This document shows positions 1-64,000 of a stretch of DNA of 64,000 nt, in pieces. The notes under the pieces are model-generated. The model searched no databases and had not been told where the DNA came from. It worked only from the letters and a program-made list of their open reading frames with translations. The stretch is from Halobacteriovorax sp. JY17. Its GTDB lineage: Bacteria > Bdellovibrionota > Bacteriovoracia > Bacteriovoracales > Bacteriovoracaceae. Position 1 is the first letter of the stretch. Each line of letters starts with the position of its first letter. The stretch spans positions 124,001 to 188,000 of the forward strand of contig NZ_NJER01000002.1 in the NCBI RefSeq assembly GCF_002753895.1, in the 5' to 3' direction. The translations under genes were made by a program, and so were the position numbers.

Positions 1-50
1 TTTGGAATCAATGAAGACTCTCAAATGTTGTACTAATATGATCGGTTATT

Positions 51-1553
51 ATGGATAATACTTTAGAAAAAAAGTCAGGAATATTGTATTTAAAGTCAAA
101 GTTCTTTTTATATCGAATAGTTATGTACTTTTCTTTCTTGCTAATTCCTGTCTATGTTCAGAAATCGTTAACTTTGAAGCCTATCTATCTCTTCATCTCA
201 ATGATTCTTTACTGTTCATTTATAATGAGTCAGTGGTTTTTTCTTGGAAAAGAAATTGATCATCGCTTAAAAATCTACTTTAGAGTGAATTCATCAATCG
301 ATCGTGTTGTTTATAGGCTCTTTCTTGGAATGTTCTTCTTCATTCTGATTTTTAACTTACTCTATTTATTACCTTCAAAATGGGTTTATAATTCATTTTG
401 GATTATATGGGGTTCTCTTGGATTATTTTATTCGTGGCCAACAAGAGGAAAGATCATTCAAGAATCTGTTACGACAAATTTCTCAGAATTCAGATATCTC
501 GATAGTTTTGAGAAAACGCTAGTTTTTCTAATCGTCAGCTTAATACTATTCTCTGTTCCCGAGATGCCATCTTTGGCCCAGAGAGATGCATTGATTTTCT
601 TCTTAGATCCAGCTCATCAAATAAATGAACTATTCTGGAATTTTCTAACGGTAACGTTCTATCCCTTTAAAAGCTACCCTAGCCTTTTTAAGATCGGCTG
701 GGCCACTTACTTTTATACAGTAAATATTTCGATGTACCTCCTTACCTTTTATGCTTTTTTAAGATTCTTTATATCGAGACGCTTATCTTTATTGGGAGTA
801 TTTGCATTAATCTCCTCTTGGAGTTTTTCTAAAATAATTGGAAATAATTTGGGAACAACTTTGGTTGATACCTATACCCTAGCATGGCTTTGGGGTCTGC
901 TTTGGGTGACAAAAAGTTCTACATATAGAACTGGACTATTCATTGGTTTGCTAGGTTTCTTTGGAACGATTGTAAACCAGTCTTATGCGCTTATCTCAGT
1001 GATTCAGATCGCTCTTCTTTTAGTATTTTTCTTAAGAGACAAGACGCCCTGGTTTAAGAAGCAAACATTTAAGTACGTCTCCTTTGGTTTGGGTCTGACT
1101 TTAGTTACGTTTGTTCTAAGTTTCGACCTTTCAAATATATTTAATCCAGGTGGAATGATAATCTTCGATAATTTAGCTACTCTAATAGATAGAAAAGCTT
1201 TTTTCATTCTCTCTGTCTTTGGAGTTTTGATTCTGTTTTTAAGAAGTTTTGTTCCAAGAATTAAATCGATACAAGTGTTAAAGTTTGGATCGGTTAAGAT
1301 GGAGGAACTCACTATTGGTTTAGTTGTGATTCTTCTCTTTGGTACCTTTGTAAATATTTCAGCAGTAAGTAAATTTTCTCTACTTTGGATGATTACTCTC
1401 TTTAGTCTTATTCCTTTAGAGCTAATCTTTTTACATATTAGTAGATTACGTTCTAGTAGGAATATGATTTACCTTATTTATATTTTGATTTGTCTATTAG
1501 ACTCTCATTTTGAAGGAAGGGTTAAAATATTCCTTAAACTATTTAATAGTTAA
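51..1553 (+). CDS. multi-pass membrane protein of unknown function
   Basis: A 500-residue protein made largely of hydrophobic segments, at least ten of which look like membrane helices, separated by short basic or aromatic loops. I do not recognise a family and see no catalytic motif; the general look (many helices, few charges) would fit a polytopic inner-membrane glycosyltransferase, transporter or polysaccharide protein, but none can be chosen. The ATG at 51 is used because it is the first in-frame start after the window edge; its ribosome-binding site is weak. Bases 1-36 can be read as the tail of a preceding gene ending in TAA, which cannot be confirmed. The next gene follows after 61 bases. 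Confidence 0.75.
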   Translation: MDNTLEKKSGILYLKSKFFLYRIVMYFSFLLIPVYVQKSLTLKPIYLFISMILYCSFIMSQWFFLGKEIDHRLKIYFRVNSSIDRVVYRLFLGMFFFILIFNLLYLLPSKWVYNSFWIIWGSLGLFYSWPTRGKIIQESVTTNFSEFRYLDSFEKTLVFLIVSLILFSVPEMPSLAQRDALIFFLDPAHQINELFWNFLTVTFYPFKSYPSLFKIGWATYFYTVNISMYLLTFYAFLRFFISRRLSLLGVFALISSWSFSKIIGNNLGTTLVDTYTLAWLWGLLWVTKSSTYRTGLFIGLLGFFGTIVNQSYALISVIQIALLLVFFLRDKTPWFKKQTFKYVSFGLGLTLVTFVLSFDLSNIFNPGGMIIFDNLATLIDRKAFFILSVFGVLILFLRSFVPRIKSIQVLKFGSVKMEELTIGLVVILLFGTFVNISAVSKFSLLWMITLFSLIPLELIFLHISRLRSSRNMIYLIYILICLLDSHFEGRVKIFLKLFNS

Positions 1554-1614
1554 AAGTTAAATCTATGATAGAATTGATATAAGAGTACGGTACAGCATAG
1601 GAAAAGGAGTTTCT

Positions 1615-1833
1615 TTGTTTAAATCGAACCTTACAAAAAAGCTATATGCAGACTTCTTAGACCATTTTGAATTAACTAATTCAAAAATTCATTCCTCACC
1701 ATTTGTATTTGTTGACCCTCTGTACGGAGAAATCAGACTTGTGACAAGTATGACTTCGAATTCTGTTGGAGATGTCATAGCCAATTCTGTGGCCTCTCAC
1801 GGTGAGCTGGAAATTCTCTCAACGGGAGAATAG
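1615..1833 (+). CDS. small protein of unknown function (72 aa)
   Basis: A 72-residue ORF starting with TTG at 1615. The start is supported by an AAAGGAG ribosome-binding site about 7 bases upstream. The protein is soluble, mildly acidic at its C-terminus, and has no signal peptide or membrane segment. I recognise no domain. It sits between the membrane protein and the gene-free DnaA-box region, and an inverted repeat lies 15 bases after its stop. The good ribosome-binding site argues that it is real despite its size. Confidence 0.6.
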   Translation: MFKSNLTKKLYADFLDHFELTNSKIHSSPFVFVDPLYGEIRLVTSMTSNSVGDVIANSVASHGELEILSTGE

Positions 1834-1847
1834 GTCGAGGAGAAATT

Positions 1848-1867
1848 ATTCGTTTGTTTAAACGAAT
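1848..1867. repeat. 8-bp inverted repeat after the 72-aa gene
   Basis: ATTCGTTT at 1848-1855 pairs perfectly with AAACGAAT at 1860-1867 around a GTTT loop. It follows the stop codon by 15 bases, but no T-run follows it. It may be a weak transcript end or a protein-binding palindrome. Confidence 0.45.
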
Positions 1868-2245
1868 AGCCTACAAAGTCAGAGTCACTTTGATACTATT
1901 CCTTTCACTTTAGAATTAAATAAAATGTTAGTTTTCCCTAATATTTCGACTAAGAAATGTGGATAACTAGATGACATATATTTTGAGAAAGTAAAGTACA
2001 TAAAGTACCAATTTGTGGATAACTTTTGAAATTTTGTGAATACCTTTTGGTGCGTAATGTAAGAATGTTTCAGAGTGTTAATATCTCTATGTTAAGCTCC
2101 CGAAAATAGGACTTTCTAAAGAGGGACTTAATCACTTCAAATAATTGACAGGAGTACTGTGACATTGTGGATAACTTGTCTGATTTTGTGAGTAAAAACA
2201 TCATGTCAATCAAAATATTATTTAAAAATTACTTTTTTTAGGTTC

Positions 2246-2276
2246 TTGTTAAGGTTAAGGTTCTATGGTGTATAAT
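2246..2276 (+). promoter_or_regulatory. candidate promoter for the inositol-monophosphatase-family gene
   Basis: TATAAT at 2271-2276 is a perfect -10 hexamer. TTGTTA at 2246-2251 is a partial -35 at a rather long 19-bp spacing. Transcription would begin about 25 bases before the GTG start at 2308. A second, weaker possibility is TTGACA at 2145-2150, whose -10 position would fall on the DnaA box at 2166-2174. Confidence 0.45.
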
Positions 2277-2307
2277 GTCAGACTTATGAAAAAAATGGGA
2301 ATCAGAT

Positions 2308-3063
2308 GTGTTAAATGAAGATTTTTTAAAATTGCTTCGAACTGAAGTGTTAGAAATTGTAAAAAACCGAGTAGATAGCTCTTCATTAAAGGAGTCACTA
2401 GGAATTTCTAAGAAGTCAGATTTTTCAATCGTGACTCTTGTAGATCAGGAGGTGTCTGATCTTGTGCATAAGAAGTTCAGTCACTTAATTAATGAGGGTA
2501 GTTATCATTTTTATAGTGAGGAAGATCAGCAAAGTTTTGGTTTTCCATCAATTATCTTAGATCCAATTGATGGGACAAGAGAATTGGCAATGGGCCTTGG
2601 TGAGTGCGTGGTCTCATTGGCCGTAATGGAAACACCTAGCTCTGGTTTTGCTTGGCTATTTAATCCCTTTACAGGTTTCGAAATAAGTTCGCTCTCTCCC
2701 TATGTAAATCCGGTGACATTCAATACTGAAAAGCTGTTTGGTTACGTCTCAAAAGGGGATAAGAAGAGAGGATTATTAGATCATGTTTTTGCTAGTGATG
2801 AATTGGTAATTTCTGCAAAAGGGAGTATCGCCTTTAAGCTTGGCTTATTGGCAAGTGGTGCGTGTGACTTTGTCTATTCCAAAACGCCGAAGAATATCTG
2901 GGATATTGCTGCAGGAACACTTCTTTGCTGGGAGAGAGGAATGAAGCTTTATCAAGAGGGGAATGAAATAGTTGCTCTAGAAGAGGTGAAAATTAGCGGA
3001 GAGCTTATCTGGTGTCGTGAAAAAGACATTTATTTTTTGACAAATTCATTAGTGAAAAAATGA
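2308..3063 (+). CDS. inositol monophosphatase / CysQ-family phosphatase
   Basis: A 251-residue cytoplasmic enzyme of the lithium-sensitive, Mg-dependent phosphatase family, which includes inositol monophosphatase and CysQ (3'-phosphoadenosine 5'-phosphate phosphatase). The family metal-binding motif DPIDGT is at residues 85-90, preceded by acidic residues E71 and E72. The second motif, W198-D199 in NIWDIAAG, is also intact. Length matches the family. GTG at 2308 is chosen because in-frame upstream ATGs are cut off by stops. The substrate cannot be decided from sequence; no sulfate-assimilation genes are nearby to favour CysQ. It lies directly downstream of the DnaA-box region. Confidence 0.85.
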   Translation: MLNEDFLKLLRTEVLEIVKNRVDSSSLKESLGISKKSDFSIVTLVDQEVSDLVHKKFSHLINEGSYHFYSEEDQQSFGFPSIILDPIDGTRELAMGLGECVVSLAVMETPSSGFAWLFNPFTGFEISSLSPYVNPVTFNTEKLFGYVSKGDKKRGLLDHVFASDELVISAKGSIAFKLGLLASGACDFVYSKTPKNIWDIAAGTLLCWERGMKLYQEGNEIVALEEVKISGELIWCREKDIYFLTNSLVKK

Positions 3064-3102
3064 AAGAAATTAAAGTATAGTTTAATAAAAACAAGAGTCG
3101 CC

Positions 3103-4041
3103 ATGTTAGGTTTCCATAAAATAGGGGGACTAATGCAAGCACTTTTCAATTCTACTTATCCAATTTTAATTCAAGGTGAAACGGGAACAGGTAAAACAAA
3201 CTTAGCCAAAGAAATCCATTATCGCTCACAATTTCAAAATAAAGATTATATCCATTGTAACCTAGCAGGTCTCTCGGATGGTCTTTTTGAAAGTGAACTC
3301 TTTGGGCATTTGAAGGGAGCTTTTACTGGGGCATGTTCTGATAAAATAGGGTTTTGTGAGATGGCCAACGGAGGAACTCTATTTTTTGATGAAATAGGAG
3401 ATATCACTTTGGCCCAGCAGAAAAAACTTTTACAGCTTTTAGACTCTGGCGAGTTTTATAGTGTGGGAGGAACATTGAAAAAGAAGTTTATTGGGCGTTT
3501 TATATTTGCGACACATAGAAGCCTAGAGCTACTTGTTAGGAGAGGTGAGTTTAGAGAGGACCTTTACTTTAGATTGGGAGGAGCTGCGATCTCTTTAAAG
3601 CCAATCAGAGAAAAAAGTGAGAGCGAAAGGGTGAGCGCTCTGAGAAAAATTATTAAAGAGGCGAAAGAGAAGTATGAGCTAAAAGAAAAGTATTTTTGTG
3701 AGGAGGCTTTCGATGTGCTCCTCTCTTATTCATGGCCGGGGAACTATAGGGAAATGAAGACAAGTATTGAGTTAATTTTATTGAAATCCCCTCGTATGAA
3801 GATATCAAAGGGAGAAATCCCTTCTAAGTTTGTGCTTGAAAAGAATGAGGGTGGAAGATTTAAAAGCCAAGTTGCAGAGTTAGAGAAAAAAATCCTTTAT
3901 AATGAGGTTGTAAATAAGGGGGTAGGTATTACTAAGGCCTCAAAATCATTAGGTATTAGTAAGACCACCTTAATTGCAAAGTTGCGTAAATATGGTATTA
4001 GTGGTCAAAGTTTAGAAAGAGTAGAAAAGAGTGTCGCCTAA
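3103..4041 (+). CDS. sigma-54-dependent transcription activator lacking an N-terminal sensor domain
   Basis: A 312-residue AAA+ activator of sigma-54 RNA polymerase. Walker A GETGTGKT is at residues 25-32, the sigma-54-contacting loop GAFTGA at 72-77, and Walker B (FFDE) at 94-97. An arginine-finger region with REDLYFRL follows, and a Fis-type helix-turn-helix fills about residues 255-300. The protein starts almost at the first residue of the AAA+ domain, so there is no receiver, GAF or PAS domain. Activity is therefore presumably set by level or by a partner protein. The ATG at 3103 has only a weak ribosome-binding site. Its target promoters are unknown. Confidence 0.9.
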   Translation: MLGFHKIGGLMQALFNSTYPILIQGETGTGKTNLAKEIHYRSQFQNKDYIHCNLAGLSDGLFESELFGHLKGAFTGACSDKIGFCEMANGGTLFFDEIGDITLAQQKKLLQLLDSGEFYSVGGTLKKKFIGRFIFATHRSLELLVRRGEFREDLYFRLGGAAISLKPIREKSESERVSALRKIIKEAKEKYELKEKYFCEEAFDVLLSYSWPGNYREMKTSIELILLKSPRMKISKGEIPSKFVLEKNEGGRFKSQVAELEKKILYNEVVNKGVGITKASKSLGISKTTLIAKLRKYGISGQSLERVEKSVA

Positions 4042-4061
4042 TAGGCGTCGAGGAAGAAGTT

Positions 4062-4655
4062 ATGGGTTTCAAGGTTCAAGATCACTATTTTAAAAAAGCA
4101 AAGAAAGATGATTTCCTCGCTAGAAGTGTTTACAAGCTTGAAGAGATCGATAACAAGTATAAAATTATAAATAAGAGCGATTATGTCGTAGATTTTGGTT
4201 ATCATCCAGGTTCATGGGTGCAATACACAAGTCGAAAAGTTCAAGAAGAAGGTAAAGTAATAGGTATTGATATAAGACCATTAAACAAGAAACTTCTGAC
4301 ATTAAAGAATGTAACACTATTTGAAAAAGATATTTTTGATGTCGAAACAACATCGCAGCTTGGGGCAGATAATAAATTCAACGTTGTCCTATCTGATATG
4401 GCACCTAATACAACAGGAATAAGGTCGGTTGATCAGGATAGAAGTTTAAACCTAGTAGAGAAGGTATTCGAAGTTTTACCTGTTTTTCTGAAAGAAAATG
4501 GAAATATGGTGATTAAAGTCTTCGATAGCCACCAAGCGCAGAAGTTTTTAAAAGAAAACAAGAATATGTTTAAGGAGTATGACTTCCTTAAACCGAAGTC
4601 GACTAGATCTGTGAGTAAAGAATTTTTTGTCATAGGCCGCGGATATAAGGCATAA
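4062..4655 (+). CDS. rlmE: 23S rRNA 2'-O-ribose methyltransferase RlmE (FtsJ)
   Basis: A 197-residue SAM-dependent RNA methyltransferase of the RrmJ/FtsJ family, which methylates U2552 in 23S rRNA in E. coli. The catalytic tetrad K-D-K-E can be placed at K25, D112 (SDMAPN), K152 (VIKVF) and E187 (SKEFF). The SAM-binding motif reads DFGYHPGSW instead of the usual DLGAAPGGW, keeping the glycine and PG positions but changing the middle. The start ATG follows a good GAGGAAG ribosome-binding site. It begins 20 bases after the activator gene and is followed after 9 bases by the PBP gene. Confidence 0.88.
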   Translation: MGFKVQDHYFKKAKKDDFLARSVYKLEEIDNKYKIINKSDYVVDFGYHPGSWVQYTSRKVQEEGKVIGIDIRPLNKKLLTLKNVTLFEKDIFDVETTSQLGADNKFNVVLSDMAPNTTGIRSVDQDRSLNLVEKVFEVLPVFLKENGNMVIKVFDSHQAQKFLKENKNMFKEYDFLKPKSTRSVSKEFFVIGRGYKA

Positions 4656-4664
4656 TAAAACCTT

Positions 4665-5951
4665 ATGAAATATATAAAAAATAAAAGAAATTTATTCTTA
4701 ATGCTAACGCTTCTAACTTTTCTTTCTGGACTGGGCTTCCATAAAATGTGGGAGAACATGAAGAAAGAAGAAAGAAGAGAAGAAATTATAACAACTAGGT
4801 CACTTGTAAAAGAGAACCTTAACGAAGCATTTAAATTTAGCAAGAAGACATTTCCAAAGAAAGTAGATTTAAAAGAAGAGCAAGTCGATATTAAGTATTC
4901 TTTTAATGAAGACTTAACGGCTTATATCAAGAAGATTCTGAAGAGATATAGATCGGACTATTCGTCAGTGATCGTAATTGATAATGAGACAGGATACATT
5001 CTCTCCGCCGTAGGTTATGAAAGAAAAGATAATCAATTTAATATAACACTTCCATTTAGTTCAACACATCCTTCTGCGAGTTTATTTAAAATTGTCACGA
5101 CTGCTGATCTACTAGAGAAATCAGAAGTAACTAAAGATAGTGTGTTTAAATTTAGAGGTAGAGGGACGACTCTTTATAAGTACCAATTAAAAGATAAGAA
5201 ATCGAGATGGCAAAGAAGGCAATCATTTGAAAGAGCTTTTGCTTATTCAAATAATGTGATTTTTGGAAAGGCTGCAATCAAAAATACAACAGGTGAAAGA
5301 CTGTTTGATATGGCCGCAGATTTTGGATTTAATGAAAAGTTAATGGAAGAGATAAGCTTGTCGAAATCAGTGTTTGAAATGCCTGATACTGACTATGAGT
5401 TGGCTGAGAAGGCTTCTGGTTTCAATAAGAAGACAATGATCTCTCCAATACATGCCGCAGTTATGGCTTCAGTTGTTGCAAATGATGGTGTTCTTAACTA
5501 TCCAAGAGTCGTCACAGAAATCAGTGACAACGTCACAAAGAAAGTCATATGGAGTCCTCAACAACGAACAAAGAGGGTTCTTGAAGTCCCTACTGCGAGA
5601 GAGCTTCAAGAGCTGATGGAGGTAACAGTTAAAAGAGGAACGGCGCGAGGATCTTTTAGACGTGTGAATAGAAAGCTTTTAAACGGACTTGAAATAGGTG
5701 GAAAGACTGGGTCTATTACTGGTGGAATTCCATTTGGAAAAAGAGATTGGTTTACTTCCTTTGCAGTACCTGTGAATAAAAATCATGGAAAAGGAATTTC
5801 TATCGCAGTAATGAATATAAATTTAGAGAAATGGTATGTTAAGTCGTCGTATCTTGCCAGAAAAGTAATAGAGTACTATTACAAAGAGGTGAATCCATTA
5901 AATGATAATGTCTCTACTGCAAAAGAGGCTGAGTCGGATAAGGATACATAG
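4665..5951 (+). CDS. penicillin-binding protein transpeptidase domain protein
   Basis: A 428-residue inner-membrane protein with one N-terminal membrane helix (about residues 9-26), a charged linker and a periplasmic transpeptidase domain. The three active-site motifs of penicillin-interacting enzymes are present: S139-L-F-K142, S195-N-N197 and K347-T-G349. It is shorter than class B PBPs and lacks the usual large N-terminal dimerisation module. It may be a specialised cell-wall cross-linking or remodelling enzyme. Its stop overlaps the GTG of lepB by one base, so the two are co-transcribed. Confidence 0.85.
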   Translation: MKYIKNKRNLFLMLTLLTFLSGLGFHKMWENMKKEERREEIITTRSLVKENLNEAFKFSKKTFPKKVDLKEEQVDIKYSFNEDLTAYIKKILKRYRSDYSSVIVIDNETGYILSAVGYERKDNQFNITLPFSSTHPSASLFKIVTTADLLEKSEVTKDSVFKFRGRGTTLYKYQLKDKKSRWQRRQSFERAFAYSNNVIFGKAAIKNTTGERLFDMAADFGFNEKLMEEISLSKSVFEMPDTDYELAEKASGFNKKTMISPIHAAVMASVVANDGVLNYPRVVTEISDNVTKKVIWSPQQRTKRVLEVPTARELQELMEVTVKRGTARGSFRRVNRKLLNGLEIGGKTGSITGGIPFGKRDWFTSFAVPVNKNHGKGISIAVMNINLEKWYVKSSYLARKVIEYYYKEVNPLNDNVSTAKEAESDKDT

Positions 5952-6712
5952 TGGAAGAATATGAAGAAGAGTATCCTGTAGAAAAAAAATCTCCAAATTT
6001 AAAGAAAGAAGTCTTTCTAATTATTTCTATAATATTCACGGTTCTTGTCTTTAGATCGTCGCTCTATGAGCCATATCGCATTCCATCGGGCTCCATGATT
6101 CCAACTCTTCGAATTGGAGATTACATAATTGTAAATAAGTTTGCATACGGATTAAAAGTTCCTTTTTCTGACATAGCTGTTGGGGACATTAATTTAAACC
6201 CAAAATATATTTTTGAACAAAAACTGCCAAAGAGGGGAGATGTAATCGTTTTCAAATTCCCAAAAGATCCCTCTGTAAATTACATTAAGAGAGTTATTGG
6301 ACTCCCAGGAGATTCGGTAGAAATAAAAGATAAGGTTGTTTATGTAAATGATGTTGAAACAGCAGCATCATTGGTAGATGCCCAACCATTTCTAAAAGAT
6401 ATGGATACTAAGTTTAAAAAACATAAGCTTAAGTTTTTTAAGGTTGGAAAAGAAGAAGAGGGCTATGTTATTCAACAGGATAGCGATAACTATTTCCTCG
6501 TGAATAAGGACAAGATTATTGTTCCTGAAGGGGAGATCTTTGTAATGGGAGATAATCGTGACTTCTCTTATGACTCAAGGTTTTGGGGGACAGTGCCACT
6601 TACTTTCGTAAAAGGAAGAGCAGAACTAATTTGGTTCTCAATTAGCTTTCCTGAAAATGATGAGGGAGAATTCTTATTTAGACCTTCTAGAATAGGATCT
6701 TCAATTAATTAG
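5951..6712 (+). CDS. lepB: signal peptidase I
   Basis: A 253-residue inner-membrane serine protease that cleaves signal peptides from exported proteins. One N-terminal membrane helix (about 20-35) precedes the catalytic domain. The nucleophile is S48 in PSGSM and the general base is K113 in YIKRVIGLPGD. The later family box MGDNRDFSYDSRFWG is intact. The GTG start overlaps the preceding TAG. The 3' end overlaps the convergent mutS2 gene by 12 bases. Confidence 0.93.
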   Translation: MEEYEEEYPVEKKSPNLKKEVFLIISIIFTVLVFRSSLYEPYRIPSGSMIPTLRIGDYIIVNKFAYGLKVPFSDIAVGDINLNPKYIFEQKLPKRGDVIVFKFPKDPSVNYIKRVIGLPGDSVEIKDKVVYVNDVETAASLVDAQPFLKDMDTKFKKHKLKFFKVGKEEEGYVIQQDSDNYFLVNKDKIIVPEGEIFVMGDNRDFSYDSRFWGTVPLTFVKGRAELIWFSISFPENDEGEFLFRPSRIGSSIN

Positions 6713-9067
6713 GGTAACTCTTGTTGCCCCGTCATTTCCATCTTCTGCCTGCCACTCTAGCTCTCTAAATCCTTTTAAGTAACCACGTAGCCATTTTTTT
6801 AGAATACCTTCTCCGTGTCCATGAACAATATTTAGGAAAGGAATGTCTCCGTTAATTAACTCATGAATAGAGTCATCGGTGAGTCTTTGAAATTCCTCTA
6901 GTCGCATTCCACGACCATCAATTTCAAGCTTGCCTGAAACTGATTTGGTGAAGTTTACTTGAATAGACTGTGGTGGTCTCTTACTCTGTGTAGAGGGTGA
7001 AAGGTTCTTAATACTCATCCAGAGTGTCATTTTTCCATTTAAAACTTGAATTTCTTTCTTGCGAATATTGACTGCGAGAACCTTTAGATTCCTATTAAAT
7101 GTTGGGGAGTGTACGAAATCGCCTTCTTTAATACTATCAATAGAAATCTTTTTTTCGGAAACGGTCTGAGTTAAATGATCTGTAAACTTTTGTTTCTTTG
7201 GATCAGGAATGCTCCCAGTGAGAGCAATTACTTTTTTGTTAAATTGCTTCCTTGAGTCAATGTTTCCTTTTTTCGTTTCAATTAAGAGAGATTCTGCTTC
7301 AGTGATGATTTTATCAAGCTTCTTTTTATAATCAGAAGTGATGCGTTCTTTTTCTAAAAGAACTAGTCCATCCATAGATTTTTTCTGATTTTTTAGACTA
7401 ATGTTTAATTGTCTATTCTCTAAGAGTTTTCTACCTAACTCAGATTTCTTTTGAGACAATTCCTGTAAAAGCTGTTCATAAGAGAGTTGTTTCTTGTCGA
7501 GAATATGTTCGGCCTTTGATGAAATAGTGTTACTGAGGCCAAATTTTTCAGCAAGTATATCAAAAATCTTGAAGGCCATGGAACTACCAGGAGAACCAAA
7601 GCTTAGTTTATATGTAGGCTTACTTGTTTCAATATCGAAGCCTACGTGTGATGAAATATAATCCTTGGAAGAGTGAATATAGGTCTTAAAAAATTGATGA
7701 TGAGTTGAAATAACAACAAGAGCATCAGATCTACTATGAATTTGCTCTAAAAAAGATATAGCAAGGGCAGAAGCTTCTTCAGACGATGTTGAATTGAAAA
7801 TTTCATCAACAACTATTAAAGAGTTGGGAGTAATTTCTTCGAGAAGTTCTAAGTAGTTTTTTGCCTCAGAAGCAAAAGAGCTTAACCCACTGGAAAGGTC
7901 TTGCTGGTCGTGAGAGAAGTAATATATTCCTTCTGGAAGAAAAATATGACATTCTCTCGCGGGTACATATAACCCCATTGCACTCATTAGATAGCATATT
8001 GTAATTGATTTTAAAGAAACAGTTTTTCCACCAGTGTTTGGACCTGAGATGATAAGTCCTTTTGCCTTTGGATCGAGCTTTATACTGTTCAACACACAAT
8101 TGTCGATCAGCGGATGAAAGAAGTCTTTGATATATACTTCTCTTGTCTCGTTTAAAGTTGGCCTAGATAATGACAATTCTTGAGAAAAGTTTGCCTTTGT
8201 TTTAATTAAATCCACTTTGTAAAAAAAGTGAATCGCATTTAGTGGAGCTCTTTCAAATTCGAGAATTGTATTACAGAAGTTACGGCAAATTTCGTTTATG
8301 ATAGCATCAATTTGCGCGAGAATTTGTATCCTCAAGTTACTCTTGTCTCTTAATTCATACGGCTCTACAAAGAGGGTCATTCCTGTACTCGACTTCGCAA
8401 TGATTGCACCGAGCTTGGAATTATAAGAGTCTGACCGAATGGCGAGAACATATCTATCATTAATGATATCGTGCTCATTATACTGAAGAGCTTTGGAGAA
8501 TAAATCATTCTTGGCGGATGATGTGATTGATCTTCTAAGAATGAGCTCAAGCTCTCGTAACTCCTTATATAAAGGAGAAAGTTGAGGATGGTTTTCAAGG
8601 CTTTCAATGCCATCTTTAGAAACCAAAACTCTAAACTTATTAATGAATTTATTTCTTATCTTACTCTTGATTGATTGATCAGGGTAATTGTGCTCAATTT
8701 CAAATGGTTCAAATATTCTTTCGATAGACGGGTAGTTTTCAAGAAGCTTACAAATCGTATTCAGTTCAGAAAGGTCTAGAACGATGTTTTTTTCTATCGC
8801 AGAGAGATACTTTTCAATCTGACTTGTTCTAGGGATAGTGTTGAAAATATCCTGTAAGCTTTTATTGTAGTTTTCATAGTCTAGAAGATAGGTGTCAATC
8901 AAGCATAGGTCTCGATTTATAAGACTATTCGGTTTATAGTTTAAAAGAGAGGGGATTTCCTCTCTCGTATGATCGAAGTAGGAAAATGAGCACAGCTTTT
9001 CAAGCAACTCGTTCCAGTCGAGATATTCCAAGAAAGAAGATGAATTATTTAATAAGTTGAGTACCAT
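6701..9067 (-). CDS. mutS2: MutS2 ATPase with C-terminal Smr domain
   Basis: A 788-residue MutS2 protein. The N-terminal part matches the MutS core and clamp, followed by an ABC-type ATPase with Walker A GPNTGGKT near residue 341 and Walker B LIVVDEI. A coiled-coil segment and a C-terminal Smr endonuclease-like domain follow, with IDGRGM near residue 714 and the HGHGEG motif. MutS2 proteins suppress recombination and, in Bacillus, act on collided ribosomes. The ATG at 9067 shares two bases with the ATG of the RqcH-like gene on the other strand, and no ribosome-binding site is evident. This pairing supports a role in ribosome rescue. Confidence 0.93.
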   Translation of the reverse strand: MVLNLLNNSSSFLEYLDWNELLEKLCSFSYFDHTREEIPSLLNYKPNSLINRDLCLIDTYLLDYENYNKSLQDIFNTIPRTSQIEKYLSAIEKNIVLDLSELNTICKLLENYPSIERIFEPFEIEHNYPDQSIKSKIRNKFINKFRVLVSKDGIESLENHPQLSPLYKELRELELILRRSITSSAKNDLFSKALQYNEHDIINDRYVLAIRSDSYNSKLGAIIAKSSTGMTLFVEPYELRDKSNLRIQILAQIDAIINEICRNFCNTILEFERAPLNAIHFFYKVDLIKTKANFSQELSLSRPTLNETREVYIKDFFHPLIDNCVLNSIKLDPKAKGLIISGPNTGGKTVSLKSITICYLMSAMGLYVPARECHIFLPEGIYYFSHDQQDLSSGLSSFASEAKNYLELLEEITPNSLIVVDEIFNSTSSEEASALAISFLEQIHSRSDALVVISTHHQFFKTYIHSSKDYISSHVGFDIETSKPTYKLSFGSPGSSMAFKIFDILAEKFGLSNTISSKAEHILDKKQLSYEQLLQELSQKKSELGRKLLENRQLNISLKNQKKSMDGLVLLEKERITSDYKKKLDKIITEAESLLIETKKGNIDSRKQFNKKVIALTGSIPDPKKQKFTDHLTQTVSEKKISIDSIKEGDFVHSPTFNRNLKVLAVNIRKKEIQVLNGKMTLWMSIKNLSPSTQSKRPPQSIQVNFTKSVSGKLEIDGRGMRLEEFQRLTDDSIHELINGDIPFLNIVHGHGEGILKKWLRGYLKGFRELEWQAEDGNDGATRVTLIN

Positions 9068-10418
9068 GATTCAAACTGTTGCAGATTTAAATAATATAAT
9101 AGAAGAATACAATAGCTTATGTGTGATTGACCAGAGAGTTCGTACACCAGTTATTCAAAAAATATTCTCAACACCTCATTATCTATCAATGTCATTGAGA
9201 CTTCCGGGCAAATCTATCTTCCTATATGTGGGGAGAGGGCAGAAGTATGAAGGCATATTTATTGGAAAATCTGCGGTTCCCACAGAGTATCGAATACGAG
9301 ACAGGTTTATAGAGTTTTGCCGAAAATACCTTCAAGGGGGAATTGTTCATAGAGTTGAAAATCTTTTGGAAGATAGGGTGGTGAACATATACTTCACCAA
9401 GAGAGAAGATCATTACAACTTTACGTTATTTTGGAAAGGAAGAGATTTATACTTTGCTCTACATGAAAGAAGTAGCGCAGGAGAAAGAGTTTTTTGCAGT
9501 TGGATAGGTTGGCAAGAGGTCTTAGAAGGAAACTCTATTGAGAATATATTTAAAGAAGTGGGAGCGGGCTCTTATAAAGCGGAAAAACCTTCTAAGAAGG
9601 TTTTTTCGGATGAAGAATATTTTGAAGCTTTAAGTAAGAATGTTGATGTCCATAAGTTTCCTAAGAGAAAGAAGAAATTCTTCTTGAGAAAAATTCAAAA
9701 TATTGAAAGAGACTTTATTAAAGTAAAGAAATGGAAACTTTTAAAAGAAGTTATAGAGCAACCAGGGTTTAAACTATCTTCTGAATTTAGTTTTGAACTA
9801 GAAGGGATTTCTTTTAAAATTGATGTAAATTTTAATGAATTCAAGAGACGTGACGTCATCTATAAAAAAATTAAAGCCTTTAGAAAAGCAGAGACAATTT
9901 TAGAGGACAGACTTCTTAGAACGAAGGAAGAGTTTAAGAAATGGGTGAGTGGGGATGTATACATTGTAAAAGGCCTTGGTAAAACCGTTGAACCTGTTTG
10001 GCGTAGCTCAAAAGAAGATGTTAATAGTCAGGTAATAAGTGTCAATAGAAAAATTTATAGAATTAGTTCAGGCGTAGAGATTGGTATTGGTCTAGATAGC
10101 TTAAGTAATGATTGGCTTAGAAAAAATTGGGCGAAAAAAGAAGACCTTTGGTTTCATCTTGATGGAGAAAAGAGTTCTCATGTGTTTTTAAAGAATAATT
10201 CGGGAGTAATTTTAGATGCTAAGTTGTTGCAATTAATAGGAAGTGCTCTCGCTCACTATAGTCAATATGAGGGCCAGCAAGTACCTATGGTTTATACTCA
10301 AGTAAAGAACTTAAAGTCGGTAAAAGGATCTGCGGGTAAAGTAATTTTCAAAAAAGAAAAGAGAATTGATGTCTATATTGATCCAGACTGGAAGGAAAGA
10401 ATTTCAATCATTTCGTGA
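9066..10418 (+). CDS. rqcH: RqcH / NFACT-family ribosome quality control protein
   Basis: A 450-residue protein with an N-terminal NFACT-N domain, a charged helical middle rich in Lys, Arg and Phe, and a C-terminal NFACT-R (DUF814) domain with WFHLDGEKSSHVFL. The D-R pair needed for tRNA recognition in RqcH is present at about residues 103-104 (EDRVVNIYF). The role would be adding alanine tails to stalled nascent chains on 50S subunits. It is shorter than Firmicutes RqcH (about 570 residues), mainly in the middle. I chose ATG 9066; a TTG at 9057 would add three residues. No clear ribosome-binding site is seen before either. Confidence 0.8.
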   Translation: MIQTVADLNNIIEEYNSLCVIDQRVRTPVIQKIFSTPHYLSMSLRLPGKSIFLYVGRGQKYEGIFIGKSAVPTEYRIRDRFIEFCRKYLQGGIVHRVENLLEDRVVNIYFTKREDHYNFTLFWKGRDLYFALHERSSAGERVFCSWIGWQEVLEGNSIENIFKEVGAGSYKAEKPSKKVFSDEEYFEALSKNVDVHKFPKRKKKFFLRKIQNIERDFIKVKKWKLLKEVIEQPGFKLSSEFSFELEGISFKIDVNFNEFKRRDVIYKKIKAFRKAETILEDRLLRTKEEFKKWVSGDVYIVKGLGKTVEPVWRSSKEDVNSQVISVNRKIYRISSGVEIGIGLDSLSNDWLRKNWAKKEDLWFHLDGEKSSHVFLKNNSGVILDAKLLQLIGSALAHYSQYEGQQVPMVYTQVKNLKSVKGSAGKVIFKKEKRIDVYIDPDWKERISIIS

Positions 10419-10475
10419 AGTTAGAATAAAATGTAAAATAGAATAAGTTTGTTAAGACTCAAATCTGAGGTAGTC

Positions 10476-11282
10476 ATGAGAGTTGTAAGTTTATTTGTTT
10501 TATTAGTTTTATCTTTAAATATTTCAGCTGCAAATATTCCAGAAGTAAATGAATTTGATATTCGTTATTATCATCCGGAAAGCTATGGCCTTAAGGATCT
10601 TGTTTTTGAAGTTCGAGTTTCAAATTTGGTGGAAACTCTTAATAAAAGACAGAGCTTTGGAAAAATTGAAGACCTTTATTTTAAAGTCTATTGGATGTTC
10701 CCTGGTCAATATCAAATTCAAGTAAATGGATTCCCAAAAGGTTTTGAAGAAGTAAAGTATCAGTTAAAACAAATGATTAAGAATAGATTAGACTTTGTTG
10801 TTCCTTTAAAGCTTGCCCCAAGAGTAAGAAGTTATGAATTAAGTTACTTCAATCTAAAAAATGGAAAAGGAGTGAAGGGAAAAGATCGGACTGGATCAAG
10901 ACCCGTCTCTGAAATCCAATTAAAATTTAAATCTAATGGAATGCTAGAAGAGTTTAAAACCTTTAGTCCTACAGGTGTAAACACGTCTACATTTGAACTT
11001 GGTGTGAAGGGATGGAGTAATAATAAATGGGTCGTAGACAAGATGACAATAAAGCTTATCCAAGGTGTACAGCTTACAACAATTGAAAACGAATTTGATT
11101 ATAACTCTTATTCGGGGTTTGGGTTTCCATCAAAAGTGGATATTGAAACAACACAGGAAATCGTAACTAATAATGGTGGCAAGCCAAATAAGCGTACTGT
11201 TAGTTCATCTCTCAATTTTAGCAAGTATGAAGTTAATACGGGGAAAGCCGTACGCTTTATGACGAAAGGAATTAAGAAGTAA
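10476..11282 (+). CDS. exported protein of unknown function
   Basis: A 268-residue protein with a clear signal peptide (about residues 1-19, ending near SAA). No cysteine lipobox is present, so it is predicted to be periplasmic or outer-membrane associated. The mature part is beta-rich looking with repeated aromatic and charged alternation, and I recognise no family. The ATG at 10476 is preferred over the TTG at 10449 because it has a GAGG ribosome-binding site 5 bases upstream and begins directly with the signal peptide. Its stop abuts the start of the giant lipoprotein gene, so the two form an operon and may act together. Confidence 0.75.
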   Translation: MRVVSLFVLLVLSLNISAANIPEVNEFDIRYYHPESYGLKDLVFEVRVSNLVETLNKRQSFGKIEDLYFKVYWMFPGQYQIQVNGFPKGFEEVKYQLKQMIKNRLDFVVPLKLAPRVRSYELSYFNLKNGKGVKGKDRTGSRPVSEIQLKFKSNGMLEEFKTFSPTGVNTSTFELGVKGWSNNKWVVDKMTIKLIQGVQLTTIENEFDYNSYSGFGFPSKVDIETTQEIVTNNGGKPNKRTVSSSLNFSKYEVNTGKAVRFMTKGIKK

Positions 11283-14200
11283 ATGAAGCTCTGCTGTAGA
11301 ATATTCTTCTTTATATTCACACTTTTATTAACTTCGTGCTTTAAGCAGGATACTCCAGAAGTCGTTTCTGATCAGACGAGAACAACTCGGGATTTAGAGC
11401 AGCTAGAAGCATGTTCAGATATAACCTTCTATGAAGGATTCTTATATAGAAAGAATCTTTTAAATTTATTTGTTTGTACAAGCTGGGATCTAAAATTTGT
11501 CGAAATGTTTAAAGCATTGGCCCAAACAAGCGATCGCCATTGGAATGACCTTGTTACCCCAATCGATGAAATGTTCTTTGGGGATAGAGCAAGAAGAGAT
11601 CGCTTTATAAAATACTATCAAGATTTAGATAGTGATGGTGCTCTTGATGATCTTGGTCGAGTCATTACAGCTCTTACTGATACAAACTTCTATGATGGGC
11701 TTAACGCATTATTTGTCTGTGCAGAAAATCAAGAAGATTCAGTTTGTGAGAATAGAGAAAAACTAGTAAGTAAAGATGAAATTAAAGACCTAATGCTTCT
11801 GCTTAATCGCGATCCTCAGTTAATTTTAGAGCTAAGCAAGATTGTTGACGGGTTTCACTTTGCTTTAGGTAAAGATGCTGAGCCACTAAGAAGGGAAATT
11901 GTTAAATTTAATAATACTACTTTCTTTAATAAACTTCGAATACTTACAGTCTCTAAATTTGCGCAGAAATATCTCGATGAACTAAAGCGGGGAGACCTTG
12001 AATTACTGAAGGGGTTCTTTCTCGCGAAAGAGGGGGATTCTAATCAAAATTGGGTAAACTCTTGGATTAAGAGAGAAGACGTAAGTGAGGACTATCTTTC
12101 TAAGATAGTCCATTTTCCCGTCCAAGAACAGCCACAATTAGTAAGAGATATTAAAGTTTTAAATCAGCTCTATAATAGCAATATTTCATGTAGCGACGAA
12201 AATCTTCAGTTATCTATTGATATAAAGTCTCTTGTCGGTAATACCATTCAATACTTAAAGAAGGATGATATTGTTAGATTCTTCGATTCACTTTTAATGG
12301 CAAATGAGTCAGTTGTTTATGCAAGGCCAATTTGCCCAGATCTTACAGACGCAAATAGGGTTATAAACTATTACGAGTATTCAGGGCAAAGAAATGTAAA
12401 TCACACAATAGATCTATCGAATATTCTTAAGTATTCGGTAGAACTTCTAGCTAAAAATCCTACGATAGATCTTACCAAATTTGTACTTGAACTTGTAGAC
12501 TACGATCATGGCTACCTAATAGACTTCTTAGGGAGCGATGTTTTCAACATTGTAAATGAAGTAAATAAAGTGGTTGTTGAAAATAGTGAAGGCTTCTATA
12601 GAACATCTTTAGGCATTTTAAAAAGAACTGATGAGCAAATATATTACTCGTTGGCCTATATTCTAAATGATCTCTTCTCTAAAGCAACCTCATCTGATTT
12701 AAGAGCATGGACAAAGTCTTGGCTCTTTTGGAATGAGCAAGAACAGAATTTTCTGTTTAAGTTTATAGATATTCATCTCGATTCGAATACTGACTTCGTG
12801 AGACTTTTCTCTTTTTATTCTCTTTTTTTGAAAGAGGTTTCTAGTGACTGGGAGAGACTTGGAAATTATTACAATAAAGATGAGAACACGAGGGAGAGGA
12901 CTTACCAAGCACTTAAGTTTGTTCTTTCTAGGTTTCACGGAAGTCAAATCTTGGGAGATTATAAAAAGTTTTTCTCAAGAGATCATATTCTTGAACTTTT
13001 AAAGGTGATTACTTCAGGTGGAAGCTTTAAAGAGAGTGCTCTTTCGCGTCTTTCTATTAGAAATATTGATAACCAAACTCCACTCGTTTCGCCTGTTGTT
13101 CAGCTGGTGACTAGAGGAGAGAGGGATAATTCAAGAGTTGCTGATTGTGCGAGAAGTATTTCAGAAAGCGCTTCTCTCTTTGATTTAATTAACTCTTATC
13201 CCGAAAGCTGTAGAGGAATTAATGAAACATATGCTCTAGATAATATATCGCAAGGAATATCGATAGCTCTTGGTGAGTTTCAAAAGAGCTATCCAAATAA
13301 TGTCGTTGAGCATTTTTTTGAAGTCGGTGGATTACTATCCCCCGAGATGTCTATGTGGATGATTTCCTCAGCAGTTTCTATGGAGTCTCATCTTAATGAA
13401 AATGGAAAAGGAATTAGTTTTGTTCTTGATCAATTAAAAACGTATTTTTTAGATATAGGAGAAGAAGGAGCAAAAGGGACTTCAGTAATTAAAAAAGGGC
13501 TGGAGCTTATTGTTAATTGGCTTGGAGAAGATTCTGAAAGAGATTTAAGAAATGGAATGATTTCTGAATTAGTTGTAAACAAGAGTAGGGCAGACGAGCT
13601 CTACAAGAACTTACCTTTTTATATAAACGATTTTGAAGCCTGGAATAAGAAATATATTCAACCTGTATACGAGGAAAGAGAAGAATTTTCGTGTCAAAAA
13701 TATTTAAATACACATGTTGGAAAGAGCATTTGTCCAAGCGTGGAAAAGGCCAAAGAGAATATAAATTTACTTGCAAAACAACTCGTTAAGCGTCACGAAG
13801 TATCCGAGGGGATTCCTGTTGAGTATATAATTAGGGCGGCATTACCTGATGGAGGAGTTATGATACCTCTTGATGGAGAGAAGACGAAGAAGAAAAGATT
13901 AACACTTCTTGAAACCTTTAATTACCTTTTTGATCTTTCAGATAAAGAATTAAAGGTTAATAAGGAGAAGGTTAAATATAGAGATAGTCTTGATGGAGAT
14001 AAAGAATATTACACCATGACTACCAACGAGAGAATTGATCATGTTATTAGAAATGTAGCATTTGGGCATAACTACCTGGGTGTTCAATATCTTAATGCTG
14101 TTGTTAAGGGTGATGATTACAGTGATGTTGTAAAAGAAAAACAACGACTAATGGGAATCTGTCTAAATACTCCGGGTGTTAGATGTGGGAAATCAATGTC

Positions 14201-15395
14201 AAAAGAAGAGCGCCGAATGGGAAAGAATGCGTTCTGGGCCTATGATGGACTAGTTGACGTAAATAATGGAAACGATTTAGAGCCAAGAATGAAGTATGGT
14301 GAATATATGCAAGCCTTTATGTTTAGCTTTGTCGCTTCATCAGCTCTTAAAGCTCAGGAAGTGAAGCTCTTTCCTTTAGATGATGACGAATTAAAGAAAC
14401 ATAATGGAAAGGCCTTGGGATACTTCTCTGAAGTCGCTGCATTTAGCAATATGGGACGTGTCGTTCATGATAGAGTTGGGCGAACGAGAGCGGAGTTTGA
14501 AGAGTTTATAGCTTCTCCTCAGTTTAAAAGGGTGAATGACTTATTACTTTCTAGAGTTTCTGAAAGAGAAATTGTCGAAGTTGCAGAGCAATTATTTAAA
14601 ACAATTAGTTCAGATGATCAAGGAGCCTTAAGCGATCTCGTTGAATGGATTAATGAATTGTCATATAGTGAACTTAGAATGGCTGAAGAGATTGTCGCAA
14701 AGTCTATCTATATCTCAACATATCTTGGTAGTGAAAAGCAAGTTTTTGGAACTGGTGATAATGTTAATTTTTCTAGTAGTACATCATTTGAAATACTTTA
14801 TATCGTAAATAGATTAATGAATGAGTATAAACAGTTGAAGAAAAGTTTTGGAGAGGAATACTCTTTAAGAAGTATCGTTCCCCCAACATTGAATGCTGTT
14901 AGCTTTATTTATGAAAAACTGAGTAATGAAGGATCAAGTAAAAAGTACTGGTACTTACTTAATAGCGGTTATGCAGCTTTTAGAGAAGTATTCTACATAA
15001 GAGGAGCGATAACAAGTTTCTTGGAGAATGTAGTGAAAAAGAATAGGGCTTCATCTGTTTATGAACTTGTTTCTAACGTATATAAATATCTTGTAAATGT
15101 GGAAAGCGTCGGGGCAAAAGATTTGTCAGATACGTTAAGAATTTCTTATGAATCAAGCGTTGGATCAGAAACTCTATGGCGCTACCTAGAGGGCACAACC
15201 GTACGAAGTTTTTGTTCACAACAAAAAGAAGTATGTGAAGAAAATAAGAACTATGATGACCTTAATAGAATAGGTTACGTTCTAAGTCAAAAGAGTAATC
15301 TTAAGAGCACATTAGAATGGTTATTAATTGAAAACAAACAAGCAATTATAAATACAACAAATGACTTTTTTCCATTTTTGAAAATAGTTAATTAG
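11283..15395 (+). CDS. very large lipoprotein of unknown function (1370 aa)
   Basis: A 1370-residue protein with a lipoprotein signal peptide and lipobox L16-T-S-C19. The lipidated residue is followed by phenylalanine rather than aspartate, which by the classical rule favours the outer membrane. The rest looks predominantly alpha-helical, with many leucine-rich amphipathic stretches and scattered cysteines, but I find no repeat period or catalytic motif I can name. It starts immediately after the preceding stop and is followed after 8 bases by the rlmI-like gene. Its size and lack of family resemblance make it a candidate lineage-specific envelope protein. Confidence 0.8.
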   Translation: MKLCCRIFFFIFTLLLTSCFKQDTPEVVSDQTRTTRDLEQLEACSDITFYEGFLYRKNLLNLFVCTSWDLKFVEMFKALAQTSDRHWNDLVTPIDEMFFGDRARRDRFIKYYQDLDSDGALDDLGRVITALTDTNFYDGLNALFVCAENQEDSVCENREKLVSKDEIKDLMLLLNRDPQLILELSKIVDGFHFALGKDAEPLRREIVKFNNTTFFNKLRILTVSKFAQKYLDELKRGDLELLKGFFLAKEGDSNQNWVNSWIKREDVSEDYLSKIVHFPVQEQPQLVRDIKVLNQLYNSNISCSDENLQLSIDIKSLVGNTIQYLKKDDIVRFFDSLLMANESVVYARPICPDLTDANRVINYYEYSGQRNVNHTIDLSNILKYSVELLAKNPTIDLTKFVLELVDYDHGYLIDFLGSDVFNIVNEVNKVVVENSEGFYRTSLGILKRTDEQIYYSLAYILNDLFSKATSSDLRAWTKSWLFWNEQEQNFLFKFIDIHLDSNTDFVRLFSFYSLFLKEVSSDWERLGNYYNKDENTRERTYQALKFVLSRFHGSQILGDYKKFFSRDHILELLKVITSGGSFKESALSRLSIRNIDNQTPLVSPVVQLVTRGERDNSRVADCARSISESASLFDLINSYPESCRGINETYALDNISQGISIALGEFQKSYPNNVVEHFFEVGGLLSPEMSMWMISSAVSMESHLNENGKGISFVLDQLKTYFLDIGEEGAKGTSVIKKGLELIVNWLGEDSERDLRNGMISELVVNKSRADELYKNLPFYINDFEAWNKKYIQPVYEEREEFSCQKYLNTHVGKSICPSVEKAKENINLLAKQLVKRHEVSEGIPVEYIIRAALPDGGVMIPLDGEKTKKKRLTLLETFNYLFDLSDKELKVNKEKVKYRDSLDGDKEYYTMTTNERIDHVIRNVAFGHNYLGVQYLNAVVKGDDYSDVVKEKQRLMGICLNTPGVRCGKSMSKEERRMGKNAFWAYDGLVDVNNGNDLEPRMKYGEYMQAFMFSFVASSALKAQEVKLFPLDDDELKKHNGKALGYFSEVAAFSNMGRVVHDRVGRTRAEFEEFIASPQFKRVNDLLLSRVSEREIVEVAEQLFKTISSDDQGALSDLVEWINELSYSELRMAEEIVAKSIYISTYLGSEKQVFGTGDNVNFSSSTSFEILYIVNRLMNEYKQLKKSFGEEYSLRSIVPPTLNAVSFIYEKLSNEGSSKKYWYLLNSGYAAFREVFYIRGAITSFLENVVKKNRASSVYELVSNVYKYLVNVESVGAKDLSDTLRISYESSVGSETLWRYLEGTTVRSFCSQQKEVCEENKNYDDLNRIGYVLSQKSNLKSTLEWLLIENKQAIINTTNDFFPFLKIVN

Positions 15396-15403
15396 AGGTT
15401 GAT

Positions 15404-16576
15404 TTGAGAGAAGTTGAATTAACAAAAGCTGCGGCAAGGCAGCTTTCGCTATATTGCGTATCCTTCTATGAAAGAGATATAGAAACAAGTATTAAGTCTT
15501 TTCGTCCAGGTGAGTGGGTTGTTATAAAGAGAGAGGCTCAATTATATATTGGATTTGTGAATCCACATGTTATTGCAGGGCCAGTTCTTAGAGTTGTAAA
15601 AGAAATCAAAGAGGAAGTGGAGCCTAGAGACTTTGTCCTAGGCTTATTAGAAAAAGCTTTTTTAAAAAGGTCAAAATTTCGTGCATATTCAAATTATCGA
15701 CTTTCGTATGGAGAATCAGACTTCTTGCCGGGCTTGATAGTAGATGTTTTTAATAACTACGTTTTAGTTCAAATAAACACAGCAGGAATAGATATCTTTA
15801 GGGAAGAGATAAAATCTTTCTTAGAGGAAAAGTATCCGAAAAGAAAAGTTGTTCTCTTTGATAATGAAAGTTATAGGAAAAATGAAATGTTACCAATGTA
15901 TGAAAATACAAAGGTAGACAAGGTTGATATAGAAGAAAGTGGTCTTAAGTACAGTATTGATGGGGAGACAATTCAAAAAATAGGGTACTACTTTGATCAT
16001 AGGGAAAATAGGCTCAAGCTGGAGCGATTTCTTAAAGAGATTTCCCCACTAGATAAAGGATTAGATCTCTTTTCATATGTTGGAAGCTGGGGGCTTCATA
16101 TGTTGAGAGGTGGAGTGTTAAAAGTTGACTTTGTTGATCAAGCAAAAATGGATAAAAATATAAAATCAAATCTGTCTTTGAATGAATTCGAAGGTAGAGG
16201 AGAATTTATTAGAAAAGATGTCTTCTCTTACTTAGACCAATGTATTCAAACTAAAGAAAGTTTTGATATAATAATTAGTGATCCACCGGCGTTTAGTAAG
16301 AGCGAAAAGAATCTTAAAAAGGCCTTGGGTGGCTACGAGAAATTACATACTAAATCTCTACGACTGCTAAAGGATGAAGGTTACTATGTTGCGGCAAGCT
16401 GCACACATGGAGTCTCAATTGAGGATTTAGATTTAACAGTCTTGAAGGCGTCTAAGAAAATAGGAAAAAGGGTACAACTATTAGACATTGGTGTTCAAGG
16501 ATGGGACCACCCTTTTGAAAGCTTAGGAAGTAAAGCATTCTATATTAAATATTTATTATATCAAGTTTATGAATAA
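15404..16576 (+). CDS. rlmI: class I rRNA methyltransferase, RlmI-like (23S rRNA m5C1962)
   Basis: A 390-residue SAM-dependent methyltransferase. A PUA-like N-terminal RNA-binding module (about residues 1-75) is followed by a Rossmann domain with SAM motif LDLFSYVGSWG and catalytic-loop motif SDPPAFSKS, then the late cysteine motif AASCTHG. This order is that of RlmI, which methylates C1962 of 23S rRNA in E. coli. A TTG start at 15404 is used; AGAGG about 6 bases upstream supports it. It is followed by moxR after 8 bases. The exact target base is inferred from the family. Confidence 0.82.
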   Translation: MREVELTKAAARQLSLYCVSFYERDIETSIKSFRPGEWVVIKREAQLYIGFVNPHVIAGPVLRVVKEIKEEVEPRDFVLGLLEKAFLKRSKFRAYSNYRLSYGESDFLPGLIVDVFNNYVLVQINTAGIDIFREEIKSFLEEKYPKRKVVLFDNESYRKNEMLPMYENTKVDKVDIEESGLKYSIDGETIQKIGYYFDHRENRLKLERFLKEISPLDKGLDLFSYVGSWGLHMLRGGVLKVDFVDQAKMDKNIKSNLSLNEFEGRGEFIRKDVFSYLDQCIQTKESFDIIISDPPAFSKSEKNLKKALGGYEKLHTKSLRLLKDEGYYVAASCTHGVSIEDLDLTVLKASKKIGKRVQLLDIGVQGWDHPFESLGSKAFYIKYLLYQVYE

Positions 16577-16584
16577 GGATTGTT

Positions 16585-17532
16585 ATGAGCGCGATTAGAG
16601 AAAAGTCAATTGAAGCATTGACCGAAGCGAAGAAAGTAATTTATGGTCAGGAAAAAATGCTGGATGCCATTTTGGCAGCACTTGTTTGCGAAGGCCATTT
16701 ACTTATAGAAGGAATGCCTGGTTTAGGGAAAACCATGAGTGTTTCAACAATGAGTAAACTCTGTGATCTGTCTTATAAGAGAATTCAATTTACGCCCGAC
16801 CTTCTACCTTCTGATCTAGTGGGAACAATGATTTACTCTCAGCAAAGAGAGGAGTTCTCAACAAAGTTTGGTCCAATATTTACTCAATTACTTTTGGCTG
16901 ATGAGATCAATAGATCTCCAGCAAAAGTTCAGGCAGCATTACTCGAGGCAATGGCCGAAAAGCAAGTCACAATTGGAGATAATACGCATAAGCTCTCTAG
17001 TCCTTTTGTCGTCCTTGCAACACAGAACCCTATAGATCAAGAGGGGACATATCAACTTCCTGAAGCTCAGTTAGATCGCTTTATGATGAAGATTGATGTG
17101 GATTATCCAGATTTTGAAGCAGAGAAAAATATTCTTGGTCAGAAAGGAAACTTCCTAGATGAGATTAAATCTGTTCTGACAACAGATGATATACTTTCAA
17201 TGAAAGAAGAGGTTGAGGCAATATATATTGACGAAAAAATTAAAGATTTAATTGTTAAAATTGTTCATGCAACAAGACCTGGTAATAAACACTTTGATAA
17301 ATCATTTGAAGGCGCGATTCTCGCTGGTGGATCACCACGTGCTTGTATTTGGCTATATAAAATTAGTAAGTTTATAGCGTACATGGATAATAAGGACTTT
17401 GTAACTCCAGGGCATATCATGGAAATTGTTTCAGGAGTTCTTGGTCACAGGTTAATACTTACTTATGAGGCCTCTATTGATAATCTGAAGGGCTCAGATA
17501 TCGCAAAGAGAATCGCAGAAAAGCTAATATAA
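16585..17532 (+). CDS. moxR: MoxR-family AAA+ ATPase
   Basis: A 315-residue AAA+ ATPase with Walker A GMPGLGKT, Walker B LLADEINR and the family stretch RSPAKVQAALLEAM. The sensor region ATQNPIDQEGTYQLPEAQLDRF is near-canonical for MoxR. These proteins act as chaperones that mature or insert cofactors into partner complexes, typically together with VWA-domain proteins. It heads the Bat-type operon; its TAA overlaps the next ATG by one base. Confidence 0.93.
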   Translation: MSAIREKSIEALTEAKKVIYGQEKMLDAILAALVCEGHLLIEGMPGLGKTMSVSTMSKLCDLSYKRIQFTPDLLPSDLVGTMIYSQQREEFSTKFGPIFTQLLLADEINRSPAKVQAALLEAMAEKQVTIGDNTHKLSSPFVVLATQNPIDQEGTYQLPEAQLDRFMMKIDVDYPDFEAEKNILGQKGNFLDEIKSVLTTDDILSMKEEVEAIYIDEKIKDLIVKIVHATRPGNKHFDKSFEGAILAGGSPRACIWLYKISKFIAYMDNKDFVTPGHIMEIVSGVLGHRLILTYEASIDNLKGSDIAKRIAEKLI

Positions 17533-18374
17533 TGAATTTAAAAAGTGTAAGAGAAATTGTTGGAGGAATTAAAGGGGCTCTCTTTAAGAACTCAAATGGG
17601 TTTTCCATAGGAATGTTGAAATCACATTTCAAGGGTAGTGGATTGCAGTTTAAAGAGCATATGGTTTATTCCCATGGAGACGATGTTCGTTTTATTGACT
17701 GGAACCTCACGGCAAAAACACAGAATACATTTGTAAAAACATTTGAAGAAGAAAGAAATGTTGAAATAGTAGTTGTTTTAGATTTATCGGCTTCAATGTT
17801 CTTAGGTTATAAAGGAGTATCAAAACTCCAAGCTTCAATAGAAATATGCTGTCTTCTTTTCTTACTTTCAAGTGAAACAAGCGACTACGTTCAAGTTATT
17901 ATTCTTGGTGAGGTTATAACATCACTTCCAAAGGCCTCGGGTGAAAAAGGAATTGCCATTTTAGTTTCTAAGTTAGAAGAAATAGGCGTACTAAACTCTA
18001 GTGGAAAGGTGAACATAAACTATCCTTATGAAAATGAGGGGATTGAATCAGTAGATAAAGAAAAGTCTTTGAAGTATTTGAGAAGAAATAAAGAAGTTGT
18101 GATCCTCTCTGATTTTGTAAGCTTCTTAAGTGCTGAAGAGTTAAAGAAATTAGCCTTTAGGAAGCATGTGCATTGTTTTCGCGTGATAGGACCTTTAGAT
18201 GAAGCCGCTAGGAAATCATACAATCTTTATACAAAAAGTCGCGATGGTTCAGGTGCTTTGGCTGAGATTCATAAAAAGAAAATAGAAGAACTTGAAGATA
18301 TCCTAGGGAAGAGAATAAAGAAGTTGAATGTAAAGGATCGATACCTTGAAGAGTTTATAAAGGAGATGATGTGA
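17532..18374 (+). CDS. DUF58 / VWA-like protein of the Bat operon
   Basis: A 280-residue soluble protein of the DUF58 family. The DUF58 signature around HGDDVRFIDWNLTAKT is clear, and a VWA-like metal-site motif DLSAS follows. In MoxR operons the DUF58 protein is the usual direct partner of the ATPase. Its ATG overlaps the moxR stop and its own TGA overlaps the next GTG, so translation is probably coupled. Confidence 0.9.
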   Translation: MNLKSVREIVGGIKGALFKNSNGFSIGMLKSHFKGSGLQFKEHMVYSHGDDVRFIDWNLTAKTQNTFVKTFEEERNVEIVVVLDLSASMFLGYKGVSKLQASIEICCLLFLLSSETSDYVQVIILGEVITSLPKASGEKGIAILVSKLEEIGVLNSSGKVNINYPYENEGIESVDKEKSLKYLRRNKEVVILSDFVSFLSAEELKKLAFRKHVHCFRVIGPLDEAARKSYNLYTKSRDGSGALAEIHKKKIEELEDILGKRIKKLNVKDRYLEEFIKEMM

Positions 18375-19153
18375 AATTATCTTTGACCTTAACTTTATTT
18401 CTCTTTATTTTAAATTTTTCTTCACTTGCTTACGAAGTGGAGGGTAGATTAAAAAACTTAAGTCCAGATAAGATAATACTTGAGGGAGAGAGCTTTGATG
18501 GTGAACTTTCTATATGGCCAATGCCTGAAGAAAGTCTTGAGGCAATCAAAGAAAGCTTGGAAGGTAAATCATTTCTAGATTATTTTTATATAGCGAAAAT
18601 TGATAATATCAGATTCTCAGAAAATAATTCAGATGTTATTGTCGTCAATGCTAAAGTAGTTTTAGTTAAAGCGTACGAGTCTAAGAGTGTTTTTATTTGG
18701 ACCTATAAGAGCTTGACCGTCCCTGTTGCCGTTGAAGAAGTGGCACCTCAAAAAAATGATGTCGGAAAGAATTTTGTGATACTTAATCAGAAAGAAGGTT
18801 TCCTTTCGAGCAAGTATAACTTCTCTTTATTGTTGGTAGGTCTCTTGTTTATTGTTTTAACTTTTTATTTTGGAAGAAAGGTACAAACTAGAAGAAGAAT
18901 AAAGAAAGAGCAGCTCGCCATAATTTCAAATTGGAATAACCTTTTTCAGAATGCAAAGAGGAGAGCTGATGTTGAGATTATTTATGCGAAGAAAAGTGAG
19001 TGGCTCAATATTATAGGAGGAGAGACACCACCGATAATAAATTTTTTTGAAACTTTGAATGCTATTCAATATAAGCAATCGTGGAATGATATCGAGGAAC
19101 ATAAAGTACTTGAGGCCTTTGATGACATAAGAGGTATTTTTGCAAGAACTTGA
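18371..19153 (+). CDS. Bat-operon membrane protein (DUF4381-like position)
   Basis: A 260-residue protein with an N-terminal signal peptide, a mainly extracytoplasmic domain, one membrane helix at about residues 152-169, and a basic cytoplasmic tail of about 90 residues. Its place between DUF58 and batA is where many Bat operons encode a DUF4381-type membrane protein. I cannot confirm that family by motif. The GTG start at 18371 overlaps the previous stop by four bases, and the 3' end overlaps batA by 14 bases. Confidence 0.75.
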   Translation: MKLSLTLTLFLFILNFSSLAYEVEGRLKNLSPDKIILEGESFDGELSIWPMPEESLEAIKESLEGKSFLDYFYIAKIDNIRFSENNSDVIVVNAKVVLVKAYESKSVFIWTYKSLTVPVAVEEVAPQKNDVGKNFVILNQKEGFLSSKYNFSLLLVGLLFIVLTFYFGRKVQTRRRIKKEQLAIISNWNNLFQNAKRRADVEIIYAKKSEWLNIIGGETPPIINFFETLNAIQYKQSWNDIEEHKVLEAFDDIRGIFART

Positions 19154-20129
19154 GTTTTCAACATTTTATAATTCTCTGTGGGGAATCGTTGGTCTAGTTG
19201 TATGGACTTTCTCATTTTATCACTTTTTTAAAAAGCCAGAATTACTCCTACCGTCTGGAATGATGAAGAAAACGGGGGGAGTTAAAAGATCTTTGGTGTG
19301 GATTGTTGGCAGCCTTGGTTGGCTTCTTGTTGCCTACTCTTTAACTCAGCCAAGAGTTCCTCAGGGCTTTGCCAAGAATAAAATTGAAGTTAATGATATT
19401 TTCTTTGTCGTTGATGTTTCGAGATCAATGCTTGCAGATGACTTTAAGCCAAATAGACTTGAGGTTGCAAAAGATAAAATTGCTGACTTTGTTGGACTAA
19501 GACCTACTGATAGAATTGGTTTGATAATTTTTTCGGAAAGAGCCTTTACACTACTGCCACTTAGTACAGATTTAAAACTAATCAAGCAAATGGTTGGAGA
19601 AATAGATGTTGGAGGAATGCTTGGAAGTGGGACAAATATTGGTGATGCTTTAGGTTTAGCTGTGGCCCGTGGGGCTCAGTCGTTAGCAAAGAGTAAAGTT
19701 ATTATACTTCTTACTGATGGAGTTAGTAATGTAGGCTTTTTAACACCCATTCAAGCAGCCGAAGAAGCAATGAAGCAAGGAATAAAGGTTTATACCATAG
19801 GAATCGGAGGTCGTGGAGATGCAAGAATTCCATATGGAAAGAATATATTTGGTCGACAGAGGTATCAACCCATTCCCGGGGGATCAATAGACTTCAAGAC
19901 ATTGCAGGCTATTGCTGACAAAACGAAAGGAAAAAGTTTTGAAGCTCAAGATGAAAAAGCATTGGCAGAAGTTTTAAGTGAAATTGAAAAATTAGAAAAA
20001 TCTGAAATAAATGCTAGCGCAAGGGTAATCTATAAGGAACTTTATTTAATGTTCTTAATTCCCGGTGTTGTTTTAATTTTATTGGCTTCATTTCTTAGAA
20101 AGTATTACTTGAGAGAGGGAGGAGTATGA
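19140..20129 (+). CDS. batA: BatA-type VWA membrane protein
   Basis: A 329-residue protein with two N-terminal membrane helices, a VWA domain and a C-terminal membrane helix. The MIDAS metal-binding motif DVSRS is intact in VVDVSRSMLADDFKPNR, and the LLTDG motif follows. It is a component of the Bat (aerotolerance/envelope stress) system. The TTG start at 19140 lies inside the preceding gene and has AAGAGG (19129-19134) five bases upstream, which decides the start. Its stop overlaps the next ATG. Confidence 0.88.
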   Translation: MQELEFSTFYNSLWGIVGLVVWTFSFYHFFKKPELLLPSGMMKKTGGVKRSLVWIVGSLGWLLVAYSLTQPRVPQGFAKNKIEVNDIFFVVDVSRSMLADDFKPNRLEVAKDKIADFVGLRPTDRIGLIIFSERAFTLLPLSTDLKLIKQMVGEIDVGGMLGSGTNIGDALGLAVARGAQSLAKSKVIILLTDGVSNVGFLTPIQAAEEAMKQGIKVYTIGIGGRGDARIPYGKNIFGRQRYQPIPGGSIDFKTLQAIADKTKGKSFEAQDEKALAEVLSEIEKLEKSEINASARVIYKELYLMFLIPGVVLILLASFLRKYYLREGGV

Positions 20130-21913
20130 GCTTTGAATACCATAAATATCTTGCTATTGCAGTCCCTCTCTTAGTTGTTCACTTCTATTTTTTTAGAAGA
20201 AACGATAAGGAGTTCTTTCAATGGGTAGAAGACCATTGGTTTCTTAAGAGAAGTATTTCAAGTAAAGTTAGCAGACTTTTTTTCTTCGTTGCAATGGCAC
20301 TCCTTGCCCTGTCGACTCTTGATCTTAGGGGACCTGAGGAAAAAATAGAAACTTCAATACCAGATCAAAAGACAATTATTCTTCTAGATAAATCAGCGAG
20401 TATGCTGGTTGAAGATGTAAGACCCAATCGTTTTAAAAAGGCCGTAATGATGGCAAGGCACTTTGTGAAAAAGGCCGCTGGCCATCAAGTCTCTATAATT
20501 GTCTTTTCAGATACTCATAAGAGAGTCGTTCCATTTACAGATGACATTGACTTATTAGACTCCATTCTTGGAGGACTATTGGATCTTGATATTAACGTTG
20601 GTGGATCTGAATTGTCTGTGGCAATGAAAGAGGCGACAAGTTATTTTACCCTAGAGAATGAATATAAAGGTGGAAATCTTCTTGTCTTTACTGACGGAGA
20701 AGAACATGACTCTTTAGAAAACTTTAAGCTACAAGATGACATAAACTTGGCAATTGTTGGAATTGGAACACTTAATGGCGGCCCGATACCCCTTCGAAGA
20801 AAAGGTGGAAGCTTTCAAGGTTATAAGAAGTATGAAGGCAAAGAGATAAACTCTAAATTGAATGAAGTTAATATTAAAAAATTTGTAAATAGAACAAAGA
20901 ATTCAAAATATTGGATATCTCTTTCCTATAGTCTGCCTACAGATGAGATCTTAGACTTTTTTAGACAGAAATTTCAATCAAAACTTAGTAAAGGGCAATC
21001 TCGCATTAGGCCGGTTTTAGTGAAATACCTAGTTATACCTGCTGTTTTTATTTATCTTCTTTCATACCTTATCTCTCTACGTAGATCTTACGCCGTATTA
21101 TCACTTCTGCTTGTAGTCACTCTTGCTACGGGAAGACCTGTAGCCGCAGAAGAAAAAGAAATCTCGCCAAATGATATAAAGGCACAAGCACTTCTCGAGA
21201 AGATGAGGCAAGGAGATCTGGACGAGACAGGTAAGCTTAAAATTGCTGAGGAATTGCTAAAGCTTAATAAATCAAAAGAATCGAGTACGATTTATCAAGA
21301 AACGATTAAGAATATTGACGAGTATCCAAATAATACTTTGTTGAACATGGGAACAAGCTTGTTGAAATCTGGGAAAATTGGTGAAGCACTAGATCTTTTT
21401 GATAAAATAAGAGAGAGGCGCGAGTTTAGTGAGGAAGAAAGAAAAATCATTGAAACGAATACGCTAAGAGCGATTCAAAAAAGTAAGCAAGATAAGAAAG
21501 AACAAGAAGATAAGAAAAAAGAGGAAGAAAAAGAGAAAAAGAAGAACGAAGATAAGAAAAAACAAGATAAAGGTGAGAAGGATCAGTCTGGAGATAAGAA
21601 GGAAGACAAGAAAGGGAAGGGATCTCAAAATCAAAATGAAAAAGACCAGAAACCTTCTGAAAATAAAAATGATAAAGATGAAGATAAGGAAGATAATAAG
21701 AAAAAGAATGAAGAGAGTGACAATAAAGATGATAAAAAAAATAAACAAAAGAAGACAATAAAAGAAAAAGAGAGTGATATTAAGAAGAAGAGAAAAATGG
21801 TGAAGATTCCTGCAACTCTGAAACAGATTATGAATGATGACAGGGGATTACAAAAGAAATATTTAAAGACAACTATTGGTAAAGATAAAAGAAGTGAAAG
21901 AAGAGATTGGTAA
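20126..21913 (+). CDS. BatB-BatC fusion: VWA domain, TPR region and charged tail
   Basis: A 595-residue protein that appears to join two Bat components. Residues 1-340 are BatB-like: membrane helices, a VWA domain with MIDAS motif DKSAS, then a C-terminal membrane helix. A second hydrophobic stretch ending near VAAEEKE resembles the signal peptide of a BatC protein and is followed by a TPR-like region (about 345-440). About residues 480-565 are almost entirely Lys, Glu, Asp, Asn and Gln, a low-complexity segment usual at BatC C-termini. The ATGA overlap with batA indicates coupling. The fusion is inferred from domain order. Confidence 0.82.
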   Translation: MSFEYHKYLAIAVPLLVVHFYFFRRNDKEFFQWVEDHWFLKRSISSKVSRLFFFVAMALLALSTLDLRGPEEKIETSIPDQKTIILLDKSASMLVEDVRPNRFKKAVMMARHFVKKAAGHQVSIIVFSDTHKRVVPFTDDIDLLDSILGGLLDLDINVGGSELSVAMKEATSYFTLENEYKGGNLLVFTDGEEHDSLENFKLQDDINLAIVGIGTLNGGPIPLRRKGGSFQGYKKYEGKEINSKLNEVNIKKFVNRTKNSKYWISLSYSLPTDEILDFFRQKFQSKLSKGQSRIRPVLVKYLVIPAVFIYLLSYLISLRRSYAVLSLLLVVTLATGRPVAAEEKEISPNDIKAQALLEKMRQGDLDETGKLKIAEELLKLNKSKESSTIYQETIKNIDEYPNNTLLNMGTSLLKSGKIGEALDLFDKIRERREFSEEERKIIETNTLRAIQKSKQDKKEQEDKKKEEEKEKKKNEDKKKQDKGEKDQSGDKKEDKKGKGSQNQNEKDQKPSENKNDKDEDKEDNKKKNEESDNKDDKKNKQKKTIKEKESDIKKKRKMVKIPATLKQIMNDDRGLQKKYLKTTIGKDKRSERRDW

Positions 21914-23563
21914 ATGAAAAAAATAATTAGTTTAATATTGATGTTATTAACACTCACAAGCTTTGGTTCAGAGAAAGTTTCGATCTCCATTTTGCCGAAT
22001 GCGCCAGTTTTAAATGAACCTTTTGAATTAATATTTAAAATAAAACTTACTGGAGATGAGGAACCATATATCTCTTTTGATCCGGGAGGAGCTTCTGTAA
22101 CAGGAAGAAGTAATGGAGGTGTTTCACTAAAAACAACCATTATAAATGGAAAGTTTACTACCAGCAAAGAAGTAACTTATGTCTATAGTATGCTATCGAC
22201 AAGACGTGGAACTCTCTATATTAAAAATATCGAAGTTGACTTTGGTGGAGGAAAAACAGAGAAGCTCAAAAATCTCAGAATAAATATCCTAAGAGAACCG
22301 CAAAAGCCAAAAGACATTTTTGTTATGGCGATACCATCAAAGACAGAGGTTTATGTTGGTGAGGGCTTTGATGTGAATTATTATCTCTATCAAAGAGTAA
22401 ATGTAATGGGTAGCGAACTCGAAAAGTATCCAGCACTGGGAGACTTTTTAAAACGCTTTCATCTTGTTAATGAAACGATAGAAACGGTGCGATTTAAGGA
22501 TGAGCTCTATCGAAGGTCTTTGAAGTATTCGGCAAGATTGTTCGCTCAGAAGGCCGGGAAGGCTCAAATAGATCCTCTAAAATTAAAAGTTCAGTATTCT
22601 TCTGGAACAAGTCGTAGTAATTTTGGGTTTGGGATACAGCTTGGTCAAGTAAGGGTGAGAAGTTTTCAGAGTGAAAAAGTTGAAATAAACGTTCTTCCTT
22701 TGCCGACAGAAAATGTCCCACCATACTTTAGTGGCCTGGTTGGAGAGCACGATTTTACATTACAGGTTCCACGAACAAAGTATGTGGTTAATGAGGCGAT
22801 TGAGGCAAAACTTGAGGTCCAGGGGGTAGGAGCTTTAGAGGCCTACGAGGCCCCAAAGTTATTTAAACACAAGGACCTTGAAGAATTTGATACAAAGGGT
22901 GAAATTCAGCCGATTAATAATCAGATTCAGAAGAAGACTTTTGAATATACTTATCTTGCTCGTTCATCTTTTGATATTGAAGCTCATGTTGAAAAGGTCG
23001 CATATTTTGATCCTGTAAAAAAAGAATATGTAACGAAAGAAATTCAAGTGCCAAAGATTTCAATTTCTGGAGGGGCGGTCAAGAGCAGTAGTTATAGTAA
23101 CTCTGAAAAAGTGAAGTCCGAACAACTACTACCTATTACTAGTGAAGAGAAGTCACCACTAGGAATAGTTGGAGTAAATTTAGGAAAAGTTAAAACATCT
23201 AATAAAATAATAAATTTGATAAATTATATTTTTGCAGGGGTTTTCTTATTATTAGTTATTAGTCTTTTTTTCGTGAGGAAAAGACTGTCAACGAATATGG
23301 AAATTTCGAAAGAAATCATAAGAGATATATTAAAAGGAAATCTATCCTTCTCCTCCCTTTATAGTGTTTTGAGTTTAATTTCTGATGATTTAGGGAAGAA
23401 TGTTGGCGAGAAGGTGAGAGAAAGCTCTCTCTCTGAAGGAGCAAAGAGCTACTTCTTAAGTCTGCTTGATAGCCTTGAAAGAGGGACATATTCGACAGAA
23501 AAGGGTGGTAAAGGTAAAGTGAATAAAAAACATTTTAAAGAACTTAGGCAAGTTATAAAGTAA
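21914..23563 (+). CDS. batD: BatD-family membrane protein
   Basis: A 549-residue protein with a signal peptide (about residues 1-19), a long periplasmic part resembling BatD (starting with NAPVLNEPFELIFKI, an Ig-like beta domain), one membrane helix near residues 434-455, and a short cytoplasmic tail. It is the last Bat component. The ATG immediately follows the stop of the BatB-BatC gene, and its stop overlaps the ribF ATG by one base. Confidence 0.87.
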   Translation: MKKIISLILMLLTLTSFGSEKVSISILPNAPVLNEPFELIFKIKLTGDEEPYISFDPGGASVTGRSNGGVSLKTTIINGKFTTSKEVTYVYSMLSTRRGTLYIKNIEVDFGGGKTEKLKNLRINILREPQKPKDIFVMAIPSKTEVYVGEGFDVNYYLYQRVNVMGSELEKYPALGDFLKRFHLVNETIETVRFKDELYRRSLKYSARLFAQKAGKAQIDPLKLKVQYSSGTSRSNFGFGIQLGQVRVRSFQSEKVEINVLPLPTENVPPYFSGLVGEHDFTLQVPRTKYVVNEAIEAKLEVQGVGALEAYEAPKLFKHKDLEEFDTKGEIQPINNQIQKKTFEYTYLARSSFDIEAHVEKVAYFDPVKKEYVTKEIQVPKISISGGAVKSSSYSNSEKVKSEQLLPITSEEKSPLGIVGVNLGKVKTSNKIINLINYIFAGVFLLLVISLFFVRKRLSTNMEISKEIIRDILKGNLSFSSLYSVLSLISDDLGKNVGEKVRESSLSEGAKSYFLSLLDSLERGTYSTEKGGKGKVNKKHFKELRQVIK

Positions 23564-24486
23564 TGAAAAAAATTAATAGTTTAAATGAAATTGAAAATGA
23601 AGAATTTGCTATAACAATAGGTAACTTTGATGGTGTTCATATTGGTCATAGATCAATTCTTGGAGATATACAAAGTAAGTGTAAAAAGAAGAATCAAAAA
23701 TTTGTTTTAATAACATTTAGACCACATCCTCTTCGAATATTATGTCCTAAGGAAAACTTCCTGTTGAATACATATTCAGAGAAAGAGAAATTAATTTCCT
23801 CATTAAATGTTGATTACTTTCTAGAGATACCATTTGATCGAGATCTAAGTACACTTGCCCCAAGTGACTTCTTAGATAAGTACATTCTTATTAATAAAGA
23901 TATACATTCGATCTATATGGGGCATGACTTTGCATTTGGAGCTAATAAAGAAGGAAACTTCTCGTTTGTGAAGAAGTATTGTAAAGATGTTCATGTTGAA
24001 AAGCTTAGAGAGTTTACACCAGACGAAGAAAACGTCTCTTCTTCTATTATTAGAAAGCTAATTGATAAGGGGGATATTCTTCGTGCCAATAATCTACTTG
24101 GTCGAAATTTCTTCTTGATGGGGACGATCGTCAAGGGGGCCGGAAGGGGAAAACAAATAGGGTTTCCAACGGCTAATATCTCATACAGCTCCGATAGAAT
24201 AACGCCCAAGACTGGGGTTTATATAACGACAGTAGAAATTAGGGAAATGACCTATTTTTCTATTACTAATATTGGTGTTAACCCTACTTTCTCAGAAGAG
24301 AATCAAAAAACAGTTGAAACACATATCTTTGATTTTGATGATGATATCTATGGTGAAGATCTAAAGGTTTCTTTTCTACAAAGAATAAGGGATGAAAAGA
24401 AATTTAATAGTGTAAATGAACTTGTGGACCAGATAAGACTAGATGTTGAGTTTACAAAAGCCTACTTCAAAGAAAGATCGTGTTAA
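23563..24486 (+). CDS. ribF: bifunctional riboflavin kinase / FAD synthetase
   Basis: A 307-residue enzyme that phosphorylates riboflavin to FMN and adenylates FMN to FAD. The N-terminal nucleotidyltransferase motif GNFDGVHIGH is clear, as is the C-terminal riboflavin kinase motif GRGKQIGFPTANI. Length is typical. The start overlaps the batD stop (TAATG) and the 3' end overlaps aroE by seven bases. No FMN riboswitch is visible, as expected for an operon-internal gene. Confidence 0.95.
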   Translation: MKKINSLNEIENEEFAITIGNFDGVHIGHRSILGDIQSKCKKKNQKFVLITFRPHPLRILCPKENFLLNTYSEKEKLISSLNVDYFLEIPFDRDLSTLAPSDFLDKYILINKDIHSIYMGHDFAFGANKEGNFSFVKKYCKDVHVEKLREFTPDEENVSSSIIRKLIDKGDILRANNLLGRNFFLMGTIVKGAGRGKQIGFPTANISYSSDRITPKTGVYITTVEIREMTYFSITNIGVNPTFSEENQKTVETHIFDFDDDIYGEDLKVSFLQRIRDEKKFNSVNELVDQIRLDVEFTKAYFKERSC

Positions 24487-25142
24487 AGCTCGCTTTACTT
24501 GGTAGGGATATTTCTCATAGTAAATCACAGCAGATGTATGAAGACCTACTGGGTGAGAAGGTTCGTTATGAATTGTTAGATTTTGAAAAGGCTGACGCTA
24601 TCCCTCGGATAGAAGAGGTTCTAGAAGGGCTTGATGGACTAAGTATTACATCACCATATAAGAAACATTTCTTAGATTCTGTTGAGATGAGTCCTGAGGT
24701 AGAGAGTCTTGGAGCAATTAACTGTATTTCTAAACAAAATGGTCGTTACTTCGCAACGAATACTGACTTCTTGGCCGTGAAAGAGATTTTTAAAGAGAGG
24801 TATTTGTCTAAGGATATTATAGTTCTTGGGGATGGAGTAATGGCAAAGATTACCTTGAAAGTATTAAATGACCTTGGATTAGGATATAAGCAATATTCAC
24901 GAAAAAAGGATGGAAATCTAAATAATTTAGTTCTCCTTGGAGATAATACTCTAGTCGTAAACACGTGCAGCAGAAATTTTGTATTCAATAACGAATTAAG
25001 TCCAGGCAGTATTTTTTGGGACTATAATTATTCTTTTCCTGCGCATGTTGAATTTTTCAGGGGTACCTCTACTTTGTATATAGACGGCCTAGAAATGTTA
25101 AAGCTGCAAGCAAAGCACGCATTGAAGTTTTGGAGAAAATAG
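24480..25142 (+). CDS. aroE: shikimate dehydrogenase, compact
   Basis: A 220-residue NADPH-dependent enzyme of the shikimate pathway. Conserved features are ISHSKSQQMYE near the N-terminus, the substrate motif ITSPYKKHF with the catalytic lysine, GAINCI, TNTDF with the catalytic aspartate, a nucleotide-binding VLGDGVMAK, and the C-terminal DGLEMLKLQAKHALKFW. At 220 residues it is about 50 shorter than usual, with deletions mainly in the NADP domain, and VMAK replaces the usual G-A-A/S-R pattern. GTG at 24480 lies inside ribF. Substrate specificity could differ from classical AroE. Confidence 0.85.
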   Translation: MLKLALLGRDISHSKSQQMYEDLLGEKVRYELLDFEKADAIPRIEEVLEGLDGLSITSPYKKHFLDSVEMSPEVESLGAINCISKQNGRYFATNTDFLAVKEIFKERYLSKDIIVLGDGVMAKITLKVLNDLGLGYKQYSRKKDGNLNNLVLLGDNTLVVNTCSRNFVFNNELSPGSIFWDYNYSFPAHVEFFRGTSTLYIDGLEMLKLQAKHALKFWRK

Positions 25143-25244
25143 TTGAGTGTTTCTCTGTGGCAATTCTAACCTATTAAAATTCTTTAAATAAGTTTTAGAT
25201 AATTCCGATAAGATATATATAAGTACTTTTAAATACGGTGTTAT

Positions 25245-26921
25245 ATGTTCAGGAAAGAGTTTGCAGATGTTATTGGCAAGACAGGGATGATTCCTATTAA
25301 GGATTTACGCCCTCTGTTGCTCGATAAAAATCCTGCAAAAGTTTCTGAGCTAGGTCTTCTCTCTCTTTCTTTCTTTGACGATATCAAATTTGCGAAGCAG
25401 GTTGCAGAAAATTACAACCTTACATTTATTGATCTGTCGAAAGCGAAAATCCCAGATAAAACAATAAAGCTGATTAGAAAAACAGATGTTTTGAAGTATA
25501 GAGTTTTACCAATTCAGAAAACTGCAAAAGCTGTTAGTCTTGCCGTTTTTGATCCTTCTATTGTTGAGTTAAAGCCTGAGCTGCAAACATTATTTCAGCA
25601 TCCTGTTGAATTTATTTTAACAAACGTTGGGTCATGGGCAAAAATATTCGAAAGAGTTACTGAATCAATTGATGAATTACTAGAGACAATAAAGGAAGTT
25701 AAAGCTTCAGACACTAATAAAGAAGATTCTGTTAATGAAGAAGATATTGGTGAAGACGTAATAAGGTTTGTGAATAGAATCTTAGCCGATGCGTACGTGA
25801 GAAAGGCATCAGATATTCATATAGAACCATATGAAAATAATTTTAGAGTTCGGTTTCGTGTTGATGGAACATTGATGGAGGTTGCAAAGCCTCCAAAGAC
25901 TCTAATGGCTCCTATGACGTCTAGAATGAAAATTATGGCGCAAATGGATATCTCTGAAAAAAGAAAGCCCCAAGATGGTAGAATAAAGCTCTCTGTAGGA
26001 GGGAAGCCAATCGATTATAGGGTTTCTAGTTTGCCAACGCTTTTTGGAGAAAAAATTGTATTAAGACTTTTAGACCAATCAAATCTTCAGCTTGATATGA
26101 CGAAGTTGGGATTTGAAGAGCAGCAGTTGAAAGTTTTCAAAGAGGGGATCCATCAGCCGTATGGAATGTGCTTAGTTACTGGCCCAACAGGGTCGGGGAA
26201 GACAACCACTTTATATTCTGCTTTGGCTGAACTAAATGTTGTAGGAAACAATATTTCTACAGCAGAAGATCCGGTTGAATTTAACCTTGAAGGAATAAAC
26301 CAGGTCAACGTAAAAAAAGAAGTAGGACTTACGTTCCCATTTGCTCTTAAGGCCTTTCTTAGGCAAGACCCCGATATAATTATGGTTGGGGAAATTAGAG
26401 ACTTAGAGGTAGGCGAAATTGCAGTTGAAGCCGCACTTACAGGCCACATGGTTCTTTCAACGTTACATACAAATGATGCCCCTTCAACAGTAACGAGACT
26501 TTTGAATATGGGAATTGAACCATTTCTTGTAACAGGAGCACTGAATGTTGTTGTTGCTCAGAGGCTTTGTCGAAGAATTTGTTCTTCGTGCAAGGAAGTT
26601 GACACAGAAGTAACTAAAGAAGAGATTGTTGCCTGTGGTATTGCACCTAGTTCTGCTGAAAAAATAAAAATTTACAAAGGAAAGGGTTGTGACATGTGTA
26701 ATGGAACAGGCTACAAAGGTAGAGTCGCAATCTATGAAGTGATGGATCTATCACCGAGAGTGAAAGAGCTGATTCTAAAACATGCATCTTCTGATGAAAT
26801 AAAAAAACAAGCAATAAAAGATGGAATGAAAACACTAAGAATGTGTGCATTGACAAAAGTGGCCAAGGGGGAAACAACTCTTGAAGAAGCCGTGAATAAC
26901 TCTAGTGCAGATAAGTTTTGA
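25245..26921 (+). CDS. pilB: type IV pilus extension ATPase PilB
   Basis: A 558-residue GspE/PilB ATPase powering pilus extension. An N-terminal T2SSE-N (MshEN-like) domain covers about residues 1-150. The ATPase core has Walker A GPTGSGKTTT, the Asp/His boxes around EDPVEFNLEGINQVNV, and Walker B IIMVGEIRD. A tetracysteine zinc motif (CRRICSSC ... CDMCNGTG) follows near the C-terminus. The gene starts 102 bases after aroE and is followed by pilT after 11 bases. Confidence 0.96.
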   Translation: MFRKEFADVIGKTGMIPIKDLRPLLLDKNPAKVSELGLLSLSFFDDIKFAKQVAENYNLTFIDLSKAKIPDKTIKLIRKTDVLKYRVLPIQKTAKAVSLAVFDPSIVELKPELQTLFQHPVEFILTNVGSWAKIFERVTESIDELLETIKEVKASDTNKEDSVNEEDIGEDVIRFVNRILADAYVRKASDIHIEPYENNFRVRFRVDGTLMEVAKPPKTLMAPMTSRMKIMAQMDISEKRKPQDGRIKLSVGGKPIDYRVSSLPTLFGEKIVLRLLDQSNLQLDMTKLGFEEQQLKVFKEGIHQPYGMCLVTGPTGSGKTTTLYSALAELNVVGNNISTAEDPVEFNLEGINQVNVKKEVGLTFPFALKAFLRQDPDIIMVGEIRDLEVGEIAVEAALTGHMVLSTLHTNDAPSTVTRLLNMGIEPFLVTGALNVVVAQRLCRRICSSCKEVDTEVTKEEIVACGIAPSSAEKIKIYKGKGCDMCNGTGYKGRVAIYEVMDLSPRVKELILKHASSDEIKKQAIKDGMKTLRMCALTKVAKGETTLEEAVNNSSADKF

Positions 26922-26932
26922 TGGAGTATTAG

Positions 26933-28063
26933 ATGTGTAGTGATGAAACAATACCAGACAAAACGTTTACGAAAACGAAAAAGGCTGGGGCTGAAGGCGT
27001 AAAAATTCAGCAGTTATTTAAGTTAATGGTAGAGAGTGGGGGGTCAGATCTTCACTTAACAGTAGGTACTCCTCCAGGGTTGAGAGTTAACGGAGAGGTT
27101 GTACGAGTTAAAATTCCTGCATTAACAGCTGTTGATACAAAGAGGTTGATTTACCAAATCTTAACCGAAGAACAAAAGAATGAGCTTGAAAAAAATCTAG
27201 AGTTAGATTTTTCTTTTGGAATTAAGGGGTTGGCTAGATTTAGATCAAATGTATTCTACTCAAAAGGTGGAGTAGCGGCAGTGTTTAGACAGATTCCAAG
27301 TATTATTCCAGACTTTAAAGCACTTCGTTTGCCAAACGTTTTACTTGAAATGACAGATGTCACAAATGGACTTGTCCTCGTTACTGGGCCAACTGGTTCA
27401 GGTAAATCTACTACTCTTGCGGCATTAATTGATCGCTTAAATGAAAATGAATCAGGACATATTATTACATTAGAAGATCCAGTGGAATTTGTGCATCCTC
27501 ATAAGAGCTGTATTGTTAACCAAAGAGAAATTGGAACAGATTCCCTTTCGTTTAAAAATGCAATGAAGTCATTACTTCGTCAGGACCCTGATATTGTTCT
27601 TGTTGGGGAGATGAGGGATGCTGAAACAATTGAAGCGGCTTTAACCATTGCGGAAACAGGTCATTTAGTTTTTGGAACACTCCATACGAATAGTTGTGTT
27701 CAAACAATTAACAGAATTATCAATGTTTTTCCTGCAGATAGGCAAGATCAAGTAAGGACACTACTTAGCTTTGTTTTACAGGGGGTCGTATCTCAGCAGT
27801 TATTACCAAAGTCTTTTGAACCTGGACGTTGTCTTGGAATGGAAGTTCTTGTACCAACTGCAGCGATTAGAAACTTAATACGTGAAGATAAGATTCATCA
27901 GATTTATTCTCAGATGCAAATCGGGCAAGATAAGTCAGGAATGATGACAATGAATCAAACAATTAAAAAGCATGTTGATTCAGGTTTAATCGATACGGAA
28001 ACGGCGATGAGTTATTCAACGAATCCGGAAGAACTTGCTAAACAGTTAGGAGTAAAAAGGTAA
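26933..28063 (+). CDS. pilT: type IV pilus retraction ATPase PilT
   Basis: A 376-residue hexameric ATPase that depolymerises pili. Walker A GPTGSGKSTT, Walker B IVLVGEMRD and the PilT-specific AIRNLIRE motif required for retraction are all present. The first 25 residues form a short polar extension before the conserved domain. A GGAG ribosome-binding site precedes the ATG. It lies between pilB and pilC in one operon. Confidence 0.96.
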   Translation: MCSDETIPDKTFTKTKKAGAEGVKIQQLFKLMVESGGSDLHLTVGTPPGLRVNGEVVRVKIPALTAVDTKRLIYQILTEEQKNELEKNLELDFSFGIKGLARFRSNVFYSKGGVAAVFRQIPSIIPDFKALRLPNVLLEMTDVTNGLVLVTGPTGSGKSTTLAALIDRLNENESGHIITLEDPVEFVHPHKSCIVNQREIGTDSLSFKNAMKSLLRQDPDIVLVGEMRDAETIEAALTIAETGHLVFGTLHTNSCVQTINRIINVFPADRQDQVRTLLSFVLQGVVSQQLLPKSFEPGRCLGMEVLVPTAAIRNLIREDKIHQIYSQMQIGQDKSGMMTMNQTIKKHVDSGLIDTETAMSYSTNPEELAKQLGVKR

Positions 28064-28069
28064 TCTACA

Positions 28070-29290
28070 ATGGCCAATTGGAAGTATGAAGGATTAAATA
28101 AAGATGGAAAGAGGGTTACTGGATCAGTTTCTGCTACGTCTGAAAAAGAAGTTCGAAGAATTCTTCGAAACGAAAAAGTTCGTGCACGAAAAATAATACC
28201 ACCTTCGATCTTAGAGTTTGACCTTGGCGACTGGATGGTTGAAAAGGGGTTTGCTGCACCTTTTGGAGCTAAGGAACTTGCAAATTTTACAAAGCAGTTG
28301 TCTATTATGATAAATGCAGGAGTCCCTATCCTGCAGGCATTAGAAATTATTTTTAAATCAGAAAAACAACCAACTCTTAAAAAGTCTGTAAAAAATATTG
28401 CTCGAGATGTAGGTGAGGGGCAAACGATTGCAGAAGCAATGGAAAAACAAAAAGGTTTTAATAAACTTTATTGCAGTCTTGTTAAGGCCGGTGAGGCCGG
28501 AGGTATTTTAGATACAATTTTGAATAAACTCTCGACTCACCTTGAAAAACAAGAAAGAACAAAGGCACAGGTGAAATCAGCAATGATGTATCCTTTTATT
28601 GTAACTCTTGTTGGGATTGGAGTTATTTGGGGGATGATGGTCTTCGTTGTACCGCAATTTGTTGGAATGCTTGCAGATACTGGACAAGATCCTCCGTGGA
28701 TCACTCAGATGGTTATTGATACGTCAGACTTTCTAGGTAAACACTCAATGAAAATGATGGGAGGTTTCTTTGTAATAGGTGTTTTGCTAAATAGCTTTAT
28801 AAAAACACCTTCAGGGAAAGTTCTTTTCGATAAGTTTACTATGAAGATGCCCATCTTTGGGCTGATAATTATAAAAGGAAATTTGAGTACTTTTTCTCGA
28901 ACCCTTGCGACAATGTTAGGTGCCGGAGTTTCCTTAATTGATTCCTTAGATATTTGTATTGAAACGATTGATAATGGTGTTATTGCTGGAGATGTAAAAG
29001 TTATTAGAAAAGAGGTCGTACAAGGGAAGACTTTAACAGAGCCCTTAATGAAGATTGATTACTTTCCTGACATGGTTTCTCAAATGATTAAAGTTGGGGA
29101 GCAAACAGGACAAATTGATCAAATGTTAGAAAAGGTCTCAGATGTCTTCGAAGAGGAAGTCAATGAACTTGTTGGCGGTATGACTAAGATGATAGAGCCA
29201 ATTATTATTGTCGTCTTAGGTGGTATCATTGCGTGTATTTTAGTCGCCATGTATTTACCGATGTTTATGAGTGCCGGAGGTGCAGATTAA
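28070..29290 (+). CDS. pilC: type IV pilus inner-membrane platform protein PilC
   Basis: A 406-residue GspF/PilC-family protein with two copies of the T2SSF domain (about residues 75-200 and 275-400) and three main membrane helices. Characteristic motifs FTKQLSIMINAGVPILQALE and TMLGAGVSLIDSLD begin the two repeats. It is the platform on which PilB and PilT act. It ends the pilBTC operon. Confidence 0.95.
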   Translation: MANWKYEGLNKDGKRVTGSVSATSEKEVRRILRNEKVRARKIIPPSILEFDLGDWMVEKGFAAPFGAKELANFTKQLSIMINAGVPILQALEIIFKSEKQPTLKKSVKNIARDVGEGQTIAEAMEKQKGFNKLYCSLVKAGEAGGILDTILNKLSTHLEKQERTKAQVKSAMMYPFIVTLVGIGVIWGMMVFVVPQFVGMLADTGQDPPWITQMVIDTSDFLGKHSMKMMGGFFVIGVLLNSFIKTPSGKVLFDKFTMKMPIFGLIIIKGNLSTFSRTLATMLGAGVSLIDSLDICIETIDNGVIAGDVKVIRKEVVQGKTLTEPLMKIDYFPDMVSQMIKVGEQTGQIDQMLEKVSDVFEEEVNELVGGMTKMIEPIIIVVLGGIIACILVAMYLPMFMSAGGAD

Positions 29291-29318
29291 AGCATTGAAA
29301 TTGCGTGTAATAAATTTA

Positions 29319-29340
29319 TTTAGAAAAAAAAATTTCTAAA
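29319..29340. repeat. AT-rich inverted repeat after pilC
   Basis: TTTAGAAA (29319-29326) and TTTCTAAA (29333-29340) form a perfect 8-bp stem with an A6 loop. There is no GC core and no T-run, so it would be at most a weak terminator for pilBTC. Confidence 0.4.
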
Positions 29341-29360
29341 GATTAAATTATATATTTCGA

Positions 29361-29369
29361 TGATATAAT
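29361..29369 (+). promoter_or_regulatory. candidate extended -10 promoter for pilA
   Basis: TGATATAAT matches the extended -10 consensus TGnTATAAT. No good -35 hexamer is seen. Transcription from about 29376 would give a leader of roughly 160 bases before pilA. I found no sigma-54 -24/-12 motif here, although pilin genes often have one. Confidence 0.45.
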
Positions 29370-29394
29370 CAATAATAAGGATTGTAGGAATTTT

Positions 29395-29460
29395 ATGGAA
29401 ATCTTATTATTGGATTCTCAATATCTGATAAATGAAGATCTCTTTAGAAGTACAATTTGA
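29395..29460 (+). CDS. possible leader peptide upstream of pilA (21 aa)
   Basis: ATG at 29395 to TGA at 29458-29460 encodes 21 residues beginning MEILLLDSQY. An AGGA ribosome-binding site lies about 6 bases upstream, and the extended -10 promoter candidate is about 26 bases upstream. A 9-bp hairpin begins at the very next base after the stop codon. It could be a regulatory leader ORF controlling pilA, or a chance ORF. Confidence 0.35.
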   Translation: MEILLLDSQYLINEDLFRSTI

Positions 29461-29485
29461 ACTTACTTCTCTCAATGAAGTAGGT
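29461..29485 (+). promoter_or_regulatory. hairpin in the pilA leader
   Basis: ACTTACTTC (29461-29469) pairs with GAAGTAGGT (29477-29485), nine pairs including one G-U, with a seven-base loop. It starts immediately after the leader ORF stop and ends about 40 bases before the pilA ribosome-binding site. No T-run follows, so it is not a simple terminator. Confidence 0.4.
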
Positions 29486-29534
29486 AACGTAAAAATGTCG
29501 ATCTCAATTCGGCAAAACTTAAATGGGAGGCTTT

Positions 29535-30113
29535 ATGAAAAGCTTTAAAAACGAAGAAGGTTTCACACTTGTGGAGCTAATGGTTGTGGTTGCGATTATT
29601 GGTATTTTATCAGCGGTAGCAATTCCAAACTTTAAGAAGTATCAAGCAAAAACAAAAACATCGGAAGCAAAGTTACAACTTTCTTCTATTTACTCTGCAG
29701 AGACAGCTCTTCAGTCAGACTTTGATGCCTATGCTTCATGTTTGGCGGATGCAGGTTATCTTGCTCCGAAAGGGGGAAACTATTACGCAGTAGGTTTTGC
29801 AGCAGCTGATACTGGTGGTATCACAACTGTAACTTCAAACAGTGGTACATGTATTGGTGGAGCTGGGAATACTGGAGGACCTGCGAATAAGACTGTGGCA
29901 GGTAAGAAAGCAGTTGATGCAAACATGGGATTCACAATTGTTAAGACAACTGCGGGTTTATCTCAAACGACAAACTCTGTGGAAGCAGACGGTCTAGGTT
30001 TTGTAGCCGGTGCTGTTGGTTATATTGATTCAGACAAAGCAAAAGCAAACGTTGCAGATATCTGGGCAATCGACGAAAACAAGAACCTTGTCCACGATGT
30101 TATTGGTTATTAA
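29535..30113 (+). CDS. pilA: type IV major pilin PilA
   Basis: A 192-residue type IVa prepilin. A short basic leader ending in glycine is followed by the mature N-terminus FTLVELM with glutamate at position 5, and a hydrophobic helix up to about residue 33. The globular domain has two cysteines (SCLADAG and GTCIGGA) that may form a disulfide. The ATG at 29535 is chosen over 29523 because GGGAGG (29525-29530) lies four bases before it. PilD in this window would process it. It is separated from pilC by 244 bases and ends at a strong terminator, consistent with high independent expression. Confidence 0.95.
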
Positions 30114-30122
30114 TTAGAAGAT

Positions 30123-30929
30123 TTATTTAGAGGAGGACTTTGTCCTCCTCTTTTTTGGTCTAAACTTTTTCCACTCTTGTTGCGCTTTGTATTTACCATC
30201 TTTAAGTAAATAGGGAAGACCATTAAAATCGACTTTCTCGCAATTACTCATATAATTATTTAAACAATCTAGATCAATTTCAGCTTTTAAACCATAAAGA
30301 TTTTCTTTTAACTTTTTTCTTAAACTTCCCTTCGGAGTATTGTTGTAATGATTAATTAGAATAATAAAAGCTTCTTTTAAACCACCACTCTCTGCTTGAA
30401 TTCTACTGACTAATGATGGGAGATATTTCGAGTGATTCTTTGCCTCGGGAGACTTTAGTGCCACTTTGTACTTCTTTAGTGCCGACTCCTGATCCTGTAG
30501 CTCAAAATAGTCATTAAAAGCTCCGTTGTAATTTAGCCAAAAGTCGTTCTTATAATATTTGAGACCTAGATTATATATATCTGCAGCACCTTCAACATCA
30601 TCCTTGATTATAGATAAGTAAACTCCCCCATAGACATAGTTTTCATAAAATAGTGGCTCAAGTGAGGAAATAGATTTAAATCTATAGTACATCCATGAAT
30701 TTCCATCTTTAACTCTCTCAGTATCTCCTTCTAGCATGGTATGGATCCATAAAATATTAGAAAGAAGTCTTTTTTGACCTATAGAAAAAATATTAATAAG
30801 AGTCTGGTCAAAGTTAGTACTGTATTCCTCTTTAGATATTTTAATATCAGGTAAGGATATTTTATCCTTGAGAGTATTTGATATTAGTAAGAATATGGGT
30901 ATTATTAAAAAGACAAAAATTTTTTTCAT
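30123..30929 (-). CDS. TPR-like membrane-anchored protein of unknown function
   Basis: A 268-residue protein with an N-terminal hydrophobic helix or signal anchor (about residues 3-19) and a helical, TPR-like body. One unit has the pattern Y-x3-L-x2-Y-x4-W-x3-N-x2-A around residues 120-140. The last nine codons, rich in Lys, Arg and Ser, are read through the hairpin and T-run of the pilA terminator. The gene is convergent with pilA and begins 26 bases from the divergent ABC gene. Function is unknown; its position in the pilus cluster is suggestive only. Confidence 0.7.
   Translation of the reverse strand: MKKIFVFLIIPIFLLISNTLKDKISLPDIKISKEEYSTNFDQTLINIFSIGQKRLLSNILWIHTMLEGDTERVKDGNSWMYYRFKSISSLEPLFYENYVYGGVYLSIIKDDVEGAADIYNLGLKYYKNDFWLNYNGAFNDYFELQDQESALKKYKVALKSPEAKNHSKYLPSLVSRIQAESGGLKEAFIILINHYNNTPKGSLRKKLKENLYGLKAEIDLDCLNNYMSNCEKVDFNGLPYLLKDGKYKAQQEWKKFRPKKRRTKSSSK
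30129..30156 (+). terminator. strong intrinsic terminator of pilA
   Basis: GAGGAGGAC (30130-30138) and GTCCTCCTC (30142-30150) form a perfect 9-bp GC-rich stem with a TTT loop, followed by TTTTTT. The same bases encode the last residues of the convergent gene. Confidence 0.92.
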
Positions 30930-30955
30930 GAATCTATTCTAAACGTGGAACTTAA

Positions 30956-31858
30956 ATGTTTGAAGTAAAAGATATTAAAAAGAGCTATAAATCTGACTTT
31001 TGGTCTAGATCCTTTGAGGCCTTGTCTAATGTTTCATTCTCTATAGAAAAGGGACAGATCGTTGGATTTTTAGGAGCAAACGGCGCAGGAAAGACTACAT
31101 TAATTAAAATAATGATGGAATTTTCAAAGGCGGATAGTGGATCAATTTACTTCTTTGATAAAAAGAACTTTCAAGAAATCTCAAAAAAAGTAGGCTACTT
31201 ACCTGAGAGGCCATATTTCTACCCACATTTAACTGGTCAGGAAATGATAGAACTCATGGGGGCTCTTTGCGATTTAAGTCATAGTGAAATCTTAAATAGC
31301 ATTGAAAAGTATGGTCATAGACTAAAGATTCATTTTGCATTAAATAGAAAAATTAAAGGTTATTCAAAGGGAATGCTGCAGAGATTGGGGATGCTTTGTA
31401 CTCTTATACATAATCCTAGCCTAATTATTTTAGATGAACCTCTTTCGGGATTAGATCCTCAGGGGCGAAAGGATATTAAAGATTTATTGGTCGAATTATC
31501 GAATGAAGGAAAGACGATTTTCTTTTCGAGCCATATTGTATCTGATGTTGAAGAGGTCTGTGAAAAGGTAATTGTTCTTGAAAAAGGAGTAATTGTTTAC
31601 GAAGGAAATATATCTGAACTAATTGAGAGAAATAGTAACACTAACCTATTAATCTCTGTTAGCTCCAAAGCGGAGTGTTTGGACAAACTTTCAGAATCAT
31701 TCTTTTCGAAAAATAGCATAACTACTTATTGTGTATTAGACAGCAAAAAGAATGAATTCCTGAAAATGGCTTTAGATAAAAAAATAGAAATTTTAAAACT
31801 ATCTAAAAACAGTCCTACACTTGAAGAGGTTGTCTATAAAACAGGGCAGAATGTATGA
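30956..31858 (+). CDS. ABC transporter ATP-binding protein
   Basis: A 300-residue ABC ATPase with Walker A GANGAGKT (residues 40-47), a signature region GYSKGMLQRL, Walker B LIILDEP and a switch histidine in FFSSHIVSD. A C-terminal extension of about 80 residues is typical of ABC-2 type export ATPases. It overlaps the permease gene by four bases and that overlaps pilD, so the pair is transcribed with the prepilin peptidase. Adjacent ABC-2 genes occur near type IV pilus genes in some deltaproteobacteria (PilG/H/I in Myxococcus), so a pilus role is possible. Confidence 0.9.
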   Translation: MFEVKDIKKSYKSDFWSRSFEALSNVSFSIEKGQIVGFLGANGAGKTTLIKIMMEFSKADSGSIYFFDKKNFQEISKKVGYLPERPYFYPHLTGQEMIELMGALCDLSHSEILNSIEKYGHRLKIHFALNRKIKGYSKGMLQRLGMLCTLIHNPSLIILDEPLSGLDPQGRKDIKDLLVELSNEGKTIFFSSHIVSDVEEVCEKVIVLEKGVIVYEGNISELIERNSNTNLLISVSSKAECLDKLSESFFSKNSITTYCVLDSKKNEFLKMALDKKIEILKLSKNSPTLEEVVYKTGQNV

Positions 31859-32619
31859 AGTCATTTACAATTGCAAAATATACGTTTTCGGAATTTCTTC
31901 AAAGTAAAATTCTCTACAATGTTTTCTTTCTTTCCTTAGGTTTATTCGTTTTGACCTATGTTGCAAGTGAGTTCACATATGGTGTTCCAAATAAGATTGC
32001 TTTGGATTTTGGATTTGGTGCCGCAAGTATTTCAACTCTTTTAATTTCTATTTTTCTAGGGGCAAACTTAATTGTGCGAGAAGTAGAAAATAGAACTCTT
32101 TATATGATTCTTTCTAGACCGATTTCTCGAGCAGAGTTTATTGTTGGAAAAACCTTGGGGTTAGTTGGGATTGTTTTCCTCAATACAGTTATTTTGGGAA
32201 GTGTTTCTCTCTCTCTTTATTTTCTTATGGGAGGAGCTTGGAGTTATCTAATTCCGTTCGTGTTTTTCTTTATTGTTTTAGAGGCAATTATTGTTTTATT
32301 AGTTGTAATATTATTTTCTCTTGTAACAAGCACTGTTTTAGCGGTGGTGAATACCTTAGTCATTTATATTTCGAGTTATGCAATCTATGAAGTTAGTCAT
32401 ACTACTTTTGTGGAAAATAATATCTTATTTAAAAAGGTATTATCGGTGGGAAGTTATATTCTACCAGGACTTTCGAACTTTAATATTAAGGATTATGTTT
32501 TATATGAGAAGATTATTGCTTTGCCAAATTTAGGTTATGGTATTCTTTATGGGTTATCTTACATAATGTTTCTACTTTTACTTTGTGTAACAATTTTTAA
32601 CCAGAAGAATTTAGATTGA
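31855..32619 (+). CDS. ABC-2 type transporter permease
   Basis: A 254-residue integral membrane protein with about six helices and the topology of ABC-2 permeases. The region ANLIVREVENRTLYMILSRP is the coupling segment typical of this family. ATGA overlap with the ATPase gene and TGATG overlap with pilD show a translationally coupled group. The substrate is not deducible. Confidence 0.88.
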   Translation: MKSFTIAKYTFSEFLQSKILYNVFFLSLGLFVLTYVASEFTYGVPNKIALDFGFGAASISTLLISIFLGANLIVREVENRTLYMILSRPISRAEFIVGKTLGLVGIVFLNTVILGSVSLSLYFLMGGAWSYLIPFVFFFIVLEAIIVLLVVILFSLVTSTVLAVVNTLVIYISSYAIYEVSHTTFVENNILFKKVLSVGSYILPGLSNFNIKDYVLYEKIIALPNLGYGILYGLSYIMFLLLLCVTIFNQKNLD

Positions 32620-33386
32620 TGACTTTATATATAGTTTTCTTTATTTTTGGCTCAATGATTGGAAGTTTCTTAAATGCAGTTATTTATAGGCTTCCAAGAA
32701 AAATAAATATTGCCTTTCCTCGTTCTCATTGTACGAATTGTAAAAAGTTAATTTACTGGTATGAGAATATCCCAATTTTAAGTTATATCTTTCTAAGAGG
32801 GAAGTGCTCAAAGTGCAAGAGCCCTTATAGTGCTATGTATCCTGCTGTTGAGATTCTTATAGGTGTTGTCGCAGTTCTATTAATTCCTGACAACTTAAAC
32901 TCGATGAGTCTAATGTATTATTTTCTATACTTTAGTCTATTCTGTGCACTCTTTTGCCATTTTATTATTGATATCAAGCACCAGATACTTCCTGACTCAA
33001 TCAATATTTATATTGCTGTCGTTTTACTTTGCATTTCTTTTTTGAAGTATTCTCCGACTTATTATTTCTTGGGAGCGCTGATCGGATTTTTATTTCCCTA
33101 TCTTGTAACACTTGCATTCTACTATCTAAAGGGGCAGCAGGGACTTGGAGGTGGAGATATAAAGCTATTTGCGGCCCTTGGAATTTTACTTGGTCCTGTT
33201 GGTATTATTAATAATATCTTTCTTAGTTGCTTTTTTGGAGCACTCTTTAGTTTGGTAATGATGGCCCTTGGGAAAATGTCTAGAAATTCGAAATTGGCAT
33301 TTGGCCCTTTTATAATAATTGTTGCGGTGTTTCAAGTCTACTTTCCGACTCTTTTTAGACAGTTTTCCTCACTATGGAGCATTTAA
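32619..33386 (+). CDS. pilD: prepilin peptidase / N-methyltransferase PilD
   Basis: A 255-residue multi-pass membrane aspartic protease that removes prepilin leaders and methylates the new N-terminus. Two CxxC pairs (CTNC, CSKC) form the cytoplasmic zinc site of the methyltransferase domain. The active-site aspartates lie in DIKHQILPD and in GGGDIKLF. ATG 32619 overlaps the permease stop and is preferred over a TTG one codon earlier. It is the expected processing enzyme for pilA. Confidence 0.95.
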   Translation: MTLYIVFFIFGSMIGSFLNAVIYRLPRKINIAFPRSHCTNCKKLIYWYENIPILSYIFLRGKCSKCKSPYSAMYPAVEILIGVVAVLLIPDNLNSMSLMYYFLYFSLFCALFCHFIIDIKHQILPDSINIYIAVVLLCISFLKYSPTYYFLGALIGFLFPYLVTLAFYYLKGQQGLGGGDIKLFAALGILLGPVGIINNIFLSCFFGALFSLVMMALGKMSRNSKLAFGPFIIIVAVFQVYFPTLFRQFSSLWSI

Positions 33387-33409
33387 CTTTTATCCTGCGC
33401 AGTAATTAC

Positions 33410-33439
33410 TTGAAATCAATAGTTTTAATGCGTTATAAT
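33410..33439 (+). promoter_or_regulatory. candidate sigma-70 promoter for pilMNOP
   Basis: TTGAAA (33410-33415), an 18-bp spacer, and a perfect TATAAT (33434-33439). It lies 31 bases before the TTG start of pilM. Confidence 0.7.
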
Positions 33440-33470
33440 TTATAGGCATCGGAAGCATCGAGGAAATTTT

Positions 33471-34574
33471 TTGGATTCAAAAAAAGTTATTAATGATTTA
33501 ATTTCTCAAATTAAGGACGTCTTGAAGATTGGCCCATCAGGCTTTATTGGTATTGATGTCGGACTGAGTTCTGTAAAGGTGGCCCAGCTCGATGGAAATG
33601 AAGAGTCTGGATTTAAATTAGTTGCTTATGGATCGGAGCCTTTACCTGAAGGTGCAATTATTGAAGATGATATCCAAAAAGAAGAAGAAGTTATTGAGGC
33701 TATTCGTAGCGCTATTGAAAAGGCTGGAATTTCTTCTGTAAACGCAGTACTTGGTTTGGCAGGTCCAAATACAGTAGCAAGAAAACTGCAGTTAGCAGGT
33801 GGTTCAGAAGAAGAAATAGAAGATCAAGTAAGCTGGGAAGTCGAACAGTACATTCCTTTTAGTTTGGAAACTTCTAAAGTTTCGTTTCATATCGTTGGTG
33901 AGAATGAGGGGGGCGGAGTTGATGTCATTGTTGCAGCCGCTAAGGGTGAGGTTGTAGAGTCATATAGAGAGCTGCTTGAGAAGGCAGGTCTAAAACCAAA
34001 AATCTTTGATTTGGGCCTTCTGGCAGTCGTGAATGTTTTTGAGTTGGTTTATAGCGAGAAACTTGAAGATCCAAATGAGTCATGGATTTTAATGGATCTT
34101 GGGGCTCAGAAAACTGAATTCATCATTTATAAAAATAATAAAATAATGTTTACCAAAGAAATCATGATTGGCGGTGTAATCATTACCGAAGAAATTCAAA
34201 GGCAGATGGGCGTTAATTACTATGAAGCTGAAGATTTAAAGAATCATGGTGATGAGAATGGAAATTTACCAGAAGAAATTCTTGAAATTATAGATAGTGT
34301 AGTAGAGAGCTTCTTTGCAGAAATAAAGAAGACGGTAGACTTCTATATAAGCTCAACATCTGATGAATCTTTTGTGGAGTGTGTGCTGACTGGTGGTAGT
34401 AGTTTGATACCTGGTTTAACTGAGGGGCTGGAAGCTCTTTTGGGTATAAGTGTAAGTATCATGAACCCTTTTGAGGCCATAGAATATGACCCAAAGAAAA
34501 TAAAGGAAGATCAGTTAAATGAAATTGCATATCGTGGAGCAGGAGTTCTAGGACTTGCAATGAGGTCAGTTTAA
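33471..34574 (+). CDS. pilM: type IV pilus assembly protein PilM
   Basis: A 367-residue actin-like ATPase of the pilus alignment complex. Its GIDVGLSSVKVAQL, ILMDLGAQKTEF and CVLTGGSSLIPGL segments are the phosphate-1, phosphate-2 and adenosine motifs of the FtsA/PilM fold. The TTG start at 33471 has AGGA at 33461-33464. It is followed by pilN one base after its stop. Confidence 0.94.
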   Translation: MDSKKVINDLISQIKDVLKIGPSGFIGIDVGLSSVKVAQLDGNEESGFKLVAYGSEPLPEGAIIEDDIQKEEEVIEAIRSAIEKAGISSVNAVLGLAGPNTVARKLQLAGGSEEEIEDQVSWEVEQYIPFSLETSKVSFHIVGENEGGGVDVIVAAAKGEVVESYRELLEKAGLKPKIFDLGLLAVVNVFELVYSEKLEDPNESWILMDLGAQKTEFIIYKNNKIMFTKEIMIGGVIITEEIQRQMGVNYYEAEDLKNHGDENGNLPEEILEIIDSVVESFFAEIKKTVDFYISSTSDESFVECVLTGGSSLIPGLTEGLEALLGISVSIMNPFEAIEYDPKKIKEDQLNEIAYRGAGVLGLAMRSV

Positions 34575-34575
34575 G

Positions 34576-35187
34576 ATGATTAAAGTTAACCTTCTGGAGC
34601 AGAAAAAACCTTTTAAAATGCCTGTGATTCTGGGAATTGATTTCGCAGAGTTAAGTATCAAAGGAATGATTATTGTCAGTATTCTAAGCTTTGCTCCGGA
34701 TCTTTTTATTTACCCGCGTTGGCAGAGCGAGATTGAGGATTTAGGGTCACAGATAACGGTTCTGCAAAATAATAATAAAAAGTTGTTGAGAGATTTGAAA
34801 AAGAACTCAGGGGTAAAAGAAAAACTTGCGGCCTTTAATAAGCAAGTAGAGAAGTTACAAGAGAGATCTGTTCAGGTTGATTTAATCTTAAAAGAAAAAA
34901 GAAACCCTAGTTTAATTATGGAAAAAATAGCCAGAAAGCTCCCTGGAGATATTTGGTTTAACTCCTTTATTATAGATGAAGATAAATCTATAACTATTAA
35001 AGGGGGAGGAATTCTATACAAGAGTATTGGAGACTTTATTTCAACTGCAAATAGCGCAGGTTTTTTTGATCAGCCTTTAAGTCTTACAGAGTCAAAGACG
35101 ATTGAGGAAGGAAAGGCTGGAGATTATAGAATTCAGGTTTTCACAATAAAGGGGAAGATTGATAAATTTGACCCTTGGGCGCAGTAG
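34576..35187 (+). CDS. pilN: type IV pilus assembly protein PilN
   Basis: A 203-residue bitopic protein. The N-terminal IKVNLLEQKK is the conserved cytoplasmic PilM-binding motif. One membrane helix (about residues 30-48) is followed by a periplasmic coiled coil and a ferredoxin-like domain. It pairs with PilO. Confidence 0.92.
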   Translation: MIKVNLLEQKKPFKMPVILGIDFAELSIKGMIIVSILSFAPDLFIYPRWQSEIEDLGSQITVLQNNNKKLLRDLKKNSGVKEKLAAFNKQVEKLQERSVQVDLILKEKRNPSLIMEKIARKLPGDIWFNSFIIDEDKSITIKGGGILYKSIGDFISTANSAGFFDQPLSLTESKTIEEGKAGDYRIQVFTIKGKIDKFDPWAQ

Positions 35188-35196
35188 GAAAGTAAT

Positions 35197-35853
35197 TTGA
35201 AGAAATTAGTGGCAAATTTACATATTTTCATTTTTCTCTACCTCGCCTTCGGTGTTTTCACAAAGTTTCAAGAACACAGTGAAAAATTACTGCAGATGGA
35301 AGGGCAGATTCCAGCTCTAACAGCAAAGATTAATAAGAATAAGAGAGAAAAAAAGCAACTAAGCTCATACTTAAAAGACGTTGAGGCTGCGAAAGAGAGA
35401 ATTGAACTTGTTGCGACAGAAGTTGAAAAAATTCAAAAAAAGCTTCCAGACACTGTAGATGATACAAAGAACTTATCGCTTTTAAAAAGTTTGGCTGAAA
35501 AGCTTAATATTAAAAGTATTTACCTAACACCTCTAGAGGAAATAACTAAAGGCTTTTATATAGCTAAAAGATATAGCATGAAGGCTTCCGGGACTTATCT
35601 TCAATTTCTAATGCTTATGGAGCAAGTAGGTAATGCTCAATCTATTTTAAATGTTAAGAGAATCGCTTTGGAAAATCAGCAAGAAAAGCAAAGAGGGCGC
35701 TTTCAAATCATAAATGCTGATATTATTATAGAAACGTATAGGTATAATACTGGATATAAAGAAAGCAGGGGAATTGAGGATATTGAGAAATCTTTAAGTG
35801 CGAAGAAGAAAGTGAAAAAGGCTCCAAAAAGGTCTCGAATTAAAAATAAGTAG
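35197..35853 (+). CDS. pilO: type IV pilus assembly protein PilO
   Basis: A 218-residue bitopic protein with an N-terminal membrane helix, a coiled coil (about 30-90) and a ferredoxin-like periplasmic domain around YLQFLMLMEQV. A TTG start at 35197 follows AGGAAAG. The C-terminus is a Lys/Arg-rich tail of about 15 residues, longer than usual. It lies between pilN and pilP. Confidence 0.9.
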   Translation: MKKLVANLHIFIFLYLAFGVFTKFQEHSEKLLQMEGQIPALTAKINKNKREKKQLSSYLKDVEAAKERIELVATEVEKIQKKLPDTVDDTKNLSLLKSLAEKLNIKSIYLTPLEEITKGFYIAKRYSMKASGTYLQFLMLMEQVGNAQSILNVKRIALENQQEKQRGRFQIINADIIIETYRYNTGYKESRGIEDIEKSLSAKKKVKKAPKRSRIKNK

Positions 35854-35859
35854 GGAAGA

Positions 35860-36336
35860 TTGAAACTAGTTGCGGCATTTACATTTATATTCACTCTAAA
35901 TACGCTTGCTCAAACGGGAATAATGAGAAGTTCTGACCCCAGTCTGCTGAAAGGGGGGTCTTCGATAAAAAATCCTTTTGAATTGAGAGATCCATTTAAG
36001 AGAGAGCTTAGAAGAAAAAGAAGGGGGAAGAGAGATTACCCTGGAACCAAGACGGTATTTTCTAATATAGAGACAATTGATAACACACCTCTAGACCGTA
36101 TTAAGATTACAGGTCTTTTAATAGGAAGAGAGAGAATCGCAGTTGCGAAAATTGTCGACGAAAGTGGAAAATTAAGTGATCAATCTTATATTCTTAAAGA
36201 GGGAATGAAGCTTGGAGAGAATGGTGCGGAAATAAAAGCAATACTTCCTGGTGGGATTGTTTTAGTTGAGAAAATTCGTAATGTATATGATCAGGATGAA
36301 TATCTTGAGACGATTATTCCTGTTGCAAGTGATTAA
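35860..36336 (+). CDS. pilP: type IV pilus assembly protein PilP-like
   Basis: A 158-residue periplasmic protein linking PilN/PilO to the secretin. It has a signal peptide without a lipobox cysteine, unlike most PilP proteins, which are lipoproteins. A proline and arginine-rich disordered segment (NPFELRDPFKRELRRKRRGKR) is followed by a small beta domain of the PilP type (residues about 75-150). TTG start at 35860, with AGGGA upstream. The call rests on order and fold look; sequence similarity by eye is modest. Confidence 0.82.
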   Translation: MKLVAAFTFIFTLNTLAQTGIMRSSDPSLLKGGSSIKNPFELRDPFKRELRRKRRGKRDYPGTKTVFSNIETIDNTPLDRIKITGLLIGRERIAVAKIVDESGKLSDQSYILKEGMKLGENGAEIKAILPGGIVLVEKIRNVYDQDEYLETIIPVASD

Positions 36337-36362
36337 AAAAACTAACACGCAAATTTTTCCTG

Positions 36363-36371
36363 TGTTATAAT
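36363..36371 (+). promoter_or_regulatory. candidate extended -10 promoter for pilQ
   Basis: TGTTATAAT is an exact extended -10 element in the 89-bp gap between pilP and pilQ. No convincing -35 is seen. A short inverted repeat (AACAC ... GTGTT) just upstream may end part of the pilMNOP transcript or bind a regulator. Confidence 0.45.
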
Positions 36372-36425
36372 TTAAGAGATTTATAGTTTCTAATATGGAA
36401 ACATTTACCTTAGGAAGAGGTTAGG

Positions 36426-38255
36426 ATGAAGTTGAGAAGTTTTCTTTTTAAACTTGTATTAATTACATTTGTTATTTCTAGTAGTGTTAGTGCTACAACT
36501 CTCGAACAAATAAACTTTAAATTAAAAGATGAAGTAGCCAAGCTTGAGTTAAAGTTTGACAGTAATAATGCACAAGCAAAGAAGTTTCAGGTAACAGAAG
36601 ATAAGCAAATAATAATTGATTTAAAAGATGTACAGGCTACAGATCGAGTTATCCGCGCCTTTGATACATCTGAATTTAGCGGAAGTATTGTCTTTATTTC
36701 TGCATATCGAAAATCTTCAAGCCCGAAGGACTTAAGAATTGCAATTCAACTTAGAGATAATGTTAGAAGTATTCTAAAGAGAGAGCCAAATAAAATTATC
36801 CTAGAAGTAGAGAGTCGCTTTGGTGTTTTTTCACAAAGAGCTATTGACGAAAATAAAACTTATGATGAGAAAATTGAAAAAGATGTAAAGAAAGTAGGTA
36901 AGTTAAGTATTCCAAAGTCTGACAGTGTTGAGGATATTTTAGAGAACTTAACTCTTTCTGGTAGAAAGAAATATATTGGAAAAAAGATAACGTTTAACAT
37001 TAAAGACCTTGGTGTTTCTGATATTTTAAATATGATTGCAGATACTTCAGGTTTTAATATTATCCTTACAGATGAAGTAAAGAAGTTACCGCCTCTCTCA
37101 TTAAATTTAACTAATATCCCTTGGGATCAAGCTCTTGATACAATTCTAGGTCTCAACAAATTAGTTGCTAAAAAGAATGGTGTTATATTAATGGTTACAA
37201 CTTTTGAGAAAGCAGCAGAGGAACAGCAGAAAGAAATTGCGCAGAAAAAGTTAACAGAAAAGGAGGTACCTTTAGTAACAAAGGTGTTTCCAATTTCTTA
37301 TGCAACAACGAAAGAGTTAATAACTGTTCTAACAAATTATGTAACTAAGAGAGGAAGTCTAAATGAAGATGTAAGGACAAACTCTCTAATAGTTAAAGAT
37401 ACGGCAGATACAATTGAGAGAATCAAAAAAATAGTAGAAGTCTTAGATACACAAACTCCACAAGTTTTAATTGAATCAAAAATTGTTGAAGTAAACGAAA
37501 GTTATAAGAAAGAGATTGGTTTACAAAATGGAGTGAACTTTGGCTACGATCCAATTGGACAGATTGGAGGAGCAGCACCTTCTGTTATTGGTCAGGATGT
37601 GATCTCTGGAACAAATGCAGGTCCAGGGTTCTCATTCAGTTCTGCTCCATCAACAGGTGATGGGGCAAGGTCTTTATTTGGCTTATCAGTTTCAAGATTT
37701 AATCGACTTTTAAACTTATCGTTTACACTTCAGTTACTGGAAACAGAATCAAAAGGTAAGATTGTTGCGAGTCCAAAAGTTATTACACAAAATAAGAAAA
37801 AAGCAGTGATATCTACGAAAGAAACAACATCATTTTCTAAGTCTTTATCAACAAATGGAGCGGCTCAAGAAGTTACATTTGAAGAAGCAGAAGCAAGTTT
37901 AAGCCTTGAAGTTACTCCACAAGTGACCAATGAAGGTTCTATCTCTTTGGAGCTTGATCTCTTAAAGCAACAATTTGGTACGAGACCATCTGCTTCGGCT
38001 CCACCTGATAAACAAGAAAGAAGGGTTACGACGAATGTTTTAGTTGATAATGGTTCGACAATTGTAATTGGTGGTGTGTATAACTATGAGAAGAGAGAGT
38101 CTCACTCTGGAGTACCATTTCTAAAAGATATTCCATTGGTAGGATGGCTTTTTAGAACACCATATGCTCCAGAAGTAATTAAACAAGAGCTTTTAATCTT
38201 CTTAACTCCAAGAATTGTGAATCAAGAAGAAGCTGGAATAGTAGAGAAGTCTTAA
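36426..38255 (+). CDS. pilQ: type IV pilus secretin PilQ
   Basis: A 609-residue outer-membrane secretin through which the pilus exits. Order: signal peptide (about 1-23), one AMIN domain (about 25-130, putative peptidoglycan binding), STN and N1 domains (about 185-350, with VSDILNMIADTSGFNIIL and TDTIERIKKIVEVLDT) and the C-terminal secretin barrel ending in VPFLKDIPLVGWLFRT. Only one AMIN domain is evident, where many PilQs have two or three. An AGGAAGAGG sequence upstream supports the ATG. Confidence 0.95.
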   Translation: MKLRSFLFKLVLITFVISSSVSATTLEQINFKLKDEVAKLELKFDSNNAQAKKFQVTEDKQIIIDLKDVQATDRVIRAFDTSEFSGSIVFISAYRKSSSPKDLRIAIQLRDNVRSILKREPNKIILEVESRFGVFSQRAIDENKTYDEKIEKDVKKVGKLSIPKSDSVEDILENLTLSGRKKYIGKKITFNIKDLGVSDILNMIADTSGFNIILTDEVKKLPPLSLNLTNIPWDQALDTILGLNKLVAKKNGVILMVTTFEKAAEEQQKEIAQKKLTEKEVPLVTKVFPISYATTKELITVLTNYVTKRGSLNEDVRTNSLIVKDTADTIERIKKIVEVLDTQTPQVLIESKIVEVNESYKKEIGLQNGVNFGYDPIGQIGGAAPSVIGQDVISGTNAGPGFSFSSAPSTGDGARSLFGLSVSRFNRLLNLSFTLQLLETESKGKIVASPKVITQNKKKAVISTKETTSFSKSLSTNGAAQEVTFEEAEASLSLEVTPQVTNEGSISLELDLLKQQFGTRPSASAPPDKQERRVTTNVLVDNGSTIVIGGVYNYEKRESHSGVPFLKDIPLVGWLFRTPYAPEVIKQELLIFLTPRIVNQEEAGIVEKS

Positions 38256-38261
38256 GGTTTT

Positions 38262-39413
38262 ATGGCACAAAAGAGTCAAATTTTAGATAAGTATTTAACT
38301 GCACTGGAAAAAGATCCTAGGTCTAGAGTCTTTGCTCCGCTCGCAGAATACTATCGAAAAAGTGGATTATTAACTCAGGCCATTGAAACTCTTAACCAAG
38401 GAATAAGACATAATCCTGATTATGTTCTAGGTCATCTCGGCCTCGCTTTTTGCTACTTTGAAAACGGAGATTCGAAAAGATCTTATGATATCTTAAAACC
38501 ACTTATCGGTTCAAATCGAGATAATTTAAGAATGTTAAGGCTCTTCTCTGATGTGTGTTTAGAACTTAAAAAATCAGAGGAAGCACTCGAAACATTAAAG
38601 TATCTACTTTTTGTAAATCCAAAAGATCTTCAAGCAGCAGAGAGTGTTAAAGCTCTTGAAAATGAAAATAAGAAATTTGGACCAATTAAATTTAATCTTC
38701 AAGATGTTCTAGAAGAAAAAAGTTCTGAAGACGTTCTTTCTAAAAGTGTTCAATTTAATGTTGATGATTTAAATACGAATTTAAATAATGAAAAGAAAAT
38801 CGATGAATGGACTAAACTGGATTTGTCTGGTGAAAAATCAGAAGAAGTAGACTTAGACTCTTGGTCAATGAATGAAAGGCCTTCGTTTCATGACAAAGAA
38901 AGTGAAGCAAAGAACGAAGAAGTTGAAAGAGTTTTTAAGGTCGAACAACCAAAAGTAGAAAATGTAAAATCTAGCACGCCTGTAATAACTCATACTTTAG
39001 TTGATCTCTATTGTAATCAAGGCTATCTAGATAAAGCTAAAGATTTATTAGAAAAAATATTGGAACTTAATCCAAATGATTTAAAGACAAAGTTGAAATT
39101 GCAGGAGGTTGATCGTGTTCTAGGCGAATCCTTCATAGATGAAAATTTGGACGAAGAGGAAGTCTTAGAAGAGGAAATAGAGCGATTAGATGTTGCTTCT
39201 GTTGATACTGATGAGATAACTGGAAGAAATAATTTAATGAACTTATTTGATGAGAAATTTAATAAGGAAAAATCAGATATTGAGCTCATCGAAGAAGGAA
39301 ATGAGGAAGTAGTAGATCCACTCTATTCTGAAAAAGTGAAAGTAATTGAAGAAAAGCTTTGGGCCTTTCATAGATCACTTTGTGCAAAGGCAAAATCCGT
39401 TTTATCTGTCTGA
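38262..39413 (+). CDS. TPR protein downstream of pilQ
   Basis: A 383-residue soluble protein. TPR-like units occupy about residues 1-130 (AIETLNQGIRHNPDYVLGHLGLAFCYF is one helix pair), followed by a long acidic low-complexity linker (about 145-235) and a second TPR-like patch at 245-285 (LVDLYCNQGYLDKAKDLLEKI). It has no signal peptide, so it is probably cytoplasmic. It starts six bases after pilQ and is likely part of that operon. TPR proteins often serve pilus assembly (e.g. PilF/Tgl), but those are lipoproteins; the role here is unknown. Confidence 0.75.
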   Translation: MAQKSQILDKYLTALEKDPRSRVFAPLAEYYRKSGLLTQAIETLNQGIRHNPDYVLGHLGLAFCYFENGDSKRSYDILKPLIGSNRDNLRMLRLFSDVCLELKKSEEALETLKYLLFVNPKDLQAAESVKALENENKKFGPIKFNLQDVLEEKSSEDVLSKSVQFNVDDLNTNLNNEKKIDEWTKLDLSGEKSEEVDLDSWSMNERPSFHDKESEAKNEEVERVFKVEQPKVENVKSSTPVITHTLVDLYCNQGYLDKAKDLLEKILELNPNDLKTKLKLQEVDRVLGESFIDENLDEEEVLEEEIERLDVASVDTDEITGRNNLMNLFDEKFNKEKSDIELIEEGNEEVVDPLYSEKVKVIEEKLWAFHRSLCAKAKSVLSV

Positions 39414-39420
39414 TAAAACG
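39398..39420. repeat. 9-bp inverted repeat spanning the TPR gene stop
   Basis: CGTTTTATC (39398-39406) and GATAAAACG (39412-39420) with a five-base loop. It overlaps the stop codon and lacks a T-run. A second hairpin follows at 39434. Confidence 0.5.
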
Positions 39421-39433
39421 CCATATGACTTTA

Positions 39434-39457
39434 CAACCCGCCTCTGGGTTGGTATTT
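39434..39457 (+). terminator. probable terminator before aroQ
   Basis: CAACCC (39434-39439) pairs with GGGTTG (39446-39451) around GCCTCT, followed by GTATTTT. The stem is short and the T-run imperfect; with the preceding inverted repeat it probably ends the pilQ operon. Confidence 0.5.
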
Positions 39458-39502
39458 TGACGCATTATTCAATTTCGTAAATTTAGGTAGTTGAGGCTAT
39501 TT

Positions 39503-39946
39503 ATGAAAAAGAAGTTCATGGTAATTAATGGGCCAAATTTAAATTTATTAGGTTCTAGAGAACCTGAGATTTATGGCGCTGAAAACCTAAAAGATATTGA
39601 GTTTTATACTAGCGAAAAACTTAGTGAATTCTCTCTTGGCAAAGTTGAGGTTGATTGGTTTCAATCAAATATCGAGGGGGAAATTGTTGAGAAAATACAG
39701 CAACTTATAGGAAGTGATTATCAATCTCTTATTATAAATCCTGCGGCTTATTCACACACTTCAATTGCAATATTAGATGCTTTAAAAATGTTAAATATCC
39801 CGGTAGTAGAGGTGCATTTAAGCAATACGCACCTTCGCGAAGAGTATCGTCAGCAAAAGTTGACGGCCAAAAGCTCGACTATCATAATGGAGGGGCTTGG
39901 AAAGAGGGCCTACTTATTTGGAATACTTTCACAATTAATTAAATAG
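39503..39946 (+). CDS. aroQ: 3-dehydroquinate dehydratase, type II
   Basis: A 147-residue enzyme of the shikimate pathway. N-terminal INGPNLNLLGSREPEIYG carries the catalytic arginine and tyrosine, and NPAAYSHTSIAI and EVHLSN are the substrate-binding motifs. ATG 39503 is preferred over TTG 39491 because TTGAGG (39491-39496) is then its ribosome-binding site. It heads aroQ-efp-accB-accC, a common bacterial gene order. Confidence 0.95.
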   Translation: MKKKFMVINGPNLNLLGSREPEIYGAENLKDIEFYTSEKLSEFSLGKVEVDWFQSNIEGEIVEKIQQLIGSDYQSLIINPAAYSHTSIAILDALKMLNIPVVEVHLSNTHLREEYRQQKLTAKSSTIIMEGLGKRAYLFGILSQLIK

Positions 39947-39956
39947 AGGATTAAGA

Positions 39957-40535
39957 ATGGCACGTGAGTTACAAACGACAGAATTAAAAAAAGGCGTAAG
40001 ATTAGAACTTGATGATAAGCCTTATCAAATAATGAAAGCAGATTTTACAAATCCAGGAAAAGGTTCAGCGTTTACAATTTGTAAGCTTAAGAATTTAGAA
40101 ACTGGAGCAGTCTTTGATAGAACTTTTAAATCTGGAGTTGGTACAGGAGTATATGAGCCTGATTTGGCGCTATTGATTGTAGAATATATGTATTCTGATC
40201 CGGATGGTTTTAATTTTATGGATCAATCAACTTTTGAGTCAATTCATGTAACGACAGATCAAGTTGGAGAAGCAGCAGGCTACCTTCAAGAAGGTATTAA
40301 ATTAGATCTTTTATTTTATAAAGGTAATCCAATCGCAATTGATTTACCTAACTTTGTTGTGTTGAAAATTGCCGAGACGGATCCAGGTCTTAAGGGCGAT
40401 ACAGCTCAGGGTGGAACAAAAGTCGCTATTATGGAGACAGGTCTTCAGGTGAAAGTTCCATTGTTTATCAAAGAAGGTGAGATTATTAAAATTGACACCA
40501 GAACTGGTGATTATATTGAAAGAGCAAAAGAATAG
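39957..40535 (+). CDS. efp: translation elongation factor P
   Basis: A 192-residue EF-P, which relieves ribosome stalling at polyproline. The three-domain length is normal and the C-terminal G-D-Y signature (IKIDTRTGDYIERAKE) is present. In the domain I loop the tip reads NPGKGSAF, so a lysine is present at the usual modification site. No EpmA/EpmB genes are seen in this window. GAGG precedes the ATG. Confidence 0.94.
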   Translation: MARELQTTELKKGVRLELDDKPYQIMKADFTNPGKGSAFTICKLKNLETGAVFDRTFKSGVGTGVYEPDLALLIVEYMYSDPDGFNFMDQSTFESIHVTTDQVGEAAGYLQEGIKLDLLFYKGNPIAIDLPNFVVLKIAETDPGLKGDTAQGGTKVAIMETGLQVKVPLFIKEGEIIKIDTRTGDYIERAKE

Positions 40536-40544
40536 GATAGAACT

Positions 40545-40979
40545 ATGGACTTTAAAGAATTAGAAAAATTTATTGCAATTGCTAAAGAAGCAGGAGCAAG
40601 TGAGTTAAAATATCAAAACGAAGATAAGAAGTTTGGCATTTCTTTTCCTATCGCGGGAGCAACACCTGTCACTGCACAAGTTATGAGCGCTCCAGTCGCG
40701 GCACCTACTACGGTCGCTGCTGGAACTGCGACTAATGACGGAGCCTTAGAAGTAACATGTCCATTTGTTGGAACTTTTTATAGAAGTCCGTCTCCTGAAG
40801 ATGCTGTATACGCAAAAGTTGGAGATAGAGTTACGAAGGGACAAGTTCTTTGCATTGTTGAAGCAATGAAGATTATGAATGAGATTGAGTCAGATGTTTC
40901 TGGTGAAATTGTTGAAATTTGTGTTGAAAATGAAACTTACGTAGAGTTTGGACAAGTTTTATTTAAAGTAAAACCATAG
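40545..40979 (+). CDS. accB: biotin carboxyl carrier protein of acetyl-CoA carboxylase
   Basis: A 144-residue carrier subunit. An N-terminal helical segment, an Ala/Pro/Thr-rich linker (about 42-68) and the biotinyl domain with the biotinylated lysine in EAMKIMNEI. It carries CO2 from AccC to the carboxyltransferase in fatty-acid synthesis. Confidence 0.95.
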
Positions 40980-40992
40980 CAACGAGTACGTT

Positions 40993-42336
40993 ATGAAATT
41001 CAAAAAAATACTAATTGCAAATCGTGGCGAAATTGCAATCAGGATTGCAAGAACTTGTAGAGAGCTTGGTATCTCAACAGTTGCTGTTCATTCAACGGCG
41101 GACGAAAACTCTTTGCATGTAAAGCTTGCAGACGAATCTGTTTGTATTGGTCCAGCTAAGCCAGCGCTGAGCTATTTAAATATACCAAGTATTTTATCTG
41201 CAGCAGAAATTACTGGGGCAGATGCAATACACCCAGGTTTTGGTTTTCTTTCTGAGAATAAAGAGTTTGCTGAAATGTGTGCAAAGTGGGGCCTTGAATT
41301 TATTGGACCAAATGTTGATTGTATTGAACGCATGGGAGATAAGATAATCTCTAAGCAAATTGCTGAAGCTGCTGGAGTGCCTGTTTTAAAGCCAATCGCT
41401 GTCAATGGTAGAGAAGATAAAGAAATTCTTGAGAATGTTGAAAAGATGGGGCTTCCTGTTTTAGTTAAAGCTTCTGCCGGAGGAGGTGGAAGAGGTATGC
41501 AGAAAATAGAAGAAATGAAAGATCTTCTTGTTGCAATTGCTAGACTTAAAACTGAAGCTAAAGCCGGTTTTGGTGATGATACTCTCTTTATTGAAAAATT
41601 TGTAACAAATCCACGTCATGTCGAAGTTCAAATTATGGCAGATAGACATGGAAATGTTGTTCATCTTGGAGAGAGAGATTGTACAGTTCAAAGAAGATTT
41701 CAAAAAGTAGTGGAAGAGTCTCCATGTCCTGTGTTGTCAGATAAAAAGCGCGAAGAAATTTGTGATTCGGCAGTGGCTCTTGCTAAGCATGTAAATTACG
41801 ATTCAGTTGGAACAGTAGAATATTTATATGATCAAGATGAAGATAAGTTTTACTTCATGGAAATGAATACTCGTATTCAGGTGGAGCATCCAGTGACTGA
41901 GCAAAGGACGGGAGTTGACTTAATCGCTCAACAAATTCTTGCGGCTGCTGGTGAAGAAGTGAAGTATAAGCAAAAGGATATTAAATTTATCGGCCATTCG
42001 ATTGAATGTAGAATTAATGCAGAAGATCCGAAAACTTTTGCTCCATGCCCGGGCCTTATCCTCCATTATCATAGACCAGCAGGTCTTGGCGTAAGAGTTG
42101 ATGACTTTATTTATACTGGCTATACCGTTTCTCCATTTTATGACTCTATGTTGGCAAAAATTATTGTTTCTGGAGTAGATAGAGAGGAATGTTTAAACCG
42201 AATGAAAAGAGCTTTAGAGGAAACAGTAATCGAAGGAATTAAGACAAATAAGTCTCTTCACCTAGCGATTATTACTGATGAAGACTTTAGGGGCAATAAT
42301 TACGCTACCGACTTTCTTGTTAAGAAATTGAAGTAA
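40993..42336 (+). CDS. accC: biotin carboxylase subunit of acetyl-CoA carboxylase
   Basis: A 447-residue ATP-grasp enzyme that carboxylates biotin on AccB. N-terminal KILIANRGEIAIRI, the glycine-rich ATP loop KASAGGGGRGM and the MEMNTRIQVEHPVTE motif with catalytic residues are all intact. It starts 13 bases after accB. A small inverted repeat GTATTC/GAATAC at 42355-42370 follows the gene. Confidence 0.97.
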   Translation: MKFKKILIANRGEIAIRIARTCRELGISTVAVHSTADENSLHVKLADESVCIGPAKPALSYLNIPSILSAAEITGADAIHPGFGFLSENKEFAEMCAKWGLEFIGPNVDCIERMGDKIISKQIAEAAGVPVLKPIAVNGREDKEILENVEKMGLPVLVKASAGGGGRGMQKIEEMKDLLVAIARLKTEAKAGFGDDTLFIEKFVTNPRHVEVQIMADRHGNVVHLGERDCTVQRRFQKVVEESPCPVLSDKKREEICDSAVALAKHVNYDSVGTVEYLYDQDEDKFYFMEMNTRIQVEHPVTEQRTGVDLIAQQILAAAGEEVKYKQKDIKFIGHSIECRINAEDPKTFAPCPGLILHYHRPAGLGVRVDDFIYTGYTVSPFYDSMLAKIIVSGVDREECLNRMKRALEETVIEGIKTNKSLHLAIITDEDFRGNNYATDFLVKKLK

Positions 42337-42395
42337 AATAAGAGTTAAGTAATTGTATTCATTTGAATACTTCATCATTTAACTCAAGATTTTTT

Positions 42396-43979
42396 ATGAA
42401 TGACTTAGCAGAAAATTTAGAGAGATTAGTTTTAGAGAATAAGCTTTCTAAGGCCCATCAAGAAATAAGAAAATTTTTAAAACAAGAGCATGAAATATCC
42501 CAAAGACTTTTTGAACTATTCCAAAAAGTTTTTGGGATTTTAAAAGAAGATGATGATTCTCTAATAATTAGTTTTCTCAAGATCTCCCTAGATTCAAAAA
42601 TCAATATATCAAAATTTCTATTGAAAACTCTCGTAACAATTAATGAAGAAAGCTTTTTCTACCTTTATCCAATCGCAAAAAAGTACTTTATTGAAAATGG
42701 AATGCTCTCTGATTTTGAAAAAGTATTTGTTAGATATAAGAAGAATCTATTAAAGAGTAAGTCCTATACTCGGTTGATTGAAGAGCTTGAAGATATTGAA
42801 GAGTATGGAATAGACGTTGTTGTTTCTAGAGAGGAAGAAGCCCTTTGTCATTATGGTTTGGTTGATATTGATTACTTTGAAAAAAAATATGAAGGCGTTC
42901 TTTTAAGGAAGGAAAAAACTATTCTTAACAATGTCCAAATAGATTTAAATAATTCAATTTGGAGAAAGCAAACTTTTATAATGAAAGAGAGAGTTATTAG
43001 AAGCTACGGAAATAGATCACTTGAAAGTAGAAAGGAATTTTTAAAGTCTATATATGAACTTATTTTAGGAGAGAGCGAAGTAGAGAGTTGTTTCGTCTTG
43101 CTGTTTGAGTACTCTATTGAAATGGGGCATAAAGACTTTGCTGATGAGCTTAAAAAAATATTAGTAAGTAACTATGAACATAGTCCTGATCGTTTAGAAA
43201 AAGCGGTTAAAGAATTAAGGCCCATATCGAGAGACTCTTTCGAAGAGATAGATTTGGCCGATGATCTTTTTGATGGTGGTGTAGATGCTAAAGATTTAAC
43301 AATCAGACGTCTTGTGAACCAAATTAATATTCTTAAAGATGAGAGGGATTTGGAAGGTGCGACAAAACTTCTTGAGAAGTTAAAAACTCTAGATAAGGAC
43401 CATACCTTAATTAAAGAATTAGAAGAAAAAGAACATAAGATTAAAGGTTCAAAGAGCGCCAAGGTTTTAAGAACGATTTCAGAAGTTGAGCAAGATCTTT
43501 TAAATGAGCTATCAGTCTACTCAGAAATTGGAAAGAAAGATATTTTAGAAGAAGAGTCATATTTAAAAATGTATACAAAGAAAGTTATAGATATGATGCC
43601 GATGAACCACCTGAGAGAGCAGTATCGAGAACTGGTTTACTCGTATAATACGTTAGGGTTTTATGATAATTCATTACTTATTATTGAAAGATTAGTTTTT
43701 GAAAGTGCTTTAGATGTTAAAGAGGAAATTGAAATTGAATTTTTGCGTGCGGAAGTTATGCGAATGTCTCAAAATTATTATGGAGCATTAAATAACGTAG
43801 AAAAATGCATCGAAGAAAAAGCAATGACAGATAGTGAGAAGATTTCATTTTACTATCTTAAGGGTGAAATATTGCGAGAACTTGGAAGAAAGAAGGATGC
43901 GCTAAAGGCATATGCAGTAGTTTATGGGTTTAATAAGAAGTATAGAATGGTTTCGTATAGGTTAAAAGAAATTGAATAG
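42396..43979 (+). CDS. helical repeat (TPR-like) protein of unknown function
   Basis: A 527-residue, highly charged helical protein without signal peptide or membrane segment. The C-terminal 120 residues look like TPRs (YYLKGEILRELGRKKDALKAY). The middle contains a predicted coiled coil rich in Glu, Lys and Leu. I prefer ATG 42396 to TTG 42363 though neither has a strong ribosome-binding site. Its 3' end overlaps the TamB-like gene by eight bases, suggesting joint expression with the envelope-assembly pair. Confidence 0.72.
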   Translation: MNDLAENLERLVLENKLSKAHQEIRKFLKQEHEISQRLFELFQKVFGILKEDDDSLIISFLKISLDSKINISKFLLKTLVTINEESFFYLYPIAKKYFIENGMLSDFEKVFVRYKKNLLKSKSYTRLIEELEDIEEYGIDVVVSREEEALCHYGLVDIDYFEKKYEGVLLRKEKTILNNVQIDLNNSIWRKQTFIMKERVIRSYGNRSLESRKEFLKSIYELILGESEVESCFVLLFEYSIEMGHKDFADELKKILVSNYEHSPDRLEKAVKELRPISRDSFEEIDLADDLFDGGVDAKDLTIRRLVNQINILKDERDLEGATKLLEKLKTLDKDHTLIKELEEKEHKIKGSKSAKVLRTISEVEQDLLNELSVYSEIGKKDILEEESYLKMYTKKVIDMMPMNHLREQYRELVYSYNTLGFYDNSLLIIERLVFESALDVKEEIEIEFLRAEVMRMSQNYYGALNNVEKCIEEKAMTDSEKISFYYLKGEILRELGRKKDALKAYAVVYGFNKKYRMVSYRLKEIE

Positions 43980-46900
43980 ATTAAATAAAATTTTAATTAT
44001 TTTCTCATTTATAACGGCATTACTCATTATGTCGACGTGGAAATTTGTTCAGTCAGAATATTTTGGAGGAATAATTGCCAATGAAATTAACAAAAGCATA
44101 AGCAGTAAGCTTGATCTTGATCTATCTTTTTCAAATATCGAAATAGAAATGTTCCCACCAGCAACCAAGTTAAAAAATGTTACTATTGTAAGCTCTAGAA
44201 AAGAGTATGAGTTTGATATCAGGGCGGGGAGCTTGATCCTTACATTTGGCTTAAGTGATTTCTTTGGAAATAAGTTTTCAATAAAAGAAATTAGCCTTGT
44301 AGATGCAGATATAGATTTAAGTAATCTAGTCTTAAAGGAAGAGGGCGGAGTAATTAAGGAGCAGGACTACTTTCCTTTTATTAAAGAACTATTTCAAGAA
44401 AACCTTCCATTTAGAATTGGAGGTATAAATCTCGAGAGATCAAATATTAGTTCTTCTTACATAGAGGGATTCTTTAAGAAGATGAATGTAACCGTGTACA
44501 AGTCTGTAGTAGAGGCAAATATAAGTGGTTATGGAGTAAGTTTAAATGAAAAAATATTAAAAAATAAAAATATTAATAATCTAGATTATCTGTCCATTGA
44601 GTTTCATTTAAATGAGAAAAAGCTTCTACTTAAGAAGAGTGAGTTTTGGAAGCAATCTCAAAATATTGTGTTAGAAGGAGCTTTGCTTTTTAATAAAGAA
44701 CTTTCATTTAAGGGGGCAGGTTACTTTAGGGGAATGCTAGAGAACTTAAACTTTTTAGAACAATATGGTTTTTATAGAGAGATATCGCCAAAGGGTGTGG
44801 TTGAAATAAAAACAAATATTGAAAGTAATCTTTCCAATAAGTTTAAGCTAGATGGTTCGTTACGATTAGTAAATCTAAAGTCTAAGTACGCCAATCTCGA
44901 AAACTTGTTTAGTAAGTTTAAAATAGATGATACTGAAATATTCTTAGAGGAGGCGGTCGCCGAAGATCGTGGTGGTAAAATAACCTTGAAAAACCCTACT
45001 AAGGTTTATGATCTTAAAGAGTCTGAATTTATTGGAGAGGATGTTGCGTTTACCTTTGATAATTTTCATACAAATTCATTACTTTACTTTTTAAAAGATA
45101 CTCTCGGAATTCTAAAGGGACGGTTGAATGGTGAAGTAATCGGTAAATGGGAAAATGAAAAGCTGAAGTTTAATATAGGTGAAGGCAGTAGTCTTGAGAA
45201 ATTCACTTTGGAGTCTTCTTCAAAAACACCAATCCTAAAAAATGAAAAAGTTAGTATCAATGGAGTTTCTGTAAATGTTGATCTAGAAGGTCTTGTTGAT
45301 ATGAACTTTGATATTTCGACAGGAAGCTCATCGAGAATTATTGGAACAGGAAGAGTAAATAGAGACAAAGTAGACTTTAAGGTTGAAAAGTCAAAAGTCG
45401 ACTTTGAAGAAATAGGCCCAATTTCAGGTCTTCCTCTCTATGGTGTAGGTGATTTTGAAATGATTATTAAAGGAGCGGGTTCAGATGTAAACTTTGACTT
45501 TGGTCTTGATATGTCAAAAGTAAAAATCTTAGACTTTAATATTACAAAGTTAAAAGGACACCTTGGGTTAGATCTAAAAGAATTAGTTTTAAGTGTAAAA
45601 GGGGTGACCGGAGAATTTAAGAGTACCTCTTATTCTTCAAGTGGATTTATTGATTTTGAAAAAAATAAAATAAACCTCGGTATTGATATAAAGAAAACGG
45701 AATTAGAAGATGCCATTCATATCTTAGAGCCAGTCACGAAAGATTTAAATTTTCTTAAGTCAAAATACCTATCTCTAGGATTCAAGTCTCGTGTAAAGCT
45801 TTCCGGAGGGCTTTCGAGTGATGAGCTTAGAATTTATGGAATTGTTGATGGGCGCGATCTTAATATATTTAAAGAGAAATCAGAGTCTCTCTTGTTTAAT
45901 TTTGACTACGTGGACAATGTTCTTTCTTTTAACGAGGTGAAGTTGCGGCAATCTTCATCTGAGTTAATGGGACAATTTAAAATAAATACTAAAAGTAATT
46001 ACTTTGAATATGATGCTAAGCTTGTAACTGGACAGCTTGAGGATTTTGAGGCCTATCGAGTCTTAAATCTAGGGTATTCAAGTGAGGTTAGTGGGGAGTT
46101 CTATGGAAAGGGAACTATAAATGACTTTTCAACAAGGTCTCATTTGAAATTTACGAATAGCTTTCTCGGAAATATTCAAGTACCAGAGTCTCTTGTTACA
46201 ATTTATAACAACTCCAAAGAAGTCTTCTCTAGTGGGAATTTCTTGGGAGATCGATCATCTTATAATTTATATCTAAATTTTGATAAAAATAACCCTCAAA
46301 AATCTTATGTGAACGCATTTATGAATTTTGAGAACATAAAGGAATTGGTTGGTGTTGTCTCAAACCACAATATGGATAACGAGGTAATTGCGGGATCAAT
46401 AAAAGGAAGTTTAAAAAGTAGTTTCTCTGTATATCAACTAGAGAATTTGTCAATAGATGTAACTCTTGAAGATTTGATTTTTAAAAAAGAGGATGAAGTT
46501 CTTAGAATAAATGGTGATGAAGCAAGATTTTCTTTAAAGAATGGTAGCGTCGAAAAAGTTAATTTTAATGTTGTAAGTAATAAAGGTAATTTCTTCAAAT
46601 TTTTCGGGAAAGGAAATTTATCCGATGGTATAAATATAAAGCAAGAGTTTAAATTAGACTCATCTTTCTTAGAGCTACTTTCTGCAAAAATATCAAAGTC
46701 TAGCGGTGCAATTTTTGGAGAGGGAAGTCTTTCTGGAAGTATAGATGACCTTGTCTTTGAGCACTCCTTTGGGGGAGAAGATATTTTTCTTAATATTCTT
46801 GGGGTACTTAGCTCCTTCTCAAACGTTTCCTTTGATCTTGTTTTTGAGCAGAATAGTCTCATGATTAACAAGGTGAATGGACTATTTGGAAAAGGAGATG

Positions 46901-48006
46901 TTGAAGCAAGAGGGTTTATTAAATTCTTACTTCCATATCCTGAAATTGATCTTAACCTATCTTTTTCTAACAGCTATATCCCACTTTTTAAAAAAAGTGG
47001 TGTTCTTGCGTCTGGGTTGGCAAAAATCGAGGGGCGTGAATTTCCTTATCTATTAAACGGAGGTATTACGATTTTAAATGGAACAATTAATGATGAACTT
47101 CAGGACCTTGCACCTTCGGGAGTTTCAACAGGAAATGTTACAACAAAGTATGTTCCTGAGAATAAATTTGATAATAAGTTTGATCTCTTTGATTTAGATC
47201 TCTCTGTTAATTTTGATAAGCCAATTGTAGTTAGAAACCTATTAACAGATCTGAGGCTGCTTGGTAATGGTCGAGTAAGAGGGAAACTCTATAAACCTAC
47301 TGTTAATGGTGTTGTCGAAGTTGTTCCAGGATTAAGCAAATTATTGTTTAAGGGAAATGAATTTATCTTAAAAGAGGGTACGATTGTTTTTACTGAGGAT
47401 AAGGGGCTTGTTCCCGAATTGAACTTTACAAGTAGTAGCGTTGTTAATCAGTATACTGTTAACTTAGATGTTTACGGCTTGGCGAATAATCCACAGTTGA
47501 ATATTTCTTCAGATCCATTTTTAAATCAAGAGGATATTTTTAGTCTTTTAACTTTAGGATTTACGTCGGAGGTTTCAGATCAACTTGAAGAGAAAGAAAG
47601 AAGATCTGCAACAACTCTTGGAATTGGTACTCTTTTATTTGATCAATTATTAAAGAATCAAGGGCTGAGTTCTAATCTCGGATTGAAGTTGAGTGTTTTA
47701 CCTGAATTTGAGGAAAATGAATCATCTTTGTTGAAGGGGAAATCAGGAGTTTCTGATAATAGGTCTGGAAGATATAAGAGTGCTACCAAAATTAAACTCG
47801 AGAAGAAATTGAGTCGTAATGTTGATTTATCACTTGCTAGTACCGTTGGTGGAAGTGCAGAGCAAAAGCAAGAGATGAATGTAAATTATAATATTTTAAA
47901 GAATGTTTCACTTGAGGGGGTTTATGAAATAAACTCTACAAATGAAGAACAATCAAAAGAACCAAAGTCGTTTGGTGTGGATGTGAAAATACAATGGACC
48001 TATTAA
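43972..48006 (+). CDS. tamB: TamB-like inner-membrane/periplasmic bridge protein
   Basis: A 1344-residue protein of the AsmA/TamB superfamily. One N-terminal membrane helix (about 7-25) is followed by a very long beta-rich periplasmic region and a C-terminal DUF490/TamB domain, recognisable by GRVRGKLYKPTVNGVVEV and IFSLLTLGFTSEV. Such proteins bridge inner and outer membranes and are implicated in phospholipid transport and outer-membrane protein assembly. The TTG start at 43972 lies inside the previous gene. The 3' end overlaps the Omp85 gene by 13 bases, the classic tamA/tamB pairing though in reverse order. Confidence 0.88.
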   Translation: MNRLNKILIIFSFITALLIMSTWKFVQSEYFGGIIANEINKSISSKLDLDLSFSNIEIEMFPPATKLKNVTIVSSRKEYEFDIRAGSLILTFGLSDFFGNKFSIKEISLVDADIDLSNLVLKEEGGVIKEQDYFPFIKELFQENLPFRIGGINLERSNISSSYIEGFFKKMNVTVYKSVVEANISGYGVSLNEKILKNKNINNLDYLSIEFHLNEKKLLLKKSEFWKQSQNIVLEGALLFNKELSFKGAGYFRGMLENLNFLEQYGFYREISPKGVVEIKTNIESNLSNKFKLDGSLRLVNLKSKYANLENLFSKFKIDDTEIFLEEAVAEDRGGKITLKNPTKVYDLKESEFIGEDVAFTFDNFHTNSLLYFLKDTLGILKGRLNGEVIGKWENEKLKFNIGEGSSLEKFTLESSSKTPILKNEKVSINGVSVNVDLEGLVDMNFDISTGSSSRIIGTGRVNRDKVDFKVEKSKVDFEEIGPISGLPLYGVGDFEMIIKGAGSDVNFDFGLDMSKVKILDFNITKLKGHLGLDLKELVLSVKGVTGEFKSTSYSSSGFIDFEKNKINLGIDIKKTELEDAIHILEPVTKDLNFLKSKYLSLGFKSRVKLSGGLSSDELRIYGIVDGRDLNIFKEKSESLLFNFDYVDNVLSFNEVKLRQSSSELMGQFKINTKSNYFEYDAKLVTGQLEDFEAYRVLNLGYSSEVSGEFYGKGTINDFSTRSHLKFTNSFLGNIQVPESLVTIYNNSKEVFSSGNFLGDRSSYNLYLNFDKNNPQKSYVNAFMNFENIKELVGVVSNHNMDNEVIAGSIKGSLKSSFSVYQLENLSIDVTLEDLIFKKEDEVLRINGDEARFSLKNGSVEKVNFNVVSNKGNFFKFFGKGNLSDGINIKQEFKLDSSFLELLSAKISKSSGAIFGEGSLSGSIDDLVFEHSFGGEDIFLNILGVLSSFSNVSFDLVFEQNSLMINKVNGLFGKGDVEARGFIKFLLPYPEIDLNLSFSNSYIPLFKKSGVLASGLAKIEGREFPYLLNGGITILNGTINDELQDLAPSGVSTGNVTTKYVPENKFDNKFDLFDLDLSVNFDKPIVVRNLLTDLRLLGNGRVRGKLYKPTVNGVVEVVPGLSKLLFKGNEFILKEGTIVFTEDKGLVPELNFTSSSVVNQYTVNLDVYGLANNPQLNISSDPFLNQEDIFSLLTLGFTSEVSDQLEEKERRSATTLGIGTLLFDQLLKNQGLSSNLGLKLSVLPEFEENESSLLKGKSGVSDNRSGRYKSATKIKLEKKLSRNVDLSLASTVGGSAEQKQEMNVNYNILKNVSLEGVYEINSTNEEQSKEPKSFGVDVKIQWTY

Positions 48007-50867
48007 GAAGAGTAACTCTTATTCTCGCATTCTTGATTTTATCGAGTGTTTATGCACAAGAGATAAAGGACTTTTCTTTAGATTGTAAAGGGACGATAGC
48101 GAAGTGTTCAGACGTTTCAAAAGACTTAAAAAGTAAAATTTCAGAAGGTTTTAATTTTGCCGGAGTAAAAGATTATTTAGGTCTGGTCTTATATGATAAC
48201 TCTATTTCCAAATTAGGCTATGCGCTTAATGAAAATAAAATAAATCTCAATATTTCTTTCTATAAAAAAATTGAATCATTTCGTATTCAGCATTCTACAG
48301 ATATTGATACTTCTGCAATTGAAAGGCTTGTTGGTTTAACTGAAGGATCATTTTATAAGAAAGATGTATTAGAGAAAGCAAAAGAGCAGGTTCTTAATTA
48401 CTTCGTTGAAAGAGGGTACACAAACTCAAAAATTAAGATAGAGACAAAAGAGAAGGGATTTAGAGTATCGATACTCTTTAATGTAACAACAGGTTCTTTT
48501 ACTAAAGTGAAAGATATTGAAGTTGTTTCAAGTAGTCCAAAAGGGGCAATAGAGTTAATTTCAAGAAGGTTTAATAAGTTTCAGAATAAAGTTTGGAATA
48601 AAATTGATTTGAAGTTTGAAGCGGAGAGACTATCTGCTGATTTGTTTAATCAAGGATACTTTTCAAGTTCTGTGGCGATTCTTGAGCCTTCGATTGAGAA
48701 GAAAGGAACTGAAAGTTTTGTGAAACTAAGAGTTAAAGTTGACTTAGGAGACAAGAATAGTTTCAGTTTTCATGGGAACAATATATTCACACACCAAGAT
48801 ATTCTTTTAGAGCTTAAGGAGAATATAAAGTCTAATCTAGGGACTTTTAAAGAGGAGGACCTTCGCTTACTTGTTGTGAAAATGTATGAAAACATTGGAG
48901 TCTTTAATTCAGATGTTTCTGTTTATAGAAATCTTGGAACGGATAAGGACGGACAATCTTTTATTAATTACTTTTTTAACATACGAGAAGGGGGAAAAAT
49001 AATTACTAATACTCTCTCATTTGTCGGTAATTTTGACTTTTCTATTGAAGAGATTAGGACACATTATTTCGATAACGCTAGTGTCTTAGCGAGTAGAGGT
49101 TTTTTAGATTTAAACTATGTAAATAATTTCTCATCTCTCTTAAGAGAAAAGTATTTAAGAGCTGGTTATGTTCAAGTTGATATTTCTAAACCGAGAGTTT
49201 CTTATAATGACTTAAGGTCTAGAGTCGATATTGAGTATCGAATTAAAGAAAGGCAAAAAGCGATTCTGGCAAGTATCAATTTTTCGGGAGTCCCTTTAAG
49301 CTATAGAGACGAAATAAGAAGTATTTTGAAAAATAAGAAAAATTCCCCTGTTAATGTGTTAGAGCTTGATAGTGATATTGATACTTCCGTACAGTTTTTA
49401 AAGTCAAAAGGGTACTTCTTTGCAGTGGCCAATAAGTTGAAGCCTGATGAAGTATTGACCTATGATGCTACTTATAGCTCCGCGATTTTCAATATTGATA
49501 TTAATATTGGAGATAAAGTAACTTATAATAATGCAGTAATTTCAGGATACTCTAAAACTAAGAGAATTGTTATTGAAAGAGAGATAGAGTTCGCCGAGGG
49601 AGAGATTCTAACACCAGGAAAGGTTCAGGATTTAAAGAATAGACTCACCTCATTGGGGCTATTCTCTAATATTGAAATTAAACCACTATTTGATAAAGAA
49701 ACAAAGAATTACAATTTGTTAATTCAAGTACAAGAAAAAGATTTTGGAACAGCATTCTTTGCTCCTGGGTATAGAACAGATATAGGATATAAATTTTCTG
49801 TTGGGACAAATTATAATAATATTAATGGAATGAATAGGGTTGCTTCCTTGAGGGCCCAGGTAAACCGAAGAGATAGTTATCGTGCCTTCGATAATAGAAG
49901 AAGAACTGAAAAAAAAGATATGCTTGAATTTTACTTTAGGGGTAATTTGACAGAGCCATATTTCCTACCTGATATCTTTGGCAAAAAATTAGAAGCAGAT
50001 ATGGGATTTTCAATCGAAAGGAAGAGATATTATGAATTCGATGCAGATAGGTTGAGGATTTCTCCTACGTTATCTAAGAAGTTCAATGATTTCTTTTCAG
50101 CTTCTTTAAAATATCAGTGGGAAAGAATAAATCAATATGACGCCACAAGTGCTATCAATAATGATGACTTTAATATTGGTGGTATAACTCCAGGGATCTC
50201 TCTTGACTTTAGAGACGACCCTATTACTCCAAGGAAGGGAAGCTTCTTTAGTCTTTCAGTAGAGTTTGCTAATAGGTTCTTTGGTTCAATGGATAATGAT
50301 ACGATTAAGGTAAATTACTATAAGCTCGTTTCTCGTAATAGGTTCTATTACCCAATGGGAAATTTTGTTTTTGCATTAAGTGCGAGTTGGGGTGTTCAGA
50401 AAAACTTCGCCAATAAATTGAAAGTAGATAGCGCCGGTAACCCAGTTCTGGATGCAGATGGAAATACGCAAACAGAGGGCTATATACCGTCAATCAAGGT
50501 CTTTAGATTAAATGGTGTAGATATTGTAAGAGGTTTTGCGGAGGACGAGATTAACATCCTTCTAAATGATAGTGATATTGGTGACACGGTTATTAGAAAT
50601 AAGGCCTATTTTGCAAACCTTAAGTTTGAAGCTAGATACTCGGTAACAGATACGTTTGTAATGGGGCCATTTTTCGATGCTGGACGAGTCTATGTTGATC
50701 AATTACAGCCACTTAAGCTTAGAACGGCTGCAGGGTTAACTTTAAAGTATATAACCCCAGTGGGATCCTTGGATTTTGACTATGGCGTTAAATTAAAGCG
50801 TTTTAGGAGAAGTGCTCAAGGTAGAGAAAGTTTTGGTCGATTTCACCTCTCAATTGGATTCTTTTAG
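47994..50867 (+). CDS. Omp85-family outer-membrane protein (TamA/BamA-like)
   Basis: A 957-residue outer-membrane protein. A signal peptide (1-21) is followed by about 565 periplasmic residues containing serial POTRA domains, then a 16-strand-type barrel from about residue 590. The barrel has the Omp85 motif around FRDDPITPRKGSF and ends with a C-terminal phenylalanine beta-signal (FHLSIGFF). The periplasmic part is longer than the five POTRAs of BamA or three of TamA. Overlap with the TamB-like gene argues for a TamA role; a BamA role cannot be excluded from sequence alone. Confidence 0.88.
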   Translation: MDLLRRVTLILAFLILSSVYAQEIKDFSLDCKGTIAKCSDVSKDLKSKISEGFNFAGVKDYLGLVLYDNSISKLGYALNENKINLNISFYKKIESFRIQHSTDIDTSAIERLVGLTEGSFYKKDVLEKAKEQVLNYFVERGYTNSKIKIETKEKGFRVSILFNVTTGSFTKVKDIEVVSSSPKGAIELISRRFNKFQNKVWNKIDLKFEAERLSADLFNQGYFSSSVAILEPSIEKKGTESFVKLRVKVDLGDKNSFSFHGNNIFTHQDILLELKENIKSNLGTFKEEDLRLLVVKMYENIGVFNSDVSVYRNLGTDKDGQSFINYFFNIREGGKIITNTLSFVGNFDFSIEEIRTHYFDNASVLASRGFLDLNYVNNFSSLLREKYLRAGYVQVDISKPRVSYNDLRSRVDIEYRIKERQKAILASINFSGVPLSYRDEIRSILKNKKNSPVNVLELDSDIDTSVQFLKSKGYFFAVANKLKPDEVLTYDATYSSAIFNIDINIGDKVTYNNAVISGYSKTKRIVIEREIEFAEGEILTPGKVQDLKNRLTSLGLFSNIEIKPLFDKETKNYNLLIQVQEKDFGTAFFAPGYRTDIGYKFSVGTNYNNINGMNRVASLRAQVNRRDSYRAFDNRRRTEKKDMLEFYFRGNLTEPYFLPDIFGKKLEADMGFSIERKRYYEFDADRLRISPTLSKKFNDFFSASLKYQWERINQYDATSAINNDDFNIGGITPGISLDFRDDPITPRKGSFFSLSVEFANRFFGSMDNDTIKVNYYKLVSRNRFYYPMGNFVFALSASWGVQKNFANKLKVDSAGNPVLDADGNTQTEGYIPSIKVFRLNGVDIVRGFAEDEINILLNDSDIGDTVIRNKAYFANLKFEARYSVTDTFVMGPFFDAGRVYVDQLQPLKLRTAAGLTLKYITPVGSLDFDYGVKLKRFRRSAQGRESFGRFHLSIGFF

Positions 50868-50924
50868 TAAATTGTATCATCTGGGTTTTATTTCCATAAA
50901 AAAGGAAGAGTTTTATTTTAGTTC

Positions 50925-50954
50925 TTGACTAGTGGCCCAATAATCCAGTATAAG
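50925..50954 (+). promoter_or_regulatory. candidate sigma-70 promoter for rplM-rpsI
   Basis: TTGACT (50925-50930), 18-bp spacer, TATAAG (50949-50954). It gives a leader of about 65 bases before rplM. Confidence 0.7.
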
Positions 50955-51027
50955 GTTGAACACTCGTGTTTTGAGTAATTAAAAATTAACATATTGCAGT
51001 AAAATATTTTTACTTGGAAGGTAGTTT

Positions 51028-51468
51028 ATGTACACGCAGAAGTCTTTTGTATTGAAGCCAGCTGACGCAGACAAAAAGTGGCATCTTGTAGATGCTCAAG
51101 ATAAAGTTGTTGGAAGACTTGCGACTGAAATAGCAAATATCCTGAGAGGGAAAAACAGTCCTAAGTATACTCCTCACACTGATTCGGGTGACTTTGTAGT
51201 CGTGATCAACGCTGAGAAAGTTAAGTTTACAGGTGCAAAATGGGATAAGAAAGTTTATCACTGGCACACTAACCACATTGGTGGATTAAAGTCTAGAACT
51301 GCTAAAGAGCAATTAGAGAGAAAGCCTGAGCAGATTCTTATGAATGCTGTTAAAGGAATGCTACCTAAGAATTCTTTAGGAAGAAAACAACTAACTAAGC
51401 TTAAGTTATTCGCAGGTGAGGCACACTCTCACGAAGCGCAACAACCTGTAGCTTTAGAAATTAAATAA
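51028..51468 (+). CDS. rplM: 50S ribosomal protein L13
   Basis: A 146-residue L13 with the typical WHLVDAQDKVVGRLATEIA start and the VKGMLPKNSLGR motif. It is paired with rpsI as in most bacteria. GGAAGG precedes the ATG. Confidence 0.98.
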   Translation: MYTQKSFVLKPADADKKWHLVDAQDKVVGRLATEIANILRGKNSPKYTPHTDSGDFVVVINAEKVKFTGAKWDKKVYHWHTNHIGGLKSRTAKEQLERKPEQILMNAVKGMLPKNSLGRKQLTKLKLFAGEAHSHEAQQPVALEIK

Positions 51469-51483
51469 TTGAGAGGAATTGCA

Positions 51484-51888
51484 ATGGCTACTAAAGGTAA
51501 AACTTACGATGCGCATGCTGTAGGAAGAAGAAAGACCTCTGTTGCTAGAGTCTACGTAAAAGAAGGTTCTGGAAAAATTACAGTAAATAAAAGAGAATTT
51601 AAAGAGTACTTTGATAAAGGGACTAACAGATATGTTGTTACTCAACCTTTAAACTTAGTGAAGCTTGCTGATAAATACGACATTAACGTAAATGTTAATG
51701 GTGGTGGAACTACTGGTCAGGCTGGAGCTGTTAGACTTGGAATTGCTAGAGCAATTTTAAAAGTTGATCCTGCTCTTAGAGCTGAGCTTAAGGCAGCTGG
51801 ATTCCTTACAAGAGACTCAAGAAAAGTTGAACGTAAGAAATACGGTCTTAAAGGCGCAAGAGCTAAGTACCAATTCTCTAAGAGATAA
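51484..51888 (+). CDS. rpsI: 30S ribosomal protein S9
   Basis: A 134-residue S9. [22 protein letters not shown] and the basic C-terminus [12 protein letters not shown], which reaches the decoding centre, are conserved. ATG 51484 follows GAGAGGAA, and gives the expected MATKG-like start; a TTG at 51469 is rejected for that reason. Confidence 0.98.
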
Positions 51889-51910
51889 TAAATGTTATAA
51901 TTTATATACT

Positions 51911-51937
51911 AAAGGCCCACTTTGTGGGCCTTTTTTA
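51911..51937 (+). terminator. intrinsic terminator of rplM-rpsI
   Basis: AAGGCCCAC (51912-51920), TTT loop, GTGGGCCTT (51924-51932), then more T (to 51936). It lies only 11 bases before the start of the UvrA paralogue, so that gene is reached by read-through or has its promoter further upstream. Confidence 0.93.
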
Positions 51938-51947
51938 TTTGAGAAAA

Positions 51948-54539
51948 ATGAATCATACTCATATAAGAATAAAAGGGGCAAAGACTCACAATTTAAAGAA
52001 TATCGATGTGAGTTTCCCCTTAAACTCTATTACCTGTATTGCAGGACCTTCCGGATCGGGAAAGTCTTCTCTTGCTTTTCATACCATTCTTACAGAGTCT
52101 AAAAGAAGATTCATGAACTCTTTTCCTAGTGATGTGAAGTTCTTTTGGGATATTCCTCAGTCTGCAGATGTGGATGAAATAACTCCTGTGTTACCAGTTT
52201 GGGGATTGGCACAACATAATCCAGTTGTTGGATCTAGACCCGCAGCAATTGATTTAATGAGTGTAGGAGATCTTTTTTCAAAGTTACTTTTTAACATGGG
52301 AAGAAATTATTGTTCAACTCACTTAGTTCCACTTGAAGTTAATTTATCTATAGTTGGAATTCTTGCCTTTTTGGAAGAGCAGAACTTGTCTGATAAGGAT
52401 GTAGTACATTTCTTTTTAGACTCTGAGGATTATTTAAAGATTCATGGAGATGGTTTCTATCCCTCAAGGTCCTTCGGAGAAGGAGTAAATGAGTTTGATG
52501 AAGGCGATGAATATTGGGAATTATTTAGATTAAGGGCTTCTAAATTACAATCAATGGAGAAGAAGCTTGCTGATGTTGGCTTAGTTAATGCCTCCGGCCT
52601 GGTGCTTATTTATATACCAAATAAAAATTTAAAAAAGCTTTTTAGAATAAGTAAAAATAGGCAATGTCCAAAATGTGGAGAAGTGGAGAAAATAAATATT
52701 TCGTCACCATCTGTCTTTTCTCCCTTCACTCCATTAGGAGCCTGTATAGATTGTTCAGGACATGGAAGAAATTTAAAGTATGACAGAGTGAAGATAGTGA
52801 AAGATGAAAGACTTTCATTAAAAGAGGGAGCCGTGAATTTCTTAACGTATTCGAGATTCTCTCATTTAGAGCCTCTAATGCTTAAGGAGGCCAAGAAGGC
52901 TGGGTTTGATATAACAATTCCTTTTCACAAGTTGTCTCGAAAGGTTTGGAAGTTCTTAGAGGAAGGTGCAGGGCAATTCTGTGGACTGTTTGAGCTTTAC
53001 GAGTACTTGGAGTCTAAAAGGTATAAGAAGAACGTCAGAATTCTTATTCGATCATTGAAAACTGAAGTCCTTTGCGAATCTTGTGAGGGAACAAGACTAA
53101 AGAAAGATGTTTTAAGCTTTAGAGTTCCAGAGGAAAAGAAGTATTCATTAAGAGATATTCTCTTGTTTAATTTTGAAGAGCTTTTTGCATTTATTGGAAG
53201 AATCAAGGAGCAAAGAGAGAGAATTGAGAATTGGGAAGAAGTTAAGAAGATAGTTGGCAGTCTTGAAAGAATTTTGAAAGTCGCTATTGATTTAGGACTT
53301 GGAAGAGTTCTGTTACAAGAAAAAGTGAAGTCTTTGAGTATTAATAACTACCAAAAAATATTACTTGTAAAATACCTGTCTTTCGTGGGGTCTGGATCTC
53401 TTTTCATTTTAGATGAAGCAAGCTTAGGTTTAGATGCTAATGAGGTAAAGGTTTTATGGAAGTATCTTCAAATACTAAAAAAGGAAGGAAACACAATTAT
53501 TCTTGTAGATCATAATGATTACCTGCAGAAGAATTCTGATGAAGTTATTATCATGGGGCCGGGGGCAGGTCATAATGGTGGTGAAATTACTTATCAAGGA
53601 AAGTTTCAAAAAACAAAAAAACTAAAAGTTGAAAGTAGGAAAAAGAGAGAGCTTAAGAAGACGAATATTTCAGGAATAAGTATCGGCCAGTTTGTTCAAA
53701 AGGAAATAGAATTTAAAGTTCAGGGAGTTAATCTTGTTAGAGGAAAGAGCACTTCTGGAAAAAAAGATTTATATATTGAAGCTCTTGGAAATATTGTCTC
53801 TGAAGTTTTAGGGCTAGATAAAATATCCAATGTAGATGTTGAGTATAGGAGGCCAAAGAATTTATTTAAGTATGAAAAAGTATTAGTTCTAAATTCGAAA
53901 TTTAATAAATTTAGTTCAAGATCAACAGTAGGGACAATGGTGGGTTTAACTCCTTACATTCGAAAGCATTTTGCAAATTTAGCAGTCTCAAAAAATTTAA
54001 ACCTAAAAGAAGGTCATTTTTCTTCAAACTCAGATCTTGGAAAATGTTCTACATGCGAAGGGAGAGGTCTTCAAAGCATTGATATGCAATTTTTAGAAGA
54101 TGTTCAATTTGTTTGTGACGACTGCAAAGGAATGAAGCTTAAACCATTTCTTGCAACAATTTCAGATGGCTTCCATACTATTTATGAAACCCTAAGTAAG
54201 CCTATGAATGAAATCTTACCAAATCTAAAATTAACTCCAAAAGGTAAGAGAATATGGGAATATTTGAAGTTATTGAATTTAGACTATCTAAGCCTAGATA
54301 GGTCGTTAAGCTCTTTGTCTGGTGGAGAGAAGCAGAGGTTGAAGCTTCTATCCGAGCTTCAAAAAAGTATTGAGAACTCATTAATCATTCTTGAAGATCT
54401 TTCTTTTGGGCTTTCTCGCCACGAAATTTATAGAATAGGAGAATTTGTCCAAGATCTAACGAATAATGGGAATACCATTGTCTTAATCGATGAAAACGAG
54501 CATTTCTCAGGCTTTGTGGACGAAATTATTCAGGTTTAA
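51948..54539 (+). CDS. divergent UvrA paralogue with one degenerate ATP site
   Basis: An 863-residue member of the UvrA family of tandem ABC ATPases. The N-terminus IRIKGAKTHNLKNIDVSFP and Walker A GPSGSGKSSLAF (about 32-43) match UvrA. Zinc-module cysteines are near residues 239-242 and 700-725. The first signature (LSINNYQ near 461) is lost, but Walker B1 LFILDEA (about 484) and H-loop VDHND (about 520) are kept. In the second half Walker A reads GKSTSGKKD, Walker B2 LIILEDL, and the H-loop has no histidine (IDENEHF), while signature LSGGEKQR (about 790) is intact. It may be a UvrA2-type protein. GTG 51924 was rejected as start because it lies inside the terminator. Confidence 0.85.
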   Translation: MNHTHIRIKGAKTHNLKNIDVSFPLNSITCIAGPSGSGKSSLAFHTILTESKRRFMNSFPSDVKFFWDIPQSADVDEITPVLPVWGLAQHNPVVGSRPAAIDLMSVGDLFSKLLFNMGRNYCSTHLVPLEVNLSIVGILAFLEEQNLSDKDVVHFFLDSEDYLKIHGDGFYPSRSFGEGVNEFDEGDEYWELFRLRASKLQSMEKKLADVGLVNASGLVLIYIPNKNLKKLFRISKNRQCPKCGEVEKINISSPSVFSPFTPLGACIDCSGHGRNLKYDRVKIVKDERLSLKEGAVNFLTYSRFSHLEPLMLKEAKKAGFDITIPFHKLSRKVWKFLEEGAGQFCGLFELYEYLESKRYKKNVRILIRSLKTEVLCESCEGTRLKKDVLSFRVPEEKKYSLRDILLFNFEELFAFIGRIKEQRERIENWEEVKKIVGSLERILKVAIDLGLGRVLLQEKVKSLSINNYQKILLVKYLSFVGSGSLFILDEASLGLDANEVKVLWKYLQILKKEGNTIILVDHNDYLQKNSDEVIIMGPGAGHNGGEITYQGKFQKTKKLKVESRKKRELKKTNISGISIGQFVQKEIEFKVQGVNLVRGKSTSGKKDLYIEALGNIVSEVLGLDKISNVDVEYRRPKNLFKYEKVLVLNSKFNKFSSRSTVGTMVGLTPYIRKHFANLAVSKNLNLKEGHFSSNSDLGKCSTCEGRGLQSIDMQFLEDVQFVCDDCKGMKLKPFLATISDGFHTIYETLSKPMNEILPNLKLTPKGKRIWEYLKLLNLDYLSLDRSLSSLSGGEKQRLKLLSELQKSIENSLIILEDLSFGLSRHEIYRIGEFVQDLTNNGNTIVLIDENEHFSGFVDEIIQV

Positions 54540-54566
54540 CGTATTTCTAGTAGGTTGAGGATATTG

Positions 54567-54607
54567 ATACCCGAGTAAAAGTGTAAAGTTTTGTCATTAA
54601 TACCCGA
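54567..54607. repeat. direct repeat ATACCCGA upstream of the protease operon
   Basis: ATACCCGA occurs at 54567-54574 and 54600-54607, starts 33 bp apart, in the same orientation. TACCC (54601-54605) is also inverted as GGGTA at 54619-54623. Thirty-three bp is about three helical turns, so two copies would face the same side of the DNA. It may be an operator for the gene at 54643; no convincing core promoter could be fixed here. Confidence 0.4.
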
Positions 54608-54642
54608 TAATATAGATAGGGTAATAAGTTTAGGACAAAAAT

Positions 54643-55383
54643 ATGCACCGAAAAACACTTCTTTTCATCACTTTTATTTTTAGTACTTCGGTACTCTCTT
54701 CCACTTTTATTCCAATTTCACTAGATAAACAAATGGAGAATGCGTCAGGTGTTCTAAGGGCGCAATTTAAAGGTGTTGAGTATAAGAAAGTTTCTGAAAA
54801 CCAAATTATTACTGAAGCTACGTTTAGAATAATTGAAAGCGTGGGGATTAAGCAAAGTGAAATAATTAATAAGAATAATTTTAAAGTTATTTATCCCGGA
54901 GGAAAATGGCAGGATTTGGATTATAGAGTTTCTGGTGCGCCTCACTTTAGAGCGAGCGAAGAAACATTATTAATACTTAAGAAGACCTCCTTGGGTTATG
55001 CAGTGAAGGGCCTGGGAATGGGGAAGTATGATATCTATAAAAAAGATGATGTTATTTATTATAAATCATCAGTTTTTCCAGATCATGCAAGTCTGGGAAA
55101 AATTTCTCAAAAATCTTTTGATAATGCTCTTATTAAAAGGTTTGGGTCTGCCTTGCAGAAAGTTAAATCAGATAAATTTGTGAATATTCCGGTTGAGAAT
55201 AAAGTTGAAATGGAGGCTAGGGGAGGAAGGTTTCCTGCAAGCCTCGAGAGAGACCCTGGTTCTGAGAGCTTGGATCATCACAGTGAGGAGCAATCGGGGA
55301 ATCCGATATGGATAGTTGTAATTTTTTCTTTATTGGGAGCAATGTCTGTTTACACAATAAGAAGAACTAAGAGAAGAAAGTAA
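54643..55383 (+). CDS. exported protein with C-terminal membrane anchor, unknown function
   Basis: A 246-residue protein with a signal peptide (about 1-18), an extracytoplasmic domain of about 190 residues, and a tripartite C-terminus: the short motif SGNP, a membrane helix (about 220-238) and the basic tail RRTKRRK. I do not recognise the domain, which includes the segment FKVIYPGGKWQDLDY. The stop overlaps the next ATG by one base (TAATG), linking it to the metalloprotease; a chaperone, inhibitor or substrate role is conceivable. Confidence 0.75.
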   Translation: MHRKTLLFITFIFSTSVLSSTFIPISLDKQMENASGVLRAQFKGVEYKKVSENQIITEATFRIIESVGIKQSEIINKNNFKVIYPGGKWQDLDYRVSGAPHFRASEETLLILKKTSLGYAVKGLGMGKYDIYKKDDVIYYKSSVFPDHASLGKISQKSFDNALIKRFGSALQKVKSDKFVNIPVENKVEMEARGGRFPASLERDPGSESLDHHSEEQSGNPIWIVVIFSLLGAMSVYTIRRTKRRK

Positions 55384-57173
55384 TGAAGAGTGCTTTGATT
55401 TTATTGTTCTCTTTTTTCCAGTTTTCTGGTTACGCTTACGTTATAAATAGATCAGAGAGTGGAACAATTATAAAGTGGAGCTCGTCTAAAAACATTAATC
55501 TCTTCTTATCTACATCGACTCCAGATCTATCATCAATTGAGGTAAATAGTATTGTAACTGATTCACTCGGTGAGTGGTCAAGTCGAGTGAGTAACCCAAT
55601 AAATATTTCTGTTAGCAATGATGGAGAAGTCTCTGGAAGAAATGATATTTACTTTCAAAGTGATAATGAATTCTTTAGTGACCCTTCAATCGTTGCTGTT
55701 ACACAATATATTGTTAATTCTACAACTTCTTTCATTCAGGAAGCAGACATTGTTTTAAATGATTCTGCACATACTTTCTCTTCTAACTCAGCAAGCACAA
55801 AATTCTTGGGAAATGTTATTACTCATGAGTTGGGGCACTTGCTTGGAATGGGGCATAGTCAAGTAATCAGTTCGTCTATGTTTTATGAATTAAGAAAGGG
55901 ACAGGCGACAATAAGTGCAGATGACGATAGTGGTATTCGTTACTTGTACGGATCATCAACTCTTGGAACTATTAGTGGAGTAGTTGCTGGTGGTAGTAAT
56001 GCGACGTCTGTTTTTGGCGCACACGTATCGGCCTTTAGTTTAAGAGAGGGGAAAATTATTTCTGCTGCGGTGTCTGATTCTGATGGAACATTTACGATAA
56101 GCAATCTTCCTCTTGATGATACATACTTTATTTATACAGAGCCTTTAAATAATCTAAGCTCACTTCCAAATTACTATAGTGTGAGTAAGAAAGATTTTTG
56201 TGATTCAAATAAGGATTACAAGGGCTCTTTCTTTCAGAGATGCTTTGGAAGTGATAGGGGAAATCCTTACGGAATAAAGGTGAATTCTTCAAATAAGAAT
56301 ATTAATATCGGCACAGTTTCGATTAGGTGTGGGTTAGATGTCCCAGGAGATTACAACAGAGCGAAAGGAAGTTCATATGATATTTCTCTTGTAAGCGAAG
56401 ATGTAAATAACTACTACATTGGTAGTTCGAGTGTTGGTTTTTTTAATTCTCGACTAGATGGCGGAGTTATTAAATTTGATGATACGGAAGATGAATATAA
56501 TTTCGATCTATCTCTTTATGATCTTTATTCTTCGTTCCCAGGTAAAAACCTCTTTCTTGAAGTTCAAGTTCACTCACAGCCTTTCTTCTCTCCGTTACGT
56601 GTTGTTACAACCCTTGACCATGATGATTACATAACACCATCAGTTTATCCAAACCTTGGAGGCCCAGTCCCGGTTGATAGTGATGGAAATTATGATTTAG
56701 ACGTTAAATTAAATATTCCTCTATTTGCAGATAGTTCAAAGAATATCTACTCTCTAAAGATTGCTCCAAAGAATATAGATCAACTTTACTCGTCAGGGGT
56801 TGTTTCAGATATATTTTCCGCAGGAAGATATAATTATAACGAAGAGAGGCACTTCTACTTTATAACGACTCGTCTCGTTGAAAAAGTTGGGAGTGAATTC
56901 TTCGGTGTAAGTGAGAAGAATTACGGTGAAATTACAGATAATAAATCCTGCCTTGATGGAAGTTCGACCTATAAAGTTACTGGAAATATAATTGGAACAG
57001 CAACTGAGACTCTGAGAAAATCTACTAAGAAAGATGATTCCTTAGGTCTTGCGTGTGGATCTATTAGTTATATGGACGGTAATCCTCCGGGGAATGGACC
57101 AGTTGCGTCACTCTTCTTTGTCATAATGTTTACAATTTTTGCAATAAAATTCAATTCTTCTAAGTTTGTTTAA
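55383..57173 (+). CDS. exported matrixin-type zinc metalloprotease with C-terminal anchor
   Basis: A 596-residue secreted protease. After a signal peptide (about 1-18) the catalytic domain carries the full metzincin site HELGHLLGMGH (H148, E149, H152, H158) and a Met-turn at M166 (SSSMFY). Residues about 190-250 look like a carboxypeptidase-regulatory (CNA-B-like) domain, and further beta-rich, cysteine-containing regions follow. The C-terminus has DGNPPGNGP, a membrane helix (about 575-590) and a lysine-containing tail. No pro-domain cysteine switch is obvious. Likely surface or periplasmic protein digestion; a predation role is inferred, not shown. Confidence 0.87.
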   Translation: MKSALILLFSFFQFSGYAYVINRSESGTIIKWSSSKNINLFLSTSTPDLSSIEVNSIVTDSLGEWSSRVSNPINISVSNDGEVSGRNDIYFQSDNEFFSDPSIVAVTQYIVNSTTSFIQEADIVLNDSAHTFSSNSASTKFLGNVITHELGHLLGMGHSQVISSSMFYELRKGQATISADDDSGIRYLYGSSTLGTISGVVAGGSNATSVFGAHVSAFSLREGKIISAAVSDSDGTFTISNLPLDDTYFIYTEPLNNLSSLPNYYSVSKKDFCDSNKDYKGSFFQRCFGSDRGNPYGIKVNSSNKNINIGTVSIRCGLDVPGDYNRAKGSSYDISLVSEDVNNYYIGSSSVGFFNSRLDGGVIKFDDTEDEYNFDLSLYDLYSSFPGKNLFLEVQVHSQPFFSPLRVVTTLDHDDYITPSVYPNLGGPVPVDSDGNYDLDVKLNIPLFADSSKNIYSLKIAPKNIDQLYSSGVVSDIFSAGRYNYNEERHFYFITTRLVEKVGSEFFGVSEKNYGEITDNKSCLDGSSTYKVTGNIIGTATETLRKSTKKDDSLGLACGSISYMDGNPPGNGPVASLFFVIMFTIFAIKFNSSKFV

Positions 57174-57182
57174 TAAAATCAC

Positions 57183-57211
57183 TTGGATTCCTGTAGTATA
57201 AGTATCATAAT
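57183..57211 (+). promoter_or_regulatory. candidate promoter for the AMIN-like gene and lon
   Basis: TTGGAT (57183-57188), 17-bp spacer, CATAAT (57206-57211). Each hexamer deviates modestly from consensus. It lies about 40 bases upstream of the ATG at 57252. Confidence 0.5.
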
Positions 57212-57251
57212 ATTAATGTGTTAATGACTGATTTCATTAGGAAATTACATT

Positions 57252-57725
57252 ATGAGAAAATGGATTTTTTCAATTTTATTTTTACTTCTAACTTTTAACT
57301 CTTTCTCTCAAGATCTTATGGGTGAAAGAATTAGGCGCGTCTCCGGTTCTAAAAAGTCTGTCTACTTTGATAGTGGTATCTTTCACAATGGTGGCCCAAA
57401 GAGAAAGTCAGGACTTAAGGCCGTTCGGCATTCGTATACTGATAAGAAAGGCTATGAGAGAGTAGTTTTTGATTTTACTTCAAAAGAAATTCCAAGAGTG
57501 TATGGAAATATATCTTCCGGGGAAAAGAAGTTGTATATTGATTTATTTGATACAGACTTAGGTTCTAACATGGGATCTTTTGGTAAGAGTAAGTTTATAG
57601 ACGAAATAAAATTCTTTCCCATCAGCAAAGATTCTCTATCTATAGAAATTACATTTAATAAAATTGTAAATGTAGATATTTTCTATCTGAATTCTCCAGG
57701 TAGACTAGTATTTGATATTAAATAA
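57252..57725 (+). CDS. exported AMIN-domain-like protein
   Basis: A 157-residue protein with a signal peptide (about 1-19) and a single C-terminal beta-rich domain (about 65-157) resembling AMIN domains: YERVVFDFTSKEIPRVY and a final FYLNSPGRLVFDIK. AMIN domains target proteins to peptidoglycan or transport machines, as in AmiC and PilQ. Here there is no attached catalytic domain. It is followed 13 bases later by lon. Confidence 0.75.
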   Translation: MRKWIFSILFLLLTFNSFSQDLMGERIRRVSGSKKSVYFDSGIFHNGGPKRKSGLKAVRHSYTDKKGYERVVFDFTSKEIPRVYGNISSGEKKLYIDLFDTDLGSNMGSFGKSKFIDEIKFFPISKDSLSIEITFNKIVNVDIFYLNSPGRLVFDIK

Positions 57726-57738
57726 TTAAGGAGACGTC

Positions 57739-60231
57739 ATGTCAGATCATGAAAGTGATTATCAGGTCGAAATCAGACCTAGCGATATGGATGAAGCGAC
57801 TTTTCCAGAGTCGGTAGTCATTATTCCAATAATGAATAGTCCAATTTTTCCAGGAATGATCGCACCGATTATTCTAACTGAAGATAAATTTACACCAGAA
57901 CTTGATGAGCAGCTTTTAAAAACAGGTTACATTGCATTAAACCTTGTGAAGTCTGACTTAAAAGATGAGACTGGAGAATTCGTTCCTGAAGACGAGCTGG
58001 ATTTAGAGTCGAGAGATATATCATCAAAAGATATCTATAAAGTTGGTGTGCTCTGTAAGGTTGTTAAAAAATTAAAACTTCCAGATGGATCTGTAAATAT
58101 TCTTGTTCATGGAGTAAAGAGGTATAGGGCCTCAGGTATTTCTCAAGAAGCACCTCTTATTTTAACCAAGATTGATGTCTTTGAAGATATTCTCGAAGCT
58201 GATGAAGAGCTTGATGCTTACACACGATCGGTTATAAATCAGGTAAAAAAACTAAGTGAGATTAATCCATACTTTAATGAAGAGATGAAGCTTGCAATGC
58301 TGAATCCTCCATCTCCTGGAGCACTGGCAGATTTAGTAGCATTTGCAATTTCTCTAGATATTCCAGAAGCTCAAGATTTCTTAGAAACACTTGTTGTAAA
58401 AAAGAGATTTGCAAAGCTCCTCGTTTATTTAAAAAGAGAAAAAGATGTTGCAGATATCCAAAAGAAAATTTCTGATGAAGTTAACGATAAGGTTAATAAG
58501 TATCAAAGAGAATATTTCTTACGAGAACAGTTGAAGGTCATTAGATCTGAACTCGGAATGGATGAGGATGAGAAATCTCGTGATCTAAAGAAAATGAGAG
58601 AGCAAATTGAAGAAGCTGATCTTCCTGAGGATACAGTCAAGTCAATTAATGAAGAGCTTGACCGCTTGGAAGTAATTCCAGATTCATCTCCAGAATATAA
58701 TGTTGCTAGAACTTATATTAATTGGATGCTTGATCTACCTTGGGATAAATCGACAGACGATAAAGTTGATATGCCAATGGCTGCAAAGATTTTAGAAAAA
58801 GATCATTATGGATTAGAAAAAGCTAAAGAAAGAATACTTGAGTTCTTAGCTGTTAGAAAATTAAAGCCTGGTTACGACGGGACAATTCTCTGTCTTGCGG
58901 GTCCTCCGGGGGTTGGTAAAACTTCACTTGGACGAAGTGTTGCTGAAGCTCTTGGAAGAAAGTTTTATAGATTTAGTCTTGGTGGTATGAGAGATGAGGC
59001 TGAGATTAAAGGGCATAGAAGAACTTATGTTGGTGCCATGCCTGGTCGTATTATACAGGCCCTTAAGAGAGTAGAAGTTAATAATCCAGTAATCATGCTT
59101 GATGAAATTGATAAGCTTGGGCAATCGTTTCAAGGGGATCCTGCTTCAGCATTATTAGAAGTTTTAGATCCAGAGCAAAACTCAACTTTCATTGATAACT
59201 ACTTAGATATTCCATTTGATTTATCAAAAGTTTTATTTATTGCAACAGCAAATTATCTTGGAGATATCCCAGAACCACTCTTAGATAGAATGGAAGTAAT
59301 TGAACTCAGTGGGTATACGATTGAGGAGAAAGTTTCAATTGCAAATAAGTGGGTAATTCCAAAGCAATTGAAGAAACATGGACTCTTAAAGGGGGACTTC
59401 TCTCTTTCTGCAACAGTACTTAAGAAATTAATTTCTGATTATGCTAGAGAGCCTGGTGTGAGAATTATGGAGCAATATGTGGCCAAGCTTTGTAGAAAAG
59501 CGGCCATGTTAAAAGTTTCGGCAAAGAGAAAGGCTAAGAAGTTTTCTCCAGGTGCGAGTGACTTAGAAAAGCTTGTTGGTCCAGCTCGTTATCAAAGTGA
59601 TGTTGCCCAAAAGTCAGTTAAGCCTGGTGTAGTAACTGGTCTTGCATGGACTTCATTTGGAGGTGAGATTCTCTTTATAGAAACTCTTCCACTTGTAGGA
59701 AAAGGTGGCTTCAAGCTTACTGGTCAGCTTGGAGATGTCATGCATGAGTCAGCAAATCTTGCTTATAGCTATGTAAAGAAACTTCTTCAGCAAGAAATTG
59801 AAGAAGAGCTAAAAAAGAGCGGTAAGAAAAAGAAGAGATCCAAAGAGAGTGAGGAAGATGAAACTCCTGAGGATTACTTATCTGATCATGAGGTTCATTT
59901 GCACTTACCTGCGGGAGCAACTCCCAAAGATGGTCCAAGTGCAGGGATCACAATGGCCTTGGCCCTTTATAGTTTAGCAACGAATCAAAAAATTCGTCCA
60001 CAGTTAGCAATGACTGGAGAGTTAAGTCTTACGGGTAAAGTTCTTCCTGTTGGTGGAATAAAAGAAAAAGTTCTTGGGGCTAAGAGAGCGGGAATCAAAG
60101 AAATAATTCTTCCAAAAGATTGTGAGAAGGATTTAATTGAAGTTCCAGATAGGCACAGAAAGGGACTTAAGTTCTATCCAGTAGAACATTTTGATGAAGT
60201 ATTAAAAATTGCATTTAAAAAGAAGAGATAA
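57739..60231 (+). CDS. lon: ATP-dependent protease Lon
   Basis: An 830-residue Lon protease. The N-terminal substrate-binding LON domain (about 20-230), a coiled-coil region, the AAA+ domain with Walker A GPPGVGKT (about 389-396) and Walker B IMLDEID, and the C-terminal serine-lysine protease with the nucleophile in PKDGPSAGIT (about S733) and the lysine in GGIKEKVLGA are all intact. An acidic-basic insertion rich in Lys, Ser and Glu (about 690-720) precedes the protease active site and is unusual. GGAGAC precedes the ATG. Confidence 0.97.
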   Translation: MSDHESDYQVEIRPSDMDEATFPESVVIIPIMNSPIFPGMIAPIILTEDKFTPELDEQLLKTGYIALNLVKSDLKDETGEFVPEDELDLESRDISSKDIYKVGVLCKVVKKLKLPDGSVNILVHGVKRYRASGISQEAPLILTKIDVFEDILEADEELDAYTRSVINQVKKLSEINPYFNEEMKLAMLNPPSPGALADLVAFAISLDIPEAQDFLETLVVKKRFAKLLVYLKREKDVADIQKKISDEVNDKVNKYQREYFLREQLKVIRSELGMDEDEKSRDLKKMREQIEEADLPEDTVKSINEELDRLEVIPDSSPEYNVARTYINWMLDLPWDKSTDDKVDMPMAAKILEKDHYGLEKAKERILEFLAVRKLKPGYDGTILCLAGPPGVGKTSLGRSVAEALGRKFYRFSLGGMRDEAEIKGHRRTYVGAMPGRIIQALKRVEVNNPVIMLDEIDKLGQSFQGDPASALLEVLDPEQNSTFIDNYLDIPFDLSKVLFIATANYLGDIPEPLLDRMEVIELSGYTIEEKVSIANKWVIPKQLKKHGLLKGDFSLSATVLKKLISDYAREPGVRIMEQYVAKLCRKAAMLKVSAKRKAKKFSPGASDLEKLVGPARYQSDVAQKSVKPGVVTGLAWTSFGGEILFIETLPLVGKGGFKLTGQLGDVMHESANLAYSYVKKLLQQEIEEELKKSGKKKKRSKESEEDETPEDYLSDHEVHLHLPAGATPKDGPSAGITMALALYSLATNQKIRPQLAMTGELSLTGKVLPVGGIKEKVLGAKRAGIKEIILPKDCEKDLIEVPDRHRKGLKFYPVEHFDEVLKIAFKKKR

Positions 60232-60260
60232 AAAAAGGGAGCTACTAGCTCCCTTTTTTT
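60231..60260. terminator. bidirectional terminator between lon and rpoZ
   Basis: GGGAGCT (60237-60243), ACT loop, AGCTCCC (60247-60253), flanked by an A-run upstream and TTTTTTT downstream. It can therefore end both lon (+) and rpoZ (-). Confidence 0.92.
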
Positions 60261-60279
60261 ATATGTGAATTTTTGTATT

Positions 60280-60492
60280 CTAGAATTCGTCAGAGTCGTA
60301 CTCGCTTACAGGAGCATGTTTAACTTTTCCAGCAGCGATTTCTCTAAGAGCAGTAACAACTTCTTTGTTTTTGCTTCTTACAAGAGATTCAGAACCTTCT
60401 CTAAGTTGTTTAACTCTCTTAACGGCCAAGTGAACGAGCTCGTATCTGTTTTCAACTTTTTCCAAGCAATCTTCAATTGTAATTCTGGCCAT
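60280..60492 (-). CDS. rpoZ: RNA polymerase omega subunit
   Basis: A 70-residue omega subunit. [20 protein letters not shown] and the basic [10 protein letters not shown] segment are typical, followed by an acidic tail. GGAG lies six bases before the ATG. In many bacteria rpoZ neighbours gmk or spoT, which are absent here. Confidence 0.95.
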
Positions 60493-60527
60493 ATGTATCT
60501 CCGTTTTATTAAATATATGAATATTTC

Positions 60528-60556
60528 TAAATATGATAATTTTTTCTTAATGTCAA
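60528..60556 (-). promoter_or_regulatory. candidate sigma-70 promoter for rpoZ
   Basis: On the minus strand, a perfect TTGACA (60556-60551), 17-bp spacer, and TATTTA (60533-60528). It lies just before rpoZ and overlaps the very end of the acyl-CoA synthetase gene region, so rpoZ need not depend on read-through. Confidence 0.7.
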
Positions 60557-60564
60557 AAACTCTT

Positions 60565-62385
60565 CTAGTTATACATTGCATCAATCTCTTTATCAAACCT
60601 TTTTAATATTTCTTTCTTCTTTAATTTTAAAGAAGGAGTAATAAGCCCGCTCTCAGGTGTAAATTCTATTGGTGCAATGTAGAACTTCTTAATTGACTCA
60701 AAGCTAGCGAGGCCACCATTTACAGCTTCAATTTGCTCTTTGATTAAGTTAATAACCCCTTGATTCTTTGAAAGTTCTTCAAGTGTTACGTTTGGAGTAA
60801 GCTCAAGGGCCGGAAGAATTTCAAGAAATGACTCTTTTTCTATTCCAACAACTCCGCTAAGGAACTTTCTCTTATCCCCAATAACCATGAAGTGGGTAAT
60901 ATACTTTCGTATTTTGAGCAGATTTTCTATTTTTTGTGGTGCAACATTTTTTCCACCAGAAGTAATTATGATATCTTTCTTTCTATCTGTGATCTGGAGA
61001 TATCCATTACTATTAAGTCTTCCGATATCTCCACTCTTAAACCAGCCGTCATTAAAAGATTTCTTAGTTTCTTCCTCATTTCTGTAATAACCACTAAATA
61101 GAGCAGAGGACTTAACAAGAATTTCACCATCATCATCGAATTTAAATTGTGTGTCTCCAAGTGGTAATCCAACTGTTCCTGCCATTTGCTTAGAGACTGG
61201 GTTTACGCAGCAGGGAGCTATGGTTTCTGTGAGACCGTAGCCTTCGAGAACTGTGAGATTAGCATTTCGTAGAAATTTAATTATATCAACACCTAGCGGA
61301 GCTCCTCCAGAAACGAAGAAGCGTATTTTGCCACCGAAGCGATTATAAATTTTAGAGAAGACCATTTGATATGCTAAATTTCTAGCGATGAGTATTTTAC
61401 TTGGTGGAGATTGGTCTTTATCTAGATAATCAAAGTATTCTGTAGAAACATTTTCGGCCCACTGAAATAATTTCTTTTTAACTATTCCTTCACCTTCAAT
61501 TGTTGCTTGTGTCTTTGCGTATATTTTTTCAAAAATTCTTGGAACTGAAATCATGACAGTTGGTTGTGCTAGCGTAATATTGTCGATGAGTTTATCAATG
61601 CTTTCGGCGTAAACATTCTCGATGCCAAGGGATAGATGTAGCATAGAGTCGCACCTTCCAAGAACATGGGAGAGTGGAAGAAAGGTTAGGAGTCGGTCAG
61701 CTTCATTTATATTGTGCCCGAGAGCCGATTTCACATTTTGAAGCATGGACCAAAAGGCATTGTGCCTAATCATTGCGCCTTTAGGCTGCCCTGTGGTTCC
61801 TGACGTGTAGACAATTGATGCAAGAGAATTATCTTGAACACTATCTATTAGTTCTTCTAACCTATTTGGTTTATCAAGGGTGATTAGCTTGCCTTTTTCA
61901 AGGAGTTCTTTATGAGTATAAATTTTGAAGTGTTTACTACATAATTGAATTAAGTCTTGATTCTTTATATCTTCTAGGATGACAAGAGACTTGATATTGC
62001 TCAATTCATCAATCACTTCGCAGACTTTCTTTAATTGTTTTTCATTGTCTAAAATGAGAAGGGAAGATTCAGAGTGATTTATAATATAGCTTATTTCGTC
62101 ATCAGTGTAGGTTGGATAGATCGGTACAACTGTTGCGTTTAAGCAGAGGCACGACAGATCATAAATATTCCAAATGTAGGATGTGTCAGCGAGAATAGAA
62201 ACTTTGTCGTTTGGTCTAAGTCCAATTTCTTCGAGTGCCGTAGTTATCTTTGAAATATACTCATAGTATTCATGTGTATTTAAAGTTGTAACCTTATTGT
62301 TCTTTATCCATCCAATAGCCTTTGATTGAGAGTTTGTTTTGTACTTATTAAAGAGTAGTGATGGAATATTTTTTTTAATTATCAT
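60565..62385 (-). CDS. long-chain acyl-CoA synthetase (AMP-binding)
   Basis: A 606-residue adenylate-forming enzyme that activates fatty acids as CoA thioesters. The P-loop-like YTSGTTGQPKGAM, the GYGLTET motif and the hinge DRKKDIIITSGGKN with the catalytic lysine region are intact. Length and the FKSGDIG motif fit the FadD15/long-chain group. No membrane helix is seen. It is divergent from the small-gene pair at 62494; AGAGGA precedes the ATG at a rather long spacing. Confidence 0.93.
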   Translation of the reverse strand: MIIKKNIPSLLFNKYKTNSQSKAIGWIKNNKVTTLNTHEYYEYISKITTALEEIGLRPNDKVSILADTSYIWNIYDLSCLCLNATVVPIYPTYTDDEISYIINHSESSLLILDNEKQLKKVCEVIDELSNIKSLVILEDIKNQDLIQLCSKHFKIYTHKELLEKGKLITLDKPNRLEELIDSVQDNSLASIVYTSGTTGQPKGAMIRHNAFWSMLQNVKSALGHNINEADRLLTFLPLSHVLGRCDSMLHLSLGIENVYAESIDKLIDNITLAQPTVMISVPRIFEKIYAKTQATIEGEGIVKKKLFQWAENVSTEYFDYLDKDQSPPSKILIARNLAYQMVFSKIYNRFGGKIRFFVSGGAPLGVDIIKFLRNANLTVLEGYGLTETIAPCCVNPVSKQMAGTVGLPLGDTQFKFDDDGEILVKSSALFSGYYRNEEETKKSFNDGWFKSGDIGRLNSNGYLQITDRKKDIIITSGGKNVAPQKIENLLKIRKYITHFMVIGDKRKFLSGVVGIEKESFLEILPALELTPNVTLEELSKNQGVINLIKEQIEAVNGGLASFESIKKFYIAPIEFTPESGLITPSLKLKKKEILKRFDKEIDAMYN

Positions 62386-62493
62386 TTATTAAATGTCCTC
62401 TAGAAACTATTTAGAAAAATCAGTTACTTATCAAATTAATTTATACTTCTAATTTTAATATATCTAAGGAGGAAAAGGAAATAGGAGAAAGTT

Positions 62494-62745
62494 TTGGATG
62501 AAATAATAGTTATTTCAATTTGTGAAAAGGCCATCAACAAAAAGAGACCTACTGGTTATGAATTTCACTTTAAGGGATACTTTAGAGGAGAGAGGATCAA
62601 CAAAATAAATGTAAAGACACAGTGGAGTCTTTCGCTCGGAGAAGAGTATCTCTTACTGCTTTCTGTGGATAAGGTCATTTCAAATTGTCTAAACACTGAA
62701 CTAATAAAGTCTACAGAGTTAAAAAAAATTAATTTTCCCAACTAG
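62494..62745 (+). CDS. small protein of unknown function (83 aa)
   Basis: An 83-residue soluble protein beginning with TTG at 62494; AGGAGA about six bases upstream decides the start. The sequence suggests a small beta-barrel or OB-like fold (FHFKGYFRGERINKINVKTQ), but I recognise no family. A single DnaA-box-like TGTGGATAA occurs within the gene at 62664-62672, probably by chance. It is followed after 31 bases by the HisKA-like gene. Confidence 0.6.
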   Translation: MDEIIVISICEKAINKKRPTGYEFHFKGYFRGERINKINVKTQWSLSLGEEYLLLLSVDKVISNCLNTELIKSTELKKINFPN

Positions 62746-62776
62746 TAGTTATGTTATTATTGTTTAGGGAGTCTGT

Positions 62777-63028
62777 ATGGAAATGACTATTGAAGAGCTG
62801 GCCTTAGGGGAAAGAAAATTCTTACATGAATTAAGTAATCAAATTGTTGTGGCACAAGGAATGAGTAATGTTGCTTTAAGGAATCTTCAGATTAGTGATG
62901 ATCTTGATTCTCTGGACCCTAAGACTATTGATAAGCTTGAAAAATCAGTTAATGCTATTAATAAGATGATTATTTTGGTGAAAGAGCGTAGAGGAGTTCT
63001 ACACTCTTTAAGTAGTAAGACTATTTAA
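62777..63028 (+). CDS. miniature histidine-kinase-like phosphotransfer (DHp) protein
   Basis: An 83-residue protein that looks like an isolated HisKA dimerisation/phosphotransfer hairpin. The first helix carries an H-box, FLHELSNQI, with H17-E18-x-x-N21 as in HisKA kinases. After a short acidic turn the second helix (about 53-76, LEKSVNAINKMIILVKERR) has the heptad pattern of DHp helix 2. No catalytic ATPase domain is present and none can follow because of the stop. AGGGAG precedes the ATG. The call is by motif only; a chance resemblance remains possible. The 3' end overlaps the convergent gene by eight bases. Confidence 0.6.
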   Translation: MEMTIEELALGERKFLHELSNQIVVAQGMSNVALRNLQISDDLDSLDPKTIDKLEKSVNAINKMIILVKERRGVLHSLSSKTI

Positions 63029-63422
63029 CTTTAACGTTAACCTTGTCTCCAATCATAAAACCGCCAATATCATATACTTTTAGATCTTTTCCAACATAGC
63101 TATCTTTTAAAGTCGCAATTGCTGTATCTTTTTCAGTATGAAGAACTTCTAGCTCTCCAATCTTTACTTGATATTGATAACGTTGTTTTGTTTCATATGG
63201 ATCAAGTCTTGATATCGTTCTGTAAACATCGAGTGTTGTTCCCGAATCGAGTCCTTGTTCACTACCAATATTAACGTAGAAATTCTTATTTACGACTTCG
63301 TTCGTGTATCCCATAGGTAAATCTTGAACAATACTAAAAATAATAAAATCACGCGCAAATGCCATACTTGCGGTAAACATAAAAATTAATATAGCGATAA
63401 TTTGCAGGTTTATCTTTTTCAT
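63021..63422 (-). CDS. exported protein of unknown function (133 aa)
   Basis: A 133-residue protein with a signal peptide ending near SMAFA. The mature part has the pattern YVNIGSEQGLDSGTTLDVYR, which resembles small beta domains found at the C-terminus of flagellar protein FlgT and similar envelope proteins; this is a weak resemblance. ATG 63422 is preferred over TTG 63434 because it starts directly with the signal peptide and has GGGA upstream. Confidence 0.65.
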   Translation of the reverse strand: MKKINLQIIAILIFMFTASMAFARDFIIFSIVQDLPMGYTNEVVNKNFYVNIGSEQGLDSGTTLDVYRTISRLDPYETKQRYQYQVKIGELEVLHTEKDTAIATLKDSYVGKDLKVYDIGGFMIGDKVNVKVK

Positions 63423-63564
63423 TACAATTCCCAAGTAGCAGGTTAACCAAGGTTTTCTTGGTCATACTTACTAATCGTAAGAAAAACTCATAAACTAAAA
63501 TGCTCAGGAGTTTTGATGGAATTGTGGGAAGAATGGTGGAGTTTTTTACCTAGTTAGTATGTGA

Positions 63565-63584
63565 AAGGGGCTACTTAGCCCCTT
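63565..63584 (-). terminator. hairpin at the end of the peptide-binding-protein gene
   Basis: AAGGGGCTA (63565-63573) and TAGCCCCTT (63576-63584) form a perfect 9-bp stem with a two-base loop. The stop codon of the minus-strand gene lies at its base. The T-run on the minus-strand side is weak (TTTCAC), so termination efficiency is uncertain. Confidence 0.55.
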
Positions 63585-64000
63585 ACTTTTGATTCAGTCT
63601 CAGGTATTTAAAGTTGTTATATATAAGATCTGAGTGGCGGTAATTATTAAGTCTTTCATGATAGAGAATATAGTTTCTTGAATAATACTGCATGACCCAC
63701 GGTAAATCATGAACAATAATTCTTTCCATCTCTTTCATTATTTCAATTTTTTCTTCTCCATTTGGAAGAACTTTCATTTTATTAAACAATTTATCAAATT
63801 TTGCATTCGAGTAGAAAGTAGAGTTTGGGCCTGGTGCATGGTTCTTTGAAATTAAAAGTTGAAGAACATTTTCCGAATCTGGATAGTCTAATGCCCAACC
63901 ATCTTGCCAGAATTGAAGTTTCCCCTGCCTCGCTTTTTCTAAAAAAGCAGGAAAATTATTAAGAGCAACTTGGACTTTAATCCCTACTTTTCCAAGCTCT
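63583..64000 (-). CDS. peptide ABC transporter substrate-binding protein, family 5 (3' end only)
   Basis: The reading frame is open from the stop at 63583 to the window edge (139 codons) and continues beyond it. The visible C-terminal part has the SBP-family-5 pattern: LGKVGIKVQVALNNFPAF, FWQDGWALDYPDSENVL, then NSTFYSNAKFDKL. These match the OppA/DppA C-terminal lobe. Such proteins bind oligopeptides in the periplasm. The start, signal peptide and partners are outside the window. Confidence 0.85.
   Translation of the reverse strand, partial: ELGKVGIKVQVALNNFPAFLEKARQGKLQFWQDGWALDYPDSENVLQLLISKNHAPGPNSTFYSNAKFDKLFNKMKVLPNGEEKIEIMKEMERIIVHDLPWVMQYYSRNYILYHERLNNYRHSDLIYNNFKYLRLNQK

Follow-up and report, generated by a model that had tools for sequence, protein, structure and literature searches.

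The UvrA paralogue of Halobacteriovorax sp. JY17 is, as read from its sequence, a UvrA in which the proximal composite ATP site has been kept and the distal composite site has been dismantled. We consider it probable that the protein is a DNA clamp or ATPase of the UvrA fold that is uncoupled from UvrB and works with the proximal site only, much like the laboratory mutant K643A. The gene lies at 51948..54539 of the analyzed stretch of 64,000 nucleotides (hereafter the window), on the + strand like all the features described below, and encodes 863 aa from an ATG start directly 3' of rplM-rpsI. The protein matched UvrA in profile and PDB searches, showed about 30% identity to the canonical UvrA of its own genome, and scored below the curated cut-offs of TIGR00630 and NF001503 (371.7 bits against 729.8 and 375.2 against 1147, respectively).

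State of the Two Composite ATP Sites

The ATP sites of UvrA are composite, with the proximal site formed by ATP-binding domain I and signature domain II, and the distal site by ATP-binding domain II and signature domain I (PMC6486640). The motifs of the paralogue were read against the canonical UvrA of the same genome. Walker A1 (GPSGSGKS, aa 33-40, 52044..52067), the glutamine of Q-loop 1 (Gln89, 52212..52214), Walker B1 (LFILDE with D489 and E490, 53400..53417), H-loop 1 (His522, 53511..53513) and signature 2 (LSGGE, aa 790-794, 54315..54329), all belonging to the proximal site, were kept. On the distal side, signature 1 was degenerate (LSINN, aa 463-467, 53334..53348), the glutamine of Q-loop 2 was replaced by Ser650 (53895..53897) and the histidine of H-loop 2 by Glu849 (54492..54494). 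The consensus was lost at the Walker A2 position (GKSTSGKK, aa 599-606, 53742..53765), where the P-loop Lys605 remained and the fourth-position Gly and the Mg-binding Ser/Thr, the latter replaced by Lys, were gone. The Walker B2 position read ILED (E816-D817, 54393..54398), with the DE of UvrA turned into ED; most orthologues have EN there. As this exchange is acid-for-acid and the P-loop lysine is kept, weak distal nucleotide binding is possible in the window protein. The tail C-terminal to H-loop 2 measured 12-27 aa in the paralogues versus 46-51 aa in UvrAs that retain it, and the window protein ended 14 residues after Glu849.

The initial annotation had listed Walker A1, Walker B1, H-loop 1 and signature 2 as retained and Walker A2, Walker B2, H-loop 2 and signature 1 as lost, and both lists were correct against the genome's own canonical UvrA. 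Its view of one dead and one live site also held, since the retained motifs were all proximal and the altered ones all distal, a pattern found in 62 orthologues. A signature 1 that had merely shifted could be discarded, because the alignment was gap-free across 50 orthologues and ran on into a conserved YQ[RK]. An LSAGE-like signature alone does not mark a dead site, as the plasmid class II UvrAs L112, L113 and L118 carry LSAGE or LSSGE as signature 1 together with intact distal Walker motifs and otherwise intact distal sites. Another plasmid class II UvrA, from Streptomyces cellulosae (L114), has VALDM instead of VEHDM at H-loop 2, with its other motifs intact.

Conservation Across the Family

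Orthologues of the paralogue were present in 79 of the 100 genomes of the class (Bacteriovoracia) that were at least 85% complete. Full-length orthologues reached profile scores of about 1050-1240 bits, compared with less than about 490 bits for canonical UvrAs, and a peptide-pattern scan of the genome contigs returned, besides this family, a single ordinary UvrA from Clostridia and one ABC protein that is unrelated. Motifs were counted in 62 distinct orthologues. Walker A1, the Asp and Glu of Walker B1, H-loop 1, signature 2 and the glutamine of Q-loop 1 were each intact in 62/62, while in the distal set the catalytic Glu and signature 1 were intact in none, the His in one and the Walker B2 Asp in five. 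The glutamine of Q-loop 2 was likewise lost family-wide (0/62), whereas canonical UvrAs and the second UvrAs treated below retained both glutamines. The arrangement is thus asymmetric (consensus/degenerate), with losses limited to one composite site and common to the family.

Loss of the distal P-loop is lineage-specific and falls outside this family-wide pattern, since its consensus was intact in 40/62 orthologues and its Lys was present in 58/62. The consensus was gone in the window's genus and in 17 other sequences, which corresponds to about 5-6 changes on a tree inferred after removal of the motif columns. Given that the P-loop state takes 6 changes on this motif-free tree, the loss of distal catalysis is ancestral to the family and the loss of P-loop 2 a later event, which probably occurred more than once. 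The replacement of Walker B2, mostly FEN[LI]SFGLS, was itself conserved, and this argues for reuse rather than erosion.

These results bear on another reading, in which the degenerate distal site still binds nucleotide and the protein is a two-site machine with one catalytic site. The consensus P-loop 2 and the P-loop Lys in the orthologues counted above, as well as the conserved FEN[LI]SFGLS motif, are in its favor, but the P-loop consensus has disappeared in the window's genus and the 17 other sequences, and no orthologue has kept Q-loop 2 or signature 1; we regard it as possible, with some doubt. For the P-loop-intact orthologues it overlaps with the proximal-site-only reading that we prefer. 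That the gene is a decaying or non-functional copy is extremely improbable. Several motifs have been lost and a long branch (1.3 changes per site) leads to the clade, as might be expected of decay, but dN/dS was 0.035 overall and 0.032 in the second half (one pair, with an unsaturated dS of 0.37), which indicates that the paralogue is not decaying. Moreover, the proximal elements were invariant over 62 sequences, the gene position was conserved across the whole class, and the frames were open and stop-free in nearly all copies. The low dN/dS, with the proximal set at 62/62 and the distal catalytic set at 0-1/62, bears out the earlier suggestion of a coherent loss rather than random decay.

Domain Content

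The paralogue contains three zinc modules and an insertion domain, which are features of class I UvrA. The first pair of zinc module 1 is C122/H125 (52311..52322), with its partner C376/C379 at 53073-53084; module 2 (C240, C243, C266, C269; 52665..52754) and module 3 (C700, C703, C723, C726; 54045..54125), the latter in signature domain II, were kept. The insertion (DNA-binding) domain occupies 52782..53060, with a PF17755 match at aa 279-371. In the canonical UvrAs of Bacteriovoracaceae (L035:2531-5332 and relatives), zinc module 2 has lost its first cysteine pair, and so has module 1 in most of them, while the paralogue keeps both pairs.

At the position of the UvrB-binding domain (aa ~130-235, 52335..52652) lies a domain whose sequence was unrecognizable. 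PF17760, the UvrB-binding domain family, gave no match in the window protein at E 1 and was absent among the families listed for 25 paralogue members at E 0.01, whereas it matched canonical UvrA copies at 1e-20 to 1e-26. The HH probability for this region was 2% between paralogue and canonical UvrA and 0.2% between paralogue and second UvrA, compared with 99.7% between second and canonical UvrA. The domain modeled alone had a pLDDT of 79. Foldseek found no significant match for this isolated model; in VIA-align, the six best of 992 chains were UvrB-binding domains of UvrA (Z 4.9-5.8), with the next unrelated row at 4.9. The model suggests that the UvrB-binding-domain fold may persist in the paralogue with a new surface. 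By a strict pattern, the R216/E222 pair, which we placed in the alignments by what we take to be the E. coli numbering, was visible in 17/23 canonical, 2/15 second and 0/50 paralogue sequences. With only 2 of 15 second UvrAs showing it, the pair was already changing in that lineage. In E. coli UvrA, R216/E222 are part of the UvrB surface (PMC3025350).

Since the distal site and a recognizable UvrB-binding domain have both been lost, we infer that the paralogue has a job independent of UvrB. The DNA-contact positions appear to be largely kept or conservatively changed, apart from a near-invariant switch of Arg730 to His: assuming that R712, R722 and R730 are the correct numbers for these contacts, the R712 equivalent was found in 49/50 paralogue sequences, K or R at R722 in 46/50, and His in place of R730 in 49/50. 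The full-length AlphaFold model, made from five sequences, was too poor for dimer or site geometry (mean pLDDT 61, pTM 0.42).

Ancestry of the Paralogue

On the motif-free tree, the paralogue, the second UvrAs (L120-type) and one class III half grouped together (support 98/92 and 99/99), and the paralogue clade stood apart from class I and class II on a stem branch of 1.3 changes per site. Support for the second UvrAs as a single clade was 49/82. The insertion domain was common to paralogue and second UvrA (HH 99.9%, E 3.6e-31) and had 98-99 aa in both, versus 116 in the genome's own canonical UvrA. A profile search of 293 genomes of the phylum gave no further member of the paralogue family outside the class among the matches listed; the out-of-class matches examined had intact motifs and were second UvrAs, and in each of the nine second-UvrA genomes checked there was, in addition, a distinct canonical UvrA. 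On this phylogeny, the paralogue is a descendant of the second UvrA lineage, of which other genomes in the phylum still carry fully intact members.

Several observations concern the relatives of this lineage. The second-UvrA clade has a basal branch formed by L119, the N-terminal portion of a class III (tandem) UvrA of Mycetohabitans. The canonical UvrAs L178-L183 and L185, from other genomes of the phylum (G183, G179, G235, G204, G296, G311, G165), have only 11-45 aa at the position of the ~100-aa insertion domain and coexist with a second UvrA that bears this domain, so a division of labor is possible. A conserved ~900-aa neighbor of the second UvrA was considered as a repair partner and rejected, as it is a penicillin-binding protein.

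The initial annotation had proposed a protein possibly like UvrA2 but with a novel asymmetry. The asymmetry stood; the kinship did not, and derivation from UvrA2 or class II was ruled out by the tree and the domain content. Class II UvrAs, from which the UvrB-binding domain and zinc module 1 are deleted, have 4-6 aa where the paralogue carries a domain of about 115 aa; C122/H125 and C376/C379 are likewise present in the paralogue. A function of the class II kind (UvrA2/Ecm16/DrrC-like), in tolerance to DNA-binding drugs, also seems very unlikely. Class II proteins are indeed UvrB-uncoupled DNA binders that depend on the insertion domain (PMC10192343). However, they are placed elsewhere in the tree, they lack the two elements that the paralogue has in position, the distal Walker motifs of the class II examples are intact, and the conserved rplM-rpsI/Lon neighborhood of the paralogue is of a housekeeping kind and is not a resistance locus.

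Genome Context and the Canonical UvrA

The gene order TamB-BamA-rplM-rpsI-paralogue-(246-aa protein)-M10-type metallopeptidase-AMIN-type protein-Lon was conserved across the family at 40% protein identity, and the neighbors in this TamB to Lon block gave no functional clue. In most of the paralogue-free genomes inspected, the next gene of the block directly follows rpsI; the most basal paralogue copy (L049) lies outside the rplM-rpsI/Lon neighborhood. An intrinsic terminator of rpsI lies at 51911..51933, with its T-run stopping just 5' of the paralogue start codon, and a terminator was present in the rpsI-paralogue gap of most relatives inspected. Expression of the paralogue must therefore either begin farther upstream, with readthrough of the terminator, or begin in the gap itself.

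A complete canonical uvrA was found elsewhere in the genome, as the initial annotation had advised checking; its product has 934 aa with all motifs intact (C2, ~17.6-20.3 kb). With uvrB and uvrC likewise located elsewhere in the genome, the cell need not rely on the paralogue for ordinary nucleotide excision repair. The paralogue might pair with canonical UvrA in a heterodimer and modulate this repair rather than act by itself, which we judge unlikely. The two proteins are predicted to share the same overall fold, UvrB and UvrC are at hand in the same genome, and a canonical UvrA was found in every paralogue genome checked directly (G005 included), with most others showing both. Such co-occurrence says little, since canonical UvrA is near-universal. 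About one fifth of the class has no paralogue, and a canonical UvrA is still seen in most of those genomes, which means that UvrA does not need the paralogue, and the two proteins have diverged to about 30% identity. The genus of G005 had been a candidate for lacking canonical UvrA and was rejected when direct search found the copy. L127 (G080) and L128 (G017), from some Bacteriovoracaceae, are third UvrA-like proteins with all motifs intact, branching apart from the canonical copy.

Proposed Mechanism

The model of a UvrB-uncoupled clamp or ATPase with a proximal site only draws on mutants of UvrA. Without DNA, the distal-dead mutant K643A hydrolyzed ATP at 0.1/s; its rate was 1.4/s with native duplex and 0.3/s with lesion DNA, and the proximal-dead mutant K37A was nearly inactive (PMC6486640). 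In E. coli nucleotide excision repair, the distal site was dispensable and the UvrB-binding domain was needed (PMC3025350). We propose that the paralogue would dimerize on DNA like UvrA, with ATP turnover confined to the proximal sites (ATP-binding I and signature II) beside the DNA groove. By analogy with K643A, ATP would be turned over slowly in the absence of DNA and much faster on intact duplex, with the rate reduced again at a lesion. From the K643A rates, turnover on normal DNA and dwelling on abnormal DNA are expected, so that the protein would be let go by the former and held up on the latter. The rewritten domain at the UvrB position would then signal to, or recruit, a partner other than UvrB. 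Orthologues whose P-loop 2 is intact may hold a nucleotide at the distal site without hydrolysis, in the manner of asymmetric ABC transporters; in the window's genus this holding has probably gone too. Candidate roles are a lesion or structure sensor, protection from DNA-binding drugs, or signaling. More tentatively, a UvrB-independent DNA surveillance pathway may operate throughout Bacteriovoracia, with a proximal-only UvrA that passes abnormal DNA on to a partner docked on the rewritten domain.

Comparison With Known Systems

The separate jobs of the proximal and distal ATP sites of UvrA have been disputed from point mutants with conflicting results. Our search of the open-access literature turned up neither a UvrA-family member described as having a naturally dead site nor the same losses in any well-characterized family, a possibility that had been raised earlier. 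Nature appears to have made a one-site UvrA, previously seen only as laboratory mutants, by keeping one site and removing the other across a bacterial class. With intact sisters (the second UvrAs) and intermediates in which the P-loop is kept and catalysis lost, this natural family makes the capacity of the proximal site alone directly testable, and the paralogue suggests that the UvrA fold can be used independently of UvrB.

The paralogue shares with class I UvrA the architecture of two NBDs, the proximal site, the three zinc modules and the insertion domain, and differs from it in the dismantled distal site, the UvrB-binding domain that is unrecognizable by sequence and the missing C-terminal tail. 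The second UvrAs are its closest relatives in the tree and resemble it after signature 1, where most of them have GE[YF]QR, but they retain all ten motif elements, a recognizable UvrB-binding domain and the C-terminal tail. Class II UvrAs (UvrA2, Ecm16) resemble it in having the UvrA fold without recognizable UvrB docking and a DNA-binding insertion domain, whereas their UvrB domain is deleted, both ATP sites are kept and they form a separate branch. The degenerate site of asymmetric ABC transporters typically still binds ATP. Asymmetric ABC proteins are well known among transporters (e.g. PMC5216877, PMC5626490). CFTR and TM287/288 follow the same logic as the paralogue, with the Walker B and H-loop of one NBD lost together with the signature of the other, although they are membrane transporters. 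The laboratory UvrA mutants K643A/K646A and E854A, like the paralogue, have a disabled distal site and an intact proximal one; unlike it, they are engineered and their UvrB-binding domain is intact.
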